Shown piece after piece: positions 1 through 64,000 of a stretch of DNA of 64,000 nt. The translations under genes were made by a program, and so were the position numbers. The DNA is from Microtetraspora fusca. GTDB lineage: Bacteria; Actinomycetota; Actinomycetes; Streptosporangiales; Streptosporangiaceae. The notes below the pieces were generated by a model. It was given only the letters and a program-made list of their open reading frames with translations. It ran no database searches and was not told where the DNA came from. The stretch is taken from the NCBI RefSeq assembly GCF_001570365.1, contig NZ_BBYK01000072.1:1-64000 (forward strand), read 5' to 3'. How positions within the stretch are numbered: the stretch's first letter is position 1; each line of letters opens with the position of its first letter.

Positions 1-61
1 AGCGCCACCTGAGCCGGCACTTCGCGGTACGGCTGTCCAGACGTGAACCAGGGATGCTTCC

Positions 62-1390
<1,329 letters not shown>

Positions 1391-1726
1391 CTAACCAGGT
1401 CCCACGCTCAAGAGAACAAAGAGCGTTGGGGTAATGAGTCCGTACAGCAGGCCGAAGGCGACGGGATTTCGGGGCCAATTCTGAAAATCACTTTCATCCG
1501 GTGGGGATCGGAGTACGGAAAGGCCGGCGACGAATGGCATAAATAGCGCCATCGCAAGCATCTCCTCGCGCCAGTCATCAAATGGAGGTTTCAAGATGCC
1601 CGTCATGCCCAGTACGAGGAGAAGGACTTCGGTGACCACCGTGGAAGTGGCTGCGCAGATCAGCCAGTACGTCCACCTCGACGGTTTCAGCACGTTGGCC
1701 CTCCCGTTGATGCCGGTCGCCTCCAT
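1391..1726 (-). CDS. Small hypothetical membrane protein
   Basis: A 111-residue protein from ATG 1726; an in-frame start at 1759 is also open. Three hydrophobic stretches are visible: WTYWLICAATSTVVTEVLLLVLG, MLAMALFMPFVAGLSVL and VAFGLLYGLITPTLFVLLSV, giving a predicted three-helix inner-membrane protein with a conserved-looking FDDWREE loop. I do not recognise a family. It lies just downstream of, and slightly overlaps, another small gene on the same strand (1687-1938), so the two may be co-transcribed. Confidence 0.55.
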   Translation of the reverse strand: MEATGINGRANVLKPSRWTYWLICAATSTVVTEVLLLVLGMTGILKPPFDDWREEMLAMALFMPFVAGLSVLRSPPDESDFQNWPRNPVAFGLLYGLITPTLFVLLSVGPG

Positions 1727-1938
1727 ACCCGGTAGTCCGTGCGCCGGCCGAAAGGCCAAGGCCAGGATCCGCTTCGCGGCCCGGGGTGGTATCCGACAAC
1801 GGTCGCCGTGGTGCTGACGCCGTCACGCCGGACGATCGGCTTCTTGAAAAAGCTCCATCCGCCATATACGCCCAGACCAAGGCCTAACACCCTGGTGCGA
1901 CCGATGAACACCTCAGGCGCCACGCCATGCAGTTTCAT
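1687..1938 (-). CDS. Possible small membrane protein, DUF3592-like, perhaps truncated
   Basis: An 83-residue frame from ATG 1938. It has a hydrophobic N-terminal segment (RVLGLGLGVYGGWSFF) followed by RRDGVSTTATVVGYHPGP. That last pattern resembles the start of DUF3592 domains, in which a membrane helix precedes an extracytoplasmic beta domain. The frame then runs into low-value sequence (RRTDYRVWRRPASTGG) and stops after overlapping the next gene by about 40 bases, so a 3' truncation or frameshift is likely. The family assignment is tentative. Confidence 0.35.
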   Translation of the reverse strand: MKLHGVAPEVFIGRTRVLGLGLGVYGGWSFFKKPIVRRDGVSTTATVVGYHPGPRSGSWPWPFGRRTDYRVWRRPASTGGPTC

Positions 1939-2065
1939 GGATATCCCATCGGTCGGGGAGACGTATGGGGAAAAGCGAGCGACGAAACTTGCTCCAGTTT
2001 GCAAGCAGGGGGGCAATGCCCCCTTGGCGGAACCGCGGCCGCAATTCACCGATCTTTGGCAGCTA

Positions 2066-2668
2066 TCAGGGGGCGGGAGCGGAGTGGGCGAGGCGATCCC
2101 AGACCAGACGCCGGCATTCCGCTGACAGACCCTGGTCCCTCATGGCCCTATGTAGCAGGTCAAAATCGCACCCGTGCGCGCTCATATGGTCGAGGAGGGG
2201 GTCGTAACGATCGGCCCTGTCCCGTACGAGTTCCGTAGCCAGCCGTAGTTCCAAACGAACCGCAGGAACTTGGTGCGAGCCACATGCGATCCACACGTAG
2301 TGCTGCCATGGGCCGCGGCCAACGCATTCCATCGCGTCAGAGTCAACCTGCCTCTCAACGGTGCTTATTTCCACCTTGACCCCGTGCACCTCGTACCTGG
2401 TGAAGTACTGCGAGGACTGTGGAAGCCACGAGGCGGCATGAAGGCAGGGGAACGAGGTGAGCGCGGCAGCGAACCGATCCACATCCTCTCGCCGCGCCAC
2501 CAGGAGGTCGATATCCCCGGCAGGAAGCTGAACACCTTGGAGAAGAGCTGCGCTCGTGCCCCCTACGCGGTAAGCGACGTCGGCATCCACGGCTCGCATG
2601 GCAGTGAGCACGGTGTCCAGCGTCGTAGTTATGTCCGCCGCGCGAAGAAATGTTCCACCGTTGTCCAT
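2066..2668 (-). CDS. Nucleotidyltransferase-fold protein
   Basis: About 200 residues from ATG 2668; GTG 2722 is an alternative start. The block YRVGGTSAALLQGVQL followed by AGDIDLLVAR is the G-G/S-x(9-13)-D-x-D signature of the DNA polymerase beta-type nucleotidyltransferase fold, as in AbiEii-like, MNT or KNTase-related proteins. A third acidic position may be the Glu in KVEISTVERQ. The C-terminal half (RLELRLATELVRDRADRYDPLLDHM) is a helical bundle. Proteins of this type include antitoxin or toxin halves and resistance enzymes. No partner toxin such as HEPN lies adjacent, so the role is open. Confidence 0.6.
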   Translation of the reverse strand: MDNGGTFLRAADITTTLDTVLTAMRAVDADVAYRVGGTSAALLQGVQLPAGDIDLLVARREDVDRFAAALTSFPCLHAASWLPQSSQYFTRYEVHGVKVEISTVERQVDSDAMECVGRGPWQHYVWIACGSHQVPAVRLELRLATELVRDRADRYDPLLDHMSAHGCDFDLLHRAMRDQGLSAECRRLVWDRLAHSAPAP

Positions 2669-2844
2669 GACGAGCAGCGTAAGGTCAAGAGGACGCGACA
2701 GAACAGGCGTCACCGGCCACACGCCAGAGCTTCAGATCAACGAATGCATGAGCAAAAGGGGCCGGTTAGAACAGCTCAAACCACGGTTCTCCCTGCTCAA
2801 CGAGGTAGGTGAACGGTTAACACGTCCCGCGACACGATGATCTC

Positions 2845-3261
2845 GTGCAGCGATTCGATGCCGCAGGAGTCGACCTGGTCCCTGGTGAACGGGTCCGAGT
2901 GGCCGAGCAACACCCGCGGGGTGTCATGGTGGAGATCCTCGGTCACGAGGGCATCGGTGCATCGATCGATCGCGCGGCGACCGACAGTCCTTCCGGCGCC
3001 GAACAGGCATGGCTTGGCGAATATCCGACTGTCGGGATAGAGGCGGACGCCGTGGTGCAAGAGATCCGTCGATGGAGTCCACCGGCGTGGGCGCGTCTGA
3101 CGGTTCGAGCTCGGGACCTTCAGTGCTTGCAATGGCCGTGCGACTTCTGCGGCACGCGCCCACCGTCCTCAGCCGTGCTAATCGGTATAGGCCCTGCCGT
3201 CTATCTGGCGCTCGCTTCCCCCACCACGCCGCCCTGGCATACGATCACTCGTCATGACTGA
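2845..3261 (+). CDS. Hypothetical protein, possible remnant
   Basis: 138 residues from GTG 2845 with no good ribosome-binding site. The text GVDLVPGERVRVAEQHPRG, then VEILGHEGIGASIDRAA, then VGIEADAVVQEIRRWSPPAWARLTV reads like a real beta-rich domain with an S1-like VDAVVQ-type strand. A CDFC motif (WPCDFCGT) follows and could belong to a zinc knuckle. The tail after it (AVYLALASPTTPPWHTITRHD) looks unrelated, which suggests a frameshift or a truncated C-terminus. The opposite-strand frame over the same DNA looks less protein-like. No family is firmly recognised. Confidence 0.4.
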   Translation: MQRFDAAGVDLVPGERVRVAEQHPRGVMVEILGHEGIGASIDRAATDSPSGAEQAWLGEYPTVGIEADAVVQEIRRWSPPAWARLTVRARDLQCLQWPCDFCGTRPPSSAVLIGIGPAVYLALASPTTPPWHTITRHD

Positions 3262-3550
3262 CCTCTTTGACAGTCTTTTGGTGCTGCTTCCGCTGGGAGT
3301 CCTTGGACATGCGGCGTATCGCGCATTCCTGAACCCGGGCGATGCCACTGGGATCTTTCGAAGAGGGTTCCTTGCCGCTGGCGTTGTGTTGCTCTTTCTG
3401 CCGCTGGTAGGCGTAGTCCAGATCTTTGGTCGCGACTTCTCTTCCGGCCCAGAGACGTTTGATATCGCGGTGAAGGCAGGGTTCGGAATGCTGCTCGCGG
3501 CGCTCATCTGTGCAGTCGTCGAGCGTAAGCAGGGCCATCATCAGGAATGA
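3254..3550 (+). CDS. Small two- or three-helix membrane protein
   Basis: 98 residues starting MTDLFDSLLVLLPLGVLG. Hydrophobic segments at about 5-25, 38-58 and 70-88 (FLAAGVVLLFLPLVGVVQIF; AGFGMLLAALICAVV) predict an integral membrane protein with a short charged tail. A -10-like tacgat lies at 3240-3245, only about 8 bases before the ATG, so the mRNA may be nearly leaderless. The start overlaps the end of the preceding frame by 8 bases. Function is unknown. Confidence 0.6.
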   Translation: MTDLFDSLLVLLPLGVLGHAAYRAFLNPGDATGIFRRGFLAAGVVLLFLPLVGVVQIFGRDFSSGPETFDIAVKAGFGMLLAALICAVVERKQGHHQE

Positions 3551-3682
3551 ATGCAGGGCCGTGTACTGCAACAGAGGCACACGGCGGCTCGCATCCACAC
3601 CCATTTCCAGCACCCCAGGAGACCAAGTTGTGAGCCCTGACCATGCAGGCTCCCAGGGTGATCGCCCAGCGCTGACGATCGC

Positions 3683-4339
3683 TTACGGGGAAGGCTCAAC
3701 CCACGGAAAACCGTCGGGGTCGGCTGCGGATCGGGCCTGAATCATCGCGTCGTCGTGTCCACGCACGTCACTTAGGAATGGGAATTCCTCGGGAATCACC
3801 CGGATCTTGGCCACCGGCCGGGCCGGCGCCAGTTTGGCCACCTGGCGCTGGCGAACACCTCGTACCGGAGGCTCATGCTCGAACCCCTCGGCGGATAGGA
3901 GATAGACCGTTCCTTCCTGCCATGGGCCGAGGTCGAGCACGGGCCGGCTGATGGAGAAGTAGTAGTAGGGCTCGCCGGCGACGTCCCTACACGAGTTGAC
4001 CATCGACAGCGGATGATCGCGGTTGAGTATCGCGTAGAACATCGGCCAGATGCCGTCCGATGCCGCATAGACGGCTGTGCGATTACCGAAGTCCTCGTTG
4101 TCGTAGGACCGGCGTGGCTCGAAGCGCTCGATCGAGGGATTGTACGAGCCGTGGAGAACGTATCCTGCTTGCTCGGCGACATAACAAAGGAACTGCCACT
4201 TCGGCGCGGCCAAGGTATAGGGAATCGGTTTGTCGGGTCCTTGGGCAACCGCGTCAGCGAGTAACGAGGCGAAGTCGGCCAGGGTCTCGTCGTCCGGGCT
4301 GAAGGGCGGCCGGGGCAGCCAATGGGATGGAAGATCCAC
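3683..4339 (-). CDS. Hypothetical protein, 218 aa
   Basis: Starts at GTG 4339 with gaggcc just upstream. It is a soluble protein rich in aromatic residues (YVLHGSYNPSIERFEPRR, AVYAASDGIWPMFYAILNRD, GEPYYYFSIS). The FEPR and DGIWPMF blocks look strongly conserved, and I have the impression of a recurring actinobacterial hypothetical family, but I cannot name it or assign a reaction. No signal peptide or membrane helix. It is transcribed alone, with non-coding flanks of about 130 and 250 bases. Confidence 0.7.
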   Translation of the reverse strand: MDLPSHWLPRPPFSPDDETLADFASLLADAVAQGPDKPIPYTLAAPKWQFLCYVAEQAGYVLHGSYNPSIERFEPRRSYDNEDFGNRTAVYAASDGIWPMFYAILNRDHPLSMVNSCRDVAGEPYYYFSISRPVLDLGPWQEGTVYLLSAEGFEHEPPVRGVRQRQVAKLAPARPVAKIRVIPEEFPFLSDVRGHDDAMIQARSAADPDGFPWVEPSP

Positions 4340-4586
4340 GGCCTCAACCTACACACCGCGTTCCCTGTGCAAGTCCTGCAGTCGGACCCTGCCGGGACGC
4401 GACACAAGCACATCGGCCCCTCGCCGGGAACGATCATTGAAGGTGCTTCGCCAGAGGATGCTGCCCCGAGCGCCGGTGAAGATCAGGGCGTCGTCCTCTG
4501 GATTGGTGAAGCCGTCAAGGACGGCACTCCGCGCCGCCTCGCGGCCCTGCGTCCGATTGGCGGCCGGGCTGCCCTGCGGCTCGGCA

Positions 4587-5003
4587 TCAATGGGAAGAGG
4601 CGGTCGATTCGGTTCGGGCGTTCCACACCGCTCGCTTGAAGTCGGGACAGTCCGTCAGAGGCTCGTGGTCACAGGTCGCGGCGTGGTCGAGAGCGTCGCG
4701 CAACCGGATCAACTGGTCGATGCGCTGGTTCAACTCCCCGGCTTTGACCGCCATCTTTTCGCGTATCTCCCGGTCACCGGGGCCCGCTCCCAGAAATGAG
4801 CCGATTTCGGCGATCCCGAAGCCGGCGCTGCGTGCGCACATGATCAGTCCGAGGCGTTCCAGCACCTCGGGTCGGTAGGCGCGGCGCAGACCGTTGCGGG
4901 CTGCGCTGGAGATGAGACCTTTGCGCTCGTAGAACCGCAGCGCCGAAGGGGCCAGCCCGGTGTGCTCGGCGACCTCGCCGATATCCAGAAGCGTCTCGTC
5001 CAC
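4587..5003 (-). CDS. MerR-family transcriptional regulator
   Basis: 138 residues from GTG 5003, preceded by aggaag at 8-base spacing; the open frame extends upstream but through the operator. It has an N-terminal MerR helix-turn-helix (LLDIGEVAEHTGLAPSALRFYERKGLI) and then the usual long coiled dimerisation helix (REKMAVKAGELNQRIDQLIRLRDALDHAATC). The C-terminus has CDHEPLTDCPDF, a Cys pair of the kind used for metal or redox sensing in some MerR subgroups. It is divergent from a metallo-beta-lactamase-fold gene, and a perfect 20-bp palindrome lies between them, so it very probably controls that gene and itself. Confidence 0.92.
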   Translation of the reverse strand: MDETLLDIGEVAEHTGLAPSALRFYERKGLISSAARNGLRRAYRPEVLERLGLIMCARSAGFGIAEIGSFLGAGPGDREIREKMAVKAGELNQRIDQLIRLRDALDHAATCDHEPLTDCPDFKRAVWNARTESTASSH

Positions 5004-5026
5004 GTCGGTGACTTCCTGTCTCCTTG

Positions 5027-5046
5027 ACTTGAACCGCGGTTCAAGT
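5027..5046. promoter_or_regulatory. MerR operator, perfect 20-bp palindrome
   Basis: The sequence acttgaaccgcggttcaagt is a complete inverted repeat centred between the divergent MerR and hydrolase genes. It overlaps the 3' end of a ttgact -35 hexamer (5024-5029) of the rightward promoter. A -10-like region follows about 19-20 bases later (near 5049-5055), the long spacer typical of MerR-activated promoters. The right-hand ATG at 5062 is then very close to the transcription start. Confidence 0.8.
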
Positions 5047-5061
5047 TGCAGTCTAGGGCGC

Positions 5062-5868
5062 ATGAAGATCCATCACCTGAACGTCGGGTCGCTGCGGGAG
5101 GTCGAGCCGACCTACAGCGCCCTCAGTCCCATGCCGGTTGTGTGCCACGCTCTGCTGGTCGAAACCGATGACGCCGGCCTTGTGCTGGTGGAGGCCGGCC
5201 TCGGGCTGGACGATGTCCGGCGGCCCGAGGAGTCGCTGGCCGCCGACTGGGTCACGCTGACCGAACCGCTTCTGGACGCAGATGAGACCGCCATCCGCCA
5301 GGTCGTTCGTCTCGGGTATGACCCCGCGGATGTTCGCGACATCGTGGTCACGCACCTGGACGTGGACCACTCCGGCGGGCTGCCTGACTTCCCGCAGGCG
5401 AGGGTTCATGTATTGGAAGCCGAATACAGGACCGCACTGGCCGAGGCTCCGAGCCGCCGCTACCGCCCCGCCCACTGGGCGCACGATCCGCACTGGATCA
5501 CCTATGGCAGCGACGGTGGTCAGGACTGGTTCGGGTTCCCCGGCGCGCGTCCGCTGGAGGGCCTGCCGCCGGAGATCCTGCTGGTGCCGCTCGGCGGTCA
5601 CACCGCGGGTCACGCCGGAGTAGCCGTACGCCATGACGACCGATGGCTGCTGCACGCGGGCGACGCCTACTTCTACCACCGTGAACTGGACGACGACACC
5701 CCGCACGGGCATCCGCTCATGGACATCGTGCAGCACGAATCCCAGGTAGACCAGGCGGCCCGCGTCGCCACCCAGGACCGGCTGCGCGCGCTCGTGCGTG
5801 AACACGGCGACGAGGTGACCGTCGTATCCGCGCATGATCCGTGGGAGTTCGCCCGCGTCCGATCATGA
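5062..5868 (+). CDS. MBL-fold metallo-hydrolase
   Basis: 268 residues. The metal site motif is THLDVDHSGG (H-x-D-x-D-H variant of HxHxDH). Further ligands are the His in GGHTAGHAG, the Asp in LHAGDAYF, and a late His in VSAHDPWEF. The overall order resembles N-acyl-homoserine lactonase/AttM-like and related hydrolases, but the first HxH is HLD here, so the substrate should not be inferred. No signal peptide. It is divergent from the MerR regulator at 4587-5003 and probably induced through the palindrome at 5027-5046. The start at ATG 5062 follows the operator by 15 bases, implying a very short 5' leader. Confidence 0.88.
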   Translation: MKIHHLNVGSLREVEPTYSALSPMPVVCHALLVETDDAGLVLVEAGLGLDDVRRPEESLAADWVTLTEPLLDADETAIRQVVRLGYDPADVRDIVVTHLDVDHSGGLPDFPQARVHVLEAEYRTALAEAPSRRYRPAHWAHDPHWITYGSDGGQDWFGFPGARPLEGLPPEILLVPLGGHTAGHAGVAVRHDDRWLLHAGDAYFYHRELDDDTPHGHPLMDIVQHESQVDQAARVATQDRLRALVREHGDEVTVVSAHDPWEFARVRS

Positions 5869-5970
5869 CCTTCGGGCGCATCCAGATGGCGGCGGCGCGA
5901 GGAGGCCGTGATCGAGGTGTGGAACAAGGAATCTGGCAGGAACTCATCGCCTGGTCGCATCGCGGCGCGT

Positions 5971-6417
5971 CTACTCGACCGCGTCGGCATTGAAAGGCTG
6001 GGTGCCCTCCACAGCGTCCCACCGCCCCGCCAGAGGCATCAGGTCGATGATCCGTACGCTCTTGATGCCGCTCTCGGTCGGCGACAGAACCCGGATCCGC
6101 GGGTGGTAATCGAACAAGATCTGGCGGCAGCGTCCACACGGTCCGACGGGTCCGCGTCCCTCGTCTCCCACCGCGACGATCGCCGACAGCTCCCGTGCTC
6201 CGTGAGCGCGGGCATTTCCGAGGGTCACCAACTCGGCACACGGACCACCGGTGAAGTGGAAGAGGTTGATGCCGCCGTGGATGCGGCCCTCTTGATCACG
6301 TACGGCAGCGCCCATGCTGTGGACCAGCCCCTCGCCGTGCGAATCCACAATCCGGCGAGCGTGCTCGATCAGTTCCATGTCGTCGCTGGTCAGGTCAGAA
6401 CAGGGGAATGCCGGCAT
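5971..6417 (-). CDS. Cytidine deaminase-like protein
   Basis: 148 residues from ATG 6417, preceded by a ggagg element at good spacing. The zinc site is visible as GGPCAELVTLGNA (catalytic Glu in C-A-E) and GPCGRCRQILFDYHP (P-C-x-x-C). This is the layout of small tetrameric cytidine deaminases and blasticidin-S deaminase-like enzymes, which hydrolyse the exocyclic amine of a pyrimidine nucleoside. The first zinc ligand is Cys (CAE), as in homotetrameric enzymes. It stands alone, convergent with the MBL gene and divergent from a methyltransferase gene. Confidence 0.88.
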   Translation of the reverse strand: MPAFPCSDLTSDDMELIEHARRIVDSHGEGLVHSMGAAVRDQEGRIHGGINLFHFTGGPCAELVTLGNARAHGARELSAIVAVGDEGRGPVGPCGRCRQILFDYHPRIRVLSPTESGIKSVRIIDLMPLAGRWDAVEGTQPFNADAVE

Positions 6418-6659
6418 TGGGCGCCTCCGCAGCACATGAGACTGAACGTCCGAGAACTATCCCGCCGAGCGGTGCCGAGGGCGATTCGATTTATCCTCAC
6501 TTGTGGTCCTTTGCGCCTCAGGTCACGCCTGGTCCCCGCTTGCGGGTGAACCGGTGCATGTGTGGATCAAGGACGTCGGCGGGTTCGTCGAGTCGTCGAG
6601 CGCCCCGCGGCCATGGCAGGATGAGCGGCTTTAACCGAGCCGCAGAGAGGCATCCGCCC

Positions 6660-7313
6660 GTGTCCGACCTTGACAGCCAGGTTTCCTACTGGGATGCCGT
6701 CGCGGCCACGAAGACGTTCACTCACCCGCTCCATCTGGCCTGGCTCGACGGGATCGGCGCGAACGCCGCGATCCTCGACTACGGATGCGGATACGGCCGC
6801 ACCATGGAGGAGCTGGAACAGCATGGCTTTCACGACCTCGCGGGCGTGGACACCTCACCAGAAATGGTCAAGCGGGCACGTGGTCCGCACCCCGCCATGC
6901 GCTTCGCGGTCTTGGACGCACCGCCCGTTTCGCCCTTCCCGGACGCGAGCTTTGACGCGGTCCTGCTCTTCGCCGTGCTGACCTGCGTCCCCGGTGATGA
7001 AGCCCAACATCGGTTGATCGCCGAGCTGAACCGCGTCCTCAAGCCCGGCGGGATCCTCTACATCAGCGATCTCCTGCTGCAAGACGACGAACGCAACCGC
7101 AGCCGCTACGACCGGTATGTGCAGGACTACGGCTGTTATGGCGTGTTCGAAACAGGCGACGGTGCCGTCTGCCGCCATCACTCCCGCGAGTGGCTCTCCG
7201 CTCTGCTCGTCGGGTTCGAACCCATCGACGCCCGAACCATCACGGTGTCCACCATGAACGGGCACGAATCAACAGGGATCCAGATTCTCGCCCGTAAGCC
7301 GATGGTGACGTAA
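6660..7313 (+). CDS. SAM-dependent class I methyltransferase
   Basis: 217 residues from GTG 6660, which follows an agagagg element; ATG 6621 upstream is an alternative start without a clear ribosome-binding site. Motif I is ILDYGCGYGRTMEEL, the acidic end of strand 2 is AGVDTSPEMV, and motif III/post-I is LNRVLKPGGILYISDLL, all typical of Methyltransf_11/25-type small-molecule enzymes. The substrate is unknown. There is no operon partner. Confidence 0.88.
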   Translation: MSDLDSQVSYWDAVAATKTFTHPLHLAWLDGIGANAAILDYGCGYGRTMEELEQHGFHDLAGVDTSPEMVKRARGPHPAMRFAVLDAPPVSPFPDASFDAVLLFAVLTCVPGDEAQHRLIAELNRVLKPGGILYISDLLLQDDERNRSRYDRYVQDYGCYGVFETGDGAVCRHHSREWLSALLVGFEPIDARTITVSTMNGHESTGIQILARKPMVT

Positions 7314-7621
7314 GCGCAGATCAGATCCGCACGTATGACGACTACCGGTCATCCTGGGGGAGAGCGCCAGCGACTCGATTCGACGGCAAGGGCATCCGAG
7401 CGCGGTGCCGTCTGATCTCGATCGCGCGCTGGAGGCCCTTTACACGGCCTTCTCCCCGTACCCGCTGCGGGAGAAGGTGGAAGTCCGTGACCGCTGCGTG
7501 TCATCCGAAGGGGGGCCGGGCTGCACGCTCGGCGGCGAAGGCCCGGGTCGCCTTGGCGGTGGATCGGTCGCGTGCGGCGGCGAGGGCGAAAATTGTCGGA
7601 CGGCTTCGCTAGGTTTCCGCC
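7314..7621. other. Non-coding interval
   Basis: About 308 bases before the alpha/beta hydrolase. I see no gene, tRNA or strong hairpin. The last 40 bases (aattgtcgg and following, near 7590) are locally A/T-richer and probably hold the hydrolase promoter. Confidence 0.3.
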
Positions 7622-8314
7622 ATGGCGGAATTCGTATTGGTTGCCGGGGCGTGGCTGGGAGCGTGGGCCTGGGACGAGGTGGTGCCGGAGCTGCGCGCGG
7701 CGGGCCATGGCGCCCACCCGTTGACGCTCTCCGGCCTCGCCGAGAAGCGAGGCGTGCCGGCCGGTCAGCAGACCCACGTCCGGGACATCGTCGATCTGGT
7801 CGAACGGCTCGACCTGCGTGAGGTCGTCGTGGTCGGGCACAGCTACTCGGGCATCCCGGTGGGGCAGGCCGCGGAGCGGATCGGGGACCGGTTGGCTCGC
7901 GCGGTCTTCGTGGACTCGAACGTTCCGAGGCCTGGGGCGGCGTTCGTCACCCACCCGTACGGCCGGGTGGTGGTGGAGTCGATCGCCGAGAATCAGGGTT
8001 TCTGGCCGCCGCTGACCGCGGCGGACTACGACGGCCAGGGGCTCACCACCGAACAGATCGCCCGGATCGTGGCCGGCTCGACGCCGCACCCGGGGGCGAC
8101 GCTGACCGAGGAGGCCGTGCTGGAGCGGCCGCTCGGCGAGCTGCCGGCGACGTATATCAAGTGCCTGCTCGACGGCGACAAGCCGACCGAGGACGTGGTC
8201 GAGTTGCTGACCAGTGAGAACTGGCGGCTCGTCGAGATGGACACCGGCCACTGGCCGATGTTCTCCCAGCCGCGCGAGCTCGCACGGATCCTGCTCGACG
8301 CCGCCACCACGTGA
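7622..8314 (+). CDS. Alpha/beta-fold hydrolase
   Basis: 230 residues starting MAEFVLVAGAWLGAWAWDEV, the HGxx-type oxyanion region being represented by AGAWLGAW. The nucleophile elbow is VVVGHSYSGIPVG (Ser in GHSYSG) and the catalytic His lies in DTGHWPMF near the C-terminus. This layout is that of esterase/haloalkane dehalogenase/hydroxynitrile-lyase-like small hydrolases. It is monocistronic and convergent with a MarR gene. The substrate is not deducible. Confidence 0.9.
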   Translation: MAEFVLVAGAWLGAWAWDEVVPELRAAGHGAHPLTLSGLAEKRGVPAGQQTHVRDIVDLVERLDLREVVVVGHSYSGIPVGQAAERIGDRLARAVFVDSNVPRPGAAFVTHPYGRVVVESIAENQGFWPPLTAADYDGQGLTTEQIARIVAGSTPHPGATLTEEAVLERPLGELPATYIKCLLDGDKPTEDVVELLTSENWRLVEMDTGHWPMFSQPRELARILLDAATT

Positions 8315-8397
8315 GCCCGCGCTCGTAACGACCTGCCGACAGCGGCCGGACAGAGTCTCGCTCCGTCGGGAACTCTCGCCGGTCCGCTGCGGCTCGG

Positions 8398-8566
8398 TCA
8401 GAATGCGATGTCCGGATAGCGGCTCCTCATCACGCCGAAGTAGGCTTCGGGCCCCCCTTCCATGTGCTCGGGAAGTTCGTCCATGAAGGCCCGCAGCAGC
8501 GGGGTCGCGTTGTGCCGGTGCAGGTCCTCCTGCCTGTCACGCGTCGGGATCCGCTTGGGGTGGAGA
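8398..8566 (-). pseudogene. C-terminal fragment of an unidentified protein
   Basis: Immediately after the MarR stop codon, another frame of the same strand stays open and reads as convincing protein: HPKRIPTRDRQEDLHRH, then TPLLRAFMDELPEHMEGG, then AYFGVMRSRYPDIAF and a TGA at 8398-8400. No start codon with a ribosome-binding site exists for it, and its upstream end merges into the MarR gene. I read it as the leftover 3' end of a gene whose front was removed when the MarR gene came to lie here. The family is not recognised. Confidence 0.4.
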
Positions 8567-9055
8567 TCAGCGGTTGTGCGTCGCGTTCGATCGCTGAGTG
8601 GGGCGCCGATCGAGTGGAGATCTCTCGGTGATCTCTTCGCGGGGCAGTCGGTAGAGCGCCTGCAGGGCGCGGAGGAAGCCGTGACGGTCCGCCTCGGGCA
8701 GGCGGGCGAGCAGGCGCTCCTCGTTGGCCTGGATCTCGGCCCGCACCGATCCGCGCACCTTGCGGCCCTCGTCGGTGATCGTGAGGATCCTCGCCCGGCG
8801 GTCGCGAGGGTCCGGTTCGCGGGTGATCAGCCCGGCCGCCTGAAGTCTGTCGAGGGTGCTGATGATGCGGGTCTTGTCGGCGCCGATCGCTTCGGCGAGG
8901 GCGGCCTGGGTGCGTACCGAACCGTCGTCCAGCGCGCCGAGCACGGCGTAGCCCCACATCGAGACTCCATGTGCCGCGAGCACCGGTAGTTCCGCCGCGA
9001 TGAGCGACTGCAAAAGAGGATGCAGCATCTCGGCGATGTCGCGGCGGCCCGTCAC
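8567..9055 (-). CDS. MarR-family transcriptional regulator
   Basis: 162 residues from GTG 9055; an ATG at 9103 is also in frame but lies inside the repeated operator-like DNA. Winged-helix core: QAALAEAIGADKTRIISTLDRLQAAGLITREPDPRDRRARILTIT, including the DPRDRRAR wing typical of MarR. Helical dimerisation segments flank it. It is divergent from a TIGR03086/RidA operon starting at 9104 and probably represses it together with itself. Confidence 0.9.
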   Translation of the reverse strand: MTGRRDIAEMLHPLLQSLIAAELPVLAAHGVSMWGYAVLGALDDGSVRTQAALAEAIGADKTRIISTLDRLQAAGLITREPDPRDRRARILTITDEGRKVRGSVRAEIQANEERLLARLPEADRHGFLRALQALYRLPREEITERSPLDRRPTQRSNATHNR

Positions 9056-9076
9056 AGGTCCAAGATACCCAGTTGA

Positions 9077-9104
9077 CAGATCATAAGCAGGGATGCAGAT
9101 CATA
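9077..9104. promoter_or_regulatory. 9-bp direct repeat, candidate MarR operator
   Basis: The 9-mer cagatcata occurs exactly at 9077-9085 and 9096-9104, 19 bases apart start to start. It sits between the divergent MarR and TIGR03086 genes and overlaps a ttgaca hexamer (9073-9078). Two same-face copies this close to both starts suggest a regulator binding site. The assignment to the adjacent MarR protein is inference. Confidence 0.45.
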
Positions 9105-9742
9105 TGCGAGTGCACATGAATGAGCTGGTCGCCAAAGCCGATCTTGTCGCACTCGACGCCCAGGCCGTCCGTGCCAGCGTCGAGGTGGCGGCTCGAGTGC
9201 GGCCCACGGACCTGTCCCGTCCGACGCCCTGCCTCGGATGGACCGTGTACGGTCTGCTCGCGCACATGGCCACGCAGCACTACGGCTTCGCCGCGGCGTC
9301 CAGGGGAGACGGCGATCTCGCCCGGTGGAAGCTGCGTTCTCTCGACGACGACCCCGTGGCGAGCTATCGGGCCTCAGCCGAACACGTCATGGAGGCCTTC
9401 GCCGTCGACGGCGTGCTGGAGCGCATGTTCCCGCTGCCCGAGTTGGGAAGCGGGAGTGTCTTCCCCGGGGCGCAGGCGATCAGCTTTCACTTCATCGACT
9501 ACGTGGTGCATTCCTGGGATCTCGCCAAGGCGCTGGGGGGCGAGGTCACGTTCCCGCCGGACCTGCTGGACGTGGCCCTCGCCGTGGCGAAAGCCGTACC
9601 CGACGGCAAGACGCGCCGCGAGCCCGGGGCGGCCTTCGCGCCGGCGCTCACGTGGTCGGGCGGGTCGCGTCTGGATGAGATCGTCGCAATCCTGGGTCGC
9701 TCACCGAGCTGGCCCGAATCTTCGAGTTGGAGCACGATATGA
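9104..9742 (+). CDS. TIGR03086-family metal-binding protein
   Basis: 212 residues (start ATG 9104, or ATG 9116 in the same frame). It belongs to the DinB/mycothiol-dependent maleylpyruvate isomerase N-terminal superfamily: DLSRPTPCLGWTVYGLLAHMATQHYGF in the first bundle and ISFHFIDYVVHSWDLAKALG in the second. The His residues of LLAHM and VVHSWD are the expected metal ligands. Members occur in mycothiol-producing actinobacteria; their reactions are mostly unknown. Its stop overlaps the next gene's start as ATGA, so the two are translationally coupled. Confidence 0.88.
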   Translation: MRVHMNELVAKADLVALDAQAVRASVEVAARVRPTDLSRPTPCLGWTVYGLLAHMATQHYGFAAASRGDGDLARWKLRSLDDDPVASYRASAEHVMEAFAVDGVLERMFPLPELGSGSVFPGAQAISFHFIDYVVHSWDLAKALGGEVTFPPDLLDVALAVAKAVPDGKTRREPGAAFAPALTWSGGSRLDEIVAILGRSPSWPESSSWSTI

Positions 9743-10155
9743 GCAGCAGCGTCAGATTGATCCGCAACCACCAGCTCACGCAGCAGGTGGACTACGCCTA
9801 TGCCGCGGTCGCCGACGCGCCGGTGCGTTCCATCTGGGTGGCCGGCGCATGTCCCCTTGATCTCAACGGCGAGACCGTCGCGATCGGCGACTACGCCGGC
9901 CAGGCGCACCAGGTGATGCGCAACCTCGTAACCGCGCTGGAAGGGGCGGGCGCGTCATTGACGGATGTCGTGAAGACCACCGTCTACGTGGCCTCCTCCC
10001 GGCAGAGTGACCTGGGCGCGGCGTGGAAGGTGTACCGGGAGTACATGGGCGAGCATGACGTGCCCAGCACCTTGCTCGGCGTGACCGTGCTCGGCTACAA
10101 CGACCAGCTCGTCGAAGTAGAGGCCGTCGCCGTGCTCGCAGGTGCGCGCGACTGA
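9739..10155 (+). CDS. RidA-family (YjgF/UK114) protein
   Basis: 138 residues, starting inside the ATGA overlap with the preceding gene. Characteristic RidA text: VRSIWVAGACPLDLNGETVAIGDYAGQAHQVMRNLVTALEGAGASLTDVVKTTVYV and LVEVEAVAVL. RidA proteins hydrolyse reactive enamine/imine intermediates. The Arg that binds the substrate carboxylate in true RidA (CxRAxxEV-type region) is not evident near the C-terminus (LVEVEAVAV), so this is probably a divergent subgroup. It is co-expressed with the TIGR03086 protein and probably under MarR control. Confidence 0.9.
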   Translation: MSSSVRLIRNHQLTQQVDYAYAAVADAPVRSIWVAGACPLDLNGETVAIGDYAGQAHQVMRNLVTALEGAGASLTDVVKTTVYVASSRQSDLGAAWKVYREYMGEHDVPSTLLGVTVLGYNDQLVEVEAVAVLAGARD

Positions 10156-10277
10156 GGCAGAACCCCTGCCGTCGCGCCCGGAAGTGACGCGGGGTCGTGC
10201 ACATCCCGTCCTCGTCCGCGTCGGTGGCCTCGCCGACGGGAGACCGGGCACCCGCTCCCCGGAGCGGCTTCGCGCGC

Positions 10278-11717
10278 TCACGTGTCGAGCTGCTCGCTTG
10301 GAAGGGACGCGGTCCGATCGGTGAGGCGGGCGGCGCGGGTGGTCAGGTAGTCACGCTCGGGGATGCTGGTCGTCCGGCTCGCCGCCGTACGGTAGTCCTC
10401 GACCGCCGACCGGCGGTCGCCGGCCATCTCCAGTAGGTGGGCCCGGGCTGCGTGGAAGCGGTGGTTCCCGGCGAGGCGGCCGTCGAGCGCCTTGAGCATC
10501 TCCAGGCCGGCGGCGGGTCCGTGGACCATGGCGGCGGCGACCGCGCGGTTGAGCGACACCACGGGGTTGTCGGACATCCGCTCCAGCAGGCCGTACAGCG
10601 CCAGGATCTGCGGCCAGTCGGTCTCCTCGGCCGTCGCCGCCTCGCTGTGCAGCGCGGCGACGGCCGCCTGCAACTGGTACGGCCCGACGGAGCCTCTGGC
10701 CAGGGTGCGGGTGACGAGCGCGACGCCTTCGGCGATGGCGCGGCCGTCCCAGAGGCTCCGGTCCTGGTCGGCGAGCGGAACGGGCATCCCCGACTTGTCG
10801 GTGCGGGCGGGGCGGCGGGCGTCGGTGAGCAGCATCAGCGCGAGCAGCCCGGCCACCTCGCAGTCGTGGGGGAGCAGCCGATGGGCCAGCCGGGTCAGCC
10901 GGACGGCCTCCCGGGAGAGCTCCACGCGGTGCAGGTCGGGGCCCGCGCTGCTGGCGTACCCCTCGTTGAAGATGAGGTACAGCACGTGCAGCACCGAACC
11001 GAGCCGGGTCGCCCGCTCCCCGGGCGGAGGCATCCGGAACGGCACGCCGGACGCCTTGATGCGCTGCTTGGCCCGGCTGATCCGCTGGGCCATGGTGGCC
11101 TCGGGCACCATGAACGCCCGGGCGATCTCGGCCGTGGTGAGGCCGCCCACGGAGCGCAGGGTGAGGGCGATCGCCGACGCCGGGGTCAGCGCGGGGTGGC
11201 AGCACAGGAACAGCATGATCAGTGTGTCGTCCCGCTCCGCCTCGAGTGCCTCCTCGGCGGAGGGCGCCGTGCGCCGTTCCGGCGGATCCTGGGAGGCCAC
11301 CAACTCCTCACGGCGACGCCGGGCCTGCTCGTTGCGCACCTGGTCGGCCATCCGGCGGCAGGCGACCTGAATGAGCCAGCCCCGCGGGTTGTCCGGCACG
11401 CCCTGCGCCGGCCACTGGGCGACGGCGTCCAGCAGCGACTCCTGCACCGCGTCCTCGGCGGCGTCGAAGTCCCCGAAGCGGCGGGTGAGCAGGCCGACGA
11501 CCTGCGGCGCGAGTTCGCGCAGCAAGTCGTCGACGGCAGGCGTGCTCACCGGCTCACCCCGGCCGTCCGGCCACGGAGCCGCGTACGACCGCCGCGTCAG
11601 TGCAGCGTCGCCGGCCGGGGCCCGCCGTTCCGGTGTCCCGGTCGGCGCCGCCGCGTGGAACGGCGTCGTCGGGGATGTCCGGCGGCTCGTGAGCCGGCAG
11701 GCACCCGGATCGTCCAC
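10278..11717 (-). CDS. ECF42-type RNA polymerase sigma factor with C-terminal TPR-like domain
   Basis: Up to 479 residues from GTG 11717; the conserved region begins near residue 60, and GTG 11549 is an alternative start. Sigma region 2 is ELAPQVVGLLTRRFGDFDAAEDAVQESLLDA and region 4 is SVGGLTTAEIARAFMVPEATMAQRISRAKQRI. The long C-terminal extension (CEVAGLLALMLLTDARR, LYGLLERMSDNPVVSLNRAVA, ARAHLLEMAGDRRSAVEDYRTA) is the DUF6596/TPR module of the ECF42 group. ECF42 factors lack a classical anti-sigma and are paired with DGPF proteins; the DGPF gene is directly upstream here, with 3 bases between them. An aggag in the end of that gene serves GTG 11717. Confidence 0.93.
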   Translation of the reverse strand: MDDPGACRLTSRRTSPTTPFHAAAPTGTPERRAPAGDAALTRRSYAAPWPDGRGEPVSTPAVDDLLRELAPQVVGLLTRRFGDFDAAEDAVQESLLDAVAQWPAQGVPDNPRGWLIQVACRRMADQVRNEQARRRREELVASQDPPERRTAPSAEEALEAERDDTLIMLFLCCHPALTPASAIALTLRSVGGLTTAEIARAFMVPEATMAQRISRAKQRIKASGVPFRMPPPGERATRLGSVLHVLYLIFNEGYASSAGPDLHRVELSREAVRLTRLAHRLLPHDCEVAGLLALMLLTDARRPARTDKSGMPVPLADQDRSLWDGRAIAEGVALVTRTLARGSVGPYQLQAAVAALHSEAATAEETDWPQILALYGLLERMSDNPVVSLNRAVAAAMVHGPAAGLEMLKALDGRLAGNHRFHAARAHLLEMAGDRRSAVEDYRTAASRTTSIPERDYLTTRAARLTDRTASLPSEQLDT

Positions 11718-11720
11718 GCG

Positions 11721-12116
11721 TCACAGCTCCTCGGGCGGAGCCTCCATCACCTGGCGCACCTCGATCGGCATGTTGAGCGGCTTGCCGCCGGGGCCGGGCG
11801 CGGCCGAGATGTAGGCGGCGACCTCGGCCGCCCGCTCGGGGCTCTCGCAGTCGATGATCCACCACCCGATGAGGAACTCCTTCGTCTCGGGGAAGGGGCC
11901 GTCGGTGATCACAGGGCCGCCGTCGCCGGCCCGGACGATCCGGGCCTGGTCGGGGCCCGCGAGCCCCTGGGCGTCGACGAACAGGCCGTCCTCGACGAAC
12001 TTGCGGTCCGTCTCGCGCATGAACTGGATGTGCGCCGTGACGTCCTCCGCCGGCCAGGTGTGGATCGGCGGGATGTCGGTCTGCCCGCTGAACTGCATCA
12101 GCAGCATGTACTTCAT
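11721..12116 (-). CDS. YCII-related DGPF-domain protein
   Basis: 131 residues from ATG 12116, preceded by agggagcgagacc. It starts MKYMLLMQFSG and contains the name-giving DGPF (GPVITDGPFPETKEFLIGWWIIDCES), followed by the usual alpha/beta plait ending in IEVRQVMEAPPEEL. DGPF proteins are the obligatory genetic partners of ECF42 sigma factors and are probable targets or modulators of them; the biochemical role is unknown. It is the first gene of a two-gene operon with the sigma factor. Confidence 0.93.
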   Translation of the reverse strand: MKYMLLMQFSGQTDIPPIHTWPAEDVTAHIQFMRETDRKFVEDGLFVDAQGLAGPDQARIVRAGDGGPVITDGPFPETKEFLIGWWIIDCESPERAAEVAAYISAAPGPGGKPLNMPIEVRQVMEAPPEEL

Positions 12117-12294
12117 GGTCTCGCTCCCTGAGCTTGTCGGCGTTTTCACCCCAGGTCGAAGCCCGCGATCCCATTCTCGACATCCTCGGGAGAATTCGCG
12201 GAGGAAATCTCCGACCAGCCGGTTCCAGGCCGTGGACGCTCCTCTGACCTCTCGGACTCCGAGGAGCGCGGCACACTCGACGCGTACGACAGGG

Positions 12295-12945
12295 TCAGGT
12301 GGTGTCCACCCGCCGGCCGGAGTCGCGCCAGCCCGTGATGCCGCCCTCCAGCGGTCGCGCCCGGTAGCCGTGGTCGCGCAGGAACCGGACCGCCCGGGGC
12401 GACACCACGCAGAACGGACCGCCGCAGTAGGCCACGATCTCGACGTCGTGCGGCAGCTCGTCGAGCCGGTCCCCCAGCTCTGCCAGCGGCAGCGAGACCG
12501 CGCCCGGCAGGTGCCCCTCGGCGTAGGAGGCGGCGGAGCGCACGTCGAGCACCATCGTGCCGGGGTCGGACATGCGGGCCGCCAGTTCGTCGGCGGTCAC
12601 CCCTTCAAGAGAGTCGATGTGGTCCGACACCGCGTTCCTGAGATCGGCGAGCCGCTCGTGCGCGAAGTCCCGCAACCGGCCGAGGAACTGCGGGACGCGC
12701 TCGTCGGCGAGCCGGTAGTAGACCCGCGTCCCCACCTTGCGACCGCTCACGAGATGCGCCGCGCGCAGCTGCTGCAACTGGGCCGAGGTGTTCTTCAGCG
12801 GGATCCCCGCGTCCTCGGCCAGCTCCTCGACCGTGCGCTCGCGCTCACCCAGGACGTCCAGCAGCCGCAACCGCACCGGACTCCCGAACGCTTTGCCGAT
12901 GCGGGCGAGCTGCTGGTAGATCGGCTCCTCGGGGTACTCGGCCAT
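12295..12945 (-). CDS. ArsR-type regulator fused to a rhodanese domain
   Basis: 216 residues from ATG 12945. Residues 8-95 are an ArsR winged helix (IGKAFGSPVRLRLLDVLGERERTVEELAEDAGIPLKNTSAQLQQLRAAHLVSGRK). Residues 120-216 are a rhodanese domain with MVLDVRSAASYAEGHLPGAVSLP and the catalytic loop YCGGPFCVVSPRAV, retaining the active-site Cys. Such fusions sense sulfur species or transfer sulfane sulfur while binding DNA. The gene begins 2 bases after the cupin stop codon (tgaccATG), so the pair form one operon, probably autoregulated by the inverted repeat at 13466-13485. Confidence 0.92.
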   Translation of the reverse strand: MAEYPEEPIYQQLARIGKAFGSPVRLRLLDVLGERERTVEELAEDAGIPLKNTSAQLQQLRAAHLVSGRKVGTRVYYRLADERVPQFLGRLRDFAHERLADLRNAVSDHIDSLEGVTADELAARMSDPGTMVLDVRSAASYAEGHLPGAVSLPLAELGDRLDELPHDVEIVAYCGGPFCVVSPRAVRFLRDHGYRARPLEGGITGWRDSGRRVDTT

Positions 12946-12947
12946 GG

Positions 12948-13448
12948 TCAGACCATGTACTGGTCGTGCCGGCGGAACAGCTCGGTCCACTCCTCCGGGC
13001 TGAGTTCCCGTCCGGTGGTCGCGATCTCGGCGAGTTCCTCGAAGTACGACTCCCGCGGCGCTCCCGGGGTGAACATCAGCAGCATCGAGGCGGGCTCGCC
13101 CGACTCGTTCCGGAACGCGTGGATTCCGCCCTCCGGCACGTAAAGGAAGTCGCCCGGCGTCCCGTCCACCCAGCGCTCCCCGTTGTACAGCCGGATGGTG
13201 CCGGAGAGGACGTAGAACGACTCGGTCATCGTGCGGTGGAAATGCGGGCTGGGGCCGGACGGCCGGGAACCCATCTCCCACCGGTACAGGCCGAAGTGCC
13301 CGTGGGTCGATGCCCCGGTGGCGAGGTAGTGCACGTTCGTCCCGGTGCCGTCCGGGCGCATCCGCAGGTCGGGCGGGGTGGACGCGGGCCGGAACACTCC
13401 GCTGCTCTCGCCCGCCTCGGCCAGGTATCGCTCCTTCGGGTACGACAT
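12948..13448 (-). CDS. Cupin-domain protein
   Basis: 166 residues from ATG 13448 with gagaggag 7 bases upstream. The cupin motif 1 metal ligands are in GPSPHFHRTMTESFYVLSGTIRLY (H-x-H...E) and motif 2 in PGDFLYVPEGGIHAFRNESG, so a mononuclear metal site is intact. Its placement ahead of an ArsR-rhodanese regulator suggests a dioxygenase or sulfur-compound enzyme induced by the regulator's ligand, but the substrate is not known. First gene of the operon. Confidence 0.9.
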   Translation of the reverse strand: MSYPKERYLAEAGESSGVFRPASTPPDLRMRPDGTGTNVHYLATGASTHGHFGLYRWEMGSRPSGPSPHFHRTMTESFYVLSGTIRLYNGERWVDGTPGDFLYVPEGGIHAFRNESGEPASMLLMFTPGAPRESYFEELAEIATTGRELSPEEWTELFRRHDQYMV

Positions 13449-13465
13449 CGTCCGTCTCCTCTCGA

Positions 13466-13485
13466 ATTCTAAGGATTTTTAGAAT
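13466..13485. promoter_or_regulatory. Inverted repeat, candidate ArsR operator
   Basis: attctaa (13466-13472) and ttagaat (13479-13485) form a perfect 7-bp inverted repeat with a 6-base centre, in the only A/T-rich stretch upstream of the cupin/ArsR-rhodanese operon. Read leftward it supplies a tattct -10 hexamer. It is the best candidate for the regulator's own binding site. Confidence 0.55.
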
Positions 13486-13633
13486 AGCGACCTGAATCTT
13501 CAGCGACAAGAGGCCCGGTGGCACCGGTCCCGGTTGAGCAGTGGACGCTCTCCGCGCCCCTGGTTGGGGTGCCAGGGGGCGGCGGGGGCGTGTCGGGATG
13601 GCGGAGGCGTGGGCGGCCCCTCAGCGTGGGCCC

Positions 13634-14908
13634 GTGACTGCGTGGTCGGAACGGATGCCGTCGCGCCGGATGGCGCGGGATGCCTGGCTGGTCGTCGTCG
13701 CGAGGGCGTTGCGAACCTTCGGGTACGGATGCACGAGCGTCCTGCTGGCCGGGATGCTCGCCCAGGACGGCGACGCTCCCTGGCAGACGGGGATGCTGCT
13801 CGCCGTCGCGTCGGCGGGGTCCGTGGCGTCCAGCCTGGCGCTCGGGTTGTTCGCCGACCGCTGGGGCCGGCGGCGCGCGCTGATCGTGTGCGGATGCCTG
13901 ATGGCGCTCGCCGGGGCCGTCTTCGCGGTCAGCGAGTCGTATCCGGCCCTGGTCGCGGCCGCGTTCGTCGGCACCATCTCGCCGTCGACCAATGACAACA
14001 CCCCCTTCTCGGGGGTCGAGCAGTCGATCCTCGCCCAGACGTGCGAACCCGCGCGGCTCACCGGGATCTTCACCGTCTACAACGTGACGGCGCTCGCGGC
14101 GGGAGCGCTCGGCGGACTGGCCGCGGCCGCGTTGGGGCTGCAGCACGTCGTCTCCGCCGGGGACGCCGCGTTCGCGCTGTACGCGGTGCTGGCGGCCGCG
14201 ACCGTGCTCCTGTTCCTCGGGCTCTCGCCCGCCGCCGAAGCGGGCGCCGTCGCCGCGAGCGGGGTCGCCGCGAAGAACGGGGACGCGAAGAACGGGGACG
14301 CGGAGGACGTCGCCCCGGTCCCGATGTCGCGGCTGCCGCGCCGGGTGCGCCGCCTGGTGGGCCTGTTCGCCGTGGACGCCTTCGCCGGGGGTCTCGTCGT
14401 GCAGGCCGTCCTCGCCTGGTGGTTCGCGCACCGTTTCGGCGCGACCACCTCGCAGCTGGGCCTCATCTTCTTCGCCGCGAACCTGCTGCCCGCGCTCGCC
14501 CAGCTCGCCGCGCCCCTCTTGGCCGCTCGTCGCGGTCTGCTCGCCGCGATGCTGCTGCCGCACTTCGTGTCCAACATCATCCTCGCCTGCGTCGCGTTCG
14601 CGCCCGGGCTCGGCGCCGCGGTCGCCCTGCTCCTGGTACGGCAGAGCCTCTCGAAGATCGACGTGCCCGCCCGCCAGGCGTTCATGGCGGTGGTCGTACG
14701 GCCGAGCGAGCGTACGGCGGCCGCGAGCATGGCCGGCATCGCCCGCAGCGTCGCGGTCTCGGTGAGCCCCGTCGCCGCGACCGCGATGCTCTCCGGGCCG
14801 GTCGGCGTCGCGGGCGCGCCGCTGCTCCTCGGAGCCGCGCTCGCCATCTGCTACGACGTCACGGTGTGGCGTTCCTACCGGTCGGCTGTCCTGACCGCCG
14901 ATTCCTGA
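13634..14908 (+). CDS. MFS transporter
   Basis: About 424 residues from GTG 13634; in-frame starts at 13598 and 13655 are also possible, as conserved sequence begins at MARDAWLVVVARALRTFGYG. Twelve hydrophobic segments in two bundles of six. The MFS loop 2-3 motif is LGLFADRWGRRRALIVCG. The central cytoplasmic loop contains an exact 15-bp tandem duplication (14272-14301) encoding KNGDA twice. Family: drug/metabolite major facilitator superfamily, substrate unknown. Transcribed away from the cupin operon. Confidence 0.88.
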   Translation: MTAWSERMPSRRMARDAWLVVVARALRTFGYGCTSVLLAGMLAQDGDAPWQTGMLLAVASAGSVASSLALGLFADRWGRRRALIVCGCLMALAGAVFAVSESYPALVAAAFVGTISPSTNDNTPFSGVEQSILAQTCEPARLTGIFTVYNVTALAAGALGGLAAAALGLQHVVSAGDAAFALYAVLAAATVLLFLGLSPAAEAGAVAASGVAAKNGDAKNGDAEDVAPVPMSRLPRRVRRLVGLFAVDAFAGGLVVQAVLAWWFAHRFGATTSQLGLIFFAANLLPALAQLAAPLLAARRGLLAAMLLPHFVSNIILACVAFAPGLGAAVALLLVRQSLSKIDVPARQAFMAVVVRPSERTAAASMAGIARSVAVSVSPVAATAMLSGPVGVAGAPLLLGAALAICYDVTVWRSYRSAVLTADS

Positions 14909-15210
14909 GCCCGCCACCCGTCCGAACGCCCCGGGTCACCGGGCGGCCGGCGGGTGCGGAGCGGTTCAGCGTGAAACGCTTCGAAGATGTGTAAAAAGGG
15001 CTAAATGCCATAAGTGCCTCATGGGGTCCATCGAGGCGGCAAGTGGCACGGCGACGCCGCGTGGCGAGGAGTGGGATGCGGAGCCGCGCATTTCACACAA
15101 ATTCCTCGGCGTTGCCGAATTCCCTCGAATTCGAAGATCCTCAACGGTTAGCATGACGGTGCAGCTGACCATGCGCACTGACTGTGCGCTGACAGAGTGA
15201 CGTCGAGAAG
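14909..15210. other. A/T-richer intergenic region upstream of the kinase gene
   Basis: About 300 bases without a gene. The stretch 14990-15160 is clearly poorer in GC than its surroundings and should hold the kinase promoter. A small hairpin (gcgcac 15173-15178 with gtgcgc 15184-15189) lies about 20 bases before the kinase start. I see no riboswitch consensus. Confidence 0.35.
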
Positions 15211-16689
15211 ATGGGGCGCCACATGGACACCGAGGGCTGGGCGGTCAGCGTGCCGACGGGATACCGCGTCGGTGACTGGCGGGTGACCCGGCCCATCGCC
15301 TCCGGCAGCTGGGCCAGCGTCTACGAGGCACGGCCGGTGAACGGCGACGCGGCGCCCGCGGCGCTGAAGTTCCTTCCCACCGGCACCGTCACCCGCCGCC
15401 AGCTGCGGCACCTGCGGGACATGACCCAGCGGGAGATCCGCCTCCACCACACGCTCCGCCATCCGCGCATCGTCCAGGTCAGCGAGACGCTCGTCGTGGA
15501 GGACGCGGACGATCCGGACCTCGACGGCGCCTGCGTCCTGGTCATGGAGCTCGCCGAGGGGTCGCTGGCCGACCTGCTCCGGGCAGGGGCTCCGGGAACC
15601 CCCGTTCCCGACGCGCCCAGACTGATCACGGAGATCTGCGAGGGACTGGCGCATCTGCACGCCGAGGGCTGGATGCACGGCGACCTCAAACCGAGCAATG
15701 TGCTCCTGATGGCGGACGGCTCCATCCGGCTCGCCGACTTCGGCCTGGCCACGGAGATCGACGGGACCCACGGCTACCTCCCTCCGGCGGGGTCGATCGA
15801 CCACGTGCCCCCGGAGCGCTGGAGTGAGCCGCTGACCGAGCGCGGCCACGCCGTACGGACCTCGGCCGACATCTGGGCGCTCGGCGTGACGGCCTGCCAG
15901 CTGCTCACCGGCCATCTGCCCTTCAGCGCCCCCACGCCCCGCGCGCGTTACGTCGCGGCCGCCGAGTACGCGGCCGGCGAGCGGCACCTGGCGCTTCCCA
16001 CCTCGCTGCCGGACGCCTGGCGGACCTGGATCGGCGACTGCCTGTCGCCCCGCCCGAGGTCCCGGCCCGAGGCGGCGCGCCAGCTGCAGCGGGCCCGCGT
16101 GCTCGCCGGCACCGTACGCGTGCCGGCGCGGACCAGGGGACGCGCCGTCCTCGGGATGGCCGCCGCCGCCCTCCTCGTGCTCGCGTGCGGCTCGGGCGCG
16201 ACGGCCGTGGACCACCGGCCCGACCCCTACGCGCGCTGGCTGCGTACCGACTCCGACATTCCACGCGAATATCGCGGGCTGATCGTCCAGGCCGGCACCT
16301 CGTGCGGCGAGCCCGGCCTGACGCCGGCGCTCGTCGCCGCGATCCTGAAGGCGGAGAGCGGCTTCGACCCCGACCTGTCCGATCCGGCCAAGGACGAGTA
16401 CGGCCTCGCGCGGTGGACGCCGTCCGTGATGCGCTTCTACCTTCCGGTGGACAGGCGGGATGAGATCCCGACGCCTCCGCTGCCCCCCGAGGACTCCATC
16501 CCCGCCGTCGGCCGCTACCTGTGCGTACGGCTGCCGCTGCTGGCCGGGGTGCCCGGGGACCAGGGTCTGCTGGGGGCGGCGGCCTTCCGCTCCTCCGACG
16601 ATGTGATCCGCCAGGAGAACGGCGTACCGGCCCGCTTCCAGCAGTATGTGGACCGGGTGCGCCGCTTCCGCGCCGACTACCAGCCGTGA
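15211..16689 (+). CDS. Membrane Ser/Thr protein kinase with extracytoplasmic lytic-transglycosylase-like domain
   Basis: 492 residues. Residues 20-300 are a Hanks-type kinase: glycine-loop IASGSWASVYEA, ATP lysine K53 (AALKFL), catalytic loop MHGDLKPSN (residues 155-163, Gly in place of the Arg of HRD) and DFG at 176-178. A transmembrane helix spans about 311-328. The outside domain contains LTPALVAAILKAESGFDPD with the candidate catalytic Glu at 382, and YGLARWTPSVM, the E-S...G-L-x-x-x-x-P pattern of SLT lytic transglycosylases. Actinobacterial kinases of this class usually carry PASTA or other sensor domains, so this one may bind or cleave peptidoglycan. It is convergent with an FHA protein gene, a likely phospho-partner. 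Confidence 0.9.
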   Translation: MGRHMDTEGWAVSVPTGYRVGDWRVTRPIASGSWASVYEARPVNGDAAPAALKFLPTGTVTRRQLRHLRDMTQREIRLHHTLRHPRIVQVSETLVVEDADDPDLDGACVLVMELAEGSLADLLRAGAPGTPVPDAPRLITEICEGLAHLHAEGWMHGDLKPSNVLLMADGSIRLADFGLATEIDGTHGYLPPAGSIDHVPPERWSEPLTERGHAVRTSADIWALGVTACQLLTGHLPFSAPTPRARYVAAAEYAAGERHLALPTSLPDAWRTWIGDCLSPRPRSRPEAARQLQRARVLAGTVRVPARTRGRAVLGMAAAALLVLACGSGATAVDHRPDPYARWLRTDSDIPREYRGLIVQAGTSCGEPGLTPALVAAILKAESGFDPDLSDPAKDEYGLARWTPSVMRFYLPVDRRDEIPTPPLPPEDSIPAVGRYLCVRLPLLAGVPGDQGLLGAAAFRSSDDVIRQENGVPARFQQYVDRVRRFRADYQP

Positions 16690-16702
16690 AACGTGCGCGC
16701 GC

Positions 16703-17428
16703 TCAGCCGTCGAGCAGCGCCAGGTGGTCCTCGGTGACGAGGTCGAACCGGAGCGCGACGGACACCAGGGCGGCCCGCTGCCAGTCGGCCTTCCGCACGT
16801 CGGACGCCTCCTTGACGCGCAGTTTGGTCCTGGCCAGATAGTCGATGTGGAAGTTGACGGCGGGCCGGGTCAGCTCCGCGCCGCCGGGAACGCGCCGCAG
16901 GCGCTCCAGCACCTCGGGAACCGTGGGAATGACCGGAGACGAGCAGTCCCGCAGCCGCGGCTCGCACAGCGCGACCAGCACCAGGAAGTACTTCGCCGTC
17001 TCGTCCACGGCGAACGCCGACAGCGTCGGCTCGCCCGCGGTGCTTTCCGGCGCGTCGAAGTCGATGTAGCTGTGCTGTGAGGCGAACACCAGGAACGAGC
17101 ACGACCCGTCGGCGACCGGCAGCACCACGCGGGCGAACTCGAACGGCACGGGCGCCGCGGCCCGCCCGGGAGCCACCTTGAGAAACTCGCCGCCGCCTTC
17201 GGGGTTCTCCACCACGAGGGTGGCGGCGCGGCTGAGGTTGGTCAGCAGCCAGTAGTCATCCACCGCACGGATCGCCCCTGCCCGCCGCGAGACCCCGGGA
17301 TGGCTCAGCGGGAAGTCGACGGGGGCGGATCGGTCACCGCGGCCGAAGCTGACCTCACGACCGGGAGGGATCTCCAGAGTGGATGATTCGGGCCCGGGGG
17401 ATTCGGCCTGCAGGAGGATCGTCCGCAT
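16703..17428 (-). CDS. FHA-like domain protein with C-terminal helical/winged domain
   Basis: 241 residues from ATG 17428, preceded by ggaggcccagaggaa. Residues about 15-110 look like a forkhead-associated domain (REVSFGRGDRSAPVDFPLSHPGVSRRAGAIRAVDDYWLLTNLS, with GR, S-x-x-H/R and N positions), which binds phosphothreonine. Residues about 140-241 (YFLVLVALCEPRLRD, VPEVLERLRRV, LTRPAVNFHIDYLARTKLRV) resemble a helix-turn-helix-like module found attached to actinobacterial FHA proteins. Its 3' end faces that of the kinase gene with 13 bases between, supporting a functional link. Confidence 0.8.
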   Translation of the reverse strand: MRTILLQAESPGPESSTLEIPPGREVSFGRGDRSAPVDFPLSHPGVSRRAGAIRAVDDYWLLTNLSRAATLVVENPEGGGEFLKVAPGRAAAPVPFEFARVVLPVADGSCSFLVFASQHSYIDFDAPESTAGEPTLSAFAVDETAKYFLVLVALCEPRLRDCSSPVIPTVPEVLERLRRVPGGAELTRPAVNFHIDYLARTKLRVKEASDVRKADWQRAALVSVALRFDLVTEDHLALLDG

Positions 17429-17562
17429 TTCCTCTGGGCCTCCGCGCGGATGACGACGACACCCTTGAATCTTCGAGGTTAGCAAATTCGGGATCACGGC
17501 AGACGATGTCAATGGCCCGGAAAACACGGACGCGCAGGGGGATGACCGCAATCGCCGCCGGT

Positions 17563-17586
17563 GGATTTCCGGCCTGTCGGAAATCC
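17563..17586. other. Perfect 9-bp stem-loop
   Basis: ggatttccg (17563-17571) and cggaaatcc (17578-17586) pair perfectly around a 6-base loop. It lies in the roughly 320-base interval between the FHA and HAD genes, about 40 bases upstream of a short frame with a strong ribosome-binding site. There is no T-run, so a terminator is unlikely; it could be a leader hairpin or a protein site. Confidence 0.4.
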
Positions 17587-17625
17587 GGCATCCGCCGGAG
17601 AATCCATCGGCGCAAGGAGGGGGAA

Positions 17626-17712
17626 ATGTTCTCTGCGCGAGTGAGAACCGGGGGAGGGGTGGCGGGGGCCGCGACGGCGCCGCCGACGAGATCCGCGCCC
17701 GCGCCCGCCTGA
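17626..17712 (+). CDS. Possible 28-residue small protein
   Basis: ATG 17626 is preceded by aaggaggggga, one of the strongest Shine-Dalgarno sequences in the window, at normal spacing. The frame encodes MFSARVRTGGGVAGAATAPP followed by a Thr/Arg/Ser/Pro/Ala tail and a TGA. It is basic and rich in Gly, Ala and Pro, with no recognised motif. It may be a real small protein or a leader peptide, or a purine-rich coincidence. It is the only coding candidate in the interval 17429-17747. Confidence 0.3.
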   Translation: MFSARVRTGGGVAGAATAPPTRSAPAPA

Positions 17713-17747
17713 CCGATCGTCACCGGCGGGCGGGCGCGGAAACGCTG

Positions 17748-18458
17748 TCAGGGGTTCTGCCGTACGCCGAGCTCGTCGAGGCGGTTGAGCATGTCGGCGG
17801 GGTCGGAGTACACCCGGAACGCGCCCGCGCGCTCCAGCTCGTCCCTGCCGTACCCGCCGGACAGCAGGCCGATCCCGAGCGACCCGGCGCGGCGCGCGGC
17901 GAGCAGGTCCCAGACGCTGTCCCCGACCACCATCGCCGAGCGGGGGTCGATGCCGAGCAGGGCGGCGCCGGCGAGGAAGAGGTCGGGGTCGGGCTTGGCC
18001 CGGCGCACCAGGTCGCGGGTGACCATGGGCGTGTCCTCCGGCAGACGGAGCATGTCGAGCGCCCGCCGGGCGGTCTTGGCGTACCCGCTGGTCGCGATCG
18101 CCCACGGCACCCCGCGCTCGGTGAGCTCGGCCAGCAGCTCGACCGCCCCCGGCAGCGGCTTCACCGAGTCGATCTGCTCGGTGTAGGCGGCCGCGTGCGC
18201 GTGCTGGAGATCGTCGATCTGCTCCTGCGTGAGTGACAAACCGGTCTCCCGCAGCAGCGCGGTGACGAAAAGGCCGCCGCTCATGCCGATGCGCCGGTGG
18301 ATCCGCCAGACGGACAGGTCGATGCCCATCTCGGCCAGCGCCGAACGCCAGGCGATCACGTGCTGGTACACGCTGTCGATCAGGGTGCCGTCGAGGTCGA
18401 AGAGGAACGCCGGGTTGGTCGGCTCGGGATAGTGAAGGTCAGTGCTCACTTGTCCCAT
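17748..18458 (-). CDS. HAD-superfamily phosphatase (beta-phosphoglucomutase-like)
   Basis: 236 residues from ATG 18458 (GTG 18449 also possible). Motif I is FLFDLDGTLIDS with both catalytic Asp residues, motif II is AIATSGYAKTA, motif III Lys is in RRAKPDPDLFLAGA and motif IV is MVVGDSVWDLLAARRAG. A helical cap (residues about 35-95) places it in subfamily IA, with phosphoglycolate phosphatase and beta-phosphoglucomutase-like enzymes. The substrate is probably a small sugar phosphate, unproven. Confidence 0.9.
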   Translation of the reverse strand: MGQVSTDLHYPEPTNPAFLFDLDGTLIDSVYQHVIAWRSALAEMGIDLSVWRIHRRIGMSGGLFVTALLRETGLSLTQEQIDDLQHAHAAAYTEQIDSVKPLPGAVELLAELTERGVPWAIATSGYAKTARRALDMLRLPEDTPMVTRDLVRRAKPDPDLFLAGAALLGIDPRSAMVVGDSVWDLLAARRAGSLGIGLLSGGYGRDELERAGAFRVYSDPADMLNRLDELGVRQNP

Positions 18459-18544
18459 TCTCGCCGGAGGCCGCCCGTCGGCCTCCACCGGCGTCCGGCT
18501 ATGGCGAGGCCCGCGGCCCTCCGGGACCGCGGGCTCCGATCAGC

Positions 18545-18838
18545 TCACACTCCGGCCCGGGAGGGGGCGCGCATCGCCTGCTGCTGGGTCTCCTGCCACT
18601 CGGCCATCTCGTGCCGCTTCATGTCGCGCATCTCCTCCATGCGGAGCGCGACCCCCATGGCGAAGAAGGTCGGTGCCCACTCGCCGACGAAGATGCCCCA
18701 GCGGTCCGCCCGGTCCTGGCCCGCGGCCTCGTAGTTCCTGGAGAGGAACCAGGACGCGGCGGCGAGGCCGATCGAGGCGAGCCCGGCCGTGTACATCATG
18801 CTGGAGCGCAGCCCCATTCTGTGGAGAGTGCTGATCAT
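18545..18838 (-). CDS. Small membrane protein with two helices
   Basis: 97 residues from ATG 18838, preceded by aggggggaac. Segments at about 14-32 (MMYTAGLASIGLAAASWFL) and 48-64 (WGIFVGEWAPTFFAMGVAL) are hydrophobic, with a charged amphipathic tail (RMEEMRDMKRHEMAEWQETQQQ) likely to be a cytoplasmic helix. The WGIFVGEWAPTFFAMG block looks conserved, but I do not know a function. It is monocistronic between a HAD phosphatase and a sugar-kinase gene. Confidence 0.75.
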   Translation of the reverse strand: MISTLHRMGLRSSMMYTAGLASIGLAAASWFLSRNYEAAGQDRADRWGIFVGEWAPTFFAMGVALRMEEMRDMKRHEMAEWQETQQQAMRAPSRAGV

Positions 18839-18918
18839 GTTCCCCCCTGGACAGTGGTATCCCCTCTTCTGGTTACCCTCCGTTATGTGTGACAAACGGT
18901 ACGCGCCCGGACAAACCG

Positions 18919-19818
18919 CTAGAAGCGGGCATCGACCTCCGCGCGCGACGGCGGCGCCGCGCCCGCCCGCGTGCAGGTGAGCGCGGCGGCGAGGACCGCG
19001 TAGCGCAGCGCGTCCGGGAGCGCCATGCCCCGGTCGGCGGTCGCGTGCAGGAAGGCGCCCGTGAAGGCGTCCCCGGCGCCGACCGTGTCCACCACCCGTA
19101 CGGGCACGCCGCCCGCCTCCGCGGGGGAGCCGCCGCGGGGCAGCGCGACCGCTCCGGCCGCCCCCCTGGTCACCAGGACGAGGTCGAGATCGTGCTCGGC
19201 GAGCCACGCCCGCGCCGTGTCGAGCGGGGCGCGTTCCGGGTGCAGCCAGCGCAGGTCCTCCTCGCTGGCCTTGACCACGTGCGCCGCCCCGAGCCATGCC
19301 TCCACCTCCTCCAGGTACGGCTCCCGCCCCGGCAGTGCGGCCGGCCGCACGTTGACGTCGTAGACCACCGTGACCTCGTCCCGGTGGCCCGCGGCCCACG
19401 AGCGCAGCACGTCGGCGCCCGGCCGTACGACGGAGGCGAGCGAGCCGACGTGCAGGGCGCGGGTGCCGGGCGGCAGCGACGCGGGCAGCTCGCCGGGGGT
19501 CCACTGCCAGTCGGCGGTGCGCTCCATGTAGAACCGGAAGTCCGCGGAGCCGTGCTCGTCGAGGTCCACCACCGCCAGCGTCGTCGGCTCGTCCGCCTCG
19601 ACGGCGAGGGAGAGGTCCACCCCGCTCGCGGTCAGGTGGTCGCGCAGCCGCCGTCCGAACCCGTCCCGCGACAGCCGGCACAGCAGCCGGGCCGGAGTGC
19701 CGAGCCGTGCGACGGCGACCGCCGTGTTGGCCGGGCCGCCGCCCGGCACCGCGCGCCAGGTGTTCTCCCCGCCGGTCGGGACGAGGTCGACGAGGGCCTC
19801 GCCGCACACGATGATCAC
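18919..19818 (-). CDS. PfkB-family carbohydrate kinase
   Basis: 299 residues from GTG 19818, with gggagga 3 bases upstream; the upstream in-frame extension lacks homology. N-terminal VCGEALVDLVP, the signature GGGPANTAVAVARLG, and the C-terminal PfkB signature VVDTVGAGDAFTGAFLHA with its anion-hole GAGD and catalytic Asp. It phosphorylates a sugar (fructokinase or 2-keto-3-deoxygluconate kinase-like). No sugar transport genes are adjacent, so the sugar is unassigned. Confidence 0.93.
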   Translation of the reverse strand: MIIVCGEALVDLVPTGGENTWRAVPGGGPANTAVAVARLGTPARLLCRLSRDGFGRRLRDHLTASGVDLSLAVEADEPTTLAVVDLDEHGSADFRFYMERTADWQWTPGELPASLPPGTRALHVGSLASVVRPGADVLRSWAAGHRDEVTVVYDVNVRPAALPGREPYLEEVEAWLGAAHVVKASEEDLRWLHPERAPLDTARAWLAEHDLDLVLVTRGAAGAVALPRGGSPAEAGGVPVRVVDTVGAGDAFTGAFLHATADRGMALPDALRYAVLAAALTCTRAGAAPPSRAEVDARF

Positions 19819-19934
19819 AGTTCCTCCCGCTGGGTGCCGTTCTCGCCCAGAAGTCTGGCAGTGGCGGATCGTCAACCGCTAATTCCTAAATCCCTACCTG
19901 GACACCATAGAATTTCGCTGTCATGATGGCTGAC

Positions 19935-20006
19935 ATGAGATCAGGGCGAGTTCTGACCGAGCGCCGTCACATCGACCTGCTCCGCGTCTGCGCCGCCGCC
20001 TGTTGA
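19935..20006 (+). CDS. Cysteine-type leader peptide (upstream ORF)
   Basis: A 23-residue peptide from ATG 19935 (ATG 19923 is also in frame). It reads MRSGRVLTERRHIDLLRV and ends C-A-A-A-C before a TGA. The R-R-H-(V/I)-D-L-x-R-V core with terminal cysteines is the pattern of actinobacterial putative leader peptides in front of sulfur and cysteine genes, where slow translation of the Cys codons is thought to control downstream expression. The downstream gene here, 51 bases on, is an orphan winged-helix regulator. The peptide is recognised by pattern; the cysteine response is inference. Confidence 0.7.
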   Translation: MRSGRVLTERRHIDLLRVCAAAC

Positions 20007-20057
20007 CCTCCGGTTCCACAAGATCCGGCACGTCACCAGGTCCGAAGGAGAAGCGCA

Positions 20058-20597
20058 ATGACCCAGGCGGAGATCATCGACCTCGCCACCCGTGAGCCGG
20101 TCCGGGACCGGGCCGGGGCGGACGAGGGCACCGTACTCAGCGTGGTCCCCCTCCCCGGGGCGGAGGCCGCGCTCATCATCGTCGGGCACGTCGTCCCCCT
20201 GTCCCAGGCGTCCCAGGTCCGGGACGCGTGGCAGGCCCCGCCCGCGCCCGCCGCGCGGCGCGACGACGATGCCGCCGAGGTGGACGGGTTCGTCGTGGAC
20301 CGCTCCGCCCGCACCGTGCGGGTGGACGGCGGCGACGTCGAGCTCACCTACCGCGAGTTCGAGCTGCTCGACTTCCTGTGCTCCGCGCCCGGACGCGTCT
20401 ACACGCGCCGCCAGATCATGGCCGCCGTGTGGGACAAGTACGGGGACGAGAGCCCCCGCACGGTCGACGTCCACGTCCTGCGGCTGCGCAGGAAGCTGGG
20501 CCGGCACGCCGGGAAGATCGTGACCGTGCGGAACGTCGGCTACCGGTTCGTCCGCAGTGTCCCCGCGGTTGTGGCCGGGGGTGGGCCGAAGGCCTGA
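20058..20597 (+). CDS. Winged-helix regulator, OmpR/PhoB-type DNA-binding domain without receiver
   Basis: 179 residues, ATG preceded by aaggag. Residues about 75-170 are a trans_reg_C domain (VDRSARTVRVDGGDVELTYREFELLDFLCSAPGRVYTRRQIMAAVWD; PRTVDVHVLRLRRKLG; VRNVGYRFVR). Residues 1-70 are short (TVLSVVPLPGAEAALIIVGHVVPLS) and lack the Asp pocket of a receiver, so this is not a classical response regulator. It lies behind the leader peptide at 19935-20006 and is followed by a strong hairpin, so it is probably a single-gene unit tuned by the leader. Confidence 0.9.
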   Translation: MTQAEIIDLATREPVRDRAGADEGTVLSVVPLPGAEAALIIVGHVVPLSQASQVRDAWQAPPAPAARRDDDAAEVDGFVVDRSARTVRVDGGDVELTYREFELLDFLCSAPGRVYTRRQIMAAVWDKYGDESPRTVDVHVLRLRRKLGRHAGKIVTVRNVGYRFVRSVPAVVAGGGPKA

Positions 20598-20614
20598 CCC
20601 GGGGCGGGCGGGCT

Positions 20615-20645
20615 GCCGGGACCGCCGGGGCGCGACGGTCCCGGC
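20615..20645 (+). terminator. Stem-loop after the winged-helix gene
   Basis: gccgggaccg (20615-20624) pairs exactly with cggtcccggc (20636-20645) around an 11-base loop, 17 bases after the stop codon. There is no U-tract, which is common for actinobacterial terminators. Confidence 0.55.
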
Positions 20646-20695
20646 GGTAATCCGGTGGCGGAGACATACCCGGTCTTACCTATGCTTACGGCGGG

Positions 20696-23600
20696 ATGAA
20701 AACTTCGCTCGCCGATCTGCAGGGAAGCCTGCCTGACTTGATGCTGCGCGATCAGCGCAGGCTCCGCCGGCGCATCGACGGCATGCGCAAGATACGGGAC
20801 GGCAAGGCTCGCCAGGCCGTGGCCGCCGAGATCGCCGCCGACATCGAGGCGGCCGAACTCCGCGTCGCGGCCAGGCGCGAGGCCATGCCGTCGATCAGCT
20901 ATCCGCCGCAGCTCCCGGTCAGCCAGCGCAAGGACGACCTGCTCGCGGCCATCCGGGACAACCAGGTCGTGATCGTCGCGGGCGAGACCGGCTCCGGCAA
21001 GACCACCCAGCTCCCGAAGATCTGCCTGGAGCTGGGCCGCGGCGTCCACGGGCTGATCGGCCACACGCAGCCGCGCCGGATCGCGGCGCGCACGGTGGCC
21101 GAGCGCATCGCCGAGGAGCTGTCGATCCCGCTGGGCGACGTCGTCGGCTACAAGGTGCGCTTCACCGACCACTCCAGCGACGGCACGCTGGTCAAGCTGA
21201 TGACGGACGGCATCCTGCTGGCCGAGATGCAGACCGACCCGCTGCTGCTGCGCTACGACACGCTCATCATCGACGAGGCGCACGAGCGCAGCCTCAACAT
21301 CGACTTCATCCTCGGCTATCTCAGGCAGCTCCTGCCCAAGCGGCCCGACCTCAAGGTCATCATCACGTCCGCCACGATCGACCCCGAGCGGTTCGCGCGG
21401 CACTTCGCCTCCCCGCAGGGCGACGCGCCGATCGTCGAGGTCTCCGGCCGCACCTATCCGGTCGAGGTGCGCTACCGCCCGATCGAGGAGGACGACGACC
21501 AGACGCAGGCGATCGCCAACGCGGTGGACGAGCTGTGCGCCGAGGGGCCGGGCGACATCCTCGTCTTCCTCAGCGGCGAGCGCGAGATCCGCGACACCGC
21601 CGACGCGCTGAAGGGGCGTAACGAGGAGGTTCTCCCGCTGTACGCCCGGCTGTCGGCGGCCGAGCAGCACCGCGTGTTCCAGTCGCACCGCGGCCGCCGG
21701 ATCGTCCTGGCCACCAACGTCGCCGAGACCTCCCTCACCGTCCCCGGCATCAAGTACGTCATCGACCCCGGCGCCGCCCGCATCTCCCGGTACAGCCACC
21801 GGCTCAAGGTGCAGCGGCTGCCCATCGAGCCGATCTCGCAGGCGAGCGCCAACCAGCGCAAGGGACGCTGCGGCCGCACCTCCGACGGCATCTGCATCCG
21901 GCTGTACTCGGAGGAGGACTTCCTCAGCCGGCCCGAGTTCACCGACCCGGAGATCCTCCGTACCAACCTGGCGTCGGTCATCCTCCAGATGACCTCGCTG
22001 GGCCTCGGCGACATCGCGGCCTTCCCGTTCGTCGAGCCGCCGGACAGCCGCCAGATCAAGGACGGCGTCAACCTGCTGCACGAGCTCGGCGCGATGGACG
22101 CCAAGGGGCTGACCCCGGTCGGCCGGAAGATCGCGCAGCTCCCCGTGGACCCGCGGCTGGCCCGCATGGTGCTGGAGGCCGACAAGAACGGCTGCGTCCG
22201 CGAGGTCATGATCATCACGGCGGCGCTGTCCATCCAGGACCCGCGCGAGCGCCCGGTGGACAAGCAGCAGGCGGCCGACGAGAAGCACCGCAGGTTCGCC
22301 GACAAGGAATCCGACTTCGTCACCTACCTCAACCTGTGGAAGTACCTCAAGGAGCAGCAGCGCGAGCTGTCCTCCAGCGCGTTCCGCCGGCTGTGCCGCA
22401 GCGAGTTCCTCAACTACCTGCGCGTACGCGAGTGGCAGGACATCGACAGCCAGCTCCGCCAGGTGGCCAAGAACCTCGGCGTCGTCGTCAACAGCGTGGA
22501 CGCCGACCCGCAGCGGGTGCACATCTCGCTGCTGTCCGGGCTGCTGTCGCACATCGGCGTCAAGGACGTCGTCGAGTCGAAGGGCGCACGCAAGCCGGAC
22601 GGGCCGCGCCGTCCCATCACCGAGTACATCGGCGCCCGCAACGCCCGCTTCGCGATCTTCCCGGGGTCGGCGCTGGCCAAGGCGCAACCGCAGTGGGTCA
22701 TGTCCGCCGAGCTGGTGGAGACCTCGCGGCTCTGGGCCCGGGTCAACGCCAAGATCGAGCCCGGGTGGGTCGAGCCGCTCGCCCAGCACCTCCTCAAGCG
22801 CACCTACAGCGAGCCGCACTGGGAGAAGGACCAGGCCGCCGTCGTCGCCTTCGAGAAGGTGACCCTGTACGGCGTGCCGATCGTGACCGAGCGCAAGGTC
22901 AACTACGGCCGGATCGACCCCGAGCTGAGCCGCGAGCTGTTCATCAGGCATGCGCTGGTGGAGGGCGACTGGCGCACCCACCACAAGTTCTTCCACGAGA
23001 ACCGCAAGCTGCTCCAGGAGGTCGAGCAGCTTGAGGAGAAGGCCCGCCGCCGGGACATCCTGGTCGACGACGAGACGCTGTTCGACTTCTACGACCAGCG
23101 GATCCCCGCCGACGTCGTCTCCGGACGCCACTTCGACAGCTGGTGGAAGAAGACGGCTCCCGCCAAGCCCGACCTGCTGACGTTCTCACCCGAGATGCTG
23201 GTCAACGAGAGCGCGGGGGTGAGCGCCCGGGACTATCCGGACGCCTGGCGGCAGCGCGGCCAGCGGATGCGCCTCACCTACCAGTTCGAGCCGGGCACCG
23301 ACGCCGACGGCGTCACCGTGCACGTCCCGCTCGCCGTGCTCAACCAGGTCGAGCCCACCGGGTTCGACTGGCAGATCCCGGGCCTGCGCGAGGACTTGGT
23401 CACCGCGCTGATCCGGTCGCTGCCCAAGCAGCTGCGGCGCAACTTCGTGCCCGCGCCCAACTACGCCAAGGCCGTGCTCGAACGGGTGGCGCACGAGGGC
23501 GGTGCTCCGGCCGAGCCGCTGCTCGACGTGCTGGAGCGGGAGCTGCACCGGCTGACCGGCGTGACCATCCCGCGCGACGCCTGGGCGCCGGATCAGGTGC

Positions 23601-24571
23601 CCGACCATCTGCGCATCACGTACCGCGTGATCGACGACAGGAAGCACGTTATCGCCGAGGACAAGGACCTCGACGGGCTCAAACGGCGGCTCGCCCCCCG
23701 GCTGCGCGCCACGCTGTCGAAGGCGGCCGACGACCTGGAACGCAGCGGCCTGCGCGAATGGACCATCGGCACGCTGCCTCGCGTGTTCGAGCAGGGCCGC
23801 ATGAAGGCATATCCCGCGCTCGTGGACGAGAAGGACAGCGTCGCGGTGCGGATGTTCGACACGCCCGCCGAGCAGGAACGCGCGATGTGGGCGGGCACCC
23901 GGCGGCTGCTGCTGCTCGGCTCGGTCAACCCGGCCAAGGCCATCCTGCGCGGGTTGACCATGACGCAGAAGCTGGCGCTCAGCCGCAGCCCGCACGGAGG
24001 GGCCACCGAGCTGTTCGACGACTGCACCGCCTGCGCCGCCGACCGGCTCATCACCGAGGCCGGCGGCCCCGCCTGGGACGCCGCGGGCTTCGGGCGGCTG
24101 CACGACCACGTACGCGCCGGGCTGTACGACACCACCGAGGACGTCGTCGGCAAGGTGGAGCGGGTCCTGGCGACCTGGCACACCGTGCAGAACGCCGTCG
24201 CCGGCCCGGCCGACGCGGTCGCCGACATCAAGGAGCAGCTCGACGGCCTGATCTATCCCGGCTTCGTCACCGCGACCGGCTACGTCCGGCTGCCCGACCT
24301 GCACCGCTACCTGCGGGCGGTCGAGCGCCGCCTGCAGAAGCTGCCGGACGACCCGTACCGCGACCGCGAGTGGATGCACCAGATCCACGACATCGAGGAC
24401 GAGTACCGCGACCTGCTCGACCGGCTCAAGCCGGTGGACCGCGACAGTCCGGCCGTACGCGAGATCCGCTGGATGATCGAGGAGCTGCGGGTCAGCTTCT
24501 TCGCCCAGCAGCTCGGGACCCCGACCCCGGTCTCGGAGAAGCGCATCCGCAAGGCGATGGAGCGGCTGTGA
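20696..24571 (+). CDS. hrpA: ATP-dependent RNA helicase HrpA
   Basis: 1291 residues, the usual length for HrpA. DEAH-box motifs in order: Walker A GETGSGKTT at residues 96-104, GHTQPRRIAA (Ia), DEAH at 193-196 (LIIDEAHERS), ITSATIDPERF (III), LVFLSGEREIRD (IV), LATNVAETSLTVPGIKYVID (V) and QRKGRCGRT (VI). Then come the helicase-associated and OB-fold regions and the long HrpA-specific C-terminal domain (DUF3418-like) ending in KRIRKAMERL. HrpA unwinds structured RNA and in other bacteria rescues stalled ribosomes. It probably shares a transcript with the HAD gene 34 bases downstream. Confidence 0.97.
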   Translation: MKTSLADLQGSLPDLMLRDQRRLRRRIDGMRKIRDGKARQAVAAEIAADIEAAELRVAARREAMPSISYPPQLPVSQRKDDLLAAIRDNQVVIVAGETGSGKTTQLPKICLELGRGVHGLIGHTQPRRIAARTVAERIAEELSIPLGDVVGYKVRFTDHSSDGTLVKLMTDGILLAEMQTDPLLLRYDTLIIDEAHERSLNIDFILGYLRQLLPKRPDLKVIITSATIDPERFARHFASPQGDAPIVEVSGRTYPVEVRYRPIEEDDDQTQAIANAVDELCAEGPGDILVFLSGEREIRDTADALKGRNEEVLPLYARLSAAEQHRVFQSHRGRRIVLATNVAETSLTVPGIKYVIDPGAARISRYSHRLKVQRLPIEPISQASANQRKGRCGRTSDGICIRLYSEEDFLSRPEFTDPEILRTNLASVILQMTSLGLGDIAAFPFVEPPDSRQIKDGVNLLHELGAMDAKGLTPVGRKIAQLPVDPRLARMVLEADKNGCVREVMIITAALSIQDPRERPVDKQQAADEKHRRFADKESDFVTYLNLWKYLKEQQRELSSSAFRRLCRSEFLNYLRVREWQDIDSQLRQVAKNLGVVVNSVDADPQRVHISLLSGLLSHIGVKDVVESKGARKPDGPRRPITEYIGARNARFAIFPGSALAKAQPQWVMSAELVETSRLWARVNAKIEPGWVEPLAQHLLKRTYSEPHWEKDQAAVVAFEKVTLYGVPIVTERKVNYGRIDPELSRELFIRHALVEGDWRTHHKFFHENRKLLQEVEQLEEKARRRDILVDDETLFDFYDQRIPADVVSGRHFDSWWKKTAPAKPDLLTFSPEMLVNESAGVSARDYPDAWRQRGQRMRLTYQFEPGTDADGVTVHVPLAVLNQVEPTGFDWQIPGLREDLVTALIRSLPKQLRRNFVPAPNYAKAVLERVAHEGGAPAEPLLDVLERELHRLTGVTIPRDAWAPDQVPDHLRITYRVIDDRKHVIAEDKDLDGLKRRLAPRLRATLSKAADDLERSGLREWTIGTLPRVFEQGRMKAYPALVDEKDSVAVRMFDTPAEQERAMWAGTRRLLLLGSVNPAKAILRGLTMTQKLALSRSPHGGATELFDDCTACAADRLITEAGGPAWDAAGFGRLHDHVRAGLYDTTEDVVGKVERVLATWHTVQNAVAGPADAVADIKEQLDGLIYPGFVTATGYVRLPDLHRYLRAVERRLQKLPDDPYRDREWMHQIHDIEDEYRDLLDRLKPVDRDSPAVREIRWMIEELRVSFFAQQLGTPTPVSEKRIRKAMERL

Positions 24572-24605
24572 CGGGACAGCGTGAGAGAAGCGTGGAGGAG
24601 CGGCC

Positions 24606-25253
24606 GTGAACATCCGATCACTGGTGTTCGACGTCGGTGAGACCCTGATCGACGAGACGCGCATCTGGTCCCGCTGGGCCGACCGGCTGGGGGTGCCGCG
24701 CCTGACGTTCATGGGCGTCCTCGGCGGGATGGCCGCGCTCGACCGCTCGCACGCCGACGCGTTCCAGGTGGTCCGCCCCGGCCTCGACCTCGACGCCGAG
24801 ATCGCGGCGTGGCGCGCGGAGGACCCGGACGGCCTGCGTGAGAACTTCGACGGCGACGACCTCTACCCCGACGTGCGCGACAGCCTCGCCGCGCTCAGGG
24901 CCGCCGGATACGAGCTGATCGTCGCGGGCAACCAGCCGAGCCAGGCGTACGACGCGCTGCTCGCCATGGACCTGCCGGTGGACGCGATCCACACCTCGGC
25001 CGCCTGGGAGGTCGAGAAGCCCGCGCCGGAGTTCTTCGCCAAGGTCGCGGCCGTGGCGGGCCGGAGTCCGGAGGAGATCCTCTACGTCGGCGACCGGATC
25101 GACAACGACGTCCTTCCGGCGAGAAGGGCGGGCATGCGCGCCGCGCTGCTGCGCCGCGGGCCCTGGGGCTACCTCCACGCGGAGCGTCCGGAGGCGTCCC
25201 AGGCCGACCTGGTCGTCGACAGCCTCGCCGACCTGGCCGCCCGCCTCACCTGA
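24606..25253 (+). CDS. HAD-family hydrolase
   Basis: 215 residues from GTG 24606 with ggaggag upstream. Motif I is VFDVGETLIDE (second Asp replaced by Glu), motif II is LIVAGNQPSQ, motif III Lys is in EVEKPAPEFFAKV and motif IV is ILYVGDRIDNDVLPARRAG. The D-x-G-E form of motif I occurs in several actinobacterial HAD hydrolases, so phosphatase activity may still be present but should be tested. It follows hrpA in the same direction and ends at a bidirectional terminator. Confidence 0.9.
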   Translation: MNIRSLVFDVGETLIDETRIWSRWADRLGVPRLTFMGVLGGMAALDRSHADAFQVVRPGLDLDAEIAAWRAEDPDGLRENFDGDDLYPDVRDSLAALRAAGYELIVAGNQPSQAYDALLAMDLPVDAIHTSAAWEVEKPAPEFFAKVAAVAGRSPEEILYVGDRIDNDVLPARRAGMRAALLRRGPWGYLHAERPEASQADLVVDSLADLAARLT

Positions 25254-25270
25254 CGATCCGTACGGTTGGG

Positions 25271-25313
25271 CCGCCTCCGGCCGGCACGGGAGGGGGATGG
25301 CGGCCGGAGGCGG
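25271..25313. terminator. Bidirectional terminator hairpin
   Basis: A perfect 13-bp stem, ccgcctccggccg (25271-25283) with cggccggaggcgg (25301-25313), around a 17-base loop. It lies between the convergent HAD and DUF397 genes and could stop transcription from both sides. Confidence 0.65.
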
Positions 25314-25340
25314 ATGAGTACGGAGGGGGCGGGAGCGGGA

Positions 25341-25646
25341 TCAGGCGAGGTCGAACTCGTCGGCCTTGACCCCGGCGACGAAGGCGTCCCACTCGGCGGG
25401 AGTGAAGAACAGGCTGGGACCCTCGGGGTCCTTCGAGTCGCGTACGGCGATCAGCCGGTCGTGGTCCATTTTGTGGGCGGCGCCCGCGAGGCGGCCCAGC
25501 CTGTGGGCGGCGTCGCCGACCGCCGCAGTGCGGACGGGATGCGGGGGGCCGGCGGCGACGCCGGTCAGCTCCGCGACCTCGACGCAGTTGCCGCCGTTGT
25601 CGCCGGAGAAGCTCGACTTGCGCCAGCGCGCCTTGCTCAGGTCCAT
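25341..25646 (-). CDS. DUF397 protein
   Basis: 101 residues. Both hallmark blocks are present: WRKSSFSGDNGGNCVEVAEL at the start and VRDSKDPEGPSLFFTPAEWDAFVAGVK at the end. A longer than usual middle (residues 30-65) separates them. DUF397 proteins are small partners of WhiJ/XRE-DUF5753 regulators in actinobacteria, linked to development and possibly toxin-antitoxin-like control. Its ATG lies inside the end of the XRE gene (10-base overlap), so the two are translationally coupled. Confidence 0.95.
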   Translation of the reverse strand: MDLSKARWRKSSFSGDNGGNCVEVAELTGVAAGPPHPVRTAAVGDAAHRLGRLAGAAHKMDHDRLIAVRDSKDPEGPSLFFTPAEWDAFVAGVKADEFDLA

Positions 25647-26416
25647 CGTTCCTCCACCGTTCTCTCAATGAGCTCAAGGGACATGTTCAGCGGCAACGCC
25701 TCTGTGCGTATCGCCTCGAACCGCTCGATCGCTGTGCCGACGTCCTCGTGGTCGCTGGTGGCGATGCCCCGGACGGCGGTCTCCGCATACAGTACGTCGG
25801 CTCCGCCGTCCAGGGTCGCGATTACGAAACCTCCGAGCAGGCCGGAGTGCATCCCCTGGGGCACCACCTGAACGCTCAGCCGTGGGCCGGTCACCCGGAC
25901 CAGATGGCGGAGCTGTTCGTGCATCACCTTCGGACCGCCGATGGGCCGATAGAGCACCGCCTCGTCGATCACGCATCTCAGGACCGGTGGCGGCGGGTCC
26001 TCGCGGGTGAGCATGAGCTGCCGGTGCAGGCGGGCCGCCACCGCCGTCTCGTCGCCGCGCAACACCACCCGCGCGTACGCCTCGGTCTGGAGCAGGCCGG
26101 GGATCAGCAGGGGTTCGTAGGTCCGCAACGTGGTGGCGACCTGCTCCTTGTCGCGCCACTTGCCGAACCAGGAGGGGAAGACCTGGCCCTTGCGCCAGTC
26201 GAGCAGGCGGCCCAGCGCGCCGCCGGTGCCGAGGGCCTGGTCGCAGGCCCCGGCGAACTCGGGACTGGCCGGAAGCTGGCCGGTCTCGACGCCGCTGATC
26301 AGGGATTCGCTGAAGTGGATCTTTTCGGCGAGCTGGGCCTGGGTGAGGCTCGCCGCCTGCCGGTAATGGCGCAGCTCCCTGCCCCATATCGACTGTGGTG
26401 AATAGACGTCGACCAC
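25637..26416 (-). CDS. XRE-family regulator with DUF5753 domain (WhiJ-like)
   Basis: 259 residues from GTG 26416, preceded by aaaggggg. N-terminal helix-turn-helix (ELRHYRQAASLTQAQLAEKIHFSESLISGVETGQLPAS), then the DUF5753 region (EPLLIPGLLQTEAYARVVL; VLRCVIDEAVLYRPIGGPKVMHEQLRHL; VQVVPQGMHSGLLGGFVIATL). Such proteins form loci with a DUF397 gene and an anti-sigma-type ATPase, as at the whiJ locus of streptomycetes; both partners are here (25341-25646 and 26550-27086, the latter divergent). Confidence 0.94.
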   Translation of the reverse strand: MVDVYSPQSIWGRELRHYRQAASLTQAQLAEKIHFSESLISGVETGQLPASPEFAGACDQALGTGGALGRLLDWRKGQVFPSWFGKWRDKEQVATTLRTYEPLLIPGLLQTEAYARVVLRGDETAVAARLHRQLMLTREDPPPPVLRCVIDEAVLYRPIGGPKVMHEQLRHLVRVTGPRLSVQVVPQGMHSGLLGGFVIATLDGGADVLYAETAVRGIATSDHEDVGTAIERFEAIRTEALPLNMSLELIERTVEERWT

Positions 26417-26549
26417 GATGCCCCCTTTGCCGGAGTTCAATCGCGTGAAGCCGATCCGCAAGAAGCGGCCTTGGTAACCAATCCTTTACAGACAGTAGCG
26501 CCGCCTCGGCAGGCTGGTTCTGGGAATTCGAGACCCCAGGAGAGCAGCG

Positions 26550-27086
26550 ATGAAACAGTCGTTCGGCGGACGTACGACATCAACCGCTCGCATCGCGTCC
26601 ACCGGGCGCGCGGGGTCCGCCGCCTACGGCGCGGCCACCGCCCGCGCCACCATCTACGAACGCACGGCGTACGCCCCGGAGCGGCTCGCCCCCGTCCTGG
26701 GCGAGAAGTGGATCCCGCGGGACGGGAGGTGCCTGGCGTCCGCCCGCCGGTTCGTCCGTGATGTGGCCGTCGACTGGAAGGCGGCACCCGACATCCCGGA
26801 GGTCGCCGAACTCCTCGTTTCGGAACTCGTCACCAACGCCGTCACCCACGGAGCCGTCGGCGTCCCCGCCACGAGCACCGTGCGCATCTCGGTGAGCCGT
26901 GAGCGCGAGTTGCTCGTCGTCGACGTCCACGACCCCTGTCCCGCCCTGCCGCGCCGGTGCCGGGCCCGCGACCTCGACGTCGGCGGCCGGGGCCTCGCCA
27001 TCGTCGAGACCTTCTCCCACGACTGGGGCTGGACCCTCACCCAGTACGGCAAGTCCGTCTGGTTCCAGCTCGTCGCCTGGTCCTGA
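26550..27086 (+). CDS. ATP-binding protein, anti-sigma factor-type HATPase
   Basis: 178 residues, ATG after ccaggagagcagcg. The GHKL N-box is ELLVSELVTNAVTHGA and the G1-type box is DLDVGGRGLAIVETFSHDWG, the layout of RsbW/SpoIIAB-like HATPase_c_2 proteins. Such proteins bind sigma or anti-anti-sigma factors and may phosphorylate the latter. The N-terminal 50 residues are basic and low in homology. It is divergent from the XRE-DUF5753/DUF397 pair and forms the third member of the WhiJ-like set. Confidence 0.9.
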   Translation: MKQSFGGRTTSTARIASTGRAGSAAYGAATARATIYERTAYAPERLAPVLGEKWIPRDGRCLASARRFVRDVAVDWKAAPDIPEVAELLVSELVTNAVTHGAVGVPATSTVRISVSRERELLVVDVHDPCPALPRRCRARDLDVGGRGLAIVETFSHDWGWTLTQYGKSVWFQLVAWS

Positions 27087-27130
27087 CCGGTGCCTGTTTC
27101 GAAGTCGGGGCGGGGATATTCGATGAACGG

Positions 27131-27520
27131 TCAAGCGCCGTCGGTTGACGGAAATCCGCGCCCGGACGCTCGTTCAAGGGCGATGCGGGTGAGCCAACCA
27201 AGGGCGGCAGTGAACAGCGGCGGCCACGCGATCGGCCCGACGGTGTAGGCGACCAGCACCACGAGCGGGATCCATACACGGTGCACGGCTTGGTAGAGCG
27301 CGCCGGGCGGACGAACCCCGGCGAGCCGCGCCAGGTCGATCAGCACGAAGAACGCGAGCGCGGCGACGGTGGTCGGCACGCCGTACTTGACACTCTCGAA
27401 GACCGCGAACGCGGCCAGGAGGAGCGCGAGCACACCCCAGCCGATCTTTCGCGGCCGACCGCCACCTTCCGGCACGTGCTGCGACACCTCATCACGCCTG
27501 CGCTCTGTCGTCACAGGCAC
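27131..27520 (-). CDS. Hypothetical membrane protein
   Basis: 129 residues, GTG start at 27520 (GTG 27514 also possible). Four hydrophobic segments are visible (IGWGVLALLLAAFAVFESV, TTVAALAFFVLIDLARLAG, VHRVWIPLVVLVAYTVG, WPPLFTAALGWLTRIAL), with a charged N-terminus. No family name is recognised. It is convergent with the ATPase gene and not in an operon. Confidence 0.7.
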   Translation of the reverse strand: MPVTTERRRDEVSQHVPEGGGRPRKIGWGVLALLLAAFAVFESVKYGVPTTVAALAFFVLIDLARLAGVRPPGALYQAVHRVWIPLVVLVAYTVGPIAWPPLFTAALGWLTRIALERASGRGFPSTDGA

Positions 27521-27670
27521 AATCTAGGACAGAGATCGGAGCGCGTAGCCGCGCCGCCTTCGATGCCGGCCTTCGTTCCGACGCCGTCGGGAGTGGGCGA
27601 TGCGGCCGACGGATGTGGCCGCCCACACGGAGGAGCGGGATCCCCGAGGTGGGCGGCGTCCGGAGCTTGG

Positions 27671-28804
27671 TCATACAGGTGGCGCGGCGGTCGCGGTCAG
27701 GCGGTTGCTGAAGCGGGCGAGCATGGCGGTCTGTGCTGTTTCGGGGATCAGCCGGGCGAACAGTGGAGGGGTGCGCCAGTTGGCGGGGTTGCGCTTGGCC
27801 ATCCGGGAAACCAGCGATATGTGCGGATAGCGGGCCTGCTCGTAGGCGCGCAGCCGTACCGCTGGATCGTCGCCGCCCTTGGCGATCTCCTGCCCGAGCA
27901 CCCACGCGTCCTCGAGGGTCTGGTTCGCGCCCTGCCCCAAAGTGGGCGGCATGGTGTGGGCGGCGTCGCCGACCAGGGTGACGCGGCCCTCCCCCCACAC
28001 CCGGCGGACCTTGTTCCAGTGGTGTCCGAAGAATTCGAGGTCGTCCTCGGTGGCGGCGGCGAGCACCTCGGGGACGGGCGACGCCCAGTGCCCGAACCGG
28101 CGCCTCAGCTCGGCCAGCGGCGCGGTCGGCCGCGGGGCTGCGGGCGACCAGCGCGTGTCGAACCACCACTGCAGCAGGCCGTTCCCGGCGGGCATGAGCC
28201 CGCACGCGCCCTCCCGGCCCGTGATCATGAGGTGCCGGGTCGTGTCGGTGATGGGGATCTCGATCGGGCTGAGGCCCTGCCAGGTGCCGAAGGTCGCCGG
28301 TCGCACGGCGCCGTCGCCCCACAGGTGGCGCCGTACGGCCGAATGGTGGCCGTCGGCTCCGATGAGCAGGTCTCCGGTCGCGGTCGATCCGTCGGCGAAG
28401 GTCACGGTGACGCCGTTCTCGTCCTGGGTCACGCTCCGGCAGGTCATGCCGTAGTGCACGAGGTCGTCCGGCAGGCCGCCGGCCAGGCGGTCCATCAGAT
28501 CACGGCGGGGGACCGCCTTGGTCGGAAAGCCGTACCGGTCGGCCGCGTGGGCGATGTTCATGCTCATGCGCAGCCGGCCGCCGGAGGTCAGCGCGTCGAT
28601 CCGGTCGATGCGGGCGCCGACGTCGTCCAGGCCGATGCCCAGATCGTTCAGGACGGCGTTGCCGTTGCTCCAGACGAGCAGCGCCTTTCCGCCTTCCCGC
28701 CGGGCCGGCGCCTGCTCGAAGATCCGTACCCGGTGACCGGCGGCCAGCAGGACGCGCGCGACGGCCAGGCCGCCCACTCCGGCGCCGATGATGAGAACGT
28801 CCAC
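27671..28804 (-). CDS. FAD-dependent monooxygenase
   Basis: 377 residues beginning MDVLIIGAGVGGLAVARVLLAAGHRVRIFEQAP (GxGxxG plus the ribose-binding Glu). The mid DG motif is DLLIGADGHHSAVRR and the second FAD motif is VTLVGDAAHTMPPTLGQGANQTLEDAW. This is the class A flavoprotein hydroxylase family (PHBH-like, including antibiotic-modifying oxygenases), needing NAD(P)H and O2. It is divergent from a MarR regulator across a 62-base region with a perfect palindrome, so it is probably MarR-repressed and induced by a small aromatic or xenobiotic ligand. Confidence 0.94.
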   Translation of the reverse strand: MDVLIIGAGVGGLAVARVLLAAGHRVRIFEQAPARREGGKALLVWSNGNAVLNDLGIGLDDVGARIDRIDALTSGGRLRMSMNIAHAADRYGFPTKAVPRRDLMDRLAGGLPDDLVHYGMTCRSVTQDENGVTVTFADGSTATGDLLIGADGHHSAVRRHLWGDGAVRPATFGTWQGLSPIEIPITDTTRHLMITGREGACGLMPAGNGLLQWWFDTRWSPAAPRPTAPLAELRRRFGHWASPVPEVLAAATEDDLEFFGHHWNKVRRVWGEGRVTLVGDAAHTMPPTLGQGANQTLEDAWVLGQEIAKGGDDPAVRLRAYEQARYPHISLVSRMAKRNPANWRTPPLFARLIPETAQTAMLARFSNRLTATAAPPV

Positions 28805-28821
28805 ATCTTCTCCACTTCAAA

Positions 28822-28842
28822 GTATCTTCACTTCGAAGATAC
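28822..28842. promoter_or_regulatory. MarR operator palindrome
   Basis: gtatcttc (28822-28829) and gaagatac (28835-28842) form perfect 8-bp arms around acttc. A second, partial copy (acttcaaagtat, 28814-28825) precedes it. The site lies between the divergent monooxygenase and MarR genes and covers both promoters. The 21-bp size and layout fit a MarR dimer site. Confidence 0.7.
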
Positions 28843-28866
28843 ATTGCTCTGGAGTAGATTCGGGAG

Positions 28867-29319
28867 GTGGCCGCCAGACATCCAGAAGAAACGATCTTCC
28901 GCGAGTTCCTGATCGCGATCCTGCTGTACAACGAGGCGGTCGCCGACCGGCTCGGCCTGCAACCCGTCGACGTCGCCGCAACGATCCTGCTGGAGGTACG
29001 CGGACCGCTCTCCGTGGGGGCGATCTCCGAGGAGCTCGGGCTGCCGTCCGCCTCGACGACGCGGCTGATCGACAGGCTCGAGAAGGCGGGCTACGTGCGC
29101 CGGGTGCGCGGCGAACGCGATCGGCGCACGGTCACCGTGGAACTGGTCGAGGGCGGCCTGGACGACTACGACGCCGCCTGCGCGCAGTCCCGGAGGCACC
29201 TGGACGCGATCGCCACGCACTACACGCCCGAGCAGGCGCCGCTGCTGCTGGACATGTTCTCGCGCGTCGCCGGCGCGTACCGATCGGCCACCACGGAGCT
29301 GCGCCAGGACGGGAACTGA
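28867..29319 (+). CDS. MarR-family transcriptional regulator
   Basis: 150 residues from GTG 28867 (gggag just upstream). Winged helix: GPLSVGAISEELGLPSASTTRLIDRLEKAGYVRRVRGERDRRTVTVELVEGG, with the MarR wing ERDRRTV. Divergent from the FAD monooxygenase at 27671-28804; the palindrome between them is its likely operator. The ligand is unknown. Confidence 0.92.
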   Translation: MAARHPEETIFREFLIAILLYNEAVADRLGLQPVDVAATILLEVRGPLSVGAISEELGLPSASTTRLIDRLEKAGYVRRVRGERDRRTVTVELVEGGLDDYDAACAQSRRHLDAIATHYTPEQAPLLLDMFSRVAGAYRSATTELRQDGN

Positions 29320-29448
29320 CTGCGGGAAGACCGGCTCGGCTCTCCGGCGGCCAGGCTGCCCAGAACGCCACGTCGCCCGGCTGCGTGCCCGCTCGCCGCA
29401 GGCGTGCCGGCGACCGCCCAGGGTTGCAAGAAAAGACGTACGCGGCCG

Positions 29449-29491
29449 AATTTGATAAGTACAATTAGCTCTTCGAGAGGCATATCAAATT
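29449..29491. repeat. 9-bp inverted repeat in an A/T-rich patch
   Basis: aatttgata (29449-29457) and tatcaaatt (29483-29491), perfect arms 25 bases apart, lie in the most A/T-rich stretch of this region, just upstream of the broken Fic gene. It contains a tacaat -10-like hexamer (29460-29465). It may be the old Fic promoter/operator or the scar of an insertion. Confidence 0.4.
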
Positions 29492-29520
29492 GCGGTTCGC
29501 CCGTGCACACGTGAGGTTCA

Positions 29521-30098
29521 GTGGCAGGTAGGGGCCGCCCAAGCAGGGCCACCGTCTATACGCGGTTGGATCGAGCCCTGAATGAGCTGAATCGGCGTCT
29601 CGGCGGCCTCCCCAGTCCTACCGAAGCCCAGGACATCTGGGCGGACATCTGGCACCAGGAAGCCCACCACTCGACCGCTCTGGAGGGCAACACCCTCGTC
29701 TTGCGTGAGGTCCAGGCCTTGCTGGACCAGGGCCGCGCGGTGGGTGCGAAGGGTACCCCCCCATCGTCGTGTTCAAGAGACAACGCGAGACGTACCTGAC
29801 TGCCATGCGTCGCGCCGACGCCGGGGACTACGGCGCTCTGGGTGAGCTGATCGCTCGCGCGATGGAAGACAACCTTAACCGCTTCATCGTGCCGAACGTT
29901 GCCGGTCCCGTCCGCATGGTTCCCTTGGCGGCGTTGGCCGATGACGAGTTCACCGTTCAGGCACTCCGACAGGCCGCCCAACGGGGCCGACTGTCCGCCG
30001 TCCAAGGTGCGGATGGCGTTTGGCGATCGTCCAAGAAGTCCGTTGAGGCATACCGCGCCTCCAAGCACAAACGTTCCCCGAAGAAGAGCGGGGCGTGA
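29521..30098 (+). pseudogene. Fic-family gene with the catalytic core deleted
   Basis: The front (GTG 29521) reads like a Fic N-terminal domain: LNELNRRLGGLPSPTEAQDI, WHQEAHHSTALEGNTLVLREVQALLDQGRAVGAK. At about 29751 the frame changes directly into YPPIVVFKRQRETYLTAMRRADAGDYGALGELIARAMEDNL, which is sequence that normally follows the HPFxxGNGR active-site motif, and then a winged tail (LADDEFTVQALRQAAQRGRLSAV). The whole catalytic core of about 100 or more residues is missing and the two halves are in different frames (the 3' half is readable from GTG 29769). No AMP-transferase activity can remain. Confidence 0.75.
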
Positions 30099-30237
30099 CC
30101 ACTCACAGCGGGGGTTGGATAGCCGGCCACTCGTCGAGGACGCTCCGCGGAGCACCTCGCACAGACCGTGGCACCCCGTGAGGGTGCCACGGTAAGGGGC
30201 CGGGAGGAGCTGGGCCGAGGGGAGTCGGCCCGCGCCG

Positions 30238-31449
30238 TCAGACGAGCTGCGAGAGGCGCACCGCGTACGCGAGCCTGCGGCGGCCGGCGTCGCTGAGGTG
30301 GATGTGGTCGCCGTGGTCGTACACGGGGGCGAGCTGGGCGGGGAACCCGGGGTCGCGCACCGCCTGGTCGAAGTCGATCACGCCGTCGAACGCCTTGCTG
30401 GTCCTGATCCAGACGTTGACCTCCTGGCGGATCTCCTCGCGCTCCTCCGTCCAGGTCGAGTAGCCGTAGAACGGCGTCAGCGTGCCGCCGAGGATGCGCA
30501 GCTTCTTCGCGTGCGCGAGCTTGATCATTTTCTTGTACGCGTTGATCAGCGGCTTCGCCGAGGTGTACTCGCCCCGGGAGATGTCGTTGATGCCTTCGAG
30601 GACCACGACCGTGCGGACGCCCGGCTGGGACAGCACGTCGCGCTTGAACCGGCTCAGCGCGCTCGGGCCTACGCCGGGCTGCAGCACCCGGTTCCCCGCG
30701 ATGCCGACGTTGAGCACGCCCATCCGCTTGGCGGTCGGGACCTGTCCGAACCGCTGGTAGAGGTAGTCGGTCCACCGCCGGTTCGCGTCGCTGCCCTGGC
30801 CGGTGCCGTCGGTGATGGAGTCGCCGAGCGCGACGACGGAGCCCGCGCCGCCGCCCGTGGTCACCGCGATGCGGTCCAGGAAGTACCACTGGGTGCTGGT
30901 GCCGGTGAACGCCTCCGCGGTCTCGTCGGCCGCGTGGTCGCCCGGCGTGGAGAGGTAGGTGGTCGCGTAGGCCCGGTCGTGACCGGTGACCTCCTCCACG
31001 GCGGTCGGGACGTAGGCGCTGACCACCACGTCCTGGCGGCCCGAGATCTTTCCCTCCAGGGGATCGCTCCAGACCGCCTGGCCGGGCGGCACCGTGATCC
31101 ACTTGCGGCCCTCGAACGTGAGCGGGCGGTTGGACTTGGTGACGAGCTCCGCGCCGTACGCCTGGAAGCCGAGGTGCACGTTCTTGAACGTGACCGGCTT
31201 CCTGCCGAAGACGTTGGACAGGCGGACGCGCAGGCCCGCCCCCCCGACGCTGGTGCGTGCCACCATGCGGACGGTCTGGCCGCCGATCGTGATGGCGAGC
31301 CGGTCGGTGGCGGTCAGCCGGTCGCTCGCGGTGGACCACGTCCCCACCAGGTGCCGGGACTCGGCCCCGGCCGGTGACGCGGGAAGCACTCCCGCCACCG
31401 CAGTCATGACCACCGCCGCCATGGCCAACCGGTGAACCGGCCGTCGCAT
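30238..31449 (-). CDS. Secreted SGNH/GDSL-family hydrolase
   Basis: 403 residues; ATG preceded by aggaggacgacg. Signal peptide MRRPVHRLAMAAVVMTAVAGVLPASPAGA. A roughly 170-residue N-terminal beta region precedes the SGNH domain: block I VVALGDSITDGTG (catalytic Ser), block II NVGIAGNR (Gly), block III VLEGINDI (Asn) and block V YDHGDHIHLSDAG (Asp/His). Relatives are esterases acting on acyl or acetyl groups of extracellular substrates. It is monocistronic. Confidence 0.94.
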   Translation of the reverse strand: MRRPVHRLAMAAVVMTAVAGVLPASPAGAESRHLVGTWSTASDRLTATDRLAITIGGQTVRMVARTSVGGAGLRVRLSNVFGRKPVTFKNVHLGFQAYGAELVTKSNRPLTFEGRKWITVPPGQAVWSDPLEGKISGRQDVVVSAYVPTAVEEVTGHDRAYATTYLSTPGDHAADETAEAFTGTSTQWYFLDRIAVTTGGGAGSVVALGDSITDGTGQGSDANRRWTDYLYQRFGQVPTAKRMGVLNVGIAGNRVLQPGVGPSALSRFKRDVLSQPGVRTVVVLEGINDISRGEYTSAKPLINAYKKMIKLAHAKKLRILGGTLTPFYGYSTWTEEREEIRQEVNVWIRTSKAFDGVIDFDQAVRDPGFPAQLAPVYDHGDHIHLSDAGRRRLAYAVRLSQLV

Positions 31450-31783
31450 CGTCGTCCTCCTGGTTCGATCGCACCGTGCGACGGCTTACATTACGGGCAT
31501 TTGTCACAGTAGACGCATCAGTCAGCGGCGAATCGACAGGGAAAATCGGTCCATCCCGTCCCAGATCTCCAGGTCGTTGTTCAAGATCGCCAGGTGGGGA
31601 CGGGTATGCCGGTCTTCCTCCTCGTCACGCCGTCGCGCCGTGCGCTCTGACAAGTTCCGTTATGTGTGGACTTGTCCTGATACATGCTCCTGACATCCCG
31701 CGCGTACGGAGGACGGCGCCGGGCCACCGAGCATTAACTCGCACCTCATTGCGCCGACGCGTGCGCTGGATAGGGTCGAGGCG
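31450..31783. other. Intergenic region with an inverted repeat
   Basis: About 335 bases between divergent genes, with no coding candidate. It contains gacaagt (31649-31655) and acttgtc (31670-31676), a perfect 7-bp inverted repeat with a 14-base centre in a locally A/T-richer spot, a possible regulator site for the phosphatase gene. Confidence 0.35.
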
Positions 31784-32578
31784 ATGAACGACAACGAACG
31801 CTGGATTGCTCTTGACGGCGCCGTCAACGTAAGGGACCTCGGCGGCCTGCCCACCGCCGACGGAGGGGCCACCCGGTTCGGGCGGGTCCTCAGGGGCGAC
31901 AACCTCCAGGGACTGACCGATGGGGACCTGGTCCGCCTGGTCGGAGATCTCAAGCTCAGGCACGTGGTCGACCTGCGCTCCCACGCGGAGGTAAGGCTGG
32001 AGGGGCCCGGCCCGCTGACCCGGCTCCCCGAGGTGGGGCACCACCACCTCAGCCTCTTCGCCGAGGCGGGCCGGTTCACCGACGTCGAGGCCGACGTGAT
32101 CGACGGGGACCGGGTCCTGCCCTGGGGCCGGTCGCCGAAGGTCGACGAGGAACTGCGGGTCACCGGCTATTACTACGGATATCTGCGCGCCCGGCCCGAC
32201 TCGGTCGTGGCGGCCCTGCGGGTGCTCGCCGGCGACGACGGCATGGCGCTGGTCCACTGCGCCGCGGGCAAGGACCGCACCGGCGTGGTGAGCGCGCTCG
32301 CCCTCTCCGTGGCCGGGGTGACCCGCGAGGCGATCATCGCCGACTACGTCGCCACAGGGGAGCGGCTGGACGGCGTCCTCGCCCGCCTGCGCGCCAGTGA
32401 CACCTACCGCGCGGACCTCGACGGCAAGCCCGCCGACCACCACCTGCCGCGCCCGGAGTACATGGCGCAGTTCCTGCACACTCTCGACCTGCGGTTCGGC
32501 GGCCCCCTGGGCTGGCTGGAGCGCAACGGCTGGACCGAGCGGGACACCGACGTCCTCCGCTCCCGGCTCCGCGACTGA
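31784..32578 (+). CDS. Tyrosine-protein phosphatase (DSP/PTP-like)
   Basis: 264 residues. N-terminal NVRDLGGLPTADG is typical of the Y_phosphatase3 family. The P-loop is ALVHCAAGKDRTGVVSA (C-x5-R: Cys nucleophile, Arg) and the general-acid region is upstream. The C-terminal half (YVATGERLDGVLARLRAS, PEYMAQFLHTLDLRFGGPLGWLERNG) also matches the family. It dephosphorylates phosphotyrosine or phosphoinositides; relatives include MptpB-like enzymes. Cytosolic and monocistronic. Confidence 0.94.
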   Translation: MNDNERWIALDGAVNVRDLGGLPTADGGATRFGRVLRGDNLQGLTDGDLVRLVGDLKLRHVVDLRSHAEVRLEGPGPLTRLPEVGHHHLSLFAEAGRFTDVEADVIDGDRVLPWGRSPKVDEELRVTGYYYGYLRARPDSVVAALRVLAGDDGMALVHCAAGKDRTGVVSALALSVAGVTREAIIADYVATGERLDGVLARLRASDTYRADLDGKPADHHLPRPEYMAQFLHTLDLRFGGPLGWLERNGWTERDTDVLRSRLRD

Positions 32579-32661
32579 CGGCGAGGAACGCCGAGCCGGG
32601 TCCCGTCGCGCCGCAGCCGGCGAGCGGGTCCCGGCCGCGACGCCGTCGCTGGGGGAGCGAC

Positions 32662-33738
32662 CTAAGAGGTGACGGTGGGCAGCGCGACCGTGGACCGGCT
32701 CTCCGCGGAGCGGCGCGCCGCCTCCAGGACGGCGAGGCACGCGACGGCGTCGCGCGGGTCCACCGGCGGGGGAGCGCCGTCCCTCAGGCACGCCACGACT
32801 CCCGCGTAGAACTCCTGGTACGCGCCCGGCTCGGTCGGGACGGCGCGGCTGTCGCCCTCGACGCCGAGCTCTCCCCACCGGTCCGGCGGCTCGACGCCCC
32901 AGGCCGCGCCGTCGGCCCGTGCCGTCCCGTCGGGCCGCTCGCCCGCCCGCAGGCACGCCTCCTGGGGGTCCAGGCCCCATTTCACGTACGCGCCGCGCGA
33001 GCCCAGCACCCGGAAGCGCGGGCCGAGCCGCCCCGCCACGGCGCTCATCCATAGGTGGGAGCGCGCGCCGCTCACATGGGTCAGCGCGACGAACGCGTCG
33101 TCGTCGGAGCGGACCCCGGGACGGCGCGCGTCGGTCTCGGCGTACACGGTGGAGACCGGGCCGAGGAGCTGGAGCGCCTGATCGACGAGGTGGCTGCCGA
33201 GGTCGTACAGCACGCCGCCGATCTCGTCCGCGTCGCCCAGCTCGCGCCAGCCGCCCTTCGGCACCGGCCGCCAGCGCTCGAACCGGGACTCCAGGCGGTG
33301 GATCGTGCCGAGCTCGGGCAGCAGGCGGCGGATCGTCAGGAAGTCGCCGTCCCACCGCCGGTTCTGGAACACGGTCAGCATCAGGCCGCGCTCGGCGGCC
33401 AGCCGGACGAGGTCGCGTGCCTGGGCGGCGGACCCGGCGAGCGGCTTGTCCACCACGACGGGAAGGCCCGCCTCCAGCGCCGCCCGCGCCAGCGGCACGT
33501 GCGTGCGGTTGGGAGAGGCGATCACCACGACGTCGCAGCGGCCGGGAAGGTCGTCGGCCGAGGCGAGGACCTCCGCCCCCGGATGCGCCCGCCGTACCCG
33601 GGCGGCCCGCTCCGGGGCGCCGGTGACCACCGCGGCCAGCCGGAGGCCGGGCGTGGCGGCGATCAGCGGGGCGTGGAAGAACTCTCCGGCCGTGCCGTAT
33701 CCGGCGAGGCCGACGCGGATCTCAGACTCCTGGGGCAT
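32662..33738 (-). CDS. Gfo/Idh/MocA-family oxidoreductase
   Basis: 358 residues. N-terminal Rossmann fold IRVGLAGYGTAGEFFHAPLIAATPG; CDVVVIASPNRTHVPLARAALEAGLPVVVDKPLAG with the E/D-K-P signature Lys; then the C-terminal alpha/beta domain (IHRLESRFERWRP; GGVLYDLGSHLVDQALQLLG with the active-site D-x-x-x-H). It is an NAD(P)-dependent sugar or inositol-type dehydrogenase. No sugar transporter is adjacent and the substrate is unknown. It starts 37 bases downstream of the PAC2 gene's stop on the same strand. Confidence 0.93.
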   Translation of the reverse strand: MPQESEIRVGLAGYGTAGEFFHAPLIAATPGLRLAAVVTGAPERAARVRRAHPGAEVLASADDLPGRCDVVVIASPNRTHVPLARAALEAGLPVVVDKPLAGSAAQARDLVRLAAERGLMLTVFQNRRWDGDFLTIRRLLPELGTIHRLESRFERWRPVPKGGWRELGDADEIGGVLYDLGSHLVDQALQLLGPVSTVYAETDARRPGVRSDDDAFVALTHVSGARSHLWMSAVAGRLGPRFRVLGSRGAYVKWGLDPQEACLRAGERPDGTARADGAAWGVEPPDRWGELGVEGDSRAVPTEPGAYQEFYAGVVACLRDGAPPPVDPRDAVACLAVLEAARRSAESRSTVALPTVTS

Positions 33739-33795
33739 GGCCCAACGATATTGGCCCGCGGCGGGCGACCCGTCCGGCCGCCCGGCCGGGGCGGC

Positions 33796-34701
33796 TCAGC
33801 CCTCGCTGTCGTCGCGCTCGGCCAGGAACGCCTCGAACTGGGCGGCCAGCTCGTCGCCGGTCGGCATCGGGGTGTTCTCCGCGAGGAGGTTCTCCCGCTC
33901 GGCGCCCGCCTGGAACGCGTCGTACTGCTGCTCCAGGCCCCGGATGGCGCCGGACAGCTCGTCGGAGGCCTGGATCTGCTCCTCGATCTCGGCGTTGGTC
34001 TTCTCCGCGGCGGCGCGGAGCGTGTCGGTGGGGAAGACCAGGCCGGTGCCCCGGGTGACCGCTTCGAGCGCCGTGACCGCGGCCTGGTGATACTCCGCCT
34101 GGGCGAGGTAGTGCGGCACGTGTACGGCGTAGCCGAGCGCGTCGTGGCCCTTGGAGCCGAGGCGCAGCTCGATCAGCGCGGCGGCACTGCCCGGCACCTG
34201 GACCTTGCCGAACGGGCTGGGCGCCCCGGTTACCAGCTCGGGACGGCTGGCGTGCGCGGTGAGGCCGAGCGGGCGGGTGTGCGGGACGCCCATCGGGATG
34301 CCGTGCACGGTCACCAGTTTGCCGACGCGGAGCCGGGTCGCCAGCATGCCGACGGCCTCGGTGAACAGCTCCCACTCGCGGTCGGGCTCGGGGCCGGTCA
34401 TGATCAGGAACTGGGTGCCGGTGACGTCGGTGGCCAGGTAGACCGCCAGTTCAGGGGTCTCGTAGTCCACCCAGTGGTCGCCGTCGAAGACCATCAGAGG
34501 ACGGCGTGAGCGGTAGTCGAGCAGCCGGTCGACGTCGAACGTGGCGATCAGGCGGTGCTCCAGTTCGGCGAGCAGGTGTCCGACGGCAAGCCGGCCCGCC
34601 GCGCCCGCGTCCACGAAGCCCTCGAAGTGGTAGAGCAGCACCGGATCGGCCAGCTCGGGCGCGTCGCCGTCGAGCCTGTAGAGATCCGTCGGGTCGAGCA
34701 C
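33796..34701 (-). CDS. PAC2-family protein
   Basis: 301 residues from GTG 34701. The PAC2 fold is seen in DPVLLYHFEGFVDAGAAGRLAVGHLLAEL, RRPLMVFDGDHWVDYETPELAVYLATDVTGTQFLIMTGPEPD and VHGIPMGVPHTRPLG. The C-terminal coiled region (ASDELSGAIRGLEQQYDAFQAGAE) is usual for the actinobacterial members. The family is named after proteasome assembly chaperone 2; many actinobacteria have a 20S proteasome, but a role in its assembly is not established. Confidence 0.92.
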   Translation of the reverse strand: MLDPTDLYRLDGDAPELADPVLLYHFEGFVDAGAAGRLAVGHLLAELEHRLIATFDVDRLLDYRSRRPLMVFDGDHWVDYETPELAVYLATDVTGTQFLIMTGPEPDREWELFTEAVGMLATRLRVGKLVTVHGIPMGVPHTRPLGLTAHASRPELVTGAPSPFGKVQVPGSAAALIELRLGSKGHDALGYAVHVPHYLAQAEYHQAAVTALEAVTRGTGLVFPTDTLRAAAEKTNAEIEEQIQASDELSGAIRGLEQQYDAFQAGAERENLLAENTPMPTGDELAAQFEAFLAERDDSEG

Positions 34702-34768
34702 CTGCGTCCCAGCCTTTCCTCATGAACGTTTCTCTGGTGAACCATCGAAAGGTCCCACGGATTCCGAG

Positions 34769-34981
34769 TTGGTGGGGTGGACACTACCCGGTGCACAACG
34801 GATCCCATGGAGTCGGACCCGGAATCTGGAAGAGTTCGCGACCAAGCTGTTCTGGTTCGCGCGGGCGGGGGAGAGCGCCGCTACCGCCAGCCCAAAGGAA
34901 CGCGAGAGGCTCGAAAGGAGGAGCAAGGCGCTCGCCAGCATGCTGGCCAAGATCGAGGAGCGTCAGCGGGGTGGCGGGTGA
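34769..34981 (+). CDS. Small hypothetical protein next to an endonuclease fragment
   Basis: 70 residues from TTG 34769, a weak start. The convincing part is NLEEFATKLFWFARAGESAATASPKERERLERRSKALASMLAKIEERQRGG, an amphipathic helical protein with a coiled C-terminus. Its stop overlaps the GTG of the next frame (GTGA), the arrangement of two genes translated in tandem. I cannot name the family. It lies in the accessory patch upstream of an IS remnant. Confidence 0.4.
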   Translation: MVGWTLPGAQRIPWSRTRNLEEFATKLFWFARAGESAATASPKERERLERRSKALASMLAKIEERQRGGG

Positions 34982-35094
34982 TCGACCACCACAAGACGTG
35001 CCAGCACCGCGCCTATCGGCTCACCTGCGAAGACTTCGACCTGCTGTACGAACGCGCCGAAGGTCAGCGCGCACTTGCCCGATCGCAGGACTAA
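34978..35094 (+). pseudogene. Truncated endonuclease VII-like (HNH) fragment
   Basis: 38 residues from GTG 34978: VIDHHKTCQHRAYRLTCEDF, then DLLYERAEGQRALARSQD and stop. The start resembles the N-terminal part of small actinobacterial recombination endonuclease VII/HNH proteins, in which the Y-x-L-T-x-x-D/E-(F/Y)-x-x-L segment is followed by G-x-C-x-x-C. Here the Cys pair and all the catalytic core are missing, so it is a remnant. The assignment rests on a short match and is tentative. Confidence 0.4.
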
Positions 35095-35251
35095 GCCCCC
35101 GCCAACGACAGTTATCTTTGGTGACTCTCAGTCGTGCGGCAAGTACTTCAAGTAGTGTGAGCGGCTACTTGACGCACAGTATCTGGGGGTCCGTACGGCA
35201 TGTTGGGCAGGTCAGGTGCGGCCGAGCGGCAGCCTGACAGAATCGTGACCC

Positions 35252-35836
35252 ATGATCGATGATTTCGCGAAAGACAACCTGCACGAGAGACTGCGGCGGG
35301 ACCGCAAGGCGCTGCTCTGGAAACTCGACGGCTTGTCCGAATACGACGCCCGCCGACCTTTGACAGCGACCGGGACCAACCTCCTCGGCCTGGTCAAACA
35401 CGTGGCCACCGTCGAGGCCAGGTACTTCGGCGAGGTCTTCGACCGCCCTTCCCCGGAACCGCTGCCCCGGTGGCAGGACTCCAACGGCAGCGATCTGTGG
35501 GCGACCGAGGACGAGACCCGCGATCAGATCATCGGGTTCTACCGGCGCACGTGGGAACACTCGGACGCGACGATCAACGAGCTTCCCCTCGACGCCCCCG
35601 GCCATGTGCCGTGGTGGCCGGAGTCAACGCCGGCCTGGCACACGAACCTGTTCGCCATCATGGTCCACGTCCTCGGCGAGTCCACCCGGCATGCCGGACA
35701 CGCCGACATCCTGCGCGAAGGACTCGACGGCCGGACCGGGTTGCGCGCCGAACACGAGAAGCAGATCGACGAGGAAGCCCGTGCAGCCTACTGCGCGAAG
35801 ATCGAGCAGGCCGCCAGGGCGGCCCGCACCAATTAA
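35252..35836 (+). CDS. DinB/DUF664-family protein
   Basis: 194 residues. DUF664 text: LHERLRRDRKALLWKLDGLSEYDARRPLTATGTNLLGLVKHVATVEARYFGEVF, then NLFAIMVHVLGESTRHAGHADILRE. The three His of the DinB four-helix metal site are visible (H in LVKHVATVE, and two in ESTRHAGHAD). The family includes metal-dependent thiol transferases; the substrate is unknown. Its stop codon overlaps the end of the truncated IS-element ORF on the other strand. Confidence 0.9.
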   Translation: MIDDFAKDNLHERLRRDRKALLWKLDGLSEYDARRPLTATGTNLLGLVKHVATVEARYFGEVFDRPSPEPLPRWQDSNGSDLWATEDETRDQIIGFYRRTWEHSDATINELPLDAPGHVPWWPESTPAWHTNLFAIMVHVLGESTRHAGHADILREGLDGRTGLRAEHEKQIDEEARAAYCAKIEQAARAARTN

Positions 35837-36000
35837 GGCTTAGCGGGGCTTTTGCGGTTCTTGCGGTACCAGGTGGCCTGCGGCACACCGCACGCCCGCA
35901 GCGCCGCACGGCGTCCGATCAGCGGGGCCAGTTCCTCGGCCGCCTCCTCCTGCACGGCGCGGGCCGCCCCGGTGTCAGGAACGGCGTGGGCGTGGGTCAC
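35833..36000 (-). pseudogene. Truncated transposase orfB of an IS3-type element
   Basis: Starts at GTG 36000 in a GTGA overlap with the orfA stop, as in intact elements. It reads AARAVQEEAAEELAPLIGRR, then AALRACGVPQATWYRKNRK and stops after about 55 residues. This is the N-terminal helical segment before the rve integrase domain; the D-D-E catalytic core is absent. Confidence 0.6.
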
Positions 36001-36407
36001 TGCTCGCCCCGGGGCGTGGGCGTCTCGCTGCTGGTGGCGAGCTGATCCAGCAGCGCGAAGAGCTTTCCCTGCACCTCGATCACCTGGCGGGTCTTGTCGA
36101 GTTCGGCGCGTAGCCGCTCGACCTCGCCCTCCAGCGTGTCGATCTTCTTGTCCCGGGGGTCGGCTTTGGGCCGGCCGACCGGTCGGGCCAGTGCCTCGGC
36201 GGCGCCGTGGTCTCGGGCGGTCTTCCAGCTGGAGATCAGCGAGGAGTACAGGCCTTCCCGGCGTAGCAGCGCGCCTTTGCCGGCCTTGTCGAGCTGCTCG
36301 TACTCCTGCAGGATCCGGGCCTTGTACGCCGCGGAATAGCGGCGGGCCGTGGCCCGCTCACGTACCTGCGGGTCAGGGGTCTCCGGGTCTGGCTGTCGTG
36401 CTCCCAC
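35997..36407 (-). CDS. IS3-type transposase orfA
   Basis: 136 residues. N-terminal helix-turn-helix [49 protein letters not shown] is the transposase OrfA DNA-binding domain. It is followed by a leucine-zipper-like coiled coil ([36 protein letters not shown]). In IS3 elements OrfA binds the ends and is fused to OrfB by frameshifting. Here OrfB is truncated, so OrfA is a leftover that may still be expressed. Confidence 0.85.
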
Positions 36408-36495
36408 GAAGGGATGTCTCCTTCCCCACCCTCGATACAGAGTTATGTACCTGTTTGCCGCCTCTGTCTAGTTTGACAGGGAGGGAAACTCCGCG

Positions 36496-37623
36496 TTAGC
36501 GCTGGTGGCTTGTATGCGAGTGCAGATACTGGCGTTCGATGGCGATCACGGCGGCGTCGTCGCGCAGTCGACCGCCCGCGTGTGCGAGTAGGTCGGTGCG
36601 CAGGTGCTCCAGGAGAACGTCCGGGCGCTCCCCGGTCCAGGCCACGGCGCGTTCGGTAAGCGGGTAGAAGTCGCCCTGGGCGTTGCGTGCTTCGATCACG
36701 CCATCGGTGTACAGCAGGAGAAGGTCGCCGGCCTTGAAGTCGAACGTGTCAGCGTGGTGGCAGGGCATGCCCAACTGCAGGCCGAGCGGGGGGCCGGGCT
36801 GGCGGGCGCAGAGTGTGCTGATCCGCCCTCGCCGCAGCAGGAGCGGCGGGGGGTGGCCGCAGTAGACCATCTGCACCGTGGGGGTGTGGTCGGGGATGTC
36901 GATGAGGATCGCGGTGATGAAGCATTCCCGCGCCAGATCGTCCTCACCGGGCTCGGCCAGGTTCCAGCAGACGCTCGCGTCCAGGTAGGCGGTGAGTTCC
37001 GCCAGGTCGGCCTGCCGATGCGCGGCCGCTCGGAAAGCGCCCAGTAGCAGCGCGGCGTCACCCACGGCGGTGAGGCCGTTGCCGCGGACATCGCCGACGA
37101 TCAGCCGCGTGCCGCAGGCGGTCCGGGCCGCCGCATACAGGTCGCCGCCGATCTGCATCTCGGTCTCCGCCGCCAGGTACACCGCGGCCACGCGCAGCGG
37201 CCCGATCCGCGGGGGCAGCGGACGCAGCACCAGGCCCTGGGCAATCTCGGAGACATGCCGCACCCATCTCAGCTCCCGCACCTGCCGCTCCCGCACCCCG
37301 GACAGGATCACCGCGAACACCGACACCAACACCACGGAGGCCATCTGCGCCATGCGCTCCACCGAAGAAAGATCGTTGAGAACGACGCCGATGACCACCT
37401 GGCCCCCCTGGGCCAGCACACCGGTCAACGCGGTCAGTCTTGGCCCCAGGGTCACCGCAGCGAGCGCCGGCGCGGCGACCAGGAGCGGTCCGAGGTGCAG
37501 GTGACCAGGAGTAGCCAGATTGGTGGCGGTGATCACGACGATCAGCGCGAGCGGAACGGCTACCAGGGCCCGAGCTGCGTACCATGGCCTGCGGCGACCT
37601 GCCGGTCGCTCTCTGAAGGGCAC
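36496..37623 (-). CDS. Membrane-anchored SpoIIE-type PP2C phosphatase
   Basis: 375 residues from GTG 37623, with aaggaagg directly before it. Three N-terminal hydrophobic segments (ALVAVPLALIVVITATNLA; LLVAAPALAAVTLGPRLTAL; MASVVLVSVFAVILSG) anchor it. The phosphatase domain follows: AAVYLAAETEMQIGGDLYAAARTACGTRLIVGDVRGNG (metal-binding Gly-Asp) and LLLLYTDGVIEARNAQGDFY. SpoIIE/RsbU-like enzymes dephosphorylate anti-anti-sigma factors. No anti-sigma partner is adjacent; the nearest HATPase gene is at 26550. It follows the small gene at 37633 by 9 bases. Confidence 0.93.
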   Translation of the reverse strand: MPFRERPAGRRRPWYAARALVAVPLALIVVITATNLATPGHLHLGPLLVAAPALAAVTLGPRLTALTGVLAQGGQVVIGVVLNDLSSVERMAQMASVVLVSVFAVILSGVRERQVRELRWVRHVSEIAQGLVLRPLPPRIGPLRVAAVYLAAETEMQIGGDLYAAARTACGTRLIVGDVRGNGLTAVGDAALLLGAFRAAAHRQADLAELTAYLDASVCWNLAEPGEDDLARECFITAILIDIPDHTPTVQMVYCGHPPPLLLRRGRISTLCARQPGPPLGLQLGMPCHHADTFDFKAGDLLLLYTDGVIEARNAQGDFYPLTERAVAWTGERPDVLLEHLRTDLLAHAGGRLRDDAAVIAIERQYLHSHTSHQR

Positions 37624-37632
37624 CCTTCCTTA

Positions 37633-37875
37633 TTACACCGCGAACACCTGTGCCACAGCGCGAGGTCGCTGTCCGCGAGAGCCGGCCACCCGACGGCGCT
37701 GGATCTCCCGCTCGGTCGGCGGCGCGGGCGGAAAGTCCTGCGGCATCGGCAGTCCCCATAATCCTTCTTCGGACAACCGTTCTCGGTGAGTACAGACCGT
37801 CTCGCCTTCGTCCGCCACGACCAGCGGCAATAACCCGGAAAACACCACATTCACAAGCTTATCGAGATCATGCAT
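37633..37875 (-). CDS. Small hypothetical protein upstream of the PP2C gene
   Basis: 80 residues from ATG 37875 (MHDLDKLVNVVFSGLLPLVV, then ADEGETVCTHRERLSEEGLWG, then PTEREIQRRRVAGSRGQRP). The stop codon lies 9 bases before the PP2C start and the PP2C ribosome-binding site is within that gap, so the two form a likely operon. There is no known domain; the C-terminus is basic. Codon usage is compatible with coding, but evidence is limited. Confidence 0.5.
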   Translation of the reverse strand: MHDLDKLVNVVFSGLLPLVVADEGETVCTHRERLSEEGLWGLPMPQDFPPAPPTEREIQRRRVAGSRGQRPRAVAQVFAV

Positions 37876-38044
37876 GGCTTACTGTTACGTGCCGGGACGT
37901 TCCGTCACCACCGAATCTGCGACAGAGCCGTTGGCTGGACAGACTCGACTGGGACGCCGGCCGATGGTTCCCCCGACCAACGCGCTTCCCTGGAGCTGTC
38001 TTGGTGATGTGAGAGCGCGGCGTTCACCCCTGGATGGTAGAAGG

Positions 38045-38075
38045 AAGGCCCCGCACCGGGATGATGCGGGGCCTT
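38045..38075. terminator. Symmetrical hairpin, bidirectional terminator candidate
   Basis: aaggccccgca (38045-38055) pairs perfectly with tgcggggcctt (38065-38075) around a 9-base loop. It is the main structure in the roughly 400-base gene-free interval 37876-38278. Both flanks are pyrimidine-rich in the outward direction. It has no obvious gene to terminate, which suggests a neighbour was lost. Confidence 0.55.
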
Positions 38076-38148
38076 CTCAGGTCTTCGCGGAGGGCGAGGC
38101 GGGCCTGGTGCGCCGTCCCGTATGGGGAACACATGGGGAACAGCAAGC

Positions 38149-38233
38149 CCTCATGCAGCTAATGACTGCCTCATGCCGCAAACGGAATGAACCCGCCCCT
38201 AACCTCACGAACCTCATGTAGCTCGCGACTGCC
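38149..38233. repeat. Imperfect 22-bp direct repeat upstream of the terpene synthase
   Basis: The 22-mers at 38149-38170 and 38212-38233 agree at 18 positions; both begin cctcatg and end gactgcc. A shorter exact repeat, atggggaaca (38122-38131 and 38133-38142), lies just before. The second 22-mer ends 45 bases before the terpene synthase start, so the copies could be regulator sites or the scar of an integrated element. Confidence 0.45.
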
Positions 38234-38278
38234 CATAAATATCGACGAAAGGTGTAGCGATTTGTTGGTTCGATAGTC

Positions 38279-39265
38279 ATGCTGTTGGGCGTGTCGAATC
38301 CATCCCCACTTACCGAAAACAGCCCGCGGCTGCGCATCCCCGAACTGACCTGTCCGTTCCCCAGCGAGGTCAATCCGTACGTCGAGGAAGTGGACAGGGA
38401 CACGCTGGCCTGGCTGGCCGCGTCCGGGATGATCGAGGGCGCCGACAACCTCGCCCGCTACGGCGCGGCCAGGTACGGGTGGCTGGGAGGGAGAACGTAC
38501 CCGTACGCGGCGCGGGAGCTGTGCCAGATCGTCACGGACTGGTGCGTGTGGCTCTTCGCCTTCGACGACGTCTTCTGCGAGTCGGACCGGGCGGCGGCCG
38601 AGATCGCCAGGGCGCTCCCGCAGTTCATCTCGGTCATCGACGATCTCGGCGACGGAGACCCCGTCGGCAACGTCTTCGCCCGGTCGCTGCTCGAAATCAA
38701 GACCAGGATCGCCGCCGCGGGGAACGCCGACCAGCTCGATCGCTGGCGCGCCATGACCAAGGACTACCTCTTCGCCCAGGTCTGGGAGGCGGCCAACCGG
38801 GAGCACGACGTCGTCCCCACCTTCGACGACTACATCGTCATGCGCCGCAGGACCGGCGCGATGCTCACGGTCTTCGCGCTGGTCGACGTGGCCGCCGGCG
38901 CGTACCTGACCCCCGACGAGTGGCGTCACCCGGACGTGCGGGCCATCACCGAGCACGCGAACGACGTCGTCGTGTGGGACAACGACCTCATCTCCTACGC
39001 CAAGGAGCGCTCCGGCCCGAACATCAACAACAACCTCGTCAGCGTGCTGTGCCGGCACAAGGGGTGCTCCACGCAGGAGGCGATGGACCTGATCGGCGTG
39101 ATGCGGAACGAGGCGGTCGCCGGGATGGTCGCGCTCAGGCCCCGCCTCGACGCCCTCGGCTCGCCCGGCGTCGCCGCGTACGTCAAGGGCCTCGAACGCT
39201 GGATCAGCGGCAGCGTGGACTACTCGCTGACCAGCTCCCGCTACGTGACGGCCATGGCCGATTGA
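38279..39265 (+). CDS. Class I terpene synthase
   Basis: 328 residues from ATG 38279 (GTG 38291 also possible; no strong ribosome-binding site, and an A/T-rich promoter region abuts the start). The acidic metal motif is LFAFDDVFCESD (D-D-x-x-x-E) and the NSE triad is VVWDNDLISYAKERSG (N-D-x-x-S-x-x-x-E). The C-terminal R-Y is in SSRYVTAMAD. This is the bacterial sesquiterpene-cyclase family, converting farnesyl or a similar diphosphate to a cyclic terpene; the product cannot be told. There is no prenyltransferase, P450 or methyltransferase beside it. The adjacent convergent gene is a STAND ATPase. Confidence 0.95.
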   Translation: MLLGVSNPSPLTENSPRLRIPELTCPFPSEVNPYVEEVDRDTLAWLAASGMIEGADNLARYGAARYGWLGGRTYPYAARELCQIVTDWCVWLFAFDDVFCESDRAAAEIARALPQFISVIDDLGDGDPVGNVFARSLLEIKTRIAAAGNADQLDRWRAMTKDYLFAQVWEAANREHDVVPTFDDYIVMRRRTGAMLTVFALVDVAAGAYLTPDEWRHPDVRAITEHANDVVVWDNDLISYAKERSGPNINNNLVSVLCRHKGCSTQEAMDLIGVMRNEAVAGMVALRPRLDALGSPGVAAYVKGLERWISGSVDYSLTSSRYVTAMAD

Positions 39266-39290
39266 GAACCCGCCCGGCTCCCGCAGGGGT

Positions 39291-39307
39291 GGGACCGCGT
39301 CGGTCCC
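39291..39307 (+). terminator. Short hairpin after the terpene synthase
   Basis: gggaccg (39291-39297) and cggtccc (39301-39307) pair around a 3-base loop, 25 bases after the terpene synthase stop. There is no U-tract, so only moderate support. Confidence 0.4.
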
Positions 39308-39390
39308 GGCGGTGCGCGCCCGGCATCCATCCCGCCGGCCGCGTCGCCGGGCCACCGCGCTCCCCGTGACCAGCGGGCGGCGGCGCGCCG

Positions 39391-41502
39391 TCAGTCGGCG
39401 GGAGACGGCTCGTCGAACTCGTCCAGCGCGTACTCGATCAGCTCGGTCAGCGAGAGGCGAGTGCCCCTGTTGTACGCGTCCTGGTAGGCGGCGTCGCCGA
39501 GGAGCTTCCTGCACTCCTTGACGCACTGCTCGTGCTCGTTCGTGAAGAAGGGCGCCCCGAACTGCGGCAGCCCGAAGGTGCGCCAGTTGGTCTGGGCCGC
39601 GCCCAGCAGGTGGGCGGTGTACTCGGGCCGCCCCATCTCCAGGTAGAGCCCGGCCATCACGTCCACGCACAGCACGATGCCGAGGACGTCGTGGAAGTGG
39701 CGCTTGATTCGCACGGAAGCCTTGCAGCTCTCCAGCGCCTCGCCGTGGCGGCCAGTGGCCCGCTGGACCTGCGCCGTCGCGTACCACGCGTAGGACCGCA
39801 GCCACTGCTCGCCGCGCTCGGTGCACACCTTGACGCAGTCGGTGAGCAGGCCCTCGGCCTCCTCGTAGTCGCCCTGCGCGAACAGGACCATGGACAGCTC
39901 GACGATCGCGGGCAGCAGGCCCGGGTTGAGCTCGCGCCCGCCCCGGTGGAACTCGATGGCCACGCCGAGCAGGGCCGTGGCCTTCTTGGCGTCGCCCTGG
40001 AGCATGGCGGTCGTGCCCTGCATCTTGGTCGCCAGGATGACGGCCCCGGAGTCGCCGGCCCGCACCGCCTCGTTGCTGCACTCCTCGGCCGCCGCGAGCG
40101 CGCCCGGCAGGTCCCCCTGCGCGCTCCGGATGTACGCGAGCACCCACAGGGCCTTGCACCGTTCCTTGCTCGGCACCCGGGACGCCGCGAGCGCCCGCTC
40201 CAGATAGACCGCGCCCTCGCGGGCGAACCCGCACGCCACCCAGAGGAACCACAGCGACGACACCAGCTCCAGCCCGACCCTGGCCTCGATCGGGTCGAAG
40301 AGGCAGTAGTCGAGCGCGACCCGGATGTTGTCGTGCTCCTGCCGCATGCGCACGTACCACTGCACCTGGCGGGGGCCCGACCAGGAGTGCTCGCCGCGCT
40401 GGGCGAGCTCCAGGTAGTGGTCGCGGTGGCGGCGGCGCAGCGCCTCGGTCTCGCCCAGCTTCTCCAGCCACTCGGCGCCGTACTGCCGGAGCGTGTCGAT
40501 CAGCCGGTACCGGTGGCCGACCGGGGTGGTGAAGCTGAACAGGATCGACTTGTCGACCAGGCCGGAGATCACGTTGAGGATGGTCGCGGCGTCCAGCCCG
40601 TCCCCGGCGCAGACGTAACGCGCCGCGTCCAGGTCGAAGTCGCCCGCGAACACCGACAGCCGGGCCCACAGCAGCCGCTCGGCCGGCTCGCACAGCTCGT
40701 GGCTCCAGCCGATCGCGGCGCGCAGCGTCTGGTGCCGGGGCAGCGCCGTACGGCTCGCGCCGGCCAGCAGGCTGAACCGGTCGGCGAGGAGCGCGAGGAT
40801 CTGCTCGACCGACAGCGCGCGCAGCCGTACGGCGGCGAGTTCGATGGCGAGTGGGATGCCGTCGAGCCGCCGGCACAGCTCGGACACGGCCTGCACGTTG
40901 CTCTCGTCCACCACGAAGTCGGGCACGACCGCGCTGCCCCGCACGGCGAAGAGCTGCACCGCCTCGTTCGTGTACGGGTTCTCCGAGGGGTCATCGCCCG
41001 GTACGGCGAGCGGCGGGACCGCGACCGTGAACTCGCCGGGGGCGTTGAGCGACCGGCGGCTGGTCGCGATGATCCGCAGGTTGGGCGCCCTGGTGAGGAG
41101 GTCGTGCGTCAGCTCGGCGCACGCGTCCACCAGGTGCTCGCACGTGTCCAGGATGAGCAGGATCTCGCGGTCGCCCAGCCACTCGGCGAGGGTCTCGGAA
41201 CCCGCCCGGTGCGACTGGTCGGCGATGCCCAGCGACGCGGTGATCGTGTGCTGGACCATGCCGGCGTCCTGCAGCCGCGCGAGATCGGCGTACCAGACGC
41301 CGTCCTTGAACTCCTGGCGCATCAGATGGGCGATGCGCAGGGCCGTGCGGGACTTGCCCACACCTCCGATCCCGGTCACGGTGACCAGTCGGGAGTCGTG
41401 CAGTCGCTGTCTGATGGTGGTGAGAAGCCTGGTCCGGCCCACGAAGCTGGTCAGCTCCGCGGGCAGGTTGCCCTCTCGACGCCATCCTGATGGCGTTGCC
41501 AT
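39391..41502 (-). CDS. STAND ATPase (NB-ARC) with TPR repeats, no DNA-binding domain
   Basis: 703 residues. NB-ARC: SFVGRTRLLTTIRQRL, Walker A TVTGIGGVGKSRTALRIA, Walker B LLILDTCEHL, sensor RIIATSRRSLNAPGE, the GIPLAIELAA (GxP) motif and a winged-helix subdomain (AERLLWARLSVFAGDFDLDAA). From about residue 340 to 690 come tetratricopeptide-like helices (LVSSLWFLWVACGFAREGAVYLERAL; AIVELSMVLFAQGDYEEAEGLLTDCV). Relatives are usually annotated as LuxR- or SARP/AfsR-type regulators, but here neither an N-terminal BTAD/OmpR domain nor a C-terminal LuxR helix-turn-helix is present. It may sense a signal and act on a partner. It is convergent with the terpene synthase. Confidence 0.92.
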   Translation of the reverse strand: MATPSGWRREGNLPAELTSFVGRTRLLTTIRQRLHDSRLVTVTGIGGVGKSRTALRIAHLMRQEFKDGVWYADLARLQDAGMVQHTITASLGIADQSHRAGSETLAEWLGDREILLILDTCEHLVDACAELTHDLLTRAPNLRIIATSRRSLNAPGEFTVAVPPLAVPGDDPSENPYTNEAVQLFAVRGSAVVPDFVVDESNVQAVSELCRRLDGIPLAIELAAVRLRALSVEQILALLADRFSLLAGASRTALPRHQTLRAAIGWSHELCEPAERLLWARLSVFAGDFDLDAARYVCAGDGLDAATILNVISGLVDKSILFSFTTPVGHRYRLIDTLRQYGAEWLEKLGETEALRRRHRDHYLELAQRGEHSWSGPRQVQWYVRMRQEHDNIRVALDYCLFDPIEARVGLELVSSLWFLWVACGFAREGAVYLERALAASRVPSKERCKALWVLAYIRSAQGDLPGALAAAEECSNEAVRAGDSGAVILATKMQGTTAMLQGDAKKATALLGVAIEFHRGGRELNPGLLPAIVELSMVLFAQGDYEEAEGLLTDCVKVCTERGEQWLRSYAWYATAQVQRATGRHGEALESCKASVRIKRHFHDVLGIVLCVDVMAGLYLEMGRPEYTAHLLGAAQTNWRTFGLPQFGAPFFTNEHEQCVKECRKLLGDAAYQDAYNRGTRLSLTELIEYALDEFDEPSPAD

Positions 41503-41722
41503 ACCGCCTCACGGGGGTCGCGTCCGGCCTGCTACCTGTTTCCGCGTCGTACCTTTGCTGAGGGTTGAATGTTTGGGTCGGGGATCTTCGAATCCCACCT
41601 TTGCGGGAAATCGCCGCTCAGCGTGGTTCGTACGGGATTACCGTGATTTGTCGCCCCCAGTGCGCGGTGGCGACGTGCGAGCGGGACCCGCGCCCGGCGG
41701 CCGCGCCGGTTAACATCGTCAT

Positions 41723-41896
41723 GTGACTGAGCGGCATCCGGATGACATGCGGCCGGTGGACCTCTTCGACGAGGGTCTGTCGGTGCTGCCTGACCAGACC
41801 AGCGACGACACCGACCTCGGCTGGGGCGAGTGGCGCGGCGACGCCGAGTCCGACGACGCGCGACTGATCGAGGAACGCCCCCCGCACTGGGACTAG
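41723..41896 (+). CDS. Small acidic conserved-type protein, 57 aa
   Basis: GTG 41723 to TAG 41894-41896. The sequence VTERHPDDMRPVDLFDEGLS, then VLPDQTSDDTDLGWGEWRGD, ends LIEERPPHWD. This very acidic small protein, with a D-x-G-W-G-E core and an E-R-P-P-H-W-D tail, matches a recurring small actinobacterial hypothetical protein that I know by pattern only. No function is known. It is convergent with the ABC permease gene. Codon third positions are strongly G/C, supporting translation. Confidence 0.75.
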   Translation: MTERHPDDMRPVDLFDEGLSVLPDQTSDDTDLGWGEWRGDAESDDARLIEERPPHWD

Positions 41897-41906
41897 TCGG
41901 TGCGGG

Positions 41907-42863
41907 TCAGGACACCACGTCCTTGGCCCGGAACCGCCGGAAGGCGAACGCGACGAGGATCACCGAGTACGTCACGGACACGGCGACGCCCTTGATCATC
42001 CCGCTGTAGTCGGGGTCGGGGGAGAGCGCGTCGGTCCAGGCGTTGTTCCAGAACGTGGGCAGGAACTCGCGGATGGAGCCCAGGGCCTCCACCGCCTGCA
42101 GGATGCTGCTCACGATCACCAGCCCGACCGCGCCGCCGACCGCGCCCAGGGGCGAGTCCGTGCCGACCGACAGCAGGAACGCGACGGCCGCCACGACGAG
42201 CTGGCTCACCAGCGCGTAGGCCACCACGACGGCGAACCTCGGCAGCACGTCCCCGGCCGGGATCGTCTCGCCGGTGCCCGGCACCTGGATGTCGTTCCAG
42301 CCGAAGACGACCGTGCCCGCGAGCAGCGCCATCAGCGGCAGCACGGTCACCGCGGCGGCCGAGTACGCCATCGCGACGACGAGCTTCTGCCGCAGCAGCC
42401 GGTCGCGCGGCACCGGGGCGGCGAGCAGGTAGCGCAGCGACGACCAGCTCGCCTCGCTCGCCACCGTGTCGCCGCAGAACAGCGCCACCGCGACGACCAG
42501 CAGGAAGTTCGCGGAGACCGACAGGGCGAAGGCGGCGAAGTTCAGCCCGCCCTGGGTGGCGAGGTCGGACAGCCGCATACCGCCGCCCTGCCCGCCTCCG
42601 GGCCCCGGGCCGAACTGGAACGCCACCACCAGGACCCACGGGAGCGCGAGCAGCAGCCCGAACATCGCCATCGTCCTGCGGCGCCGGAGCTGGCGGACGA
42701 ACTCCACCCGCAGCGACAGCGTCCGGCCTGGCGCGTACCCCGGCGCCGCCCCCGACGTCCGCGTCGAGGACGCCGGAGGCCCGCCCGGAGAGGTCACCAC
42801 GCCGCCGGCCGAGGCCGCGGGCGTGTTCGCCGGGGCGGACGCCCCGTCACCGTTCAGGCTCAT
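41907..42863 (-). CDS. ABC-2-type transporter permease
   Basis: 318 residues; ATG preceded by aagggaggg. A proline/alanine-rich N-terminal tail of about 50 residues is followed by six hydrophobic segments (MAMFGLLLALPWVLVVAF; AFALSVSANFLLVVAVALFCGDTVASE; AVTVLPLMALLAGTVVFGW; VVVAYALVSQLVVAAVAFLLSVG; AVGGAVGLVIVSSILQAV; VAVSVTYSVILVAFAF). The cytoplasmic GDTVASEASWSSLRYLLAAPVPRDRLLRQK loop is typical of ABC-2 membrane domains. Its ATPase is the C-terminal part of the fusion protein encoded 19 bases upstream. Confidence 0.92.
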   Translation of the reverse strand: MSLNGDGASAPANTPAASAGGVVTSPGGPPASSTRTSGAAPGYAPGRTLSLRVEFVRQLRRRRTMAMFGLLLALPWVLVVAFQFGPGPGGGQGGGMRLSDLATQGGLNFAAFALSVSANFLLVVAVALFCGDTVASEASWSSLRYLLAAPVPRDRLLRQKLVVAMAYSAAAVTVLPLMALLAGTVVFGWNDIQVPGTGETIPAGDVLPRFAVVVAYALVSQLVVAAVAFLLSVGTDSPLGAVGGAVGLVIVSSILQAVEALGSIREFLPTFWNNAWTDALSPDPDYSGMIKGVAVSVTYSVILVAFAFRRFRAKDVVS

Positions 42864-42882
42864 CTGAGCCCTCCCTTCAGGC

Positions 42883-45561
42883 TCAACGCGCCTCTCCGAT
42901 CAGGTCCAGGAAGACGTCCTCCAGCCGGGGGCCGGGGCCGTCCGAGGGGGAGTGGGTGCCGAGCAGCTCGGCGACCGGTCCCTGGAAGACGAGCTGTCCG
43001 CGCCGCATGACCACCACGTGCGTACACGCCTGCTCGACCTCGGCGAGCAGGTGGCTGGAGACGATGACCGTGCGGCCTCCCTCGGCGTACGCCTTGAGCA
43101 CGGCGCGCATCTCGGCGATCTGCGGTGGGTCCAGCCCGTTGGTGGGCTCGTCGAGCACGAGCAGGTCGGGCAGGCCGAGCATCGCCTGGGCGATGGCGAG
43201 CCGCTGGCGCATCCCCTGCGAGTAGGTGCGCACCGCCCGGTCCAGCGCCGCCCCGAGCCCGGCGATCTCCAGCGCCTCGTCCAGGTGGGCGTCCTCGGCG
43301 GGGCGTCCCGTGGCCTGCCAGTAGAGCTCCAGGTTGGCCCGGCCGGTGAGGTGCGGGAGGAACCCGGGCCCCTCCACGAACGATCCGAGCCGCGACAGGA
43401 CCGGAGCGCCGGGGACCACCCGGCGGCCGAAGATGTGGATCTCGCCCTCGTCCGGGTGGATCAGGCCCATCATCATCCGCATCGTGGTGGTCTTGCCCGC
43501 GCCGTTCGGTCCGAGAAGGCCCAGGACCTGGCCCTTCTCCACCTGGAAGGAGAGGTCGTCCACCGCCTTCTCGCCGTTGCGGTAGCGCTTGGTCAGCCCG
43601 GTGATCCGCAGCGGAGCGCCGTCGCCGTCCTCGCGCTCGTCGGCGGGAGCCGTACGGCGGCGGCCGGCGAGGAGGAGCGCCGCCGCGACCACGATCGCGG
43701 CCAGCGGGGCGGCCCATGTCCACCAGGCCGGCCCCGTCGCGGGCGTGACCAGCGACGCGTCGTCGGGGAGCGAGACGGTCCCGCCGGCGAGGCCCACCCG
43801 GTACGCGGCGGGCGCGGACGGCGTGGCGTACCCCATGTCGGTGGTCGTCAGCACGACCCGCAGCCGGTGGCCCGCGTCGAAGCGCCGGTCGATCGCGGGG
43901 AGCGTGACGGTCGCCTCCGCGCCGGACTCCGACGCGGTGACGCGCAGCGGCGCCACCAGGCTCGACGGCAGCACGGCGAGCCGTCCGCCGCTCGCGTCGT
44001 AGAGCTTGGCGAACAGGGTGACCTCGCCCGTGCCGTACACCTTGATCCGCACGGTGGGGGCGCCGGTGACGTGGACCGGCGCGGCGAGCGGCGCGGACTC
44101 GAACACCGCGGCCTGCCCGGGGACGTCCACGGAGACACCGGGGTTGGCGCTCGCGCCGCCGAGCAGGCTCATCCCCGGCACGATCGAGACGGACGCAGGG
44201 GAGCCGCCGGGCGGGTTCGCGATCTCCTGCACCGGGCCGATGACCGGCACCTCGGTCCGCGAGGCGCCTCCCAGACCGGGGTACGAGGGCGCGCTCGCGT
44301 GGACCACGAGGGAGCGGCGGGTGCCGGGGTCCCGGCCGCCGTCGCGCGACACCGTGAAGCCCTCGACCCCCTCGACGTCCCCGGCGGGCGCCGAGGCGGT
44401 CGCGGTGCCCTCGGGCGTGGCGGCCTTCACGGCGTCGCCGGGCGTGCCGGCATCGGCGGTGGTCCGGCCGGCGCGCACGCCGGGGACGGGAGAGTCCTTG
44501 AGCCAGCGGTCGAGCCACGCCGTGGTGCGCTCCTCCACCCATTCGGTGTCGCTGTCGGACCCGCCGCCGTCGTGTCCGCCGCTGATCCAGGCGACCTCCA
44601 CCGGCGCGCCGGTCGCGGCGATCGCCCGGGCGTTGGCGTCCGCGTGCCCCAACGGGAACAGCGAGTCGCGCTGACCCTGGATCAGCAGGGTCGGGATCCT
44701 GATCCGGCCGGCCACCGACACCGGGCTCGACGCGCGCAGCAGCTTCACCGCCTCGGGCGTCGCCCGGCCGGTCTCCGCGACGGTCAGGTACATGTCGCAG
44801 ATCTCGGCCAGGAAGCGGCCGCACTGGGCCTGACGGGAGGCTCCCTGCGCCGCGGGCGCACCGGAGCCGCCGCCGGCCAGGGCGGCCAGCCCGCCCGGCG
44901 CGCCGCCGGGCAGGGCGCTGCCGCCCGAGCTGAAGAAGAGACCGGCCCACATCTTCTTGAACACGCCGTGCTCGGGCCCCTGCCCGGTGGACTCGGGGAA
45001 GAGCGCGTCGGCGAGGTCGTACCAGGTGATCTGCGGCACGATGGCGTCGATCCTGGTGTCGTAGGCGGCGGCCATCAGGGCGATCGCCCCGCCGTACGAG
45101 CCGCCCGCGATGCCCACCCGGGGGTCGCCGTCGGCGTCGAGCCGCACCTCCGGGCGGCGGGCGAGCCAGTCGACCAGCGCCCGCACGTCCTTCACCTCGT
45201 AGTCCGGCGAGTTCAGCGCGATCTCGCCGGTGGAGCGCCCGAACCCGCGGGCCGACCAGGTCAGTACGGCATAGCCGCGCCCGGCCAGCCGGGCCGCCTC
45301 GTCCCGCAGGTCGTCCTTGCTGCCGCCGAAGCCGTGGGCGAGGAGCACGGCCGGGGCCCGGCCGCCGGTGGCGGGCGGGAAGTAGGCGGCGTCCAGCGTC
45401 ACGTGCTGGTCGTCGGCGGGTCCGTCCACGACGGAGATGGCCACGTCCTGCCCGCGTACCCGCGGCTCGGACGGCCACAGGTACCAGGTGAGGCCGCCCG
45501 CGACCACCAGCGCGAGCGCCACCAGTGCGGCAAGGGCGCGCCGCCCACCCCGAAACGTCAT
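42883..45561 (-). CDS. CocE/PepX-type hydrolase fused to an ABC transporter ATPase
   Basis: 892 residues from ATG 45561. Membrane segment at 8-28; extracytoplasmic alpha/beta hydrolase at about 40-390 with AVLLAHGFGGSKDDL, nucleophile elbow VGIAGGSYGGAIALM (Ser155), a likely acid in TLLIQGQRDSLFPLG and His in WISGGHDGGG. A PepX_C-like beta domain follows at about 430-590 (VRIKVYGTGEVTLFAKLYD; GHRLRVVLTTTDMGYA). Second membrane helix at about 606-628 (WWTWAAPLAAIVVAAALLLAG), then a complete ABC ATPase at 649-892: Walker A GPNGAGKTTT (684-691 region), signature YSQGMRQRLAIAQ, Walker B LLVLDEPTNGLD and H-loop VSSHLL. It is the first gene of an operon with the permease. The fusion links an outside hydrolase to a cytoplasmic export ATPase. 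Confidence 0.93.
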   Translation of the reverse strand: MTFRGGRRALAALVALALVVAGGLTWYLWPSEPRVRGQDVAISVVDGPADDQHVTLDAAYFPPATGGRAPAVLLAHGFGGSKDDLRDEAARLAGRGYAVLTWSARGFGRSTGEIALNSPDYEVKDVRALVDWLARRPEVRLDADGDPRVGIAGGSYGGAIALMAAAYDTRIDAIVPQITWYDLADALFPESTGQGPEHGVFKKMWAGLFFSSGGSALPGGAPGGLAALAGGGSGAPAAQGASRQAQCGRFLAEICDMYLTVAETGRATPEAVKLLRASSPVSVAGRIRIPTLLIQGQRDSLFPLGHADANARAIAATGAPVEVAWISGGHDGGGSDSDTEWVEERTTAWLDRWLKDSPVPGVRAGRTTADAGTPGDAVKAATPEGTATASAPAGDVEGVEGFTVSRDGGRDPGTRRSLVVHASAPSYPGLGGASRTEVPVIGPVQEIANPPGGSPASVSIVPGMSLLGGASANPGVSVDVPGQAAVFESAPLAAPVHVTGAPTVRIKVYGTGEVTLFAKLYDASGGRLAVLPSSLVAPLRVTASESGAEATVTLPAIDRRFDAGHRLRVVLTTTDMGYATPSAPAAYRVGLAGGTVSLPDDASLVTPATGPAWWTWAAPLAAIVVAAALLLAGRRRTAPADEREDGDGAPLRITGLTKRYRNGEKAVDDLSFQVEKGQVLGLLGPNGAGKTTTMRMMMGLIHPDEGEIHIFGRRVVPGAPVLSRLGSFVEGPGFLPHLTGRANLELYWQATGRPAEDAHLDEALEIAGLGAALDRAVRTYSQGMRQRLAIAQAMLGLPDLLVLDEPTNGLDPPQIAEMRAVLKAYAEGGRTVIVSSHLLAEVEQACTHVVVMRRGQLVFQGPVAELLGTHSPSDGPGPRLEDVFLDLIGEAR

Positions 45562-45709
45562 GCCCGGGAGCCTACTCAGGCCGTCCTGAGAACCGGCTGA
45601 GACGCCCGGCCCGGCGGGGCCGTCCGAGCCGGTCCCCGGCCGGATATCCAGGAGGTATCCGGGTTGTCCCCGATTGCGTAGCGGGTGAGCGGACGGCATC
45701 ATTTCGCGC

Positions 45710-46909
45710 GTGATTGGAACGCTCAGGCAAACACCTCATCGGATCCTCGACTGGGCCCTCCCGTACTGGACCAGAGGGGAGGCCGGCAGGGAGACTCCGG
45801 CGGAACTGTTCCGGGTCCTCTACCTCGGCTGGTTGACGGCGTTCGTCCTGAAGGTGCTGGGGGCGTCCTGGGACGTGTCCTGGCACTTCCGCTGGCTGCG
45901 CGACGACCTGGCCCCGCCGCACCTGCTCAACACGGTCGGCACGGTCATCGCCGTCGGGCTGACCATCGTCCACTGGTACACCGGTTACGGCGTGGACCGC
46001 CTGGCCTCCAGGCTGATCGTGTGGGGCACGGGCGTCTTCCTCATCGCGATCCCGCTCGACCTGATCAACCACCGCGTCAACGGCCTCGACATCACCGCGT
46101 GGAGCCCCTCGCACGCGCTGCTGTTCATCGGCAGCGGGCTGATGATCGCCGGGGTGACCCGGGGGTGGTGGCTCGGCGCGCCGCGCGGCGACGCGCGGAC
46201 CGAGCGGCGGCGCACCCTGGTCCTCGGCGCGCTGTTCGTCTTCTTCCTGGAGAACCTGCACTTCCCCGCCCAGCAGCAGGAGTACGGCGTGCTGGAGATC
46301 GCCTCCTGGGACCGCGGCGATCCGTACGCGGAGCCGAGCCTGCTGGCGTTCGCCGCCAACCAGCTCGGCCGCGCGGTGGACCGGGAGATGATCGTCAGGT
46401 TCTCGCTGCCGGTGCCCGACCTGCTCTACCCGCTTTGGGTCGGAGTGGCGGGCATGCTCATCCTGGTCATCGCCCGCCACATGGTCGGGCGGACGTGGAC
46501 GGCCACGGCCGTCGCGGGCGCGTACGTCGCCTACCGCGCGCTGGTCTGGCCGCTCTTCGTCGGGATGGGTTTCCCGGCCTCGGCCATCCCGTTCTTCTTC
46601 GTGCTCGCCGCCGTCGGTGTGGACCTCGCCTTCATGGGCTGCCTCCCGCTGGGCGACACGATGGCCGCTCGCCTGGTCCGGCCCGTGCTCGGCGCCGCCC
46701 TGGCCACGGCGGGCGTCTACGGCGGCCTCGCGGTGCAGGGCCACTATCTCGCCGCGCCGCCGTACCCGGTGGACTCGTGGCCGCTCGCGGGCGGCCTTCT
46801 CCTCGCGGTCTGGATCGTCGCCGAGATCGTCGCCTGGAAGTACCGCCTGCGCGACGGCGATCGGGATCAGGCGACGGGCGCGCGGGTCAGCGCCACCGCC
46901 ACGCCGTAG
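45710..46909 (+). CDS. Polytopic membrane protein with intramembrane histidines
   Basis: 399 residues from GTG 45710; no clear ribosome-binding site. About nine or ten hydrophobic segments. Several segments carry His next to aromatic or Pro residues: WDVSWHFRWLRDD, APPHLLNTVGTVIAVGLTIVHWYTGYG, AWSPSHALLFIGSG and FFLENLHFPAQQQEYG. I know no family name. Its 3' end overlaps that of copD by 43 bases on the opposite strand. The His-rich helices and the copper neighbours make a metal-related role possible, but this is inference. Confidence 0.8.
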   Translation: MIGTLRQTPHRILDWALPYWTRGEAGRETPAELFRVLYLGWLTAFVLKVLGASWDVSWHFRWLRDDLAPPHLLNTVGTVIAVGLTIVHWYTGYGVDRLASRLIVWGTGVFLIAIPLDLINHRVNGLDITAWSPSHALLFIGSGLMIAGVTRGWWLGAPRGDARTERRRTLVLGALFVFFLENLHFPAQQQEYGVLEIASWDRGDPYAEPSLLAFAANQLGRAVDREMIVRFSLPVPDLLYPLWVGVAGMLILVIARHMVGRTWTATAVAGAYVAYRALVWPLFVGMGFPASAIPFFFVLAAVGVDLAFMGCLPLGDTMAARLVRPVLGAALATAGVYGGLAVQGHYLAAPPYPVDSWPLAGGLLLAVWIVAEIVAWKYRLRDGDRDQATGARVSATATP

Positions 46910-47973
46910 GCGAGGCCCATGACGGCGAGTTCGAACGCCACCCAGGCGGCGAACGCCGTCGGGGCCCGCCGGCTGATCGCGGGCAGCAGCCGCCAGCGGA
47001 TGTTGCCCCCGAGCAGCGCCACCGCACCGACGAAAAGGATCTTCGCGACGACGAGCCGGCCGTAGCCGGTGGTCACCAGCGAGAGCGGGAACTCCTGGCC
47101 CGGCGTCAGCAGCAGCTCGACCACTCCGTTGAAGAGGCCGGTGAGGCCGACGACGAGCAGCGCCGCCGTCGCCAGCCGGGAGAAGCGCGGCAGCGTCGCC
47201 GCGAGCAGGTCGCGGTTGCCCGCGAGCAGCACGGCCAGCGCGAGCAGGCCCCCGACCCACGCGGCGGAGCCGATGACGTGCAGCTCCATCGAGACCATGC
47301 TCAGGTCGTGCCAGTACCAGTTGGAGGCGTGACCGGTCACCGGCAGCGGCAGCAGGCCGAACGCCGCCACCAGCACGCGGAACTCGGCCGGGACCTTCTC
47401 GCCGAACCTGACCGCCAGCATGCCGACGGCGGCGCTGACCATCGCGCTGGACGCGCTCACGATCAGCCCCTGGCCGGAGCCGATCCGCTCGACGAACTCG
47501 GCCACGTCGGGCGCCTGGCCGGGGTTCAGCTCGGCCGCGCTCAGCACGGTGGACACGAGCGCGGACGCGGCCCACACCAGCGCCGACAGCACCGCCCAGT
47601 GCCGCGCCCGCGAGGCGACCGGCTCGGTGCGCTCCGGATCGCCGAAGCCGAGCAGCTTGGGCAGCAGGCTGAGCCCGACGGTCGCGGTCGCGGCCACGTC
47701 GAGGACCAGCCGCATGACGGGCAGGCCGAAGTCGACCAGGGGGCTGGGCATCACGATGCCCTGCGCGGCCTTCGGGAGGGTCAGCCAGGTCGAGACCAGC
47801 GCGGTGAGCAGCCCCGCGAAGGTGAGCGCGGCGACGGCCAGCCTGGGGCGGGCCACCGGCTCCGTACTCACCGTGCTTTCCGGGCTCTCCAGGCTCTCCG
47901 TGCTTTCCGGGGTCTCCGTGCTTTCCGGGGTCTCGGTGCTCTGCGGGCTCTCGGCGGCTCCGGTCGCGGTCAC
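46867..47973 (-). CDS. copD: CopD-family copper resistance membrane protein
   Basis: 368 residues from GTG 47973, which overlaps the copC stop as GTGA. The N-terminal 45 residues are a Glu/Ser/Thr/Pro repeat (STETPESTETPESTESLESP). Eight hydrophobic segments follow. CopD-typical His-bearing text is PVTGHASNWYWHDLSMVSMELHVIGSAAWVGGLLALAVLL, with Gly-His and His-(I/V)-x-G-x-x-x-W-V-G-G motifs. CopD works with CopC in moving copper across the cytoplasmic membrane. Second gene of the copC-copD operon. Confidence 0.93.
   Translation of the reverse strand: MTATGAAESPQSTETPESTETPESTESLESPESTVSTEPVARPRLAVAALTFAGLLTALVSTWLTLPKAAQGIVMPSPLVDFGLPVMRLVLDVAATATVGLSLLPKLLGFGDPERTEPVASRARHWAVLSALVWAASALVSTVLSAAELNPGQAPDVAEFVERIGSGQGLIVSASSAMVSAAVGMLAVRFGEKVPAEFRVLVAAFGLLPLPVTGHASNWYWHDLSMVSMELHVIGSAAWVGGLLALAVLLAGNRDLLAATLPRFSRLATAALLVVGLTGLFNGVVELLLTPGQEFPLSLVTTGYGRLVVAKILFVGAVALLGGNIRWRLLPAISRRAPTAFAAWVAFELAVMGLAYGVAVALTRAPVA
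47869..47950. repeat. 18-bp tandem repeats in the copD 5' end
   Basis: tccgtgctttccggggtc occurs exactly twice (47897-47914, 47915-47932), flanked by degenerate copies on both sides, about four units in all. They encode the repeated Glu-Ser-Thr-(Glu)-(Thr)-Pro peptide at the N-terminus of CopD. Copy number is likely to vary between strains. Confidence 0.8.
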
Positions 47974-48590
47974 GCCGCGCCTCGCAGCCTGCGGTCGTGC
48001 CGGACGAGCACGTACGCGGACAGGGCGAGCAGCGCGGCGGCGACGACGAGCAGACCCCACACCCAGCCACCGGACGAGCTCTGCGCGGCGAGGTCGGCGG
48101 CCGAGGCGGCGGAGCCGGGCTCCCCTCCGGCGGCCGGGGGCAGCGGGTCGCCCGCCGCCGGAGTCGAGGCCGCCGAGGGGGACGGCGTGGGCTCGGCCGA
48201 GGGGGAGGACTGCCCGGCGGCCGGTCCGGCCGCGGTCAGCGTGAAGGTGATCGTTCCGGTGACCGGGTGGCCGTCGTTCGACACGACGCGATAGCCGATC
48301 GTGTACGCGCCGGCCGGGCCGAGCGGAGCCAGGCCGACCGAGACGTCGTTCCCCTTCGTCGCGATCTCACCTTGCGCGTACTCGGCCCCGTCGGGACCGG
48401 TGACCGCGATGCGCGCGAAGTCCCGGCGTACGGGCTGGTCGAACTTCAGCGTGATCCGCTCCGGAGCGGTGGAGACCTGGGCGCCGTCCTTGGGGTCGCT
48501 GCCGACCAGCACGTTGTGCGCCTGCGCCGGCGCCGCGACGCCCAGCAGAGCGGCGCAGGCGAGCAGCAGGACCGTGAGTAGCCGCCTCAC
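47970..48590 (-). CDS. copC: CopC-domain copper-binding protein
   Basis: 206 residues from GTG 48590 (ggaagg upstream). Signal peptide VRRLLTVLLLACAALLGVAAPAQA, so that cleavage leaves an N-terminal His: HNVLVGSDPKDGAQVSTAPERITLKFDQPV, the classical Cu(II)-binding amino terminus of CopC. A second ligand region is VVSNDGHPVTGTITFTL. A Pro/Ser/Ala linker and a C-terminal membrane helix (GWVWGLLVVAAALLALSAYVLV) anchor it outside the cell. Translationally coupled to copD through GTGA. Confidence 0.94.
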   Translation of the reverse strand: MRRLLTVLLLACAALLGVAAPAQAHNVLVGSDPKDGAQVSTAPERITLKFDQPVRRDFARIAVTGPDGAEYAQGEIATKGNDVSVGLAPLGPAGAYTIGYRVVSNDGHPVTGTITFTLTAAGPAAGQSSPSAEPTPSPSAASTPAAGDPLPPAAGGEPGSAASAADLAAQSSSGGWVWGLLVVAAALLALSAYVLVRHDRRLRGAA

Positions 48591-48782
48591 CGATGATGAC
48601 CTTCCATTGGATGCTTCCTGACCCAGACATGGTCCCACCTGTCCGGCACCGGTACGGCTCCCGCCGGGTCGGCGGAAGCCCGCATCCCCTGTGGCGTCGC
48701 CCTCGGAGAACGAGCAAAAGTTCCGGCGGGCCCACCGCGGCTCGCGGCCTGGCGGCGCAGGGGCCGCCGGAGAAGGGAAAAG

Positions 48783-48828
48783 TCCCCGGGCCGCGTGTGG
48801 GGGGCGTACGGATCACGCGGCCCGGGGA
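48783..48828 (-). terminator. Strong rho-independent terminator of the chitinase gene
   Basis: Perfect 15-bp arms (tccccgggccgcgtg at 48783-48797; cacgcggcccgggga at 48814-48828) around a 16-base loop. Read leftward the stem is followed by cttttccc. It begins about 70 bases after the chitinase stop codon. Confidence 0.8.
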
Positions 48829-48899
48829 GGTCAGGAGGGTTCCCGGAGCCGGCGGGGCTCCGGGAACGGGTCTCTGCCGGGAGGTTCGGCGGGGGCAGG

Positions 48900-51296
48900 T
48901 CAGCAGGCGCCGAGGTCCGTCCAGACGCCCCAGTCGCCGGTGGTCCCCGGCTCCTCGTTCTGCGTCCACCACTTGGCCTGCCACTTGTGGCCCTTGTGGG
49001 AGACCTGCTGGCCGCCCGTGTAGACCGTGCCGGACGCCCACGCGGGCGCGGTGCACGCGCCGCCGCTCGGAGACGCACTGGGGGAGGCGCTGGGGGAGGC
49101 ACTGGGCGACGCGCTGGGGGAGGCGCTCGGGCTGGGGGACGTGCCGCCCCGGGCGTTCTCGAAGGCCAGGCCGTACGTCTTGCCGCCGAAGGTCAGCGTG
49201 AAGTTCGCCGGGCCGGGGGCGGGCAGGTAGTAGACGTAGTCCAGCGTGACCGACGCGCCCGGCGCGAGCGACTGCCAGGTGGGGATCTTCACCGAGACCC
49301 GGTGGAAGTCGCCCTTGAGGCCGCCGACGTTGCTGCCGGTGTGCCCGCTGCTGATCACCTGTAGCCCGAACCCGGACTGGTCCTTGGCGTTGTTCGGCGC
49401 GGACGTCGCGTAGTCCCACTGGAACTCGGCCCCGCCGGGGATCGTCGTCTGCGAGTTGTTGGTGATCTTCAGCTTGGGGTTGATCGGGTAGTTGCTGTCG
49501 CCGACGGGGAACCCGGTCGCCTCGACCGTGACGTTCAGCTTCTCGGCCGGGATGTTCACCTTCGCCATGGTCGCCCCGTACGGCGCGGCCGTCTTGAGCG
49601 TGTCGTAGGCGAGGGTCGTCAGCGTGTCGCCCATGAAGTACTCGGAGCCGGTCCACCGGTAGTCGCCGGCCAGCTCCCAGATCATGACACCGCCGAGGCC
49701 CTTGTCCTTGACGTAGTTCGCCTTCACGCCGATCGACTGCTCGTCCTCGGTGGACAGGAACACCTTCTTGGCCGAGTTCCACAGCCAGGGCGCGGCCATC
49801 GTGGAGTCGTAGTAGCGGGTGTAGGTGCCCGTCATCCGGTCCTCGGGGTCGTTCGCCGGGTCCAGGCCGTAGGCCGCGCCGTACGAGCCGGTGATGCCCT
49901 TCTCCAGGTTCTTGGCGTGCCACATCGGGTTGGAGCCGGCGCCGACCTCCTTGCCGTTCTCCTCGTCGTGCCAGAGGTTGTCCACGCCGCGCGCGCCGTC
50001 GCCGCACGTCGTCAGCCCGATGGGGCAGTTCGAGCCGTTCGACGTGCCCCACAGGCCGTTGGTGCCGCCGTTGACGTTCTTCCAGCCGCGCGTGTAGTAC
50101 GGCACGCCGATGTTGATCCGCCCGGCCGGCATCGCGCCGCGGAAGTAGTGGTAGGCCCAGTCGGTGTTGAGGTAGCCGATGCCGCCGTACTGCGAGGTGG
50201 TGTACACGCCCCACTTGGCGAGTTCGGCGTCCTTGCCGTCGTCGTACAGCGCGGCGTTGGGCCCGACGAACTCGTTCCACGCGCCGTGCAGGTCGTACGA
50301 CATGATGTCGACGTAGTCGAGGTACTGGGCGACCTGGAAGGTCTCCATGCCGCGCAGCAGGTAGCCGGAGGCGGGCGTGGCGACGGTGAGCATGTAGTAC
50401 TTGCCGTCGGCGGCGGAGGCCCGGTCGAGCTTCTCGCGCAGCGTCTTCATCAGCGCCGCGTACCCCTTCATGAGGTTCGCCCGGCGCGCGTTGGCGACGG
50501 TCCAGTCGAGCGGGTTGCCCGCGTCCTTCATGGAGGTCGGGTACTCGTAGTCGATGTCCACGCCGTTGAAGCCGTAGTCGCGCACGAACTTCACCGCCGA
50601 GTCGGCGAAGGTGTCAATACCGGCCTGGTTGACCGAGCCGTTGGCGTTGACGGTCATGGTGTAGAAGCCGCCGGAGGCGACCCGGCCGTTCCCTTCCAGG
50701 TAGCCGCCGGTCTCGGCCCAGCCGCCCACGCTGATCAGCGTCTTGGCGTGCGGGTTGACCTTCTTGTACTTGTTGAGCAGGTTGAAGTGCCCCTTGTACG
50801 GCAGCGCAGGGTCGAGCTCGGCTCCGGCCACGCCCGGCCACTCCATGCCGGTCGCCGGGTTGTCCGGGCCGTTCGCGCCGACCGAGATCTTGTTGTCCGA
50901 ACCGACGTGCGCGAAGGCGTAGTTGATGTGCGTGATCTTGCTCCACGGGATGTCCTTGGCCAGGTAGGACGGCTGGCCGTGCTTCCCGTCACGCCACCCG
51001 GTGAAGTAGCCGATGATCCGGCGCGGGTGGTCGGAGCCCATCTTCTCCCGCCCGGCCTCGTCGTAGACCAGGCAGTACGGAACGTCCACACCGGGCGTCC
51101 GGTAGAGGCCGTCGGGGCGGCAGGTCTCGTTGTCGGCCGCCGCGGCCGCCGCTCCGGTGAGCGCGCCGGCGACGAGGGCGAGGGACGCTCCGGCCGCCGC
51201 CAGCACCGTCCGCACACGCGGACGGGTGGGTTTCGGGGCGGAAGCGGCCGGAGGTACGGCGGGCGATCGGGATGAGGACGGTCGGGAAGAGAACAC
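48900..51296 (-). CDS. Secreted GH18 chitinase with C-terminal chitin-binding module
   Basis: 798 residues from GTG 51296 (ggaggtgg upstream). Signal-peptide-like N-terminus ([24 protein letters not shown]). GH18 barrel: [23 protein letters not shown] and the active-site strand [13 protein letters not shown], in which the catalytic Glu and the two preceding Asp are present but the first Asp of D-x-x-D-x-D-x-E is Asn. Then [12 protein letters not shown] and a late [11 protein letters not shown]. After the barrel come a beta-sandwich ([36 protein letters not shown]), a Ser-Pro-Ser-Ala repeat linker and a CBM5/12-like module ([32 protein letters not shown]). It degrades chitin outside the cell. 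A palindrome lies about 100 bases upstream. Confidence 0.96.
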
Positions 51297-51397
51297 GGGC
51301 GGGCCACCTCCATAGGCGACAGGACTTCGTGCGCACCCCGCCCCCAGGGGTCTCGATCTGGAAGTTAGGTCCTCCGGCCTGGGCGGTCAATGCTCTC

Positions 51398-51418
51398 TTT
51401 TAGGAAAGTTTCCAAAAA
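51398..51418. promoter_or_regulatory. Palindrome upstream of the chitinase gene
   Basis: Centred at 51408: core ggaaagtttcc (51403-51413), extended on both sides by runs of T and A with a single mismatch pair. It lies in an A/T-rich stretch about 100 bases upstream of the chitinase start and about 180 bases from the divergent MFS gene. It resembles an operator of a repressor of secreted glycoside hydrolases. The regulator is not in the window with certainty. Confidence 0.55.
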
Positions 51419-51594
51419 GATAACCTGTGGCCGGTTGCCCTGGCACCGCCGGACGTCCCCGCCGGTCCCGCTGTTCTGCGGCCTCATGTGACCGAGCGCC
51501 GTAGTCGGCCCGTCTGGTGGGTGCTCTACGTATTCACCTGTTCTGGGCTGAGGCGTAGCATCCGAGCACCCCTCACTTTCGGGAATGGACGCCC

Positions 51595-52860
51595 ATGAAC
51601 GTCACCGACCAGGCCTCCGACCTTCCTGCCGCCCTCGCCGAACCGGTACGGCGAGTGGGGCCACGCTGGATCACCTTCATCTCCCTCGGGAACCTCGTCC
51701 TCTGGATGGGCTATTTCGGACCGCTGCAGGTGCTCCTCCCCGAGCAGGTCGGCGAGATCGCCCCCGGCAACAAGGAAGCCGCCCTCGCCGTGGTCACCGG
51801 GATCGGCGCGGCGGCCGCTTTGATCGCCAACCCGATCGCCGGCGCGCTGTCGGACCGTACGGCGAGCAGGTTCGGGCGGCGGCACCCGTGGACGCTGCTC
51901 GGCGCGCTGCTCGGCTGTCTCGGACTGCTGTTCCTGTCCACGCAGAACACGGTCGCCGGAGTGGCCCTGGGCTGGTGCCTGGCGCAGATCGGACTCAACT
52001 CCCTGCAGGCCGCGCTGTCCGCCGGGGTTCCCGACCACGTGCCGGTCAGCCAGCGTGGTGGCGTGTCCGGATGGATCGGCCTCACGCAGTCGGTCGGCGT
52101 CGTGGTCGGCGTGGGGCTCGTGACCATGGTCGCGACCGGAGTCACGTCCGGATATCTGCTGATCGGCCTGATCCTCCCGGTGTGCGTGCTGCCGTTCGTG
52201 CTGACGACCAGCGATCCTGTCCTCCCGCGCGAGCACCGCCCGTCCTTCACGCTCAAGCACTTCTGGATCAGCCCGAGGAGGCACCCCGACTTCGCCTGGG
52301 CGTGGGTCACCCGGTTCCTCATGAGCCTCGGCAACGCGATGGCACTGCTGTACCTGCTGTACTTCCTCACCGACGCGGTCGGCTACGAGCGGCTGTTTCC
52401 CGGGGAGAGGGCGAGCGACGGCCTGTTCCTGCTGATCCTGATCTACACCGGGGCCGTGGTCCTGACCGCCGTGCTCGCCGGGATGCTCTCCGACCGGCTG
52501 GGCAGGCGGAAGCTCCTGGTCACGATCGCCGGCACGATCAGCGCGGTCCCGGCGGTCATGCTCGCGCTCTGGCCGCAGTGGCACGTGACGTTGGCCGGGG
52601 CGCTGATCCTCGGCATCGGCTTCGGCGCGTACTTCGCGGTGGACAACGCCCTCATCACTCAGGTCCTCCCGGCCGCGGATGGCCGGGGCAAGGACCTCGG
52701 GCTGATCAACATCGCCAACTCCGGGCCGCAGGTGCTCGGGCCGGTGCTCGCGGGCCCGATCGTCGCCGGCTTCGGCGGGTACACCGTGCTCTACCTGACC
52801 GCGGGCGGGCTCACCCTGCTCGGCGCCGTCCTCGTCTGGAAGATCAGGAGCGTCCCCTAG
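51595..52860 (+). CDS. MFS transporter, sugar-cation-symporter-like
   Basis: 421 residues with about twelve membrane segments. The loop 2-3 motif is GALSDRTASRFGRRHPWTLLGA and the repeat in the second half is AGMLSDRLGRRKLLVTIAG. The N-terminal MGYFGPLQVLLPEQV and the GRRHPW motif are typical of the sucrose/GPH-like branch of MFS. It is divergent from the chitinase gene, so uptake of a sugar is plausible but unproven. It is convergent with the hydrolase gene at 52883, with 22 bases between. Confidence 0.9.
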   Translation: MNVTDQASDLPAALAEPVRRVGPRWITFISLGNLVLWMGYFGPLQVLLPEQVGEIAPGNKEAALAVVTGIGAAAALIANPIAGALSDRTASRFGRRHPWTLLGALLGCLGLLFLSTQNTVAGVALGWCLAQIGLNSLQAALSAGVPDHVPVSQRGGVSGWIGLTQSVGVVVGVGLVTMVATGVTSGYLLIGLILPVCVLPFVLTTSDPVLPREHRPSFTLKHFWISPRRHPDFAWAWVTRFLMSLGNAMALLYLLYFLTDAVGYERLFPGERASDGLFLLILIYTGAVVLTAVLAGMLSDRLGRRKLLVTIAGTISAVPAVMLALWPQWHVTLAGALILGIGFGAYFAVDNALITQVLPAADGRGKDLGLINIANSGPQVLGPVLAGPIVAGFGGYTVLYLTAGGLTLLGAVLVWKIRSVP

Positions 52861-52882
52861 GAGGCCCGCCTTCGGCGGTGGG

Positions 52883-54742
52883 TCAGGCGAGCGCCCAGCC
52901 GTACATCCAGGTGAGGAAGACGAGACCGGTCATCACGGGGACGATGTCGGCCGAGGCGGCGCGCAGCCGGAACGCGGCGATGATCGACAACACCATGGAG
53001 GCCGCCGCGAGCAGGCCGTACCAGGCGATCGCCGGAGGAAGGCCGATGGCGAACACGATGTCGTCGGGCACGCCGGTGACGCTCAGCGCGGTCAGACCGG
53101 CGAAGGCGAGCCCGGTCAGCCCGGCCAGCGCGCGCACCGCGCCGCCGCCCCGGCGGCGCACCAGCGCGACGAGCCCGGCCGCGAGCTGCGCCGCCGCCAC
53201 GAGCACGAAGACCGCGAGTGGGGCGATCAGCGCCGGCGACTGCGAGATCCGGTACGGCGCGGCCGTCAGGTGCAGGTCACCCGGCCGGACCAGGGCGGAG
53301 GCGCCCGCGCCCGGATCGCACACCGCTCCCGCGGAACCGGCCGCGGGCGCGCCGGAGGCGGCCGAGGTGGGCGCGTCGAGGAACGCGGAGATCGTACGGC
53401 GTCCGCACTCGCTCGCCAGGAACACTCCGTGCCCGACGCCCGCGAACTCGGCGAACCGGGCGGTCGGGATGTCGTCCGCGGCCGCCCGCGCGCTCTCCGG
53501 CGGCGTGGTCGGGTCGTACTGCCCGCCGAGGACCAGGGTCGGCGCCTCGACGGGGCCGGACTCGTCCAAGCTGCGGGGCAGGTGCCAGGCGGCGCACACG
53601 GCGGCGTCCGCGACGCCGGTGAACAGCCGCGGCCCGGCAGTGGCGGCGAACGTGTTGAACGGCACCTCGTCCTGGCACTGGACCGCGTAGTACAGGCCCC
53701 AGTCGTGCGAGGTCAGCGCGTCGCCCGCCGCGTCGACGACCGGCCGGAGCAGCTCCGTCCTGCCGTCCGCGAGCGCGTCCACGAGCGCGGGGACCAGCGG
53801 GAGGAACTCCGTCTCCCGCATGGCCTCGCCGAGGATCGTCGCGATGTCGTCGCCGGTCAGCCGCACGTCGATCCGCTTGCGGGTCAGCGGATCCTTCGTC
53901 TGGTACGCGGCCGGGGCGGCGTTGTACCGGGCCAGCATCTCGTCGAACCGGCCCGCCGCGCCCAGCTTGGTCAGCGTCGCCCGCAGGTCGGGCGCGGCGT
54001 CGTCGTACCAGTTGACCTGGGCGGGGAGGAACGAGTCGAGCACCAGGGCGCGGGTGCCGCGCGGGTCCCTGGCGGCGGCCTCCGCCATCGTGCGGGTGGA
54101 GTAGCTGACGCCCATCAGGTTCCACTGCTCGTAGCCGAGCGCCGCGCGCAGGTCCGCCACGTCGGTGGCGATCTCCTCGGTGCGGTAGCCGCGCAGGTCG
54201 ATCCCCTCGGCCTGGTAACGGCTCTGGCAGGCCAGCGCGCCCTGCCGGACGGGCGCGGTCTCCTCCGCCGTCGCCGTGGGCTTCTTCAGCGTCTCGACCA
54301 GGCCGCGCACCACCTCCGGGCAGGCCAGCGAGGGCTCCGAGTAGCGGCTGCCCCGCTGCTCGACGACGACCACGTCCCGGTCCGGGAACATCTGCGTCAG
54401 GAAGCCGACGAGCCGCAGCGACGGCGACCCGGGGCCGCCGCTGGAGTACGCCACGGGGTCGGGCCTGCGCTGCGGCGAGGTCGATCGGTGGACGGCGTAG
54501 CCCACCCGGATCGTCCTGCTGCCCGGCACGTCACGCCGCTCGGGCACGAGCAGGTAACCGCAGGTCGTGCCCGCCGGAACCGCGACCGGGCACGGCCGCT
54601 CCTCGGTCCCCGCGGCCCGCTCGGCGGCGTGCGCCATGCGGGGGCCGCCGATGAGAACCGTAACGATCGCCGCCATGAGCGCCGTGACGGCCGCTCCACG
54701 CCAACCCCGCAACCGTCCGCTCCGTCTCGCCCACCTGGACAT
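52883..54742 (-). CDS. Secreted alpha/beta hydrolase with C-terminal membrane domain
   Basis: 619 residues. N-terminal export/anchor segment (AAVTALMAAIVTVLIGGPRMAHA). The hydrolase resembles tripeptidyl-aminopeptidase/proline-iminopeptidase-like enzymes: PVAYSSGGPGSPSLRL (oxyanion region), DVVVVEQRGSRYSEP, nucleophile elbow NLMGVSYSTRTMAE, acid in LVLGGQYDPTTPPESA and His in AGVGHGVFLASECG. After residue about 490, four hydrophobic segments (ALIAPLAVFVLVAAAQLAAGLVALV and others) form a membrane domain not usual for the family. The substrate is probably short peptides or esters outside the membrane. Confidence 0.9.
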   Translation of the reverse strand: MSRWARRSGRLRGWRGAAVTALMAAIVTVLIGGPRMAHAAERAAGTEERPCPVAVPAGTTCGYLLVPERRDVPGSRTIRVGYAVHRSTSPQRRPDPVAYSSGGPGSPSLRLVGFLTQMFPDRDVVVVEQRGSRYSEPSLACPEVVRGLVETLKKPTATAEETAPVRQGALACQSRYQAEGIDLRGYRTEEIATDVADLRAALGYEQWNLMGVSYSTRTMAEAAARDPRGTRALVLDSFLPAQVNWYDDAAPDLRATLTKLGAAGRFDEMLARYNAAPAAYQTKDPLTRKRIDVRLTGDDIATILGEAMRETEFLPLVPALVDALADGRTELLRPVVDAAGDALTSHDWGLYYAVQCQDEVPFNTFAATAGPRLFTGVADAAVCAAWHLPRSLDESGPVEAPTLVLGGQYDPTTPPESARAAADDIPTARFAEFAGVGHGVFLASECGRRTISAFLDAPTSAASGAPAAGSAGAVCDPGAGASALVRPGDLHLTAAPYRISQSPALIAPLAVFVLVAAAQLAAGLVALVRRRGGGAVRALAGLTGLAFAGLTALSVTGVPDDIVFAIGLPPAIAWYGLLAAASMVLSIIAAFRLRAASADIVPVMTGLVFLTWMYGWALA

Positions 54743-54826
54743 TTCGCGAGAAACCCTAGCGCGCCGGGCGAGCCGTACGGACCTTGAAGAGGTCAGCGGG
54801 TACGAGCCGCCCGGTGGGAGGGCCGG

Positions 54827-55843
54827 TCACGCGACGCGCGGAGGCGCGGTGCTCTCCCTGACGACCAGATCGGTGGCCAGTTCCATCCGGCGCGGCTCGG
54901 GCACCTCGCCCCGGCCGATGGAGAGGACCATCCGGGCGGCGAGCGCGGCCATCTCCTGGAGCGGCTGGCGGACGGTGGTCAGCGGCGGCCAGGCGGAACG
55001 GGCGAGGGGGAGGTCGTCGAAGCCGACCACGGACAGGTCCTCCGGCACCCGCAGGCCGCGCTGCCTGGCGGCCTCGAAGACGCCGAACGCCTGCATGTCG
55101 CAGCCGGCGAAGATCGCGGTCGGCGGGGCGGGCAGCGACAGCAGCGCGTGCCCCTGGTCCCGGCCGGAGCCGACGAGGAAGTCGCCGTTCCTGATCAGCT
55201 CGGGGTCCACGTCGAGGCCCGCGGTCTCGAGCGCGGCCCGGTACCCGTCGATGCGGGCCCGGCTGCAGAGCATGTCGGGCGGGCCCCCGATCATGCCGAT
55301 CCTGGTGTGGCCGAGTTCGAGCAGGTGCCGGGTCGCGGCCAGCCCGCCGTGCCAGTTGGTGGCGCCCACCGACGTCATGCCGGGGGCGGGCTCGCCGTCC
55401 GGGTCCACCACGACGAACGGGATGGCGCGGGCGTTGAGCTGCGCCTGCTGGCGCGCGGACAGGTGCGACCCGACGATGATCGCGCCGTCGGTGCGGCGGG
55501 CCGCGATGCGGTCGATCCAGTCGCGGCCGGGGCCGGACTTGGTGTGCAGCACGGAGACGACCACGCTCGCCTCCGTCTCGCGCGCCACGGTCTCGGCGCC
55601 GCGGATCAGCTCCATCGCCCACGGGCTCTCGACCTCGGCGATGACCAGGTCGATGAGGCCGACCGGCCCGTCCCTGTGGCCGGTCCTGCGCTGGTAGCCG
55701 TGCTTGTGGAGGAGGCGCTCGACCCGCTGCCTGGTCTCGGACGCCACCTCGGGCCGGCCGTTGATCACCTTCGAGACAGTGGGGACGGAGACTCCGGCCT
55801 CCTTGGCTATCAGGGCGATCGTCACCCGTCTCTGCGCTGGCAT
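54827..55843 (-). CDS. LacI-family transcriptional repressor
   Basis: 338 residues. N-terminal LacI helix-turn-helix and hinge (VTIALIAKEAGVSVPTVSKVINGRPEVASETRQRVERLLHKHGYQ), then a periplasmic-binding-protein-like sugar sensor (GLIDLVIAEVESPWAMELIRGAE; DGAIIVGSHL; HTRIGMIGGPPDMLCSRARIDGYRAAL; LSVVGFDDLPLARSAWPPLTTVRQP). It is divergent from the sugar ABC operon, which it should repress; its own promoter carries a related palindrome (55858-55871), indicating autoregulation. The inducer is probably the imported oligosaccharide. Confidence 0.95.
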   Translation of the reverse strand: MPAQRRVTIALIAKEAGVSVPTVSKVINGRPEVASETRQRVERLLHKHGYQRRTGHRDGPVGLIDLVIAEVESPWAMELIRGAETVARETEASVVVSVLHTKSGPGRDWIDRIAARRTDGAIIVGSHLSARQQAQLNARAIPFVVVDPDGEPAPGMTSVGATNWHGGLAATRHLLELGHTRIGMIGGPPDMLCSRARIDGYRAALETAGLDVDPELIRNGDFLVGSGRDQGHALLSLPAPPTAIFAGCDMQAFGVFEAARQRGLRVPEDLSVVGFDDLPLARSAWPPLTTVRQPLQEMAALAARMVLSIGRGEVPEPRRMELATDLVVRESTAPPRVA

Positions 55844-55857
55844 GGATCACAGCGTAG

Positions 55858-55871
55858 CCGAAAACTTTCGG
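55858..55871. promoter_or_regulatory. LacI operator candidate next to the repressor gene
   Basis: ccgaaaactttcgg: arms ccgaaa and tttcgg around ac, 14 bases upstream of the repressor ATG. It shares the GAAA...TTTC half-sites with the palindrome at 55982-55992. Confidence 0.6.
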
Positions 55872-55922
55872 ATTCGCTGTCCCGCTGTCCTGCCCGCTAT
55901 GGGATCGCTCCCACGAACGCTA

Positions 55923-55952
55923 TTGACGCGTAACGCGCCATTTACCTATTCT
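55923..55952 (+). promoter_or_regulatory. Promoter of the sugar ABC operon
   Basis: ttgacg (55923-55928) and tattct (55947-55952) with an 18-base spacer form a good vegetative-type promoter. The start point would be near 55959, with the operator at 55982-55992 just downstream in a roadblock position and the ATG at 56037. Confidence 0.6.
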
Positions 55953-55981
55953 CCGGGTCACGAAATATTCGGGGGTGCACC

Positions 55982-55992
55982 TGAAACTTTCA
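55982..55992. promoter_or_regulatory. LacI operator candidate in front of the binding-protein gene
   Basis: tgaaactttca is a perfect 11-bp palindrome (odd centre c), 44 bases upstream of the ATG of the sugar-binding lipoprotein and just downstream of the predicted transcription start. Confidence 0.65.
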
Positions 55993-56036
55993 CGGGGCTC
56001 CGTGCGAGTCCGGAGATAAGGAAGGGAAGCACTGAC

Positions 56037-57320
56037 ATGTCGTTGACGCGACGAGGTGTGGTCTTATTCGCGACGGCCGCGCTCGTCCTCGCGGGCTGCT
56101 CCAGCCAGGGCGGCGACGGAGCGGCGGACAAGGCCGCGTCCGAAAAGGTCACCGTCGAGTGGTGGAACATCGGCACCACCGAGCCGCTGAAGTCCCTCCT
56201 CGCGGAGCAGGCCAAGGCGTACGAGGCGGCCCACCCCAACGTGACGATCAAGAACGTCCCCATCGAGAACGAGGCGTTCAAGGCCAAGATCGCCACCGCG
56301 ACCCAGTCGGGGAAGGCGCCCGACGTCTACGCGACCTGGGGCGGCGGCGTTCTGCAGCAGCAGATCGACGCGGGGCTGGTGAAGGACCTCTCCGCAGACA
56401 CCGCCTCCTGGATCGGCAACTTCACCACGGCCTCGCTGCAGGCGTACCAGTTCGACGGCAAGACGTACGCGATCCCGAACGACATCGGCATGGTCGGCTT
56501 CTGGTACAACAAGGCGCTGTTCGCCAAGGCGGGCATCACCGAGCCGCCGGCCACGTGGAGCCAGTACCTCGACGACGTCAAGAAACTCAAGGCGGCGGGC
56601 ATCACGCCGATCGCCCTCGCCGGCAAGGAGAAGTGGCCGGGCCACTACTACTGGGCCTACCTCGCCATGCGCATCGCCGGCCTGGACGCGCTCAAGCAGG
56701 CGGGCGCCGACCACGACTTCACCAAGCCGGAGTTCGTGTCGGCGGGCGAGCACCTCAAGCAGCTCGTCGACCTCCAGCCCTTCCAGAAGGGCTTCCTCGG
56801 CGCGGGCTACTCGACCCCGGACGGCCAGGCGGCCACCGTGAGCAACGGCAAGGCCGCGATGGAGCTGATGGGCCAGTGGGCCCCGTCCGTCGAGAACGAC
56901 ACGGGCAAGGGTCTCGGCGAGAACCTCGGCTTCTTCCCCTTCCCCGCCGTCGAGGGGGGCAAGGGCTCGGCGGCCGACGCCTTCGGCGGTGGCGGCGGCT
57001 ACGCGGTCGGCGCGAACGCCCCGGCCGAGGCGCTCGACTTCCTGAAGTTCCTCCACGACCCGGCCCAGCACCGCAAGGTGGTGGAGTCCGGCGCGCTCCT
57101 GCCCGTGCTCAAGGGCGAGGAGGACGCGGTCAAGGACGCGAACCTCGCCGTCGTCGCCAAGACGCTCGCCTCCGCGACCGGGTTCCAGCTCTACCTCGAC
57201 CAGGCCTACCCGCCCGCCGTGGGCCAGGAGGTCAACGACAGCGTGGCGGCGCTCATCGCGGGCTCCAAGAGCCCCGAGGAGGTCGCGCAGGCCATCACCG
57301 AGACGGCCAAGTCCGAATAA
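56037..57320 (+). CDS. Sugar ABC transporter substrate-binding lipoprotein
   Basis: 427 residues from ATG 56037, preceded by aaggaagggaag. Lipoprotein signal LTRRGVVLFATAALVLAGCSS with lipobox L-A-G-C. Family 1 solute-binding text: VTVEWWNIGTTEPLKSLLAEQAKAYEAAHPNVTIKNVPIENEAFKAKIATATQSGKAPDVYATWGGG, and later KAAMELMGQWAPSV and ALDFLKFLHDPAQHRKVVESGALLP. It binds an oligosaccharide outside the membrane for the CUT1-type permeases that follow. It is the first gene of the operon under the LacI repressor; an intercistronic hairpin (57338-57370) probably raises its expression relative to the permeases. Confidence 0.96.
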   Translation: MSLTRRGVVLFATAALVLAGCSSQGGDGAADKAASEKVTVEWWNIGTTEPLKSLLAEQAKAYEAAHPNVTIKNVPIENEAFKAKIATATQSGKAPDVYATWGGGVLQQQIDAGLVKDLSADTASWIGNFTTASLQAYQFDGKTYAIPNDIGMVGFWYNKALFAKAGITEPPATWSQYLDDVKKLKAAGITPIALAGKEKWPGHYYWAYLAMRIAGLDALKQAGADHDFTKPEFVSAGEHLKQLVDLQPFQKGFLGAGYSTPDGQAATVSNGKAAMELMGQWAPSVENDTGKGLGENLGFFPFPAVEGGKGSAADAFGGGGGYAVGANAPAEALDFLKFLHDPAQHRKVVESGALLPVLKGEEDAVKDANLAVVAKTLASATGFQLYLDQAYPPAVGQEVNDSVAALIAGSKSPEEVAQAITETAKSE

Positions 57321-57337
57321 GCCCACCGGGGCGACGA

Positions 57338-57370
57338 CGCGGGCCGGGCGACGACCCCGCCCGGCCCGCG
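57338..57370 (+). other. Intercistronic stem-loop after the binding-protein gene
   Basis: A perfect 13-bp stem (cgcgggccgggcg 57338-57350; cgcccggcccgcg 57358-57370) with a 7-base loop, 17 bases after the binding-protein stop and 43 before the first permease. There is no U-tract. Such hairpins commonly stabilise the upstream message or partly terminate transcription, giving more binding protein than permease. Confidence 0.7.
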
Positions 57371-57413
57371 CGCCCCACACGGACCGACGAGACGACGGAC
57401 GGAGCGAAGCGAC

Positions 57414-58415
57414 GTGACACCCCCGGCCCTGACGGGCGAGCGATCGGAGAGCCCCGCGGCCCATCAACGTACGGCGCGCGCGCAGGCGCCTCCGGAGGCC
57501 CGCCGCCGGAGGTTCCGCGGCCTGGTGACGATCACGATGTTCCTGCTCCCGGCGCTGGTGCTCTTCACCCTCCTGGTGCTGGTGCCGATCGCCGTCGCCG
57601 GCTACACCAGCCTGTTCAAGTGGAACGGCCTCGGCGGCCTGCCCACCCAGTTCGTCGGGCTGGACAACTTCACCCGGATGTTCGGCGACGAGGTCTTTCT
57701 CGGCGACCTGTGGCGGGGACTGGTTCTCATCGTCCTGTCGGTCACGATCCAGCTCCCGCTGGCGCTCGGCATCGCGATGCTGCTCAACCAGAAGATGCGC
57801 GGGCGCGCGGTCTACCGGATGCTGTTCTTCGCGCCGTACATGCTGTCCGAGGTGATCACGGGCGTCCTGTTCACCATGATCCTGTCGCCGGACGAGGGGC
57901 TGGCGAACCAGATCCTGCGCGCCGTCGGGCTGGAGTCGCTGGAGTCGGAGTGGCTCGGCGACCCGTCCACCGTCCTCGTGTCCGTGTTCATCGTCATGAC
58001 CTGGAAGTACTTCGGCTTCCACATGATCCTCTACCTCGCCGGGCGGCAGGGCATCCCCAAGGAGCTGGGCGAGGCGGCCTCCATCGACGGGGCGAGCTCG
58101 TGGGAGCAGTTCCGCTACATCACCCTGCCGCTGCTCGGGCCGACGATCCGCATCAGCGTCTTCCTCTCGGTCATCGGCGCGATCCAGCTCTTCGACCTGG
58201 TGTGGGTCCTGACCGCCGGAGGCCCGATCCACTCCTCCGAGACCATGGCCGTCACGATGTTCCAGTTCGGCTTCAAGCGGTCCCAGGTCGGCTACGGCAC
58301 CGCGATCAGCGTCGTCATGTTCCTGATCAGCCTGATCTTCGCGCTGGGCTACCAGCGGTACGTCCTGCGCCGCGACACCGAAGGAGCGATCACCACCATG
58401 CGGGACCAGCGATGA
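57414..58415 (+). CDS. Sugar ABC transporter permease (MalF-like)
   Basis: 333 residues from GTG 57414 (ggagcg upstream). Six membrane segments follow a roughly 40-residue charged N-terminus. The EAA loop is ELGEAASIDGASSWEQFRYITLPLLGPTI, the contact for the ATPase, and the N-terminal half has VAGYTSLFKWNGLGG and FVGLDNFTRMF, both typical of CUT1 MalF/LacF-type proteins. It ends in an ATGA overlap with the second permease. No ATPase gene lies in the operon, so a shared MsiK-like ATPase encoded elsewhere is expected. Confidence 0.95.
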   Translation: MTPPALTGERSESPAAHQRTARAQAPPEARRRRFRGLVTITMFLLPALVLFTLLVLVPIAVAGYTSLFKWNGLGGLPTQFVGLDNFTRMFGDEVFLGDLWRGLVLIVLSVTIQLPLALGIAMLLNQKMRGRAVYRMLFFAPYMLSEVITGVLFTMILSPDEGLANQILRAVGLESLESEWLGDPSTVLVSVFIVMTWKYFGFHMILYLAGRQGIPKELGEAASIDGASSWEQFRYITLPLLGPTIRISVFLSVIGAIQLFDLVWVLTAGGPIHSSETMAVTMFQFGFKRSQVGYGTAISVVMFLISLIFALGYQRYVLRRDTEGAITTMRDQR

Positions 58416-59266
58416 GCACCCACCGCACCCAGGCCCGGCGACCGGGCGTCATCCTCCGATCCGTCTCGCTCCAGACCCTCGTCGTGGTGCTCGGCGCGTT
58501 CGTCGTCGTGCCGCTGCTCTTCGCGCTCATCGGCGGGTTCAAGGACACCGCGCAGCTCTCCACGAACCCGTTCGGCCTGCCGTCCCCGTGGGTCCCGGAG
58601 AACTACACGGACGTGCTCACGTCGGGCTTGTTCTGGCGGCAGATCCTCAACAGCGTCTTCATCGCCCTGGCCACGACGCTCGTCGTCGTGGGCCTGTCGG
58701 CCATGGCGGCCTTCGTCTTCGCCCGCTTCGCGTTCCGCGGCAGGGAGGCGCTGTACACGCTGTTCACGGTCGGGCTGATGTTCCCGTTCACGGTGGCGAT
58801 CCTGCCGCTGTTCGTGCTGGTGCGGGCGATGGGGCTGCTGGACAACCCGTTCGGGGTGATCCTGCCGCAGGCCGCCTTCGGGCTGCCGATGACGATCATC
58901 ATCCTGCGCTCCTTCTTCCGTACGATCCCGAGGGAGGTCGAGGAGGCGGCGACCATCGACGGATGCACCGCCTTCGGCTTCTTCTGGCGGATCCTGCTGC
59001 CGATGGCCCGGCCCGCGCTGGCCACGGTGTCCGTGCTCGCGATCGTCGCGAGCTGGAACAACTTCTTCCTGCCGTTGGTGATCTTCACCGACCCCAACTG
59101 GTGGACCGTCCCGCTCGGGGTCCAGCAGTTCTCCGGCCAGTACGTCTCGGACACCGCCAAGGTCCTCGCGTACATCGTGCTCGCGATGGTGCCGGCACTG
59201 GCCTTCTACGGCGTCGCCGAACGCCAGCTCATCGGCGGGCTCACCGCGGGTGCCACGAAGGGATGA
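58412..59266 (+). CDS. Sugar ABC transporter permease (MalG-like)
   Basis: 284 residues; ATG overlaps the stop of the first permease (ATGA). Six membrane segments. The EAA loop is EVEEAATIDGCTAFGFFWRILLPMARPAL; other MalG-type text includes WVPENYTDVL near the start and SWNNFFLPLVIF. It pairs with the preceding permease to form the channel. It is followed after 67 bases by the GH5 gene. Confidence 0.95.
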   Translation: MSTHRTQARRPGVILRSVSLQTLVVVLGAFVVVPLLFALIGGFKDTAQLSTNPFGLPSPWVPENYTDVLTSGLFWRQILNSVFIALATTLVVVGLSAMAAFVFARFAFRGREALYTLFTVGLMFPFTVAILPLFVLVRAMGLLDNPFGVILPQAAFGLPMTIIILRSFFRTIPREVEEAATIDGCTAFGFFWRILLPMARPALATVSVLAIVASWNNFFLPLVIFTDPNWWTVPLGVQQFSGQYVSDTAKVLAYIVLAMVPALAFYGVAERQLIGGLTAGATKG

Positions 59267-59333
59267 CCTTCGGCGTTCGGCCGAACACGATGACCGCCGG
59301 GCCGCGTCCCGGCACCTTTGAGAAGGAGTTGTG

Positions 59334-60704
59334 ATGACCCTGCGTGTGTCCGGATCCCGCCTCGTCACCGCCGACGGCGCGCCCGTGCGGCTGCGCGGAG
59401 TGGGCCTCGGGGGCTGGATGAACATGGAGAACTTCATCACCGGTTACCCGGCGAACGAGTCCTCGATGCGGGCCGCGGTGCGCGAGGTGCTGGGGGAGGA
59501 GCGCTACGAGCTGTTCTTCGACCGGCTGCTCACCGCGTTCTTCGACGCCGCCGACGCGGACCTGCTGGCGGATCTCGGGGTCAACTGCGTGCGCATCCCG
59601 GTCAACTACCGGCATTTCGAATCCGACGACCGCCCGATGGAGATCGTCGAGCACGGCTTCCGCCACCTGGACCGCGTCATCGGCCTGCTCGGCGACCGGG
59701 GCATCTACTCCGTGATCGACATGCACGCCCTCCCCGGCGCCCAGAACCAGCACTGGCATTCCGACAACCCCACCCACATCGCCTTCTTCTGGCACCACCG
59801 GCACTTCCAGGACCGGGCGGTCCACATGTGGGAGACGATCGCCGACCGGTACAAGGACAACCCGTGGGTCGCGGGCTACAACCCCGTCAACGAGCCCGGG
59901 GACGTCGAGGGGCGCGTGGTCGGGCCGTTCTACGACCGCCTCGTCAAGGCGGTGCGCGCGGTGGACCCGGCGCACGTGCTCTTCCTCGACGGGAACCGTT
60001 ACTCCACCGACTTCTCGATATTTCGTGAGGTGTACGAGAACACGGTGTTCGTCTGCCACGACTACGCGCTGGCCGGGTTCGCGCACGGCGGGCCGTACCC
60101 CGGCTACACGCGCGGCGAGTGGTGCGACCGCGCCGAGTTGGAAAGCGCCTTCGAGCGGCGGACCGCCTTCCAGCGGGAGACCGGCACGCCGGTGTGGGTC
60201 GGCGAGTTCGGCCCCGTCTACACGGGCGACCCCGAGATCGACGCTCAGCGGTACCAGATCCTGCGCGACCAGCTCGAGATCTACGACGCGCACGAGGCCG
60301 GGTGGTCGCTGTGGACGTACAAGGACGTCGGCCTCCAGGGGCTCGTCTACGCCGATGGGCCGTACATGGACAGGTTCGGGCCGTTCATCGCGAAGAAGAA
60401 CCGGCTCGGCGCCGACCGGTGGGGATCGACCATGGAGGAGGCGGCGGCCGACCTCGCGCCGCTGCACCGCCTGATGGAGCGGGAGTTCCCGAACTGGGAC
60501 CCCTACCCCTGGGGCGCCCGCTACCAGATCGACGATCTCCTGCGGCACATCCTCATCGCCCAGGCCCTGCTGCCGGAGTACGCGGAGCTCTTCCGCGGCC
60601 TGTCCGACGACGAGCTCGTGGCCCTCGCCGACTCCTTCGCGCTCGCCCAGTGCGTACGGCGGGAGCCCCTGATCGAGCTCCTGGCCGGGAATCTGGCGCG
60701 GTAG
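59334..60704 (+). CDS. Intracellular GH5-family glycoside hydrolase
   Basis: 456 residues from ATG 59334, with aaggag 5 bases upstream (GTG 59331 is adjacent). (beta/alpha)8 barrel of the cellulase family: RLRGVGLGGWMNMENF, VNCVRIPVNYRHFE, YSVIDMHALPGAQN, acid/base Glu187 in GYNPVNEPGD, the HDYALAG strand and nucleophile Glu291 in VWVGEFGPVY. No signal peptide, so it acts on imported oligosaccharides. A roughly 110-residue helical C-terminal extension (HRLMEREFPNWDPYPWGARYQIDDLLRHI) is unusual for simple GH5 enzymes. Last gene of the ABC operon; a hairpin follows at 61023-61067. Confidence 0.93.
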   Translation: MTLRVSGSRLVTADGAPVRLRGVGLGGWMNMENFITGYPANESSMRAAVREVLGEERYELFFDRLLTAFFDAADADLLADLGVNCVRIPVNYRHFESDDRPMEIVEHGFRHLDRVIGLLGDRGIYSVIDMHALPGAQNQHWHSDNPTHIAFFWHHRHFQDRAVHMWETIADRYKDNPWVAGYNPVNEPGDVEGRVVGPFYDRLVKAVRAVDPAHVLFLDGNRYSTDFSIFREVYENTVFVCHDYALAGFAHGGPYPGYTRGEWCDRAELESAFERRTAFQRETGTPVWVGEFGPVYTGDPEIDAQRYQILRDQLEIYDAHEAGWSLWTYKDVGLQGLVYADGPYMDRFGPFIAKKNRLGADRWGSTMEEAAADLAPLHRLMEREFPNWDPYPWGARYQIDDLLRHILIAQALLPEYAELFRGLSDDELVALADSFALAQCVRREPLIELLAGNLAR

Positions 60705-60857
60705 GCGCCCCTTTGGACCGTGACTCGCCCGCTCCACTGAGCGGCGAGCCGTGGGACACCCGGCATGTGGCCGTGACCCTCGCCGAGAATGCCGAGTTCA
60801 GGGAGTGTCGCGGTGAACGTTGTGCAGCGATATATGCAGAATTCACCGGATATTGCG

Positions 60858-60868
60858 GCGAAATTCGC
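60858..60868. promoter_or_regulatory. 11-bp palindrome upstream of the GH43 gene
   Basis: gcgaaattcgc is a perfect palindrome with an odd centre. Its CGAA-N-TTCG core resembles, but is shorter than, the GAAA-C-TTTC site near the binding-protein gene. It is 327 bases upstream of GH43, which is far for direct control, so assignment to the LacI protein is weak. Confidence 0.35.
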
Positions 60869-61022
60869 GCATTGGCATGTTCCAATAAGGAGTGGCCGGG
60901 TCTCGTCTTCCGCAGCGTGCGAGGCCCGGCCGCCTGACCCCTCCGCCGTCGCGCCCGTACCCGTAGTTCGCGCGCGGCCACCCGCCCTCCCGGACGACGC
61001 CGGCCCCAGGCGGAGCCCGCCC

Positions 61023-61067
61023 GTCTCGGCCGCCGGCGGATCGGCGACGGCTCCGCCGGGCCGAGAC
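61023..61067 (+). terminator. Stem-loop between GH5 and GH43 genes
   Basis: gtctcggcc (61023-61031) pairs with ggccgagac (61059-61067), and after a 2-base bulge cggcgga pairs with tccgccg. A pyrimidine-rich stretch (cccctctcccgctcgccccc) follows. It is a likely terminator of the ABC-GH5 transcript. Confidence 0.55.
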
Positions 61068-61195
61068 CCCTCTCCCGCTCGCCCCCGCTCTTGGCCGGCC
61101 GACTGATCCGTGGGCGCGTCCGCTTCCGCCGCTTCTGTGGACACCGCGCCCCAAACCGACCGCTCACTTATCACTTATGAGGAGGAACCGTCCGA

Positions 61196-62767
61196 ATGAC
61201 ATCTGGGACGAGCAGGGTGACGGAGGACGCTCCGGGCCTGGCGGCCTTTCCCGCGGAAGCCGGGTATTTCCGCAATCCGGTGCTGCCCGGCTGCCACCCG
61301 GACCCCTCGATCTGCCGTGTCGGCGAGGACTACTACCTCGTCACCTCCACCTTCGCGTGGTTCCCCGGCGTGCCGATCTTCCACAGCCGGGACCTGGTCC
61401 ACTGGCGGCAGATCGGGCACATCCTCGACCGGCCGTCCCAGCTCGACCTGGACGGTGTAGCGCTCTCGGACGGCGTCTACGCCCCGACGATCCGCCACCA
61501 CGACGGCGTCTTCTACATGATCACGACACTCGTGGGCGGCGGCGGCAACTTCGTGGTCACGGCGAACGACCCGGCCGGGCCGTGGAGCGACCCTCACTGG
61601 CTGCCGGAGACCCGGGGCATCGACCCGTCCCTGTTCTTCGACGAGGACGGCACCGCGTGGGTGCTCGGCACCCGCGAGAAGGACGCGGCCCGCTATCCCG
61701 GCGAGACCGAGGTCTGGCTCCGGCGGCTCGACGGCCTGACCCCGACGGGTGAGGAGCACGTCATCTGGGAGGCGGTGCACCGCCGCGCCGTCTGGTCCGA
61801 GGGCCCGCACATCTACCGCATCGGCGACTGGTACTACCTGCTCACCGCCGAAGGGGGCACCGCCCGCGACCACGCCGTCATGATCGCTCGCTCCCGCCAC
61901 GTGACCGGTCCGTACGAGCCGGACCCGCGCAACCCCGTGCTCACCCACCGCGCCAAGGGGCGGGACCACCCCATCGCCGCCACCGGCCACGCCGACCTGG
62001 TGGACACCCCGGCGGGGGAGTGGTGGATGGTGCTGCTCGCCACCCGCCCGTACGGAGGCGACTTCGCCAACCTGGGAAGGGAGACCTTCCTCACCCCCGT
62101 CACCTGGGAGGACGGATGGCCGGTCGTCGGCGAGGTGACGCCGATCCGGCGCTCTCCCGCGCTCGCCCCGCATCGCTGGCCCGCCGCCCCCGTCTGCGAC
62201 CACTTCGACGGCGTACGGCTGTCGCCCGTCTGGAACCACCTGCGCACGCCGCGCGAGCCGTACTGGAGTCTGTCGGGCGGCCGCCTATGGCTGCGCGCCC
62301 GCCCCGAGACGGTGGCACGCAGGGAGAGCCCGAGCCTGGTCGCCCGGCGCCAGCAGCACCGGGACTTCGCGGCGTACACCGCGCTCGACTTCGTCCCGGA
62401 CGGTGACGAGTGCGCCGGGCTCGCGCTGGTGCAGAACGAGGACTTCCACATCCTCGTGGTGCTCACCGCGCGCGGCCTCGAATTGCGGGTACGGGAGGCC
62501 GGAGCCGAACGCCTCCTGGCCCGCGCCGACGTGCCGCCCGGGCGGGTCCACCTCGGTGTGGAGGCGCACGGGCAGGACTACCGCGCGCGGTACGCCCTCG
62601 CGCCGGACGAGTGGCGCGACCTCGGCGGGCCCGTGGACGGCCGGATCCTGTCCTCCACCGTCGCGGGCGGCTTCACCGGCGCCTACATCGGCATGTACGC
62701 CAGCTCGAACGGGCGTCCCGGCGAGAACTCCGCCGCGTTCGACTGGTTCGAGTACCGCGGGCTCTGA
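61196..62767 (+). CDS. Intracellular GH43-family beta-xylosidase/alpha-arabinofuranosidase
   Basis: 523 residues; ATG preceded by gaggaggaa. Five-bladed propeller with the GH43 triad: Asp36 in CHPDPSIC (general base), Asp143 in GIDPSLFFDEDGTAW and Glu202 in VWSEGPHIY (general acid). The C-terminal 190 residues are a DUF1349/beta-sandwich domain (CDHFDGVRLSPVWNHLRTPREPYWSLSGGRLWLRARP; GYMA-like ending TGAYIGMYASSNG). No signal peptide. Such two-domain enzymes cleave xylo- or arabino-oligosaccharides from the non-reducing end inside the cell, consistent with the sugar importer upstream. It probably has its own promoter. Confidence 0.94.
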   Translation: MTSGTSRVTEDAPGLAAFPAEAGYFRNPVLPGCHPDPSICRVGEDYYLVTSTFAWFPGVPIFHSRDLVHWRQIGHILDRPSQLDLDGVALSDGVYAPTIRHHDGVFYMITTLVGGGGNFVVTANDPAGPWSDPHWLPETRGIDPSLFFDEDGTAWVLGTREKDAARYPGETEVWLRRLDGLTPTGEEHVIWEAVHRRAVWSEGPHIYRIGDWYYLLTAEGGTARDHAVMIARSRHVTGPYEPDPRNPVLTHRAKGRDHPIAATGHADLVDTPAGEWWMVLLATRPYGGDFANLGRETFLTPVTWEDGWPVVGEVTPIRRSPALAPHRWPAAPVCDHFDGVRLSPVWNHLRTPREPYWSLSGGRLWLRARPETVARRESPSLVARRQQHRDFAAYTALDFVPDGDECAGLALVQNEDFHILVVLTARGLELRVREAGAERLLARADVPPGRVHLGVEAHGQDYRARYALAPDEWRDLGGPVDGRILSSTVAGGFTGAYIGMYASSNGRPGENSAAFDWFEYRGL

Positions 62768-63571
62768 CTACCGCCCGCTCTGCCACCGCGCCCGCCGTAC
62801 GGCGAGGCCGGCGGCCCGCGTGGCCAGCGCGGGCGACAGCCGTACGAGCCGCCAGGCGAGCCGGGCCGAGGCGGGCGCCACGATGAGCGCGCGGTTCCGC
62901 GCCACGCCGCGCAGGATGTCGCGGACCAGCGCGTCCACCGGGTAGAGCCGCCCCTGCGCCCGCACCGCCGCCCGCCGGGCCTGCTCGCCGATTTCCGTCG
63001 GCGGCAGGCCCGGATTGGCGTGGTCGAGCAGCGGGGTGTCCACGAAACCGGGGCAGACGACGCTCACCCGGACACCCCGGGCGGCGGCCTCCGCGCGCAG
63101 CGCCAGCGACAGGCCGACGACGGCGTGCTTGCTCGCCGTGTAGGGGGCCATCAGCGGCGCCGGTGTGAGCCCGGCGAGGGAGGCGGTGTTCACGATGTGC
63201 CCGAAGCCCTGCCGCACCATGATCGGGTAGGCCGCGTGGACCCCGTGCACCACCCCGCGCAGGTTGACGTCGATCGCGGCGTTCCAGTGGTCGAGCGTCA
63301 TCTCGTCCGCGTACCCGCCGATCGCGATGCCGGCGTTGTTGAACACGTAGTCGAGCCGGCCGTGCTCGTCCCGGACGGCGGCGAACAGGTCGCGCACCGC
63401 GCCCGCGTCCGTCACGTCGAGGACGGCGTGCGCGCAGCCGAGCTCGGCGGCGGTCTCCTCGGCGTTCCGTATGTCGGCCACCGTGACACGCGCGCCCCGC
63501 GCGACCAGCTCGCGGGCGAGCGCCCGGCCGATCCCCGAGGCTCCGCCCGTGACGACGACGGTTCTGCTCAT
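62768..63571 (-). CDS. Short-chain dehydrogenase/reductase
   Basis: 267 residues from ATG 63571 with gaggga upstream. The cofactor motif is VVVTGGASGIGRALARELV (T-G-x-x-x-G-I-G), with VADIRN favouring NAD. The NAG motif is YVFNNAGIAIGG and the active site is S (NTASLAG) and Y-x-x-x-K (YTASKHAVVG). The C-terminal tail (ILRGVARNRALIVAPASARLAWRLVRLSP) is typical of the actinobacterial retinol-dehydrogenase-like SDR group. Its stop abuts that of GH43 (convergent), so it is not part of the sugar operon. Confidence 0.95.
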   Translation of the reverse strand: MSRTVVVTGGASGIGRALARELVARGARVTVADIRNAEETAAELGCAHAVLDVTDAGAVRDLFAAVRDEHGRLDYVFNNAGIAIGGYADEMTLDHWNAAIDVNLRGVVHGVHAAYPIMVRQGFGHIVNTASLAGLTPAPLMAPYTASKHAVVGLSLALRAEAAARGVRVSVVCPGFVDTPLLDHANPGLPPTEIGEQARRAAVRAQGRLYPVDALVRDILRGVARNRALIVAPASARLAWRLVRLSPALATRAAGLAVRRARWQSGR

Positions 63572-63789
63572 CCGCGTCCCTCTCCCGCTGCTTCCGCCGG
63601 CCTCATTCGAGTTGTACGAGCCATTTGACAACGGTGCAAACAGGACACTTCAGCAATCGTGTGAGTTCGCCTTACTCTCAAGATTCTTTCGCGATAAAGT
63701 TCCCATGAGGCACGCGTGTGTGACCTTCTTGAACGTCCTGACCTCACCTACTGTGGAAGCCGGAATACGGCGAAGCATGGGGAGCTTGC

Positions 63790-64000
63790 GTGCGTGAGAC
63801 CTGTGATGTCGCGATCGTCGGCGGCGGAGTCATCGGATGCGCGATCGCGCACAGGATCAGGTCGGAGGGCAGGAGCGTCGTCCTCGTCGAGGCGGCGTCC
63901 CAGCTCGGCCTCGGGGCCTCGGACGCCGCGATGGGCGGCATCCTCACTCAGACCGAGAGCTCGTGCCTCGGCCGGCTGAGCTCCGTCATCAAACACAGCC
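63790..64000 (+). CDS. FAD-dependent oxidoreductase, N-terminal part
   Basis: Partial: runs off the right edge after about 70 codons. GTG 63790 follows gggagc. VRETCDVAIVGGGVIGCAIA is the dinucleotide-binding G-x-G-x-x-G of DAO-type flavoproteins, with Glu at the end of the second strand (VVLVEAAS), then GASDAAMGGILTQTE. Glycine oxidase/D-amino-acid dehydrogenase-like; which one cannot be told from the fragment. Divergent from the SDR gene across a 218-base promoter region. Confidence 0.85.
   Translation, partial: MRETCDVAIVGGGVIGCAIAHRIRSEGRSVVLVEAASQLGLGASDAAMGGILTQTESSCLGRLSSVIKHS

What the first reader, a model, noticed from the sequence alone, without database searches (positions are those of the whole stretch)
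41907..45561. Extracytoplasmic peptidase-type hydrolase fused to a cytoplasmic ABC ATPase, with its permease as next gene
One 892-residue frame contains a membrane-anchored CocE/PepX-type hydrolase, a second membrane helix and a full ABC ATPase with all motifs intact. The permease follows 19 bases on. The topology would couple an outside acyl or peptide hydrolysis step to an export ATPase, for example processing the exported molecule on arrival. I know of no characterised system with this layout.
Basis: partly seen in the sequence, partly recalled or inferred. Interest (0 to 1): 0.65.

Follow-up and report, generated by a model that had tools for sequence, protein, structure and literature searches.

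The report
Outside esterase fused to export pump
A soil actinobacterium makes one protein that joins a predicted enzyme outside the cell to the ATP-burning motor of a pump inside it; the same two-gene unit, with both active sites kept, is found in many other actinobacteria, and its substrate is unknown.

Summary
One 892-codon minus-strand frame (42886-45561) encodes a membrane helix, a CocE/NonD-type (S15) hydrolase with its jelly-roll domain, a second helix and a complete ABC ATPase; an ABC-2 permease gene starts 19 bases after the stop. It is not a chance or broken frame: in 115 fused rows aligned here, catalytic Asp and His are invariant, Ser is missing only from a contig-cut row and a row with unresolved bases, and the second helix is present in all. 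Wherever the sequence reaches, the permease follows. The fusion occurs in several families and at least two classes of Actinomycetota. The hydrolase tree fits one origin, with secreted stand-alone relatives on the other side of one fully supported branch. No neighbour except the permease keeps its place across families. By family model and nearest structure the enzyme looks like an esterase/lipase rather than an X-Pro peptidase. The layout has a known parallel: ZmaM/PamJ/EdeA, S12 peptidases fused to ABC half-transporter parts in toxin clusters. I read the pair as an exporter that hydrolyses an ester or amide in its cargo at the outer face; direction, substrate and coupling are inferred. New variant of a known kind.

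The parts
42883..45561 (-). Hydrolase-ABC ATPase fusion gene, 892 codons plus stop
   Evidence: translation; domains; relatives
45478..45534 (-). First membrane helix (residues 10-28), N-terminus inside (predicted)
   Evidence: hydrophobic in 111 of 112 rows long enough to test, of 115 fused rows
44497..45450 (-). Alpha/beta-hydrolase domain (residues 38-355), S15/CocE-NonD type, predicted outside
   Evidence: PF02129; TIGR00976; model of residues 1-635, mean pLDDT 81.6
45097..45099 (-). Nucleophile Ser155 in GGSYGG
   Evidence: 115 of 117 rows; the other two are L073 (contig cut) and L082 (unresolved bases)
44665..44667 (-). Acid Asp299
   Evidence: 117 of 117 rows
44572..44574 (-). Base His330
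   Evidence: 117 of 117 rows
43762..44364 (-). Jelly-roll (PepX_C-type) domain, residues 400-600
   Evidence: PF08530; beta-rich in both models; PaL, CocE and AEH align over about 31-603
43663..43719 (-). Second membrane helix (residues 615-633), leading back to the cytoplasm (predicted)
   Evidence: hydrophobic in 115 of 115 fused rows; control stretches 0 of 115 and 3 of 115
42961..43611 (-). ABC ATPase domain (residues 651-867), Walker A/B, signature and H-loop intact
   Evidence: PF00005; motifs conserved
41907..42863 (-). ABC-2 type permease gene, 318 residues, about six helices
   Evidence: next to the fusion in relatives

Best explanation
The pair is an ABC-2 exporter whose ATPase subunit carries, through one transmembrane helix, an S15-type ester/amide hydrolase on the outer face of the membrane. 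Two copies of the fusion and two permeases would form the working pump, with a pair of hydrolases over the exit. Most likely the permease and ATPase move an amphipathic ester-, acyl- or peptide-bearing molecule outward and the hydrolase cuts it as it emerges, releasing or activating the product and making export one-way. Shown here: gene structure, intact motifs, family-wide conservation of both active sites, linkage to the permease, a hydrolase tree that fits a single origin. Predicted: topology and fold. Inferred: stoichiometry, catalytic activity, export direction, substrate, and coupling of the two reactions.
For: Domains and motifs. Both active sites kept together: Asp and His in 117 of 117 rows, Ser in 115 of 117. 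Topology: two helices conserved, and a Cys247/Cys255 pair, possibly a disulfide outside, in 116 of 117. Hydrolase and ATPase in one frame with the permease following on the same strand: 79 of 80 named loci have the permease match (L058 ends before it; L086 is cut in it), 34 of 34 fused loci among 38 G-loci, and 8 of 8 fused loci from outside the class. No other neighbour keeps its place across families. Fused hydrolases are split from secreted stand-alone ones by one 100/100 branch. ATPase/permease pairs without hydrolase exist (L119, L174, L175), so the transporter part can stand alone. The best-scoring named ATPase families are lantibiotic protection and DrrA, and the closest solved ATPases are lipid-moving ABCA proteins. 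Precedent: ZmaM/PamJ/EdeA.
Against: No substrate or regulator is linked to it across families. A terpene synthase gene lies in 34 of 84 loci clustered, all of them Streptosporangiaceae, so a tie to natural products there is not excluded. The permease profile has no solved relative at E up to 1, so direction rests on family resemblance. The 25 NCBIfam ATPase models shown (of 200) are all below their curated cutoffs. Nothing shows that hydrolysis and transport depend on each other.
Confidence: 0.5

Rival explanations
1. Protection by hydrolysing and expelling: the outer enzyme inactivates an antibiotic or toxic ester at the membrane surface and the pump keeps it, or its fragment, out of the membrane.
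For: ATPase resembles drug- and lantibiotic-resistance exporters, below cutoffs; enzyme fold shared with cocaine esterase and alpha-amino-acid ester hydrolase; patchy presence: matches in 23 of 91 genera of a class sample, three of which (the genera of G153/G170, G202 and G241) proved not to hold the fusion.
Against: Matches in 66 of 121 genomes of one order, and fusions in two 1.3-1.4 Mb genomes, suggest a native substrate rather than an occasional drug. I did not search the neighbourhoods for resistance genes by name.
Confidence: 0.22
2. Mechanical control: the ATPase moves no cargo but switches the outer hydrolase on and off by conformational change passed through the linking helix and the permease, as recalled for FtsEX and NosDFY.
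For: The enzyme is wired to the ATPase by a single helix kept in 115 of 115 fused rows; NosF is among the closer solved ATPases and the permease matches ABC2_membrane_2.
Against: ATPase/permease pairs without the hydrolase exist (L119, L174, L175), and L126 has a helix, ATPase and permease in one chain without it, which fits a transporter with an added enzyme better.
Confidence: 0.15
3. Simple tether: the fusion only anchors a scavenging esterase to the membrane, and pump and enzyme work independently.
For: Stand-alone secreted relatives exist, two with LAxTG-like tails and a hydrophobic end (L161, L171; motif name recalled).
Against: Anchoring can be had without a pump; and among 115 fused rows no member with a lost triad or ATPase residue was seen, apart from cut rows and the row with unresolved bases.
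Confidence: 0.13

Closest known systems
ZmaM / PamJ / EdeA prodrug-activating peptidases (S12 family, ABC-fused)
   Same: Outer-face hydrolase, membrane helices and an ABC domain on one chain; homologous peptidases cut cargo after export (PMC9889268 and PMC4234257, passages).
   Different: S12 beta-lactamase-like enzyme; helices of the half-transporter in the same chain; in NRPS/PKS clusters. Here S15 enzyme plus jelly roll, and permease as a separate gene. PamJ's peptidase and transport functions are described as unconfirmed in PMC4234257.
S15 / CocE-NonD hydrolases (PaL lipase, cocaine esterase, AEH, PepX)
   Same: Alpha/beta hydrolase with GxSYxG serine (motif recalled) and PepX_C jelly roll; PaL L297M aligns over 31-601 with Z 29.8, 446 residues, rmsd 3.4.
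   Different: None of the solved chains matched as S15 type is reported with an ABC domain (titles); the first 157 residues of X-Pro peptidase 6nff lie outside the alignment.
DrrAB / lantibiotic-protection ABC-2 exporters
   Same: Best-scoring NCBIfam models for the ATPase are TIGR03740 and TIGR01188; separate permease next door.
   Different: Scores below curated cutoffs (178.4 of 309.75; 170.6 of 312.45); those systems have no fused outer enzyme (recalled).
NosDFY
   Same: ATPase plus ABC2_membrane_2-type permease with an outer partner (recalled); NosF is a close solved ATPase.
   Different: NosD is a separate protein, not a hydrolase (recalled); the permease profile found no solved relative at E up to 1.

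Membership tests
Peptidase S15 / CocE-NonD hydrolases | PF02129 and PF08530 above gathering score; TIGR00976 above cutoff | tested here: met
   76.6 vs 23; 32.5 vs 22.5; 91.5 vs 66.3
Peptidase S15 / CocE-NonD hydrolases | Ser-Asp-His triad with GxSYxG | tested here: met
   S155, D299, H330 present and conserved; motif recalled; triad geometry not measured
Peptidase S15 / CocE-NonD hydrolases | Hydrolysis of an ester/amide substrate | not testable with these tools
   needs purified protein
X-Pro dipeptidyl peptidase (PepX) | NCBIfam Xaa-Pro dipeptidyl-peptidase model above cutoff | tested here: not met
   NF003780 49 bits against cutoff 642
ABC-2 exporter (ATPase plus ABC-2 permease) | Complete ATPase motifs and ABC-2 permease family match | tested here: met
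ABC-2 exporter (ATPase plus ABC-2 permease) | Outward transport | not testable with these tools
   no transport data
DrrA / lantibiotic-protection ATPase | TIGR01188 or TIGR03740 above curated cutoff | tested here: not met
   170.6 vs 312.45; 178.4 vs 309.75
ZmaM-type prodrug-activating peptidase | S12 (beta-lactamase superfamily) peptidase domain | tested here: not met
   no beta-lactamase family among the 16 Pfam families at E up to 0.01; the region matches S15
ZmaM-type prodrug-activating peptidase | Located in a natural-product gene cluster | tested here: inconclusive
   no neighbour but the permease keeps its place across families, but a terpene synthase lies in 34 of 84 loci and no cluster finder was run

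The most novel reading that the evidence does not exclude
A phylum-wide machine in which an ABC ATPase drives or gates an extracellular esterase through one shared helix, so that ATP use inside sets when and on what an enzyme outside acts, with transport secondary or absent.
Probability: 0.15. Interest if true: 0.8.

Novelty: new variant of a known kind. Interest (0 to 1): 0.5.

Why it matters
If the reading holds, a widespread actinobacterial pump is also an outside enzyme, and cargo is finished on the doorstep. The ZmaM-type fusions serve single toxins; this unit gave matches in more than half of the sampled genomes of one order (66 of 121), so it may handle a common envelope lipid, peptide or signal. 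It also offers a clean test of whether ATP hydrolysis inside can be linked to catalysis outside, because one chain holds both sites.

Tried and rejected
Chance frame or assembly fault: rejected by relatives. X-Pro peptidase: disfavoured by family model; structure alone does not decide, since cocaine esterase (Z 24.1-24.4), AEH (24.6) and X-Pro peptidase (23.6) are practically tied. Gene-neighbour hints: of 84 loci clustered, a membrane protein, CopD-type and CopC-type genes occur in 62, 58 and 47, a STAND/TPR-type regulator in 50 and a terpene synthase in 34; none of these five families was found in the 14 loci I counted as outside Streptosporangiaceae (13 by organism name, L086 an unplaced MAG). 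Six other families occur on both sides, each in one to three of those 14 loci and not as a fixed neighbour. In the second set of 40 loci five (L113, L117, L118, L123, L129) drop out because my gene caller missed the fusion; there an aldehyde-dehydrogenase-like family recurs in 10 loci at varying places, and rodlin- or chaplin-like genes (names recalled from sequence) in five; neither was used. I guessed S. coelicolor locus tags from memory and found no paper. Viral contigs: three stretches, none a relative. Anti-phage models hit only the ATPase part. Permease against solved structures: no hit. Paper searches (listings seen) brought up no S15-ABC fusion; the library is open-access only and the queries asked for several terms at once, so absence from print is not shown. 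Searches for 8YZN and NosDFY gave nothing useful. The full model mixes enzyme and ATPase hits, hence the hydrolase-only model.

Limits: the 38 and 14 G-loci were chosen from listings, best matches and odd cases first, not drawn at random. The hydrolase tree lacks the 8 fused loci from outside the class. L126 has a very long branch, so its place inside the fused ATPases is unsure. L039 gave only one BLAST piece, but its alignment is 175 of 202 identical over residues 38-239, so it is counted as whole. Two fused rows differ beside the active site: L122 (His76 to Gln) and L128 (Phe78 to Trp).
Full report
What is there. On the minus strand, 45561 down to 42886 is one open frame of 892 residues, and 19 bases after its stop codon begins a 318-residue gene. 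Pfam finds Peptidase_S15 (54-303), PepX_C (483-583) and ABC_tran (668-808) in the first and ABC2_membrane_2/4 in the second; NCBIfam adds CocE/NonD hydrolase above cutoff. Two hydrophobic helices frame the enzyme, 10-28 and 615-633, and the permease has about six. AlphaFold2 models agree: helix 6-27, hydrolase about 38-355, beta-rich domain about 400-600, helix 613-632, ATPase 651-890 (full model mean pLDDT 75.2, pTM 0.61; residues 1-635 alone 81.6, pTM 0.83). A low-confidence loop at 212-240 coincides with a stretch (211-247) that varies from 6 to 132 residues among relatives. The topology, N-terminus inside, enzyme outside, ATPase inside, follows from helices and flanking charges; it is predicted, not measured.

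It is not an accident. A scan of genome contigs gave 374 relatives of any part of the query, of which the best 80 were kept. In 77 of these 80, one frame holds hydrolase and ATPase; L073 and L058 are cut by contig ends, and in L082 the two parts lie in different frames with unresolved bases between them. A permease match follows on the same strand in 79 of 80; L058 ends before it and in L086 it is cut. In whole genomes, 66 of 121 of the order (E up to 1e-80), 48 of 197 of the class (1e-70) and 21 of 198 of the phylum (1e-60) had a match. Not all matches are fusions. Of 38 loci taken from the order and class searches (L092-L129), 34 have hydrolase and ATPase in one frame with the permease following (in L104 cut by the fetched end); L115 and L116 have the hydrolase alone, L119 ATPase and permease alone, L126 a helix, ATPase and permease in one chain without hydrolase. 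Of the 21 phylum matches, 14 lie outside the class and were all fetched: 8 are fusions with the permease (L180-L187), 6 are ATPases without a hydrolase in the stretch (L174-L179). The other whole-genome matches were judged only from the listings.

Both active sites are kept together. In an alignment of 117 rows (window, 80 named loci, 36 G-loci; 115 fused, L115 and L116 hydrolase-only), Asp299 and His330 are invariant, Ser155 is in 115 (the others are L073 and L082), Cys247 and Cys255 in 116. The ATPase residues Lys690, Gly783 and Glu805 are in 115, missing only in the two hydrolase-only rows. The second helix is hydrophobic in 115 of 115 fused rows and the first in 111 of 112 long enough to test, against 0 and 3 of 115 for two control stretches. 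dN/dS against six relatives is well below one for hydrolase, ATPase and permease.

Where it came from. Secreted stand-alone relatives of the hydrolase, about 31-45% identical, occur in the class. In 20 loci chosen as such (L153-L172) no permease relative was found; distant ATPases occur in two of them, 4.0 kb (L154) and 1.6 kb (L156) from the hydrolase frame and on the other strand. In a tree of 43 fused and 21 stand-alone hydrolase domains one branch with 100/100 support divides the two kinds, which fits one origin of the fusion; the root is not known, and the 8 fusions from outside the class were not in this tree. The ATPase tree does include those 8: its 46 fused rows group with four hydrolase-free ones at 100/99 and need three changes of label, so a single branch does not divide them. 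L119, L174 and L175 fall together with the fused L184 (84/88), and L126 lies inside on a very long branch. The simplest history is one fusion of a secreted S15 esterase to such an ATPase with a few later losses, but the ATPase tree alone does not settle it.

What it may do. Across families only the permease keeps its place beside the fusion; neighbours change. Within Streptosporangiaceae a copper-protein pair (CopC, CopD), a regulator-like gene and a terpene synthase recur nearby, so a local tie to a product is open. The enzyme aligns over both its domains with PaL, deposited as a lipase (Z 29.8, 446 residues, rmsd 3.4); AEH, cocaine esterase and X-Pro peptidase follow at Z 24.6, 24.1-24.4 and 23.6 over 446-466 residues, practically tied, and S9 peptidases score as high over some 250 residues. 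The Xaa-Pro dipeptidyl-peptidase family model is far below cutoff while CocE/NonD is above. I therefore favour an ester- or amide-cleaving enzyme at the exit of an exporter. The closest solved ATPases are lipid-moving ABCA proteins, which makes a lipid-like cargo worth testing first.

What is known. ZmaM, PamJ and EdeA-type peptidases are fused to parts of ABC transporters (PMC9889268 and PMC4234257, passages), so the idea of an outer hydrolase and an ABC motor on one chain is not new. The family here differs in enzyme superfamily (S15, not S12) and in having the permease as a separate gene, and it is not confined to one biosynthetic context. It may work like them; it is not a member. Four literature searches aimed at an S15-ABC fusion found no description (listings of open-access text only).

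Verdict. Observation confirmed, interpretation partly supported, a new variant of a known kind. The main unknowns are the substrate and whether the two reactions depend on each other.

Noticed in passing
window 52883-54742 (-): A second alpha/beta hydrolase (Abhydrolase_1, TAP-like PF08386) with a hydrophobic N-terminus (16-34) and at least three hydrophobic C-terminal stretches (510-593): another probable membrane-bound outer hydrolase near the finding.
   Followed up: partly
window 45710-46909 (+), 46867-48060 (-), 47970-48638 (-): A membrane-type protein without any Pfam or NCBIfam match, then CopD and CopC; their families occur in 62, 58 and 47 of 84 loci clustered.
   Followed up: partly
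window 38279-39265 (+) and 39391-41502 (-): Terpene synthase beside a STAND/TPR regulator-like protein; these families occur in 34 and 50 of 84 loci.
   Followed up: partly
L108 (G016) and L109 (G003): A second, divergent copy of the hydrolase-ATPase fusion with its own permease in genomes that also hold the main copy.
   Followed up: partly
L126 5563-7383: One frame with a helix, an ABC ATPase and an ABC-2 permease, no hydrolase: perhaps a form that lost the outer enzyme.
   Followed up: partly
L113 (G144) and L117 (G179): The pair is present in two 1.3-1.4 Mb single-contig genomes listed as 99% complete, which hints at a basic function.
   Followed up: no
protein residues 211-247 (window 44821-44931); L074-L077: A linker in the hydrolase whose length runs from 6 to 132 residues between relatives, Gly/Ser/Thr-rich when long.
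   Followed up: no
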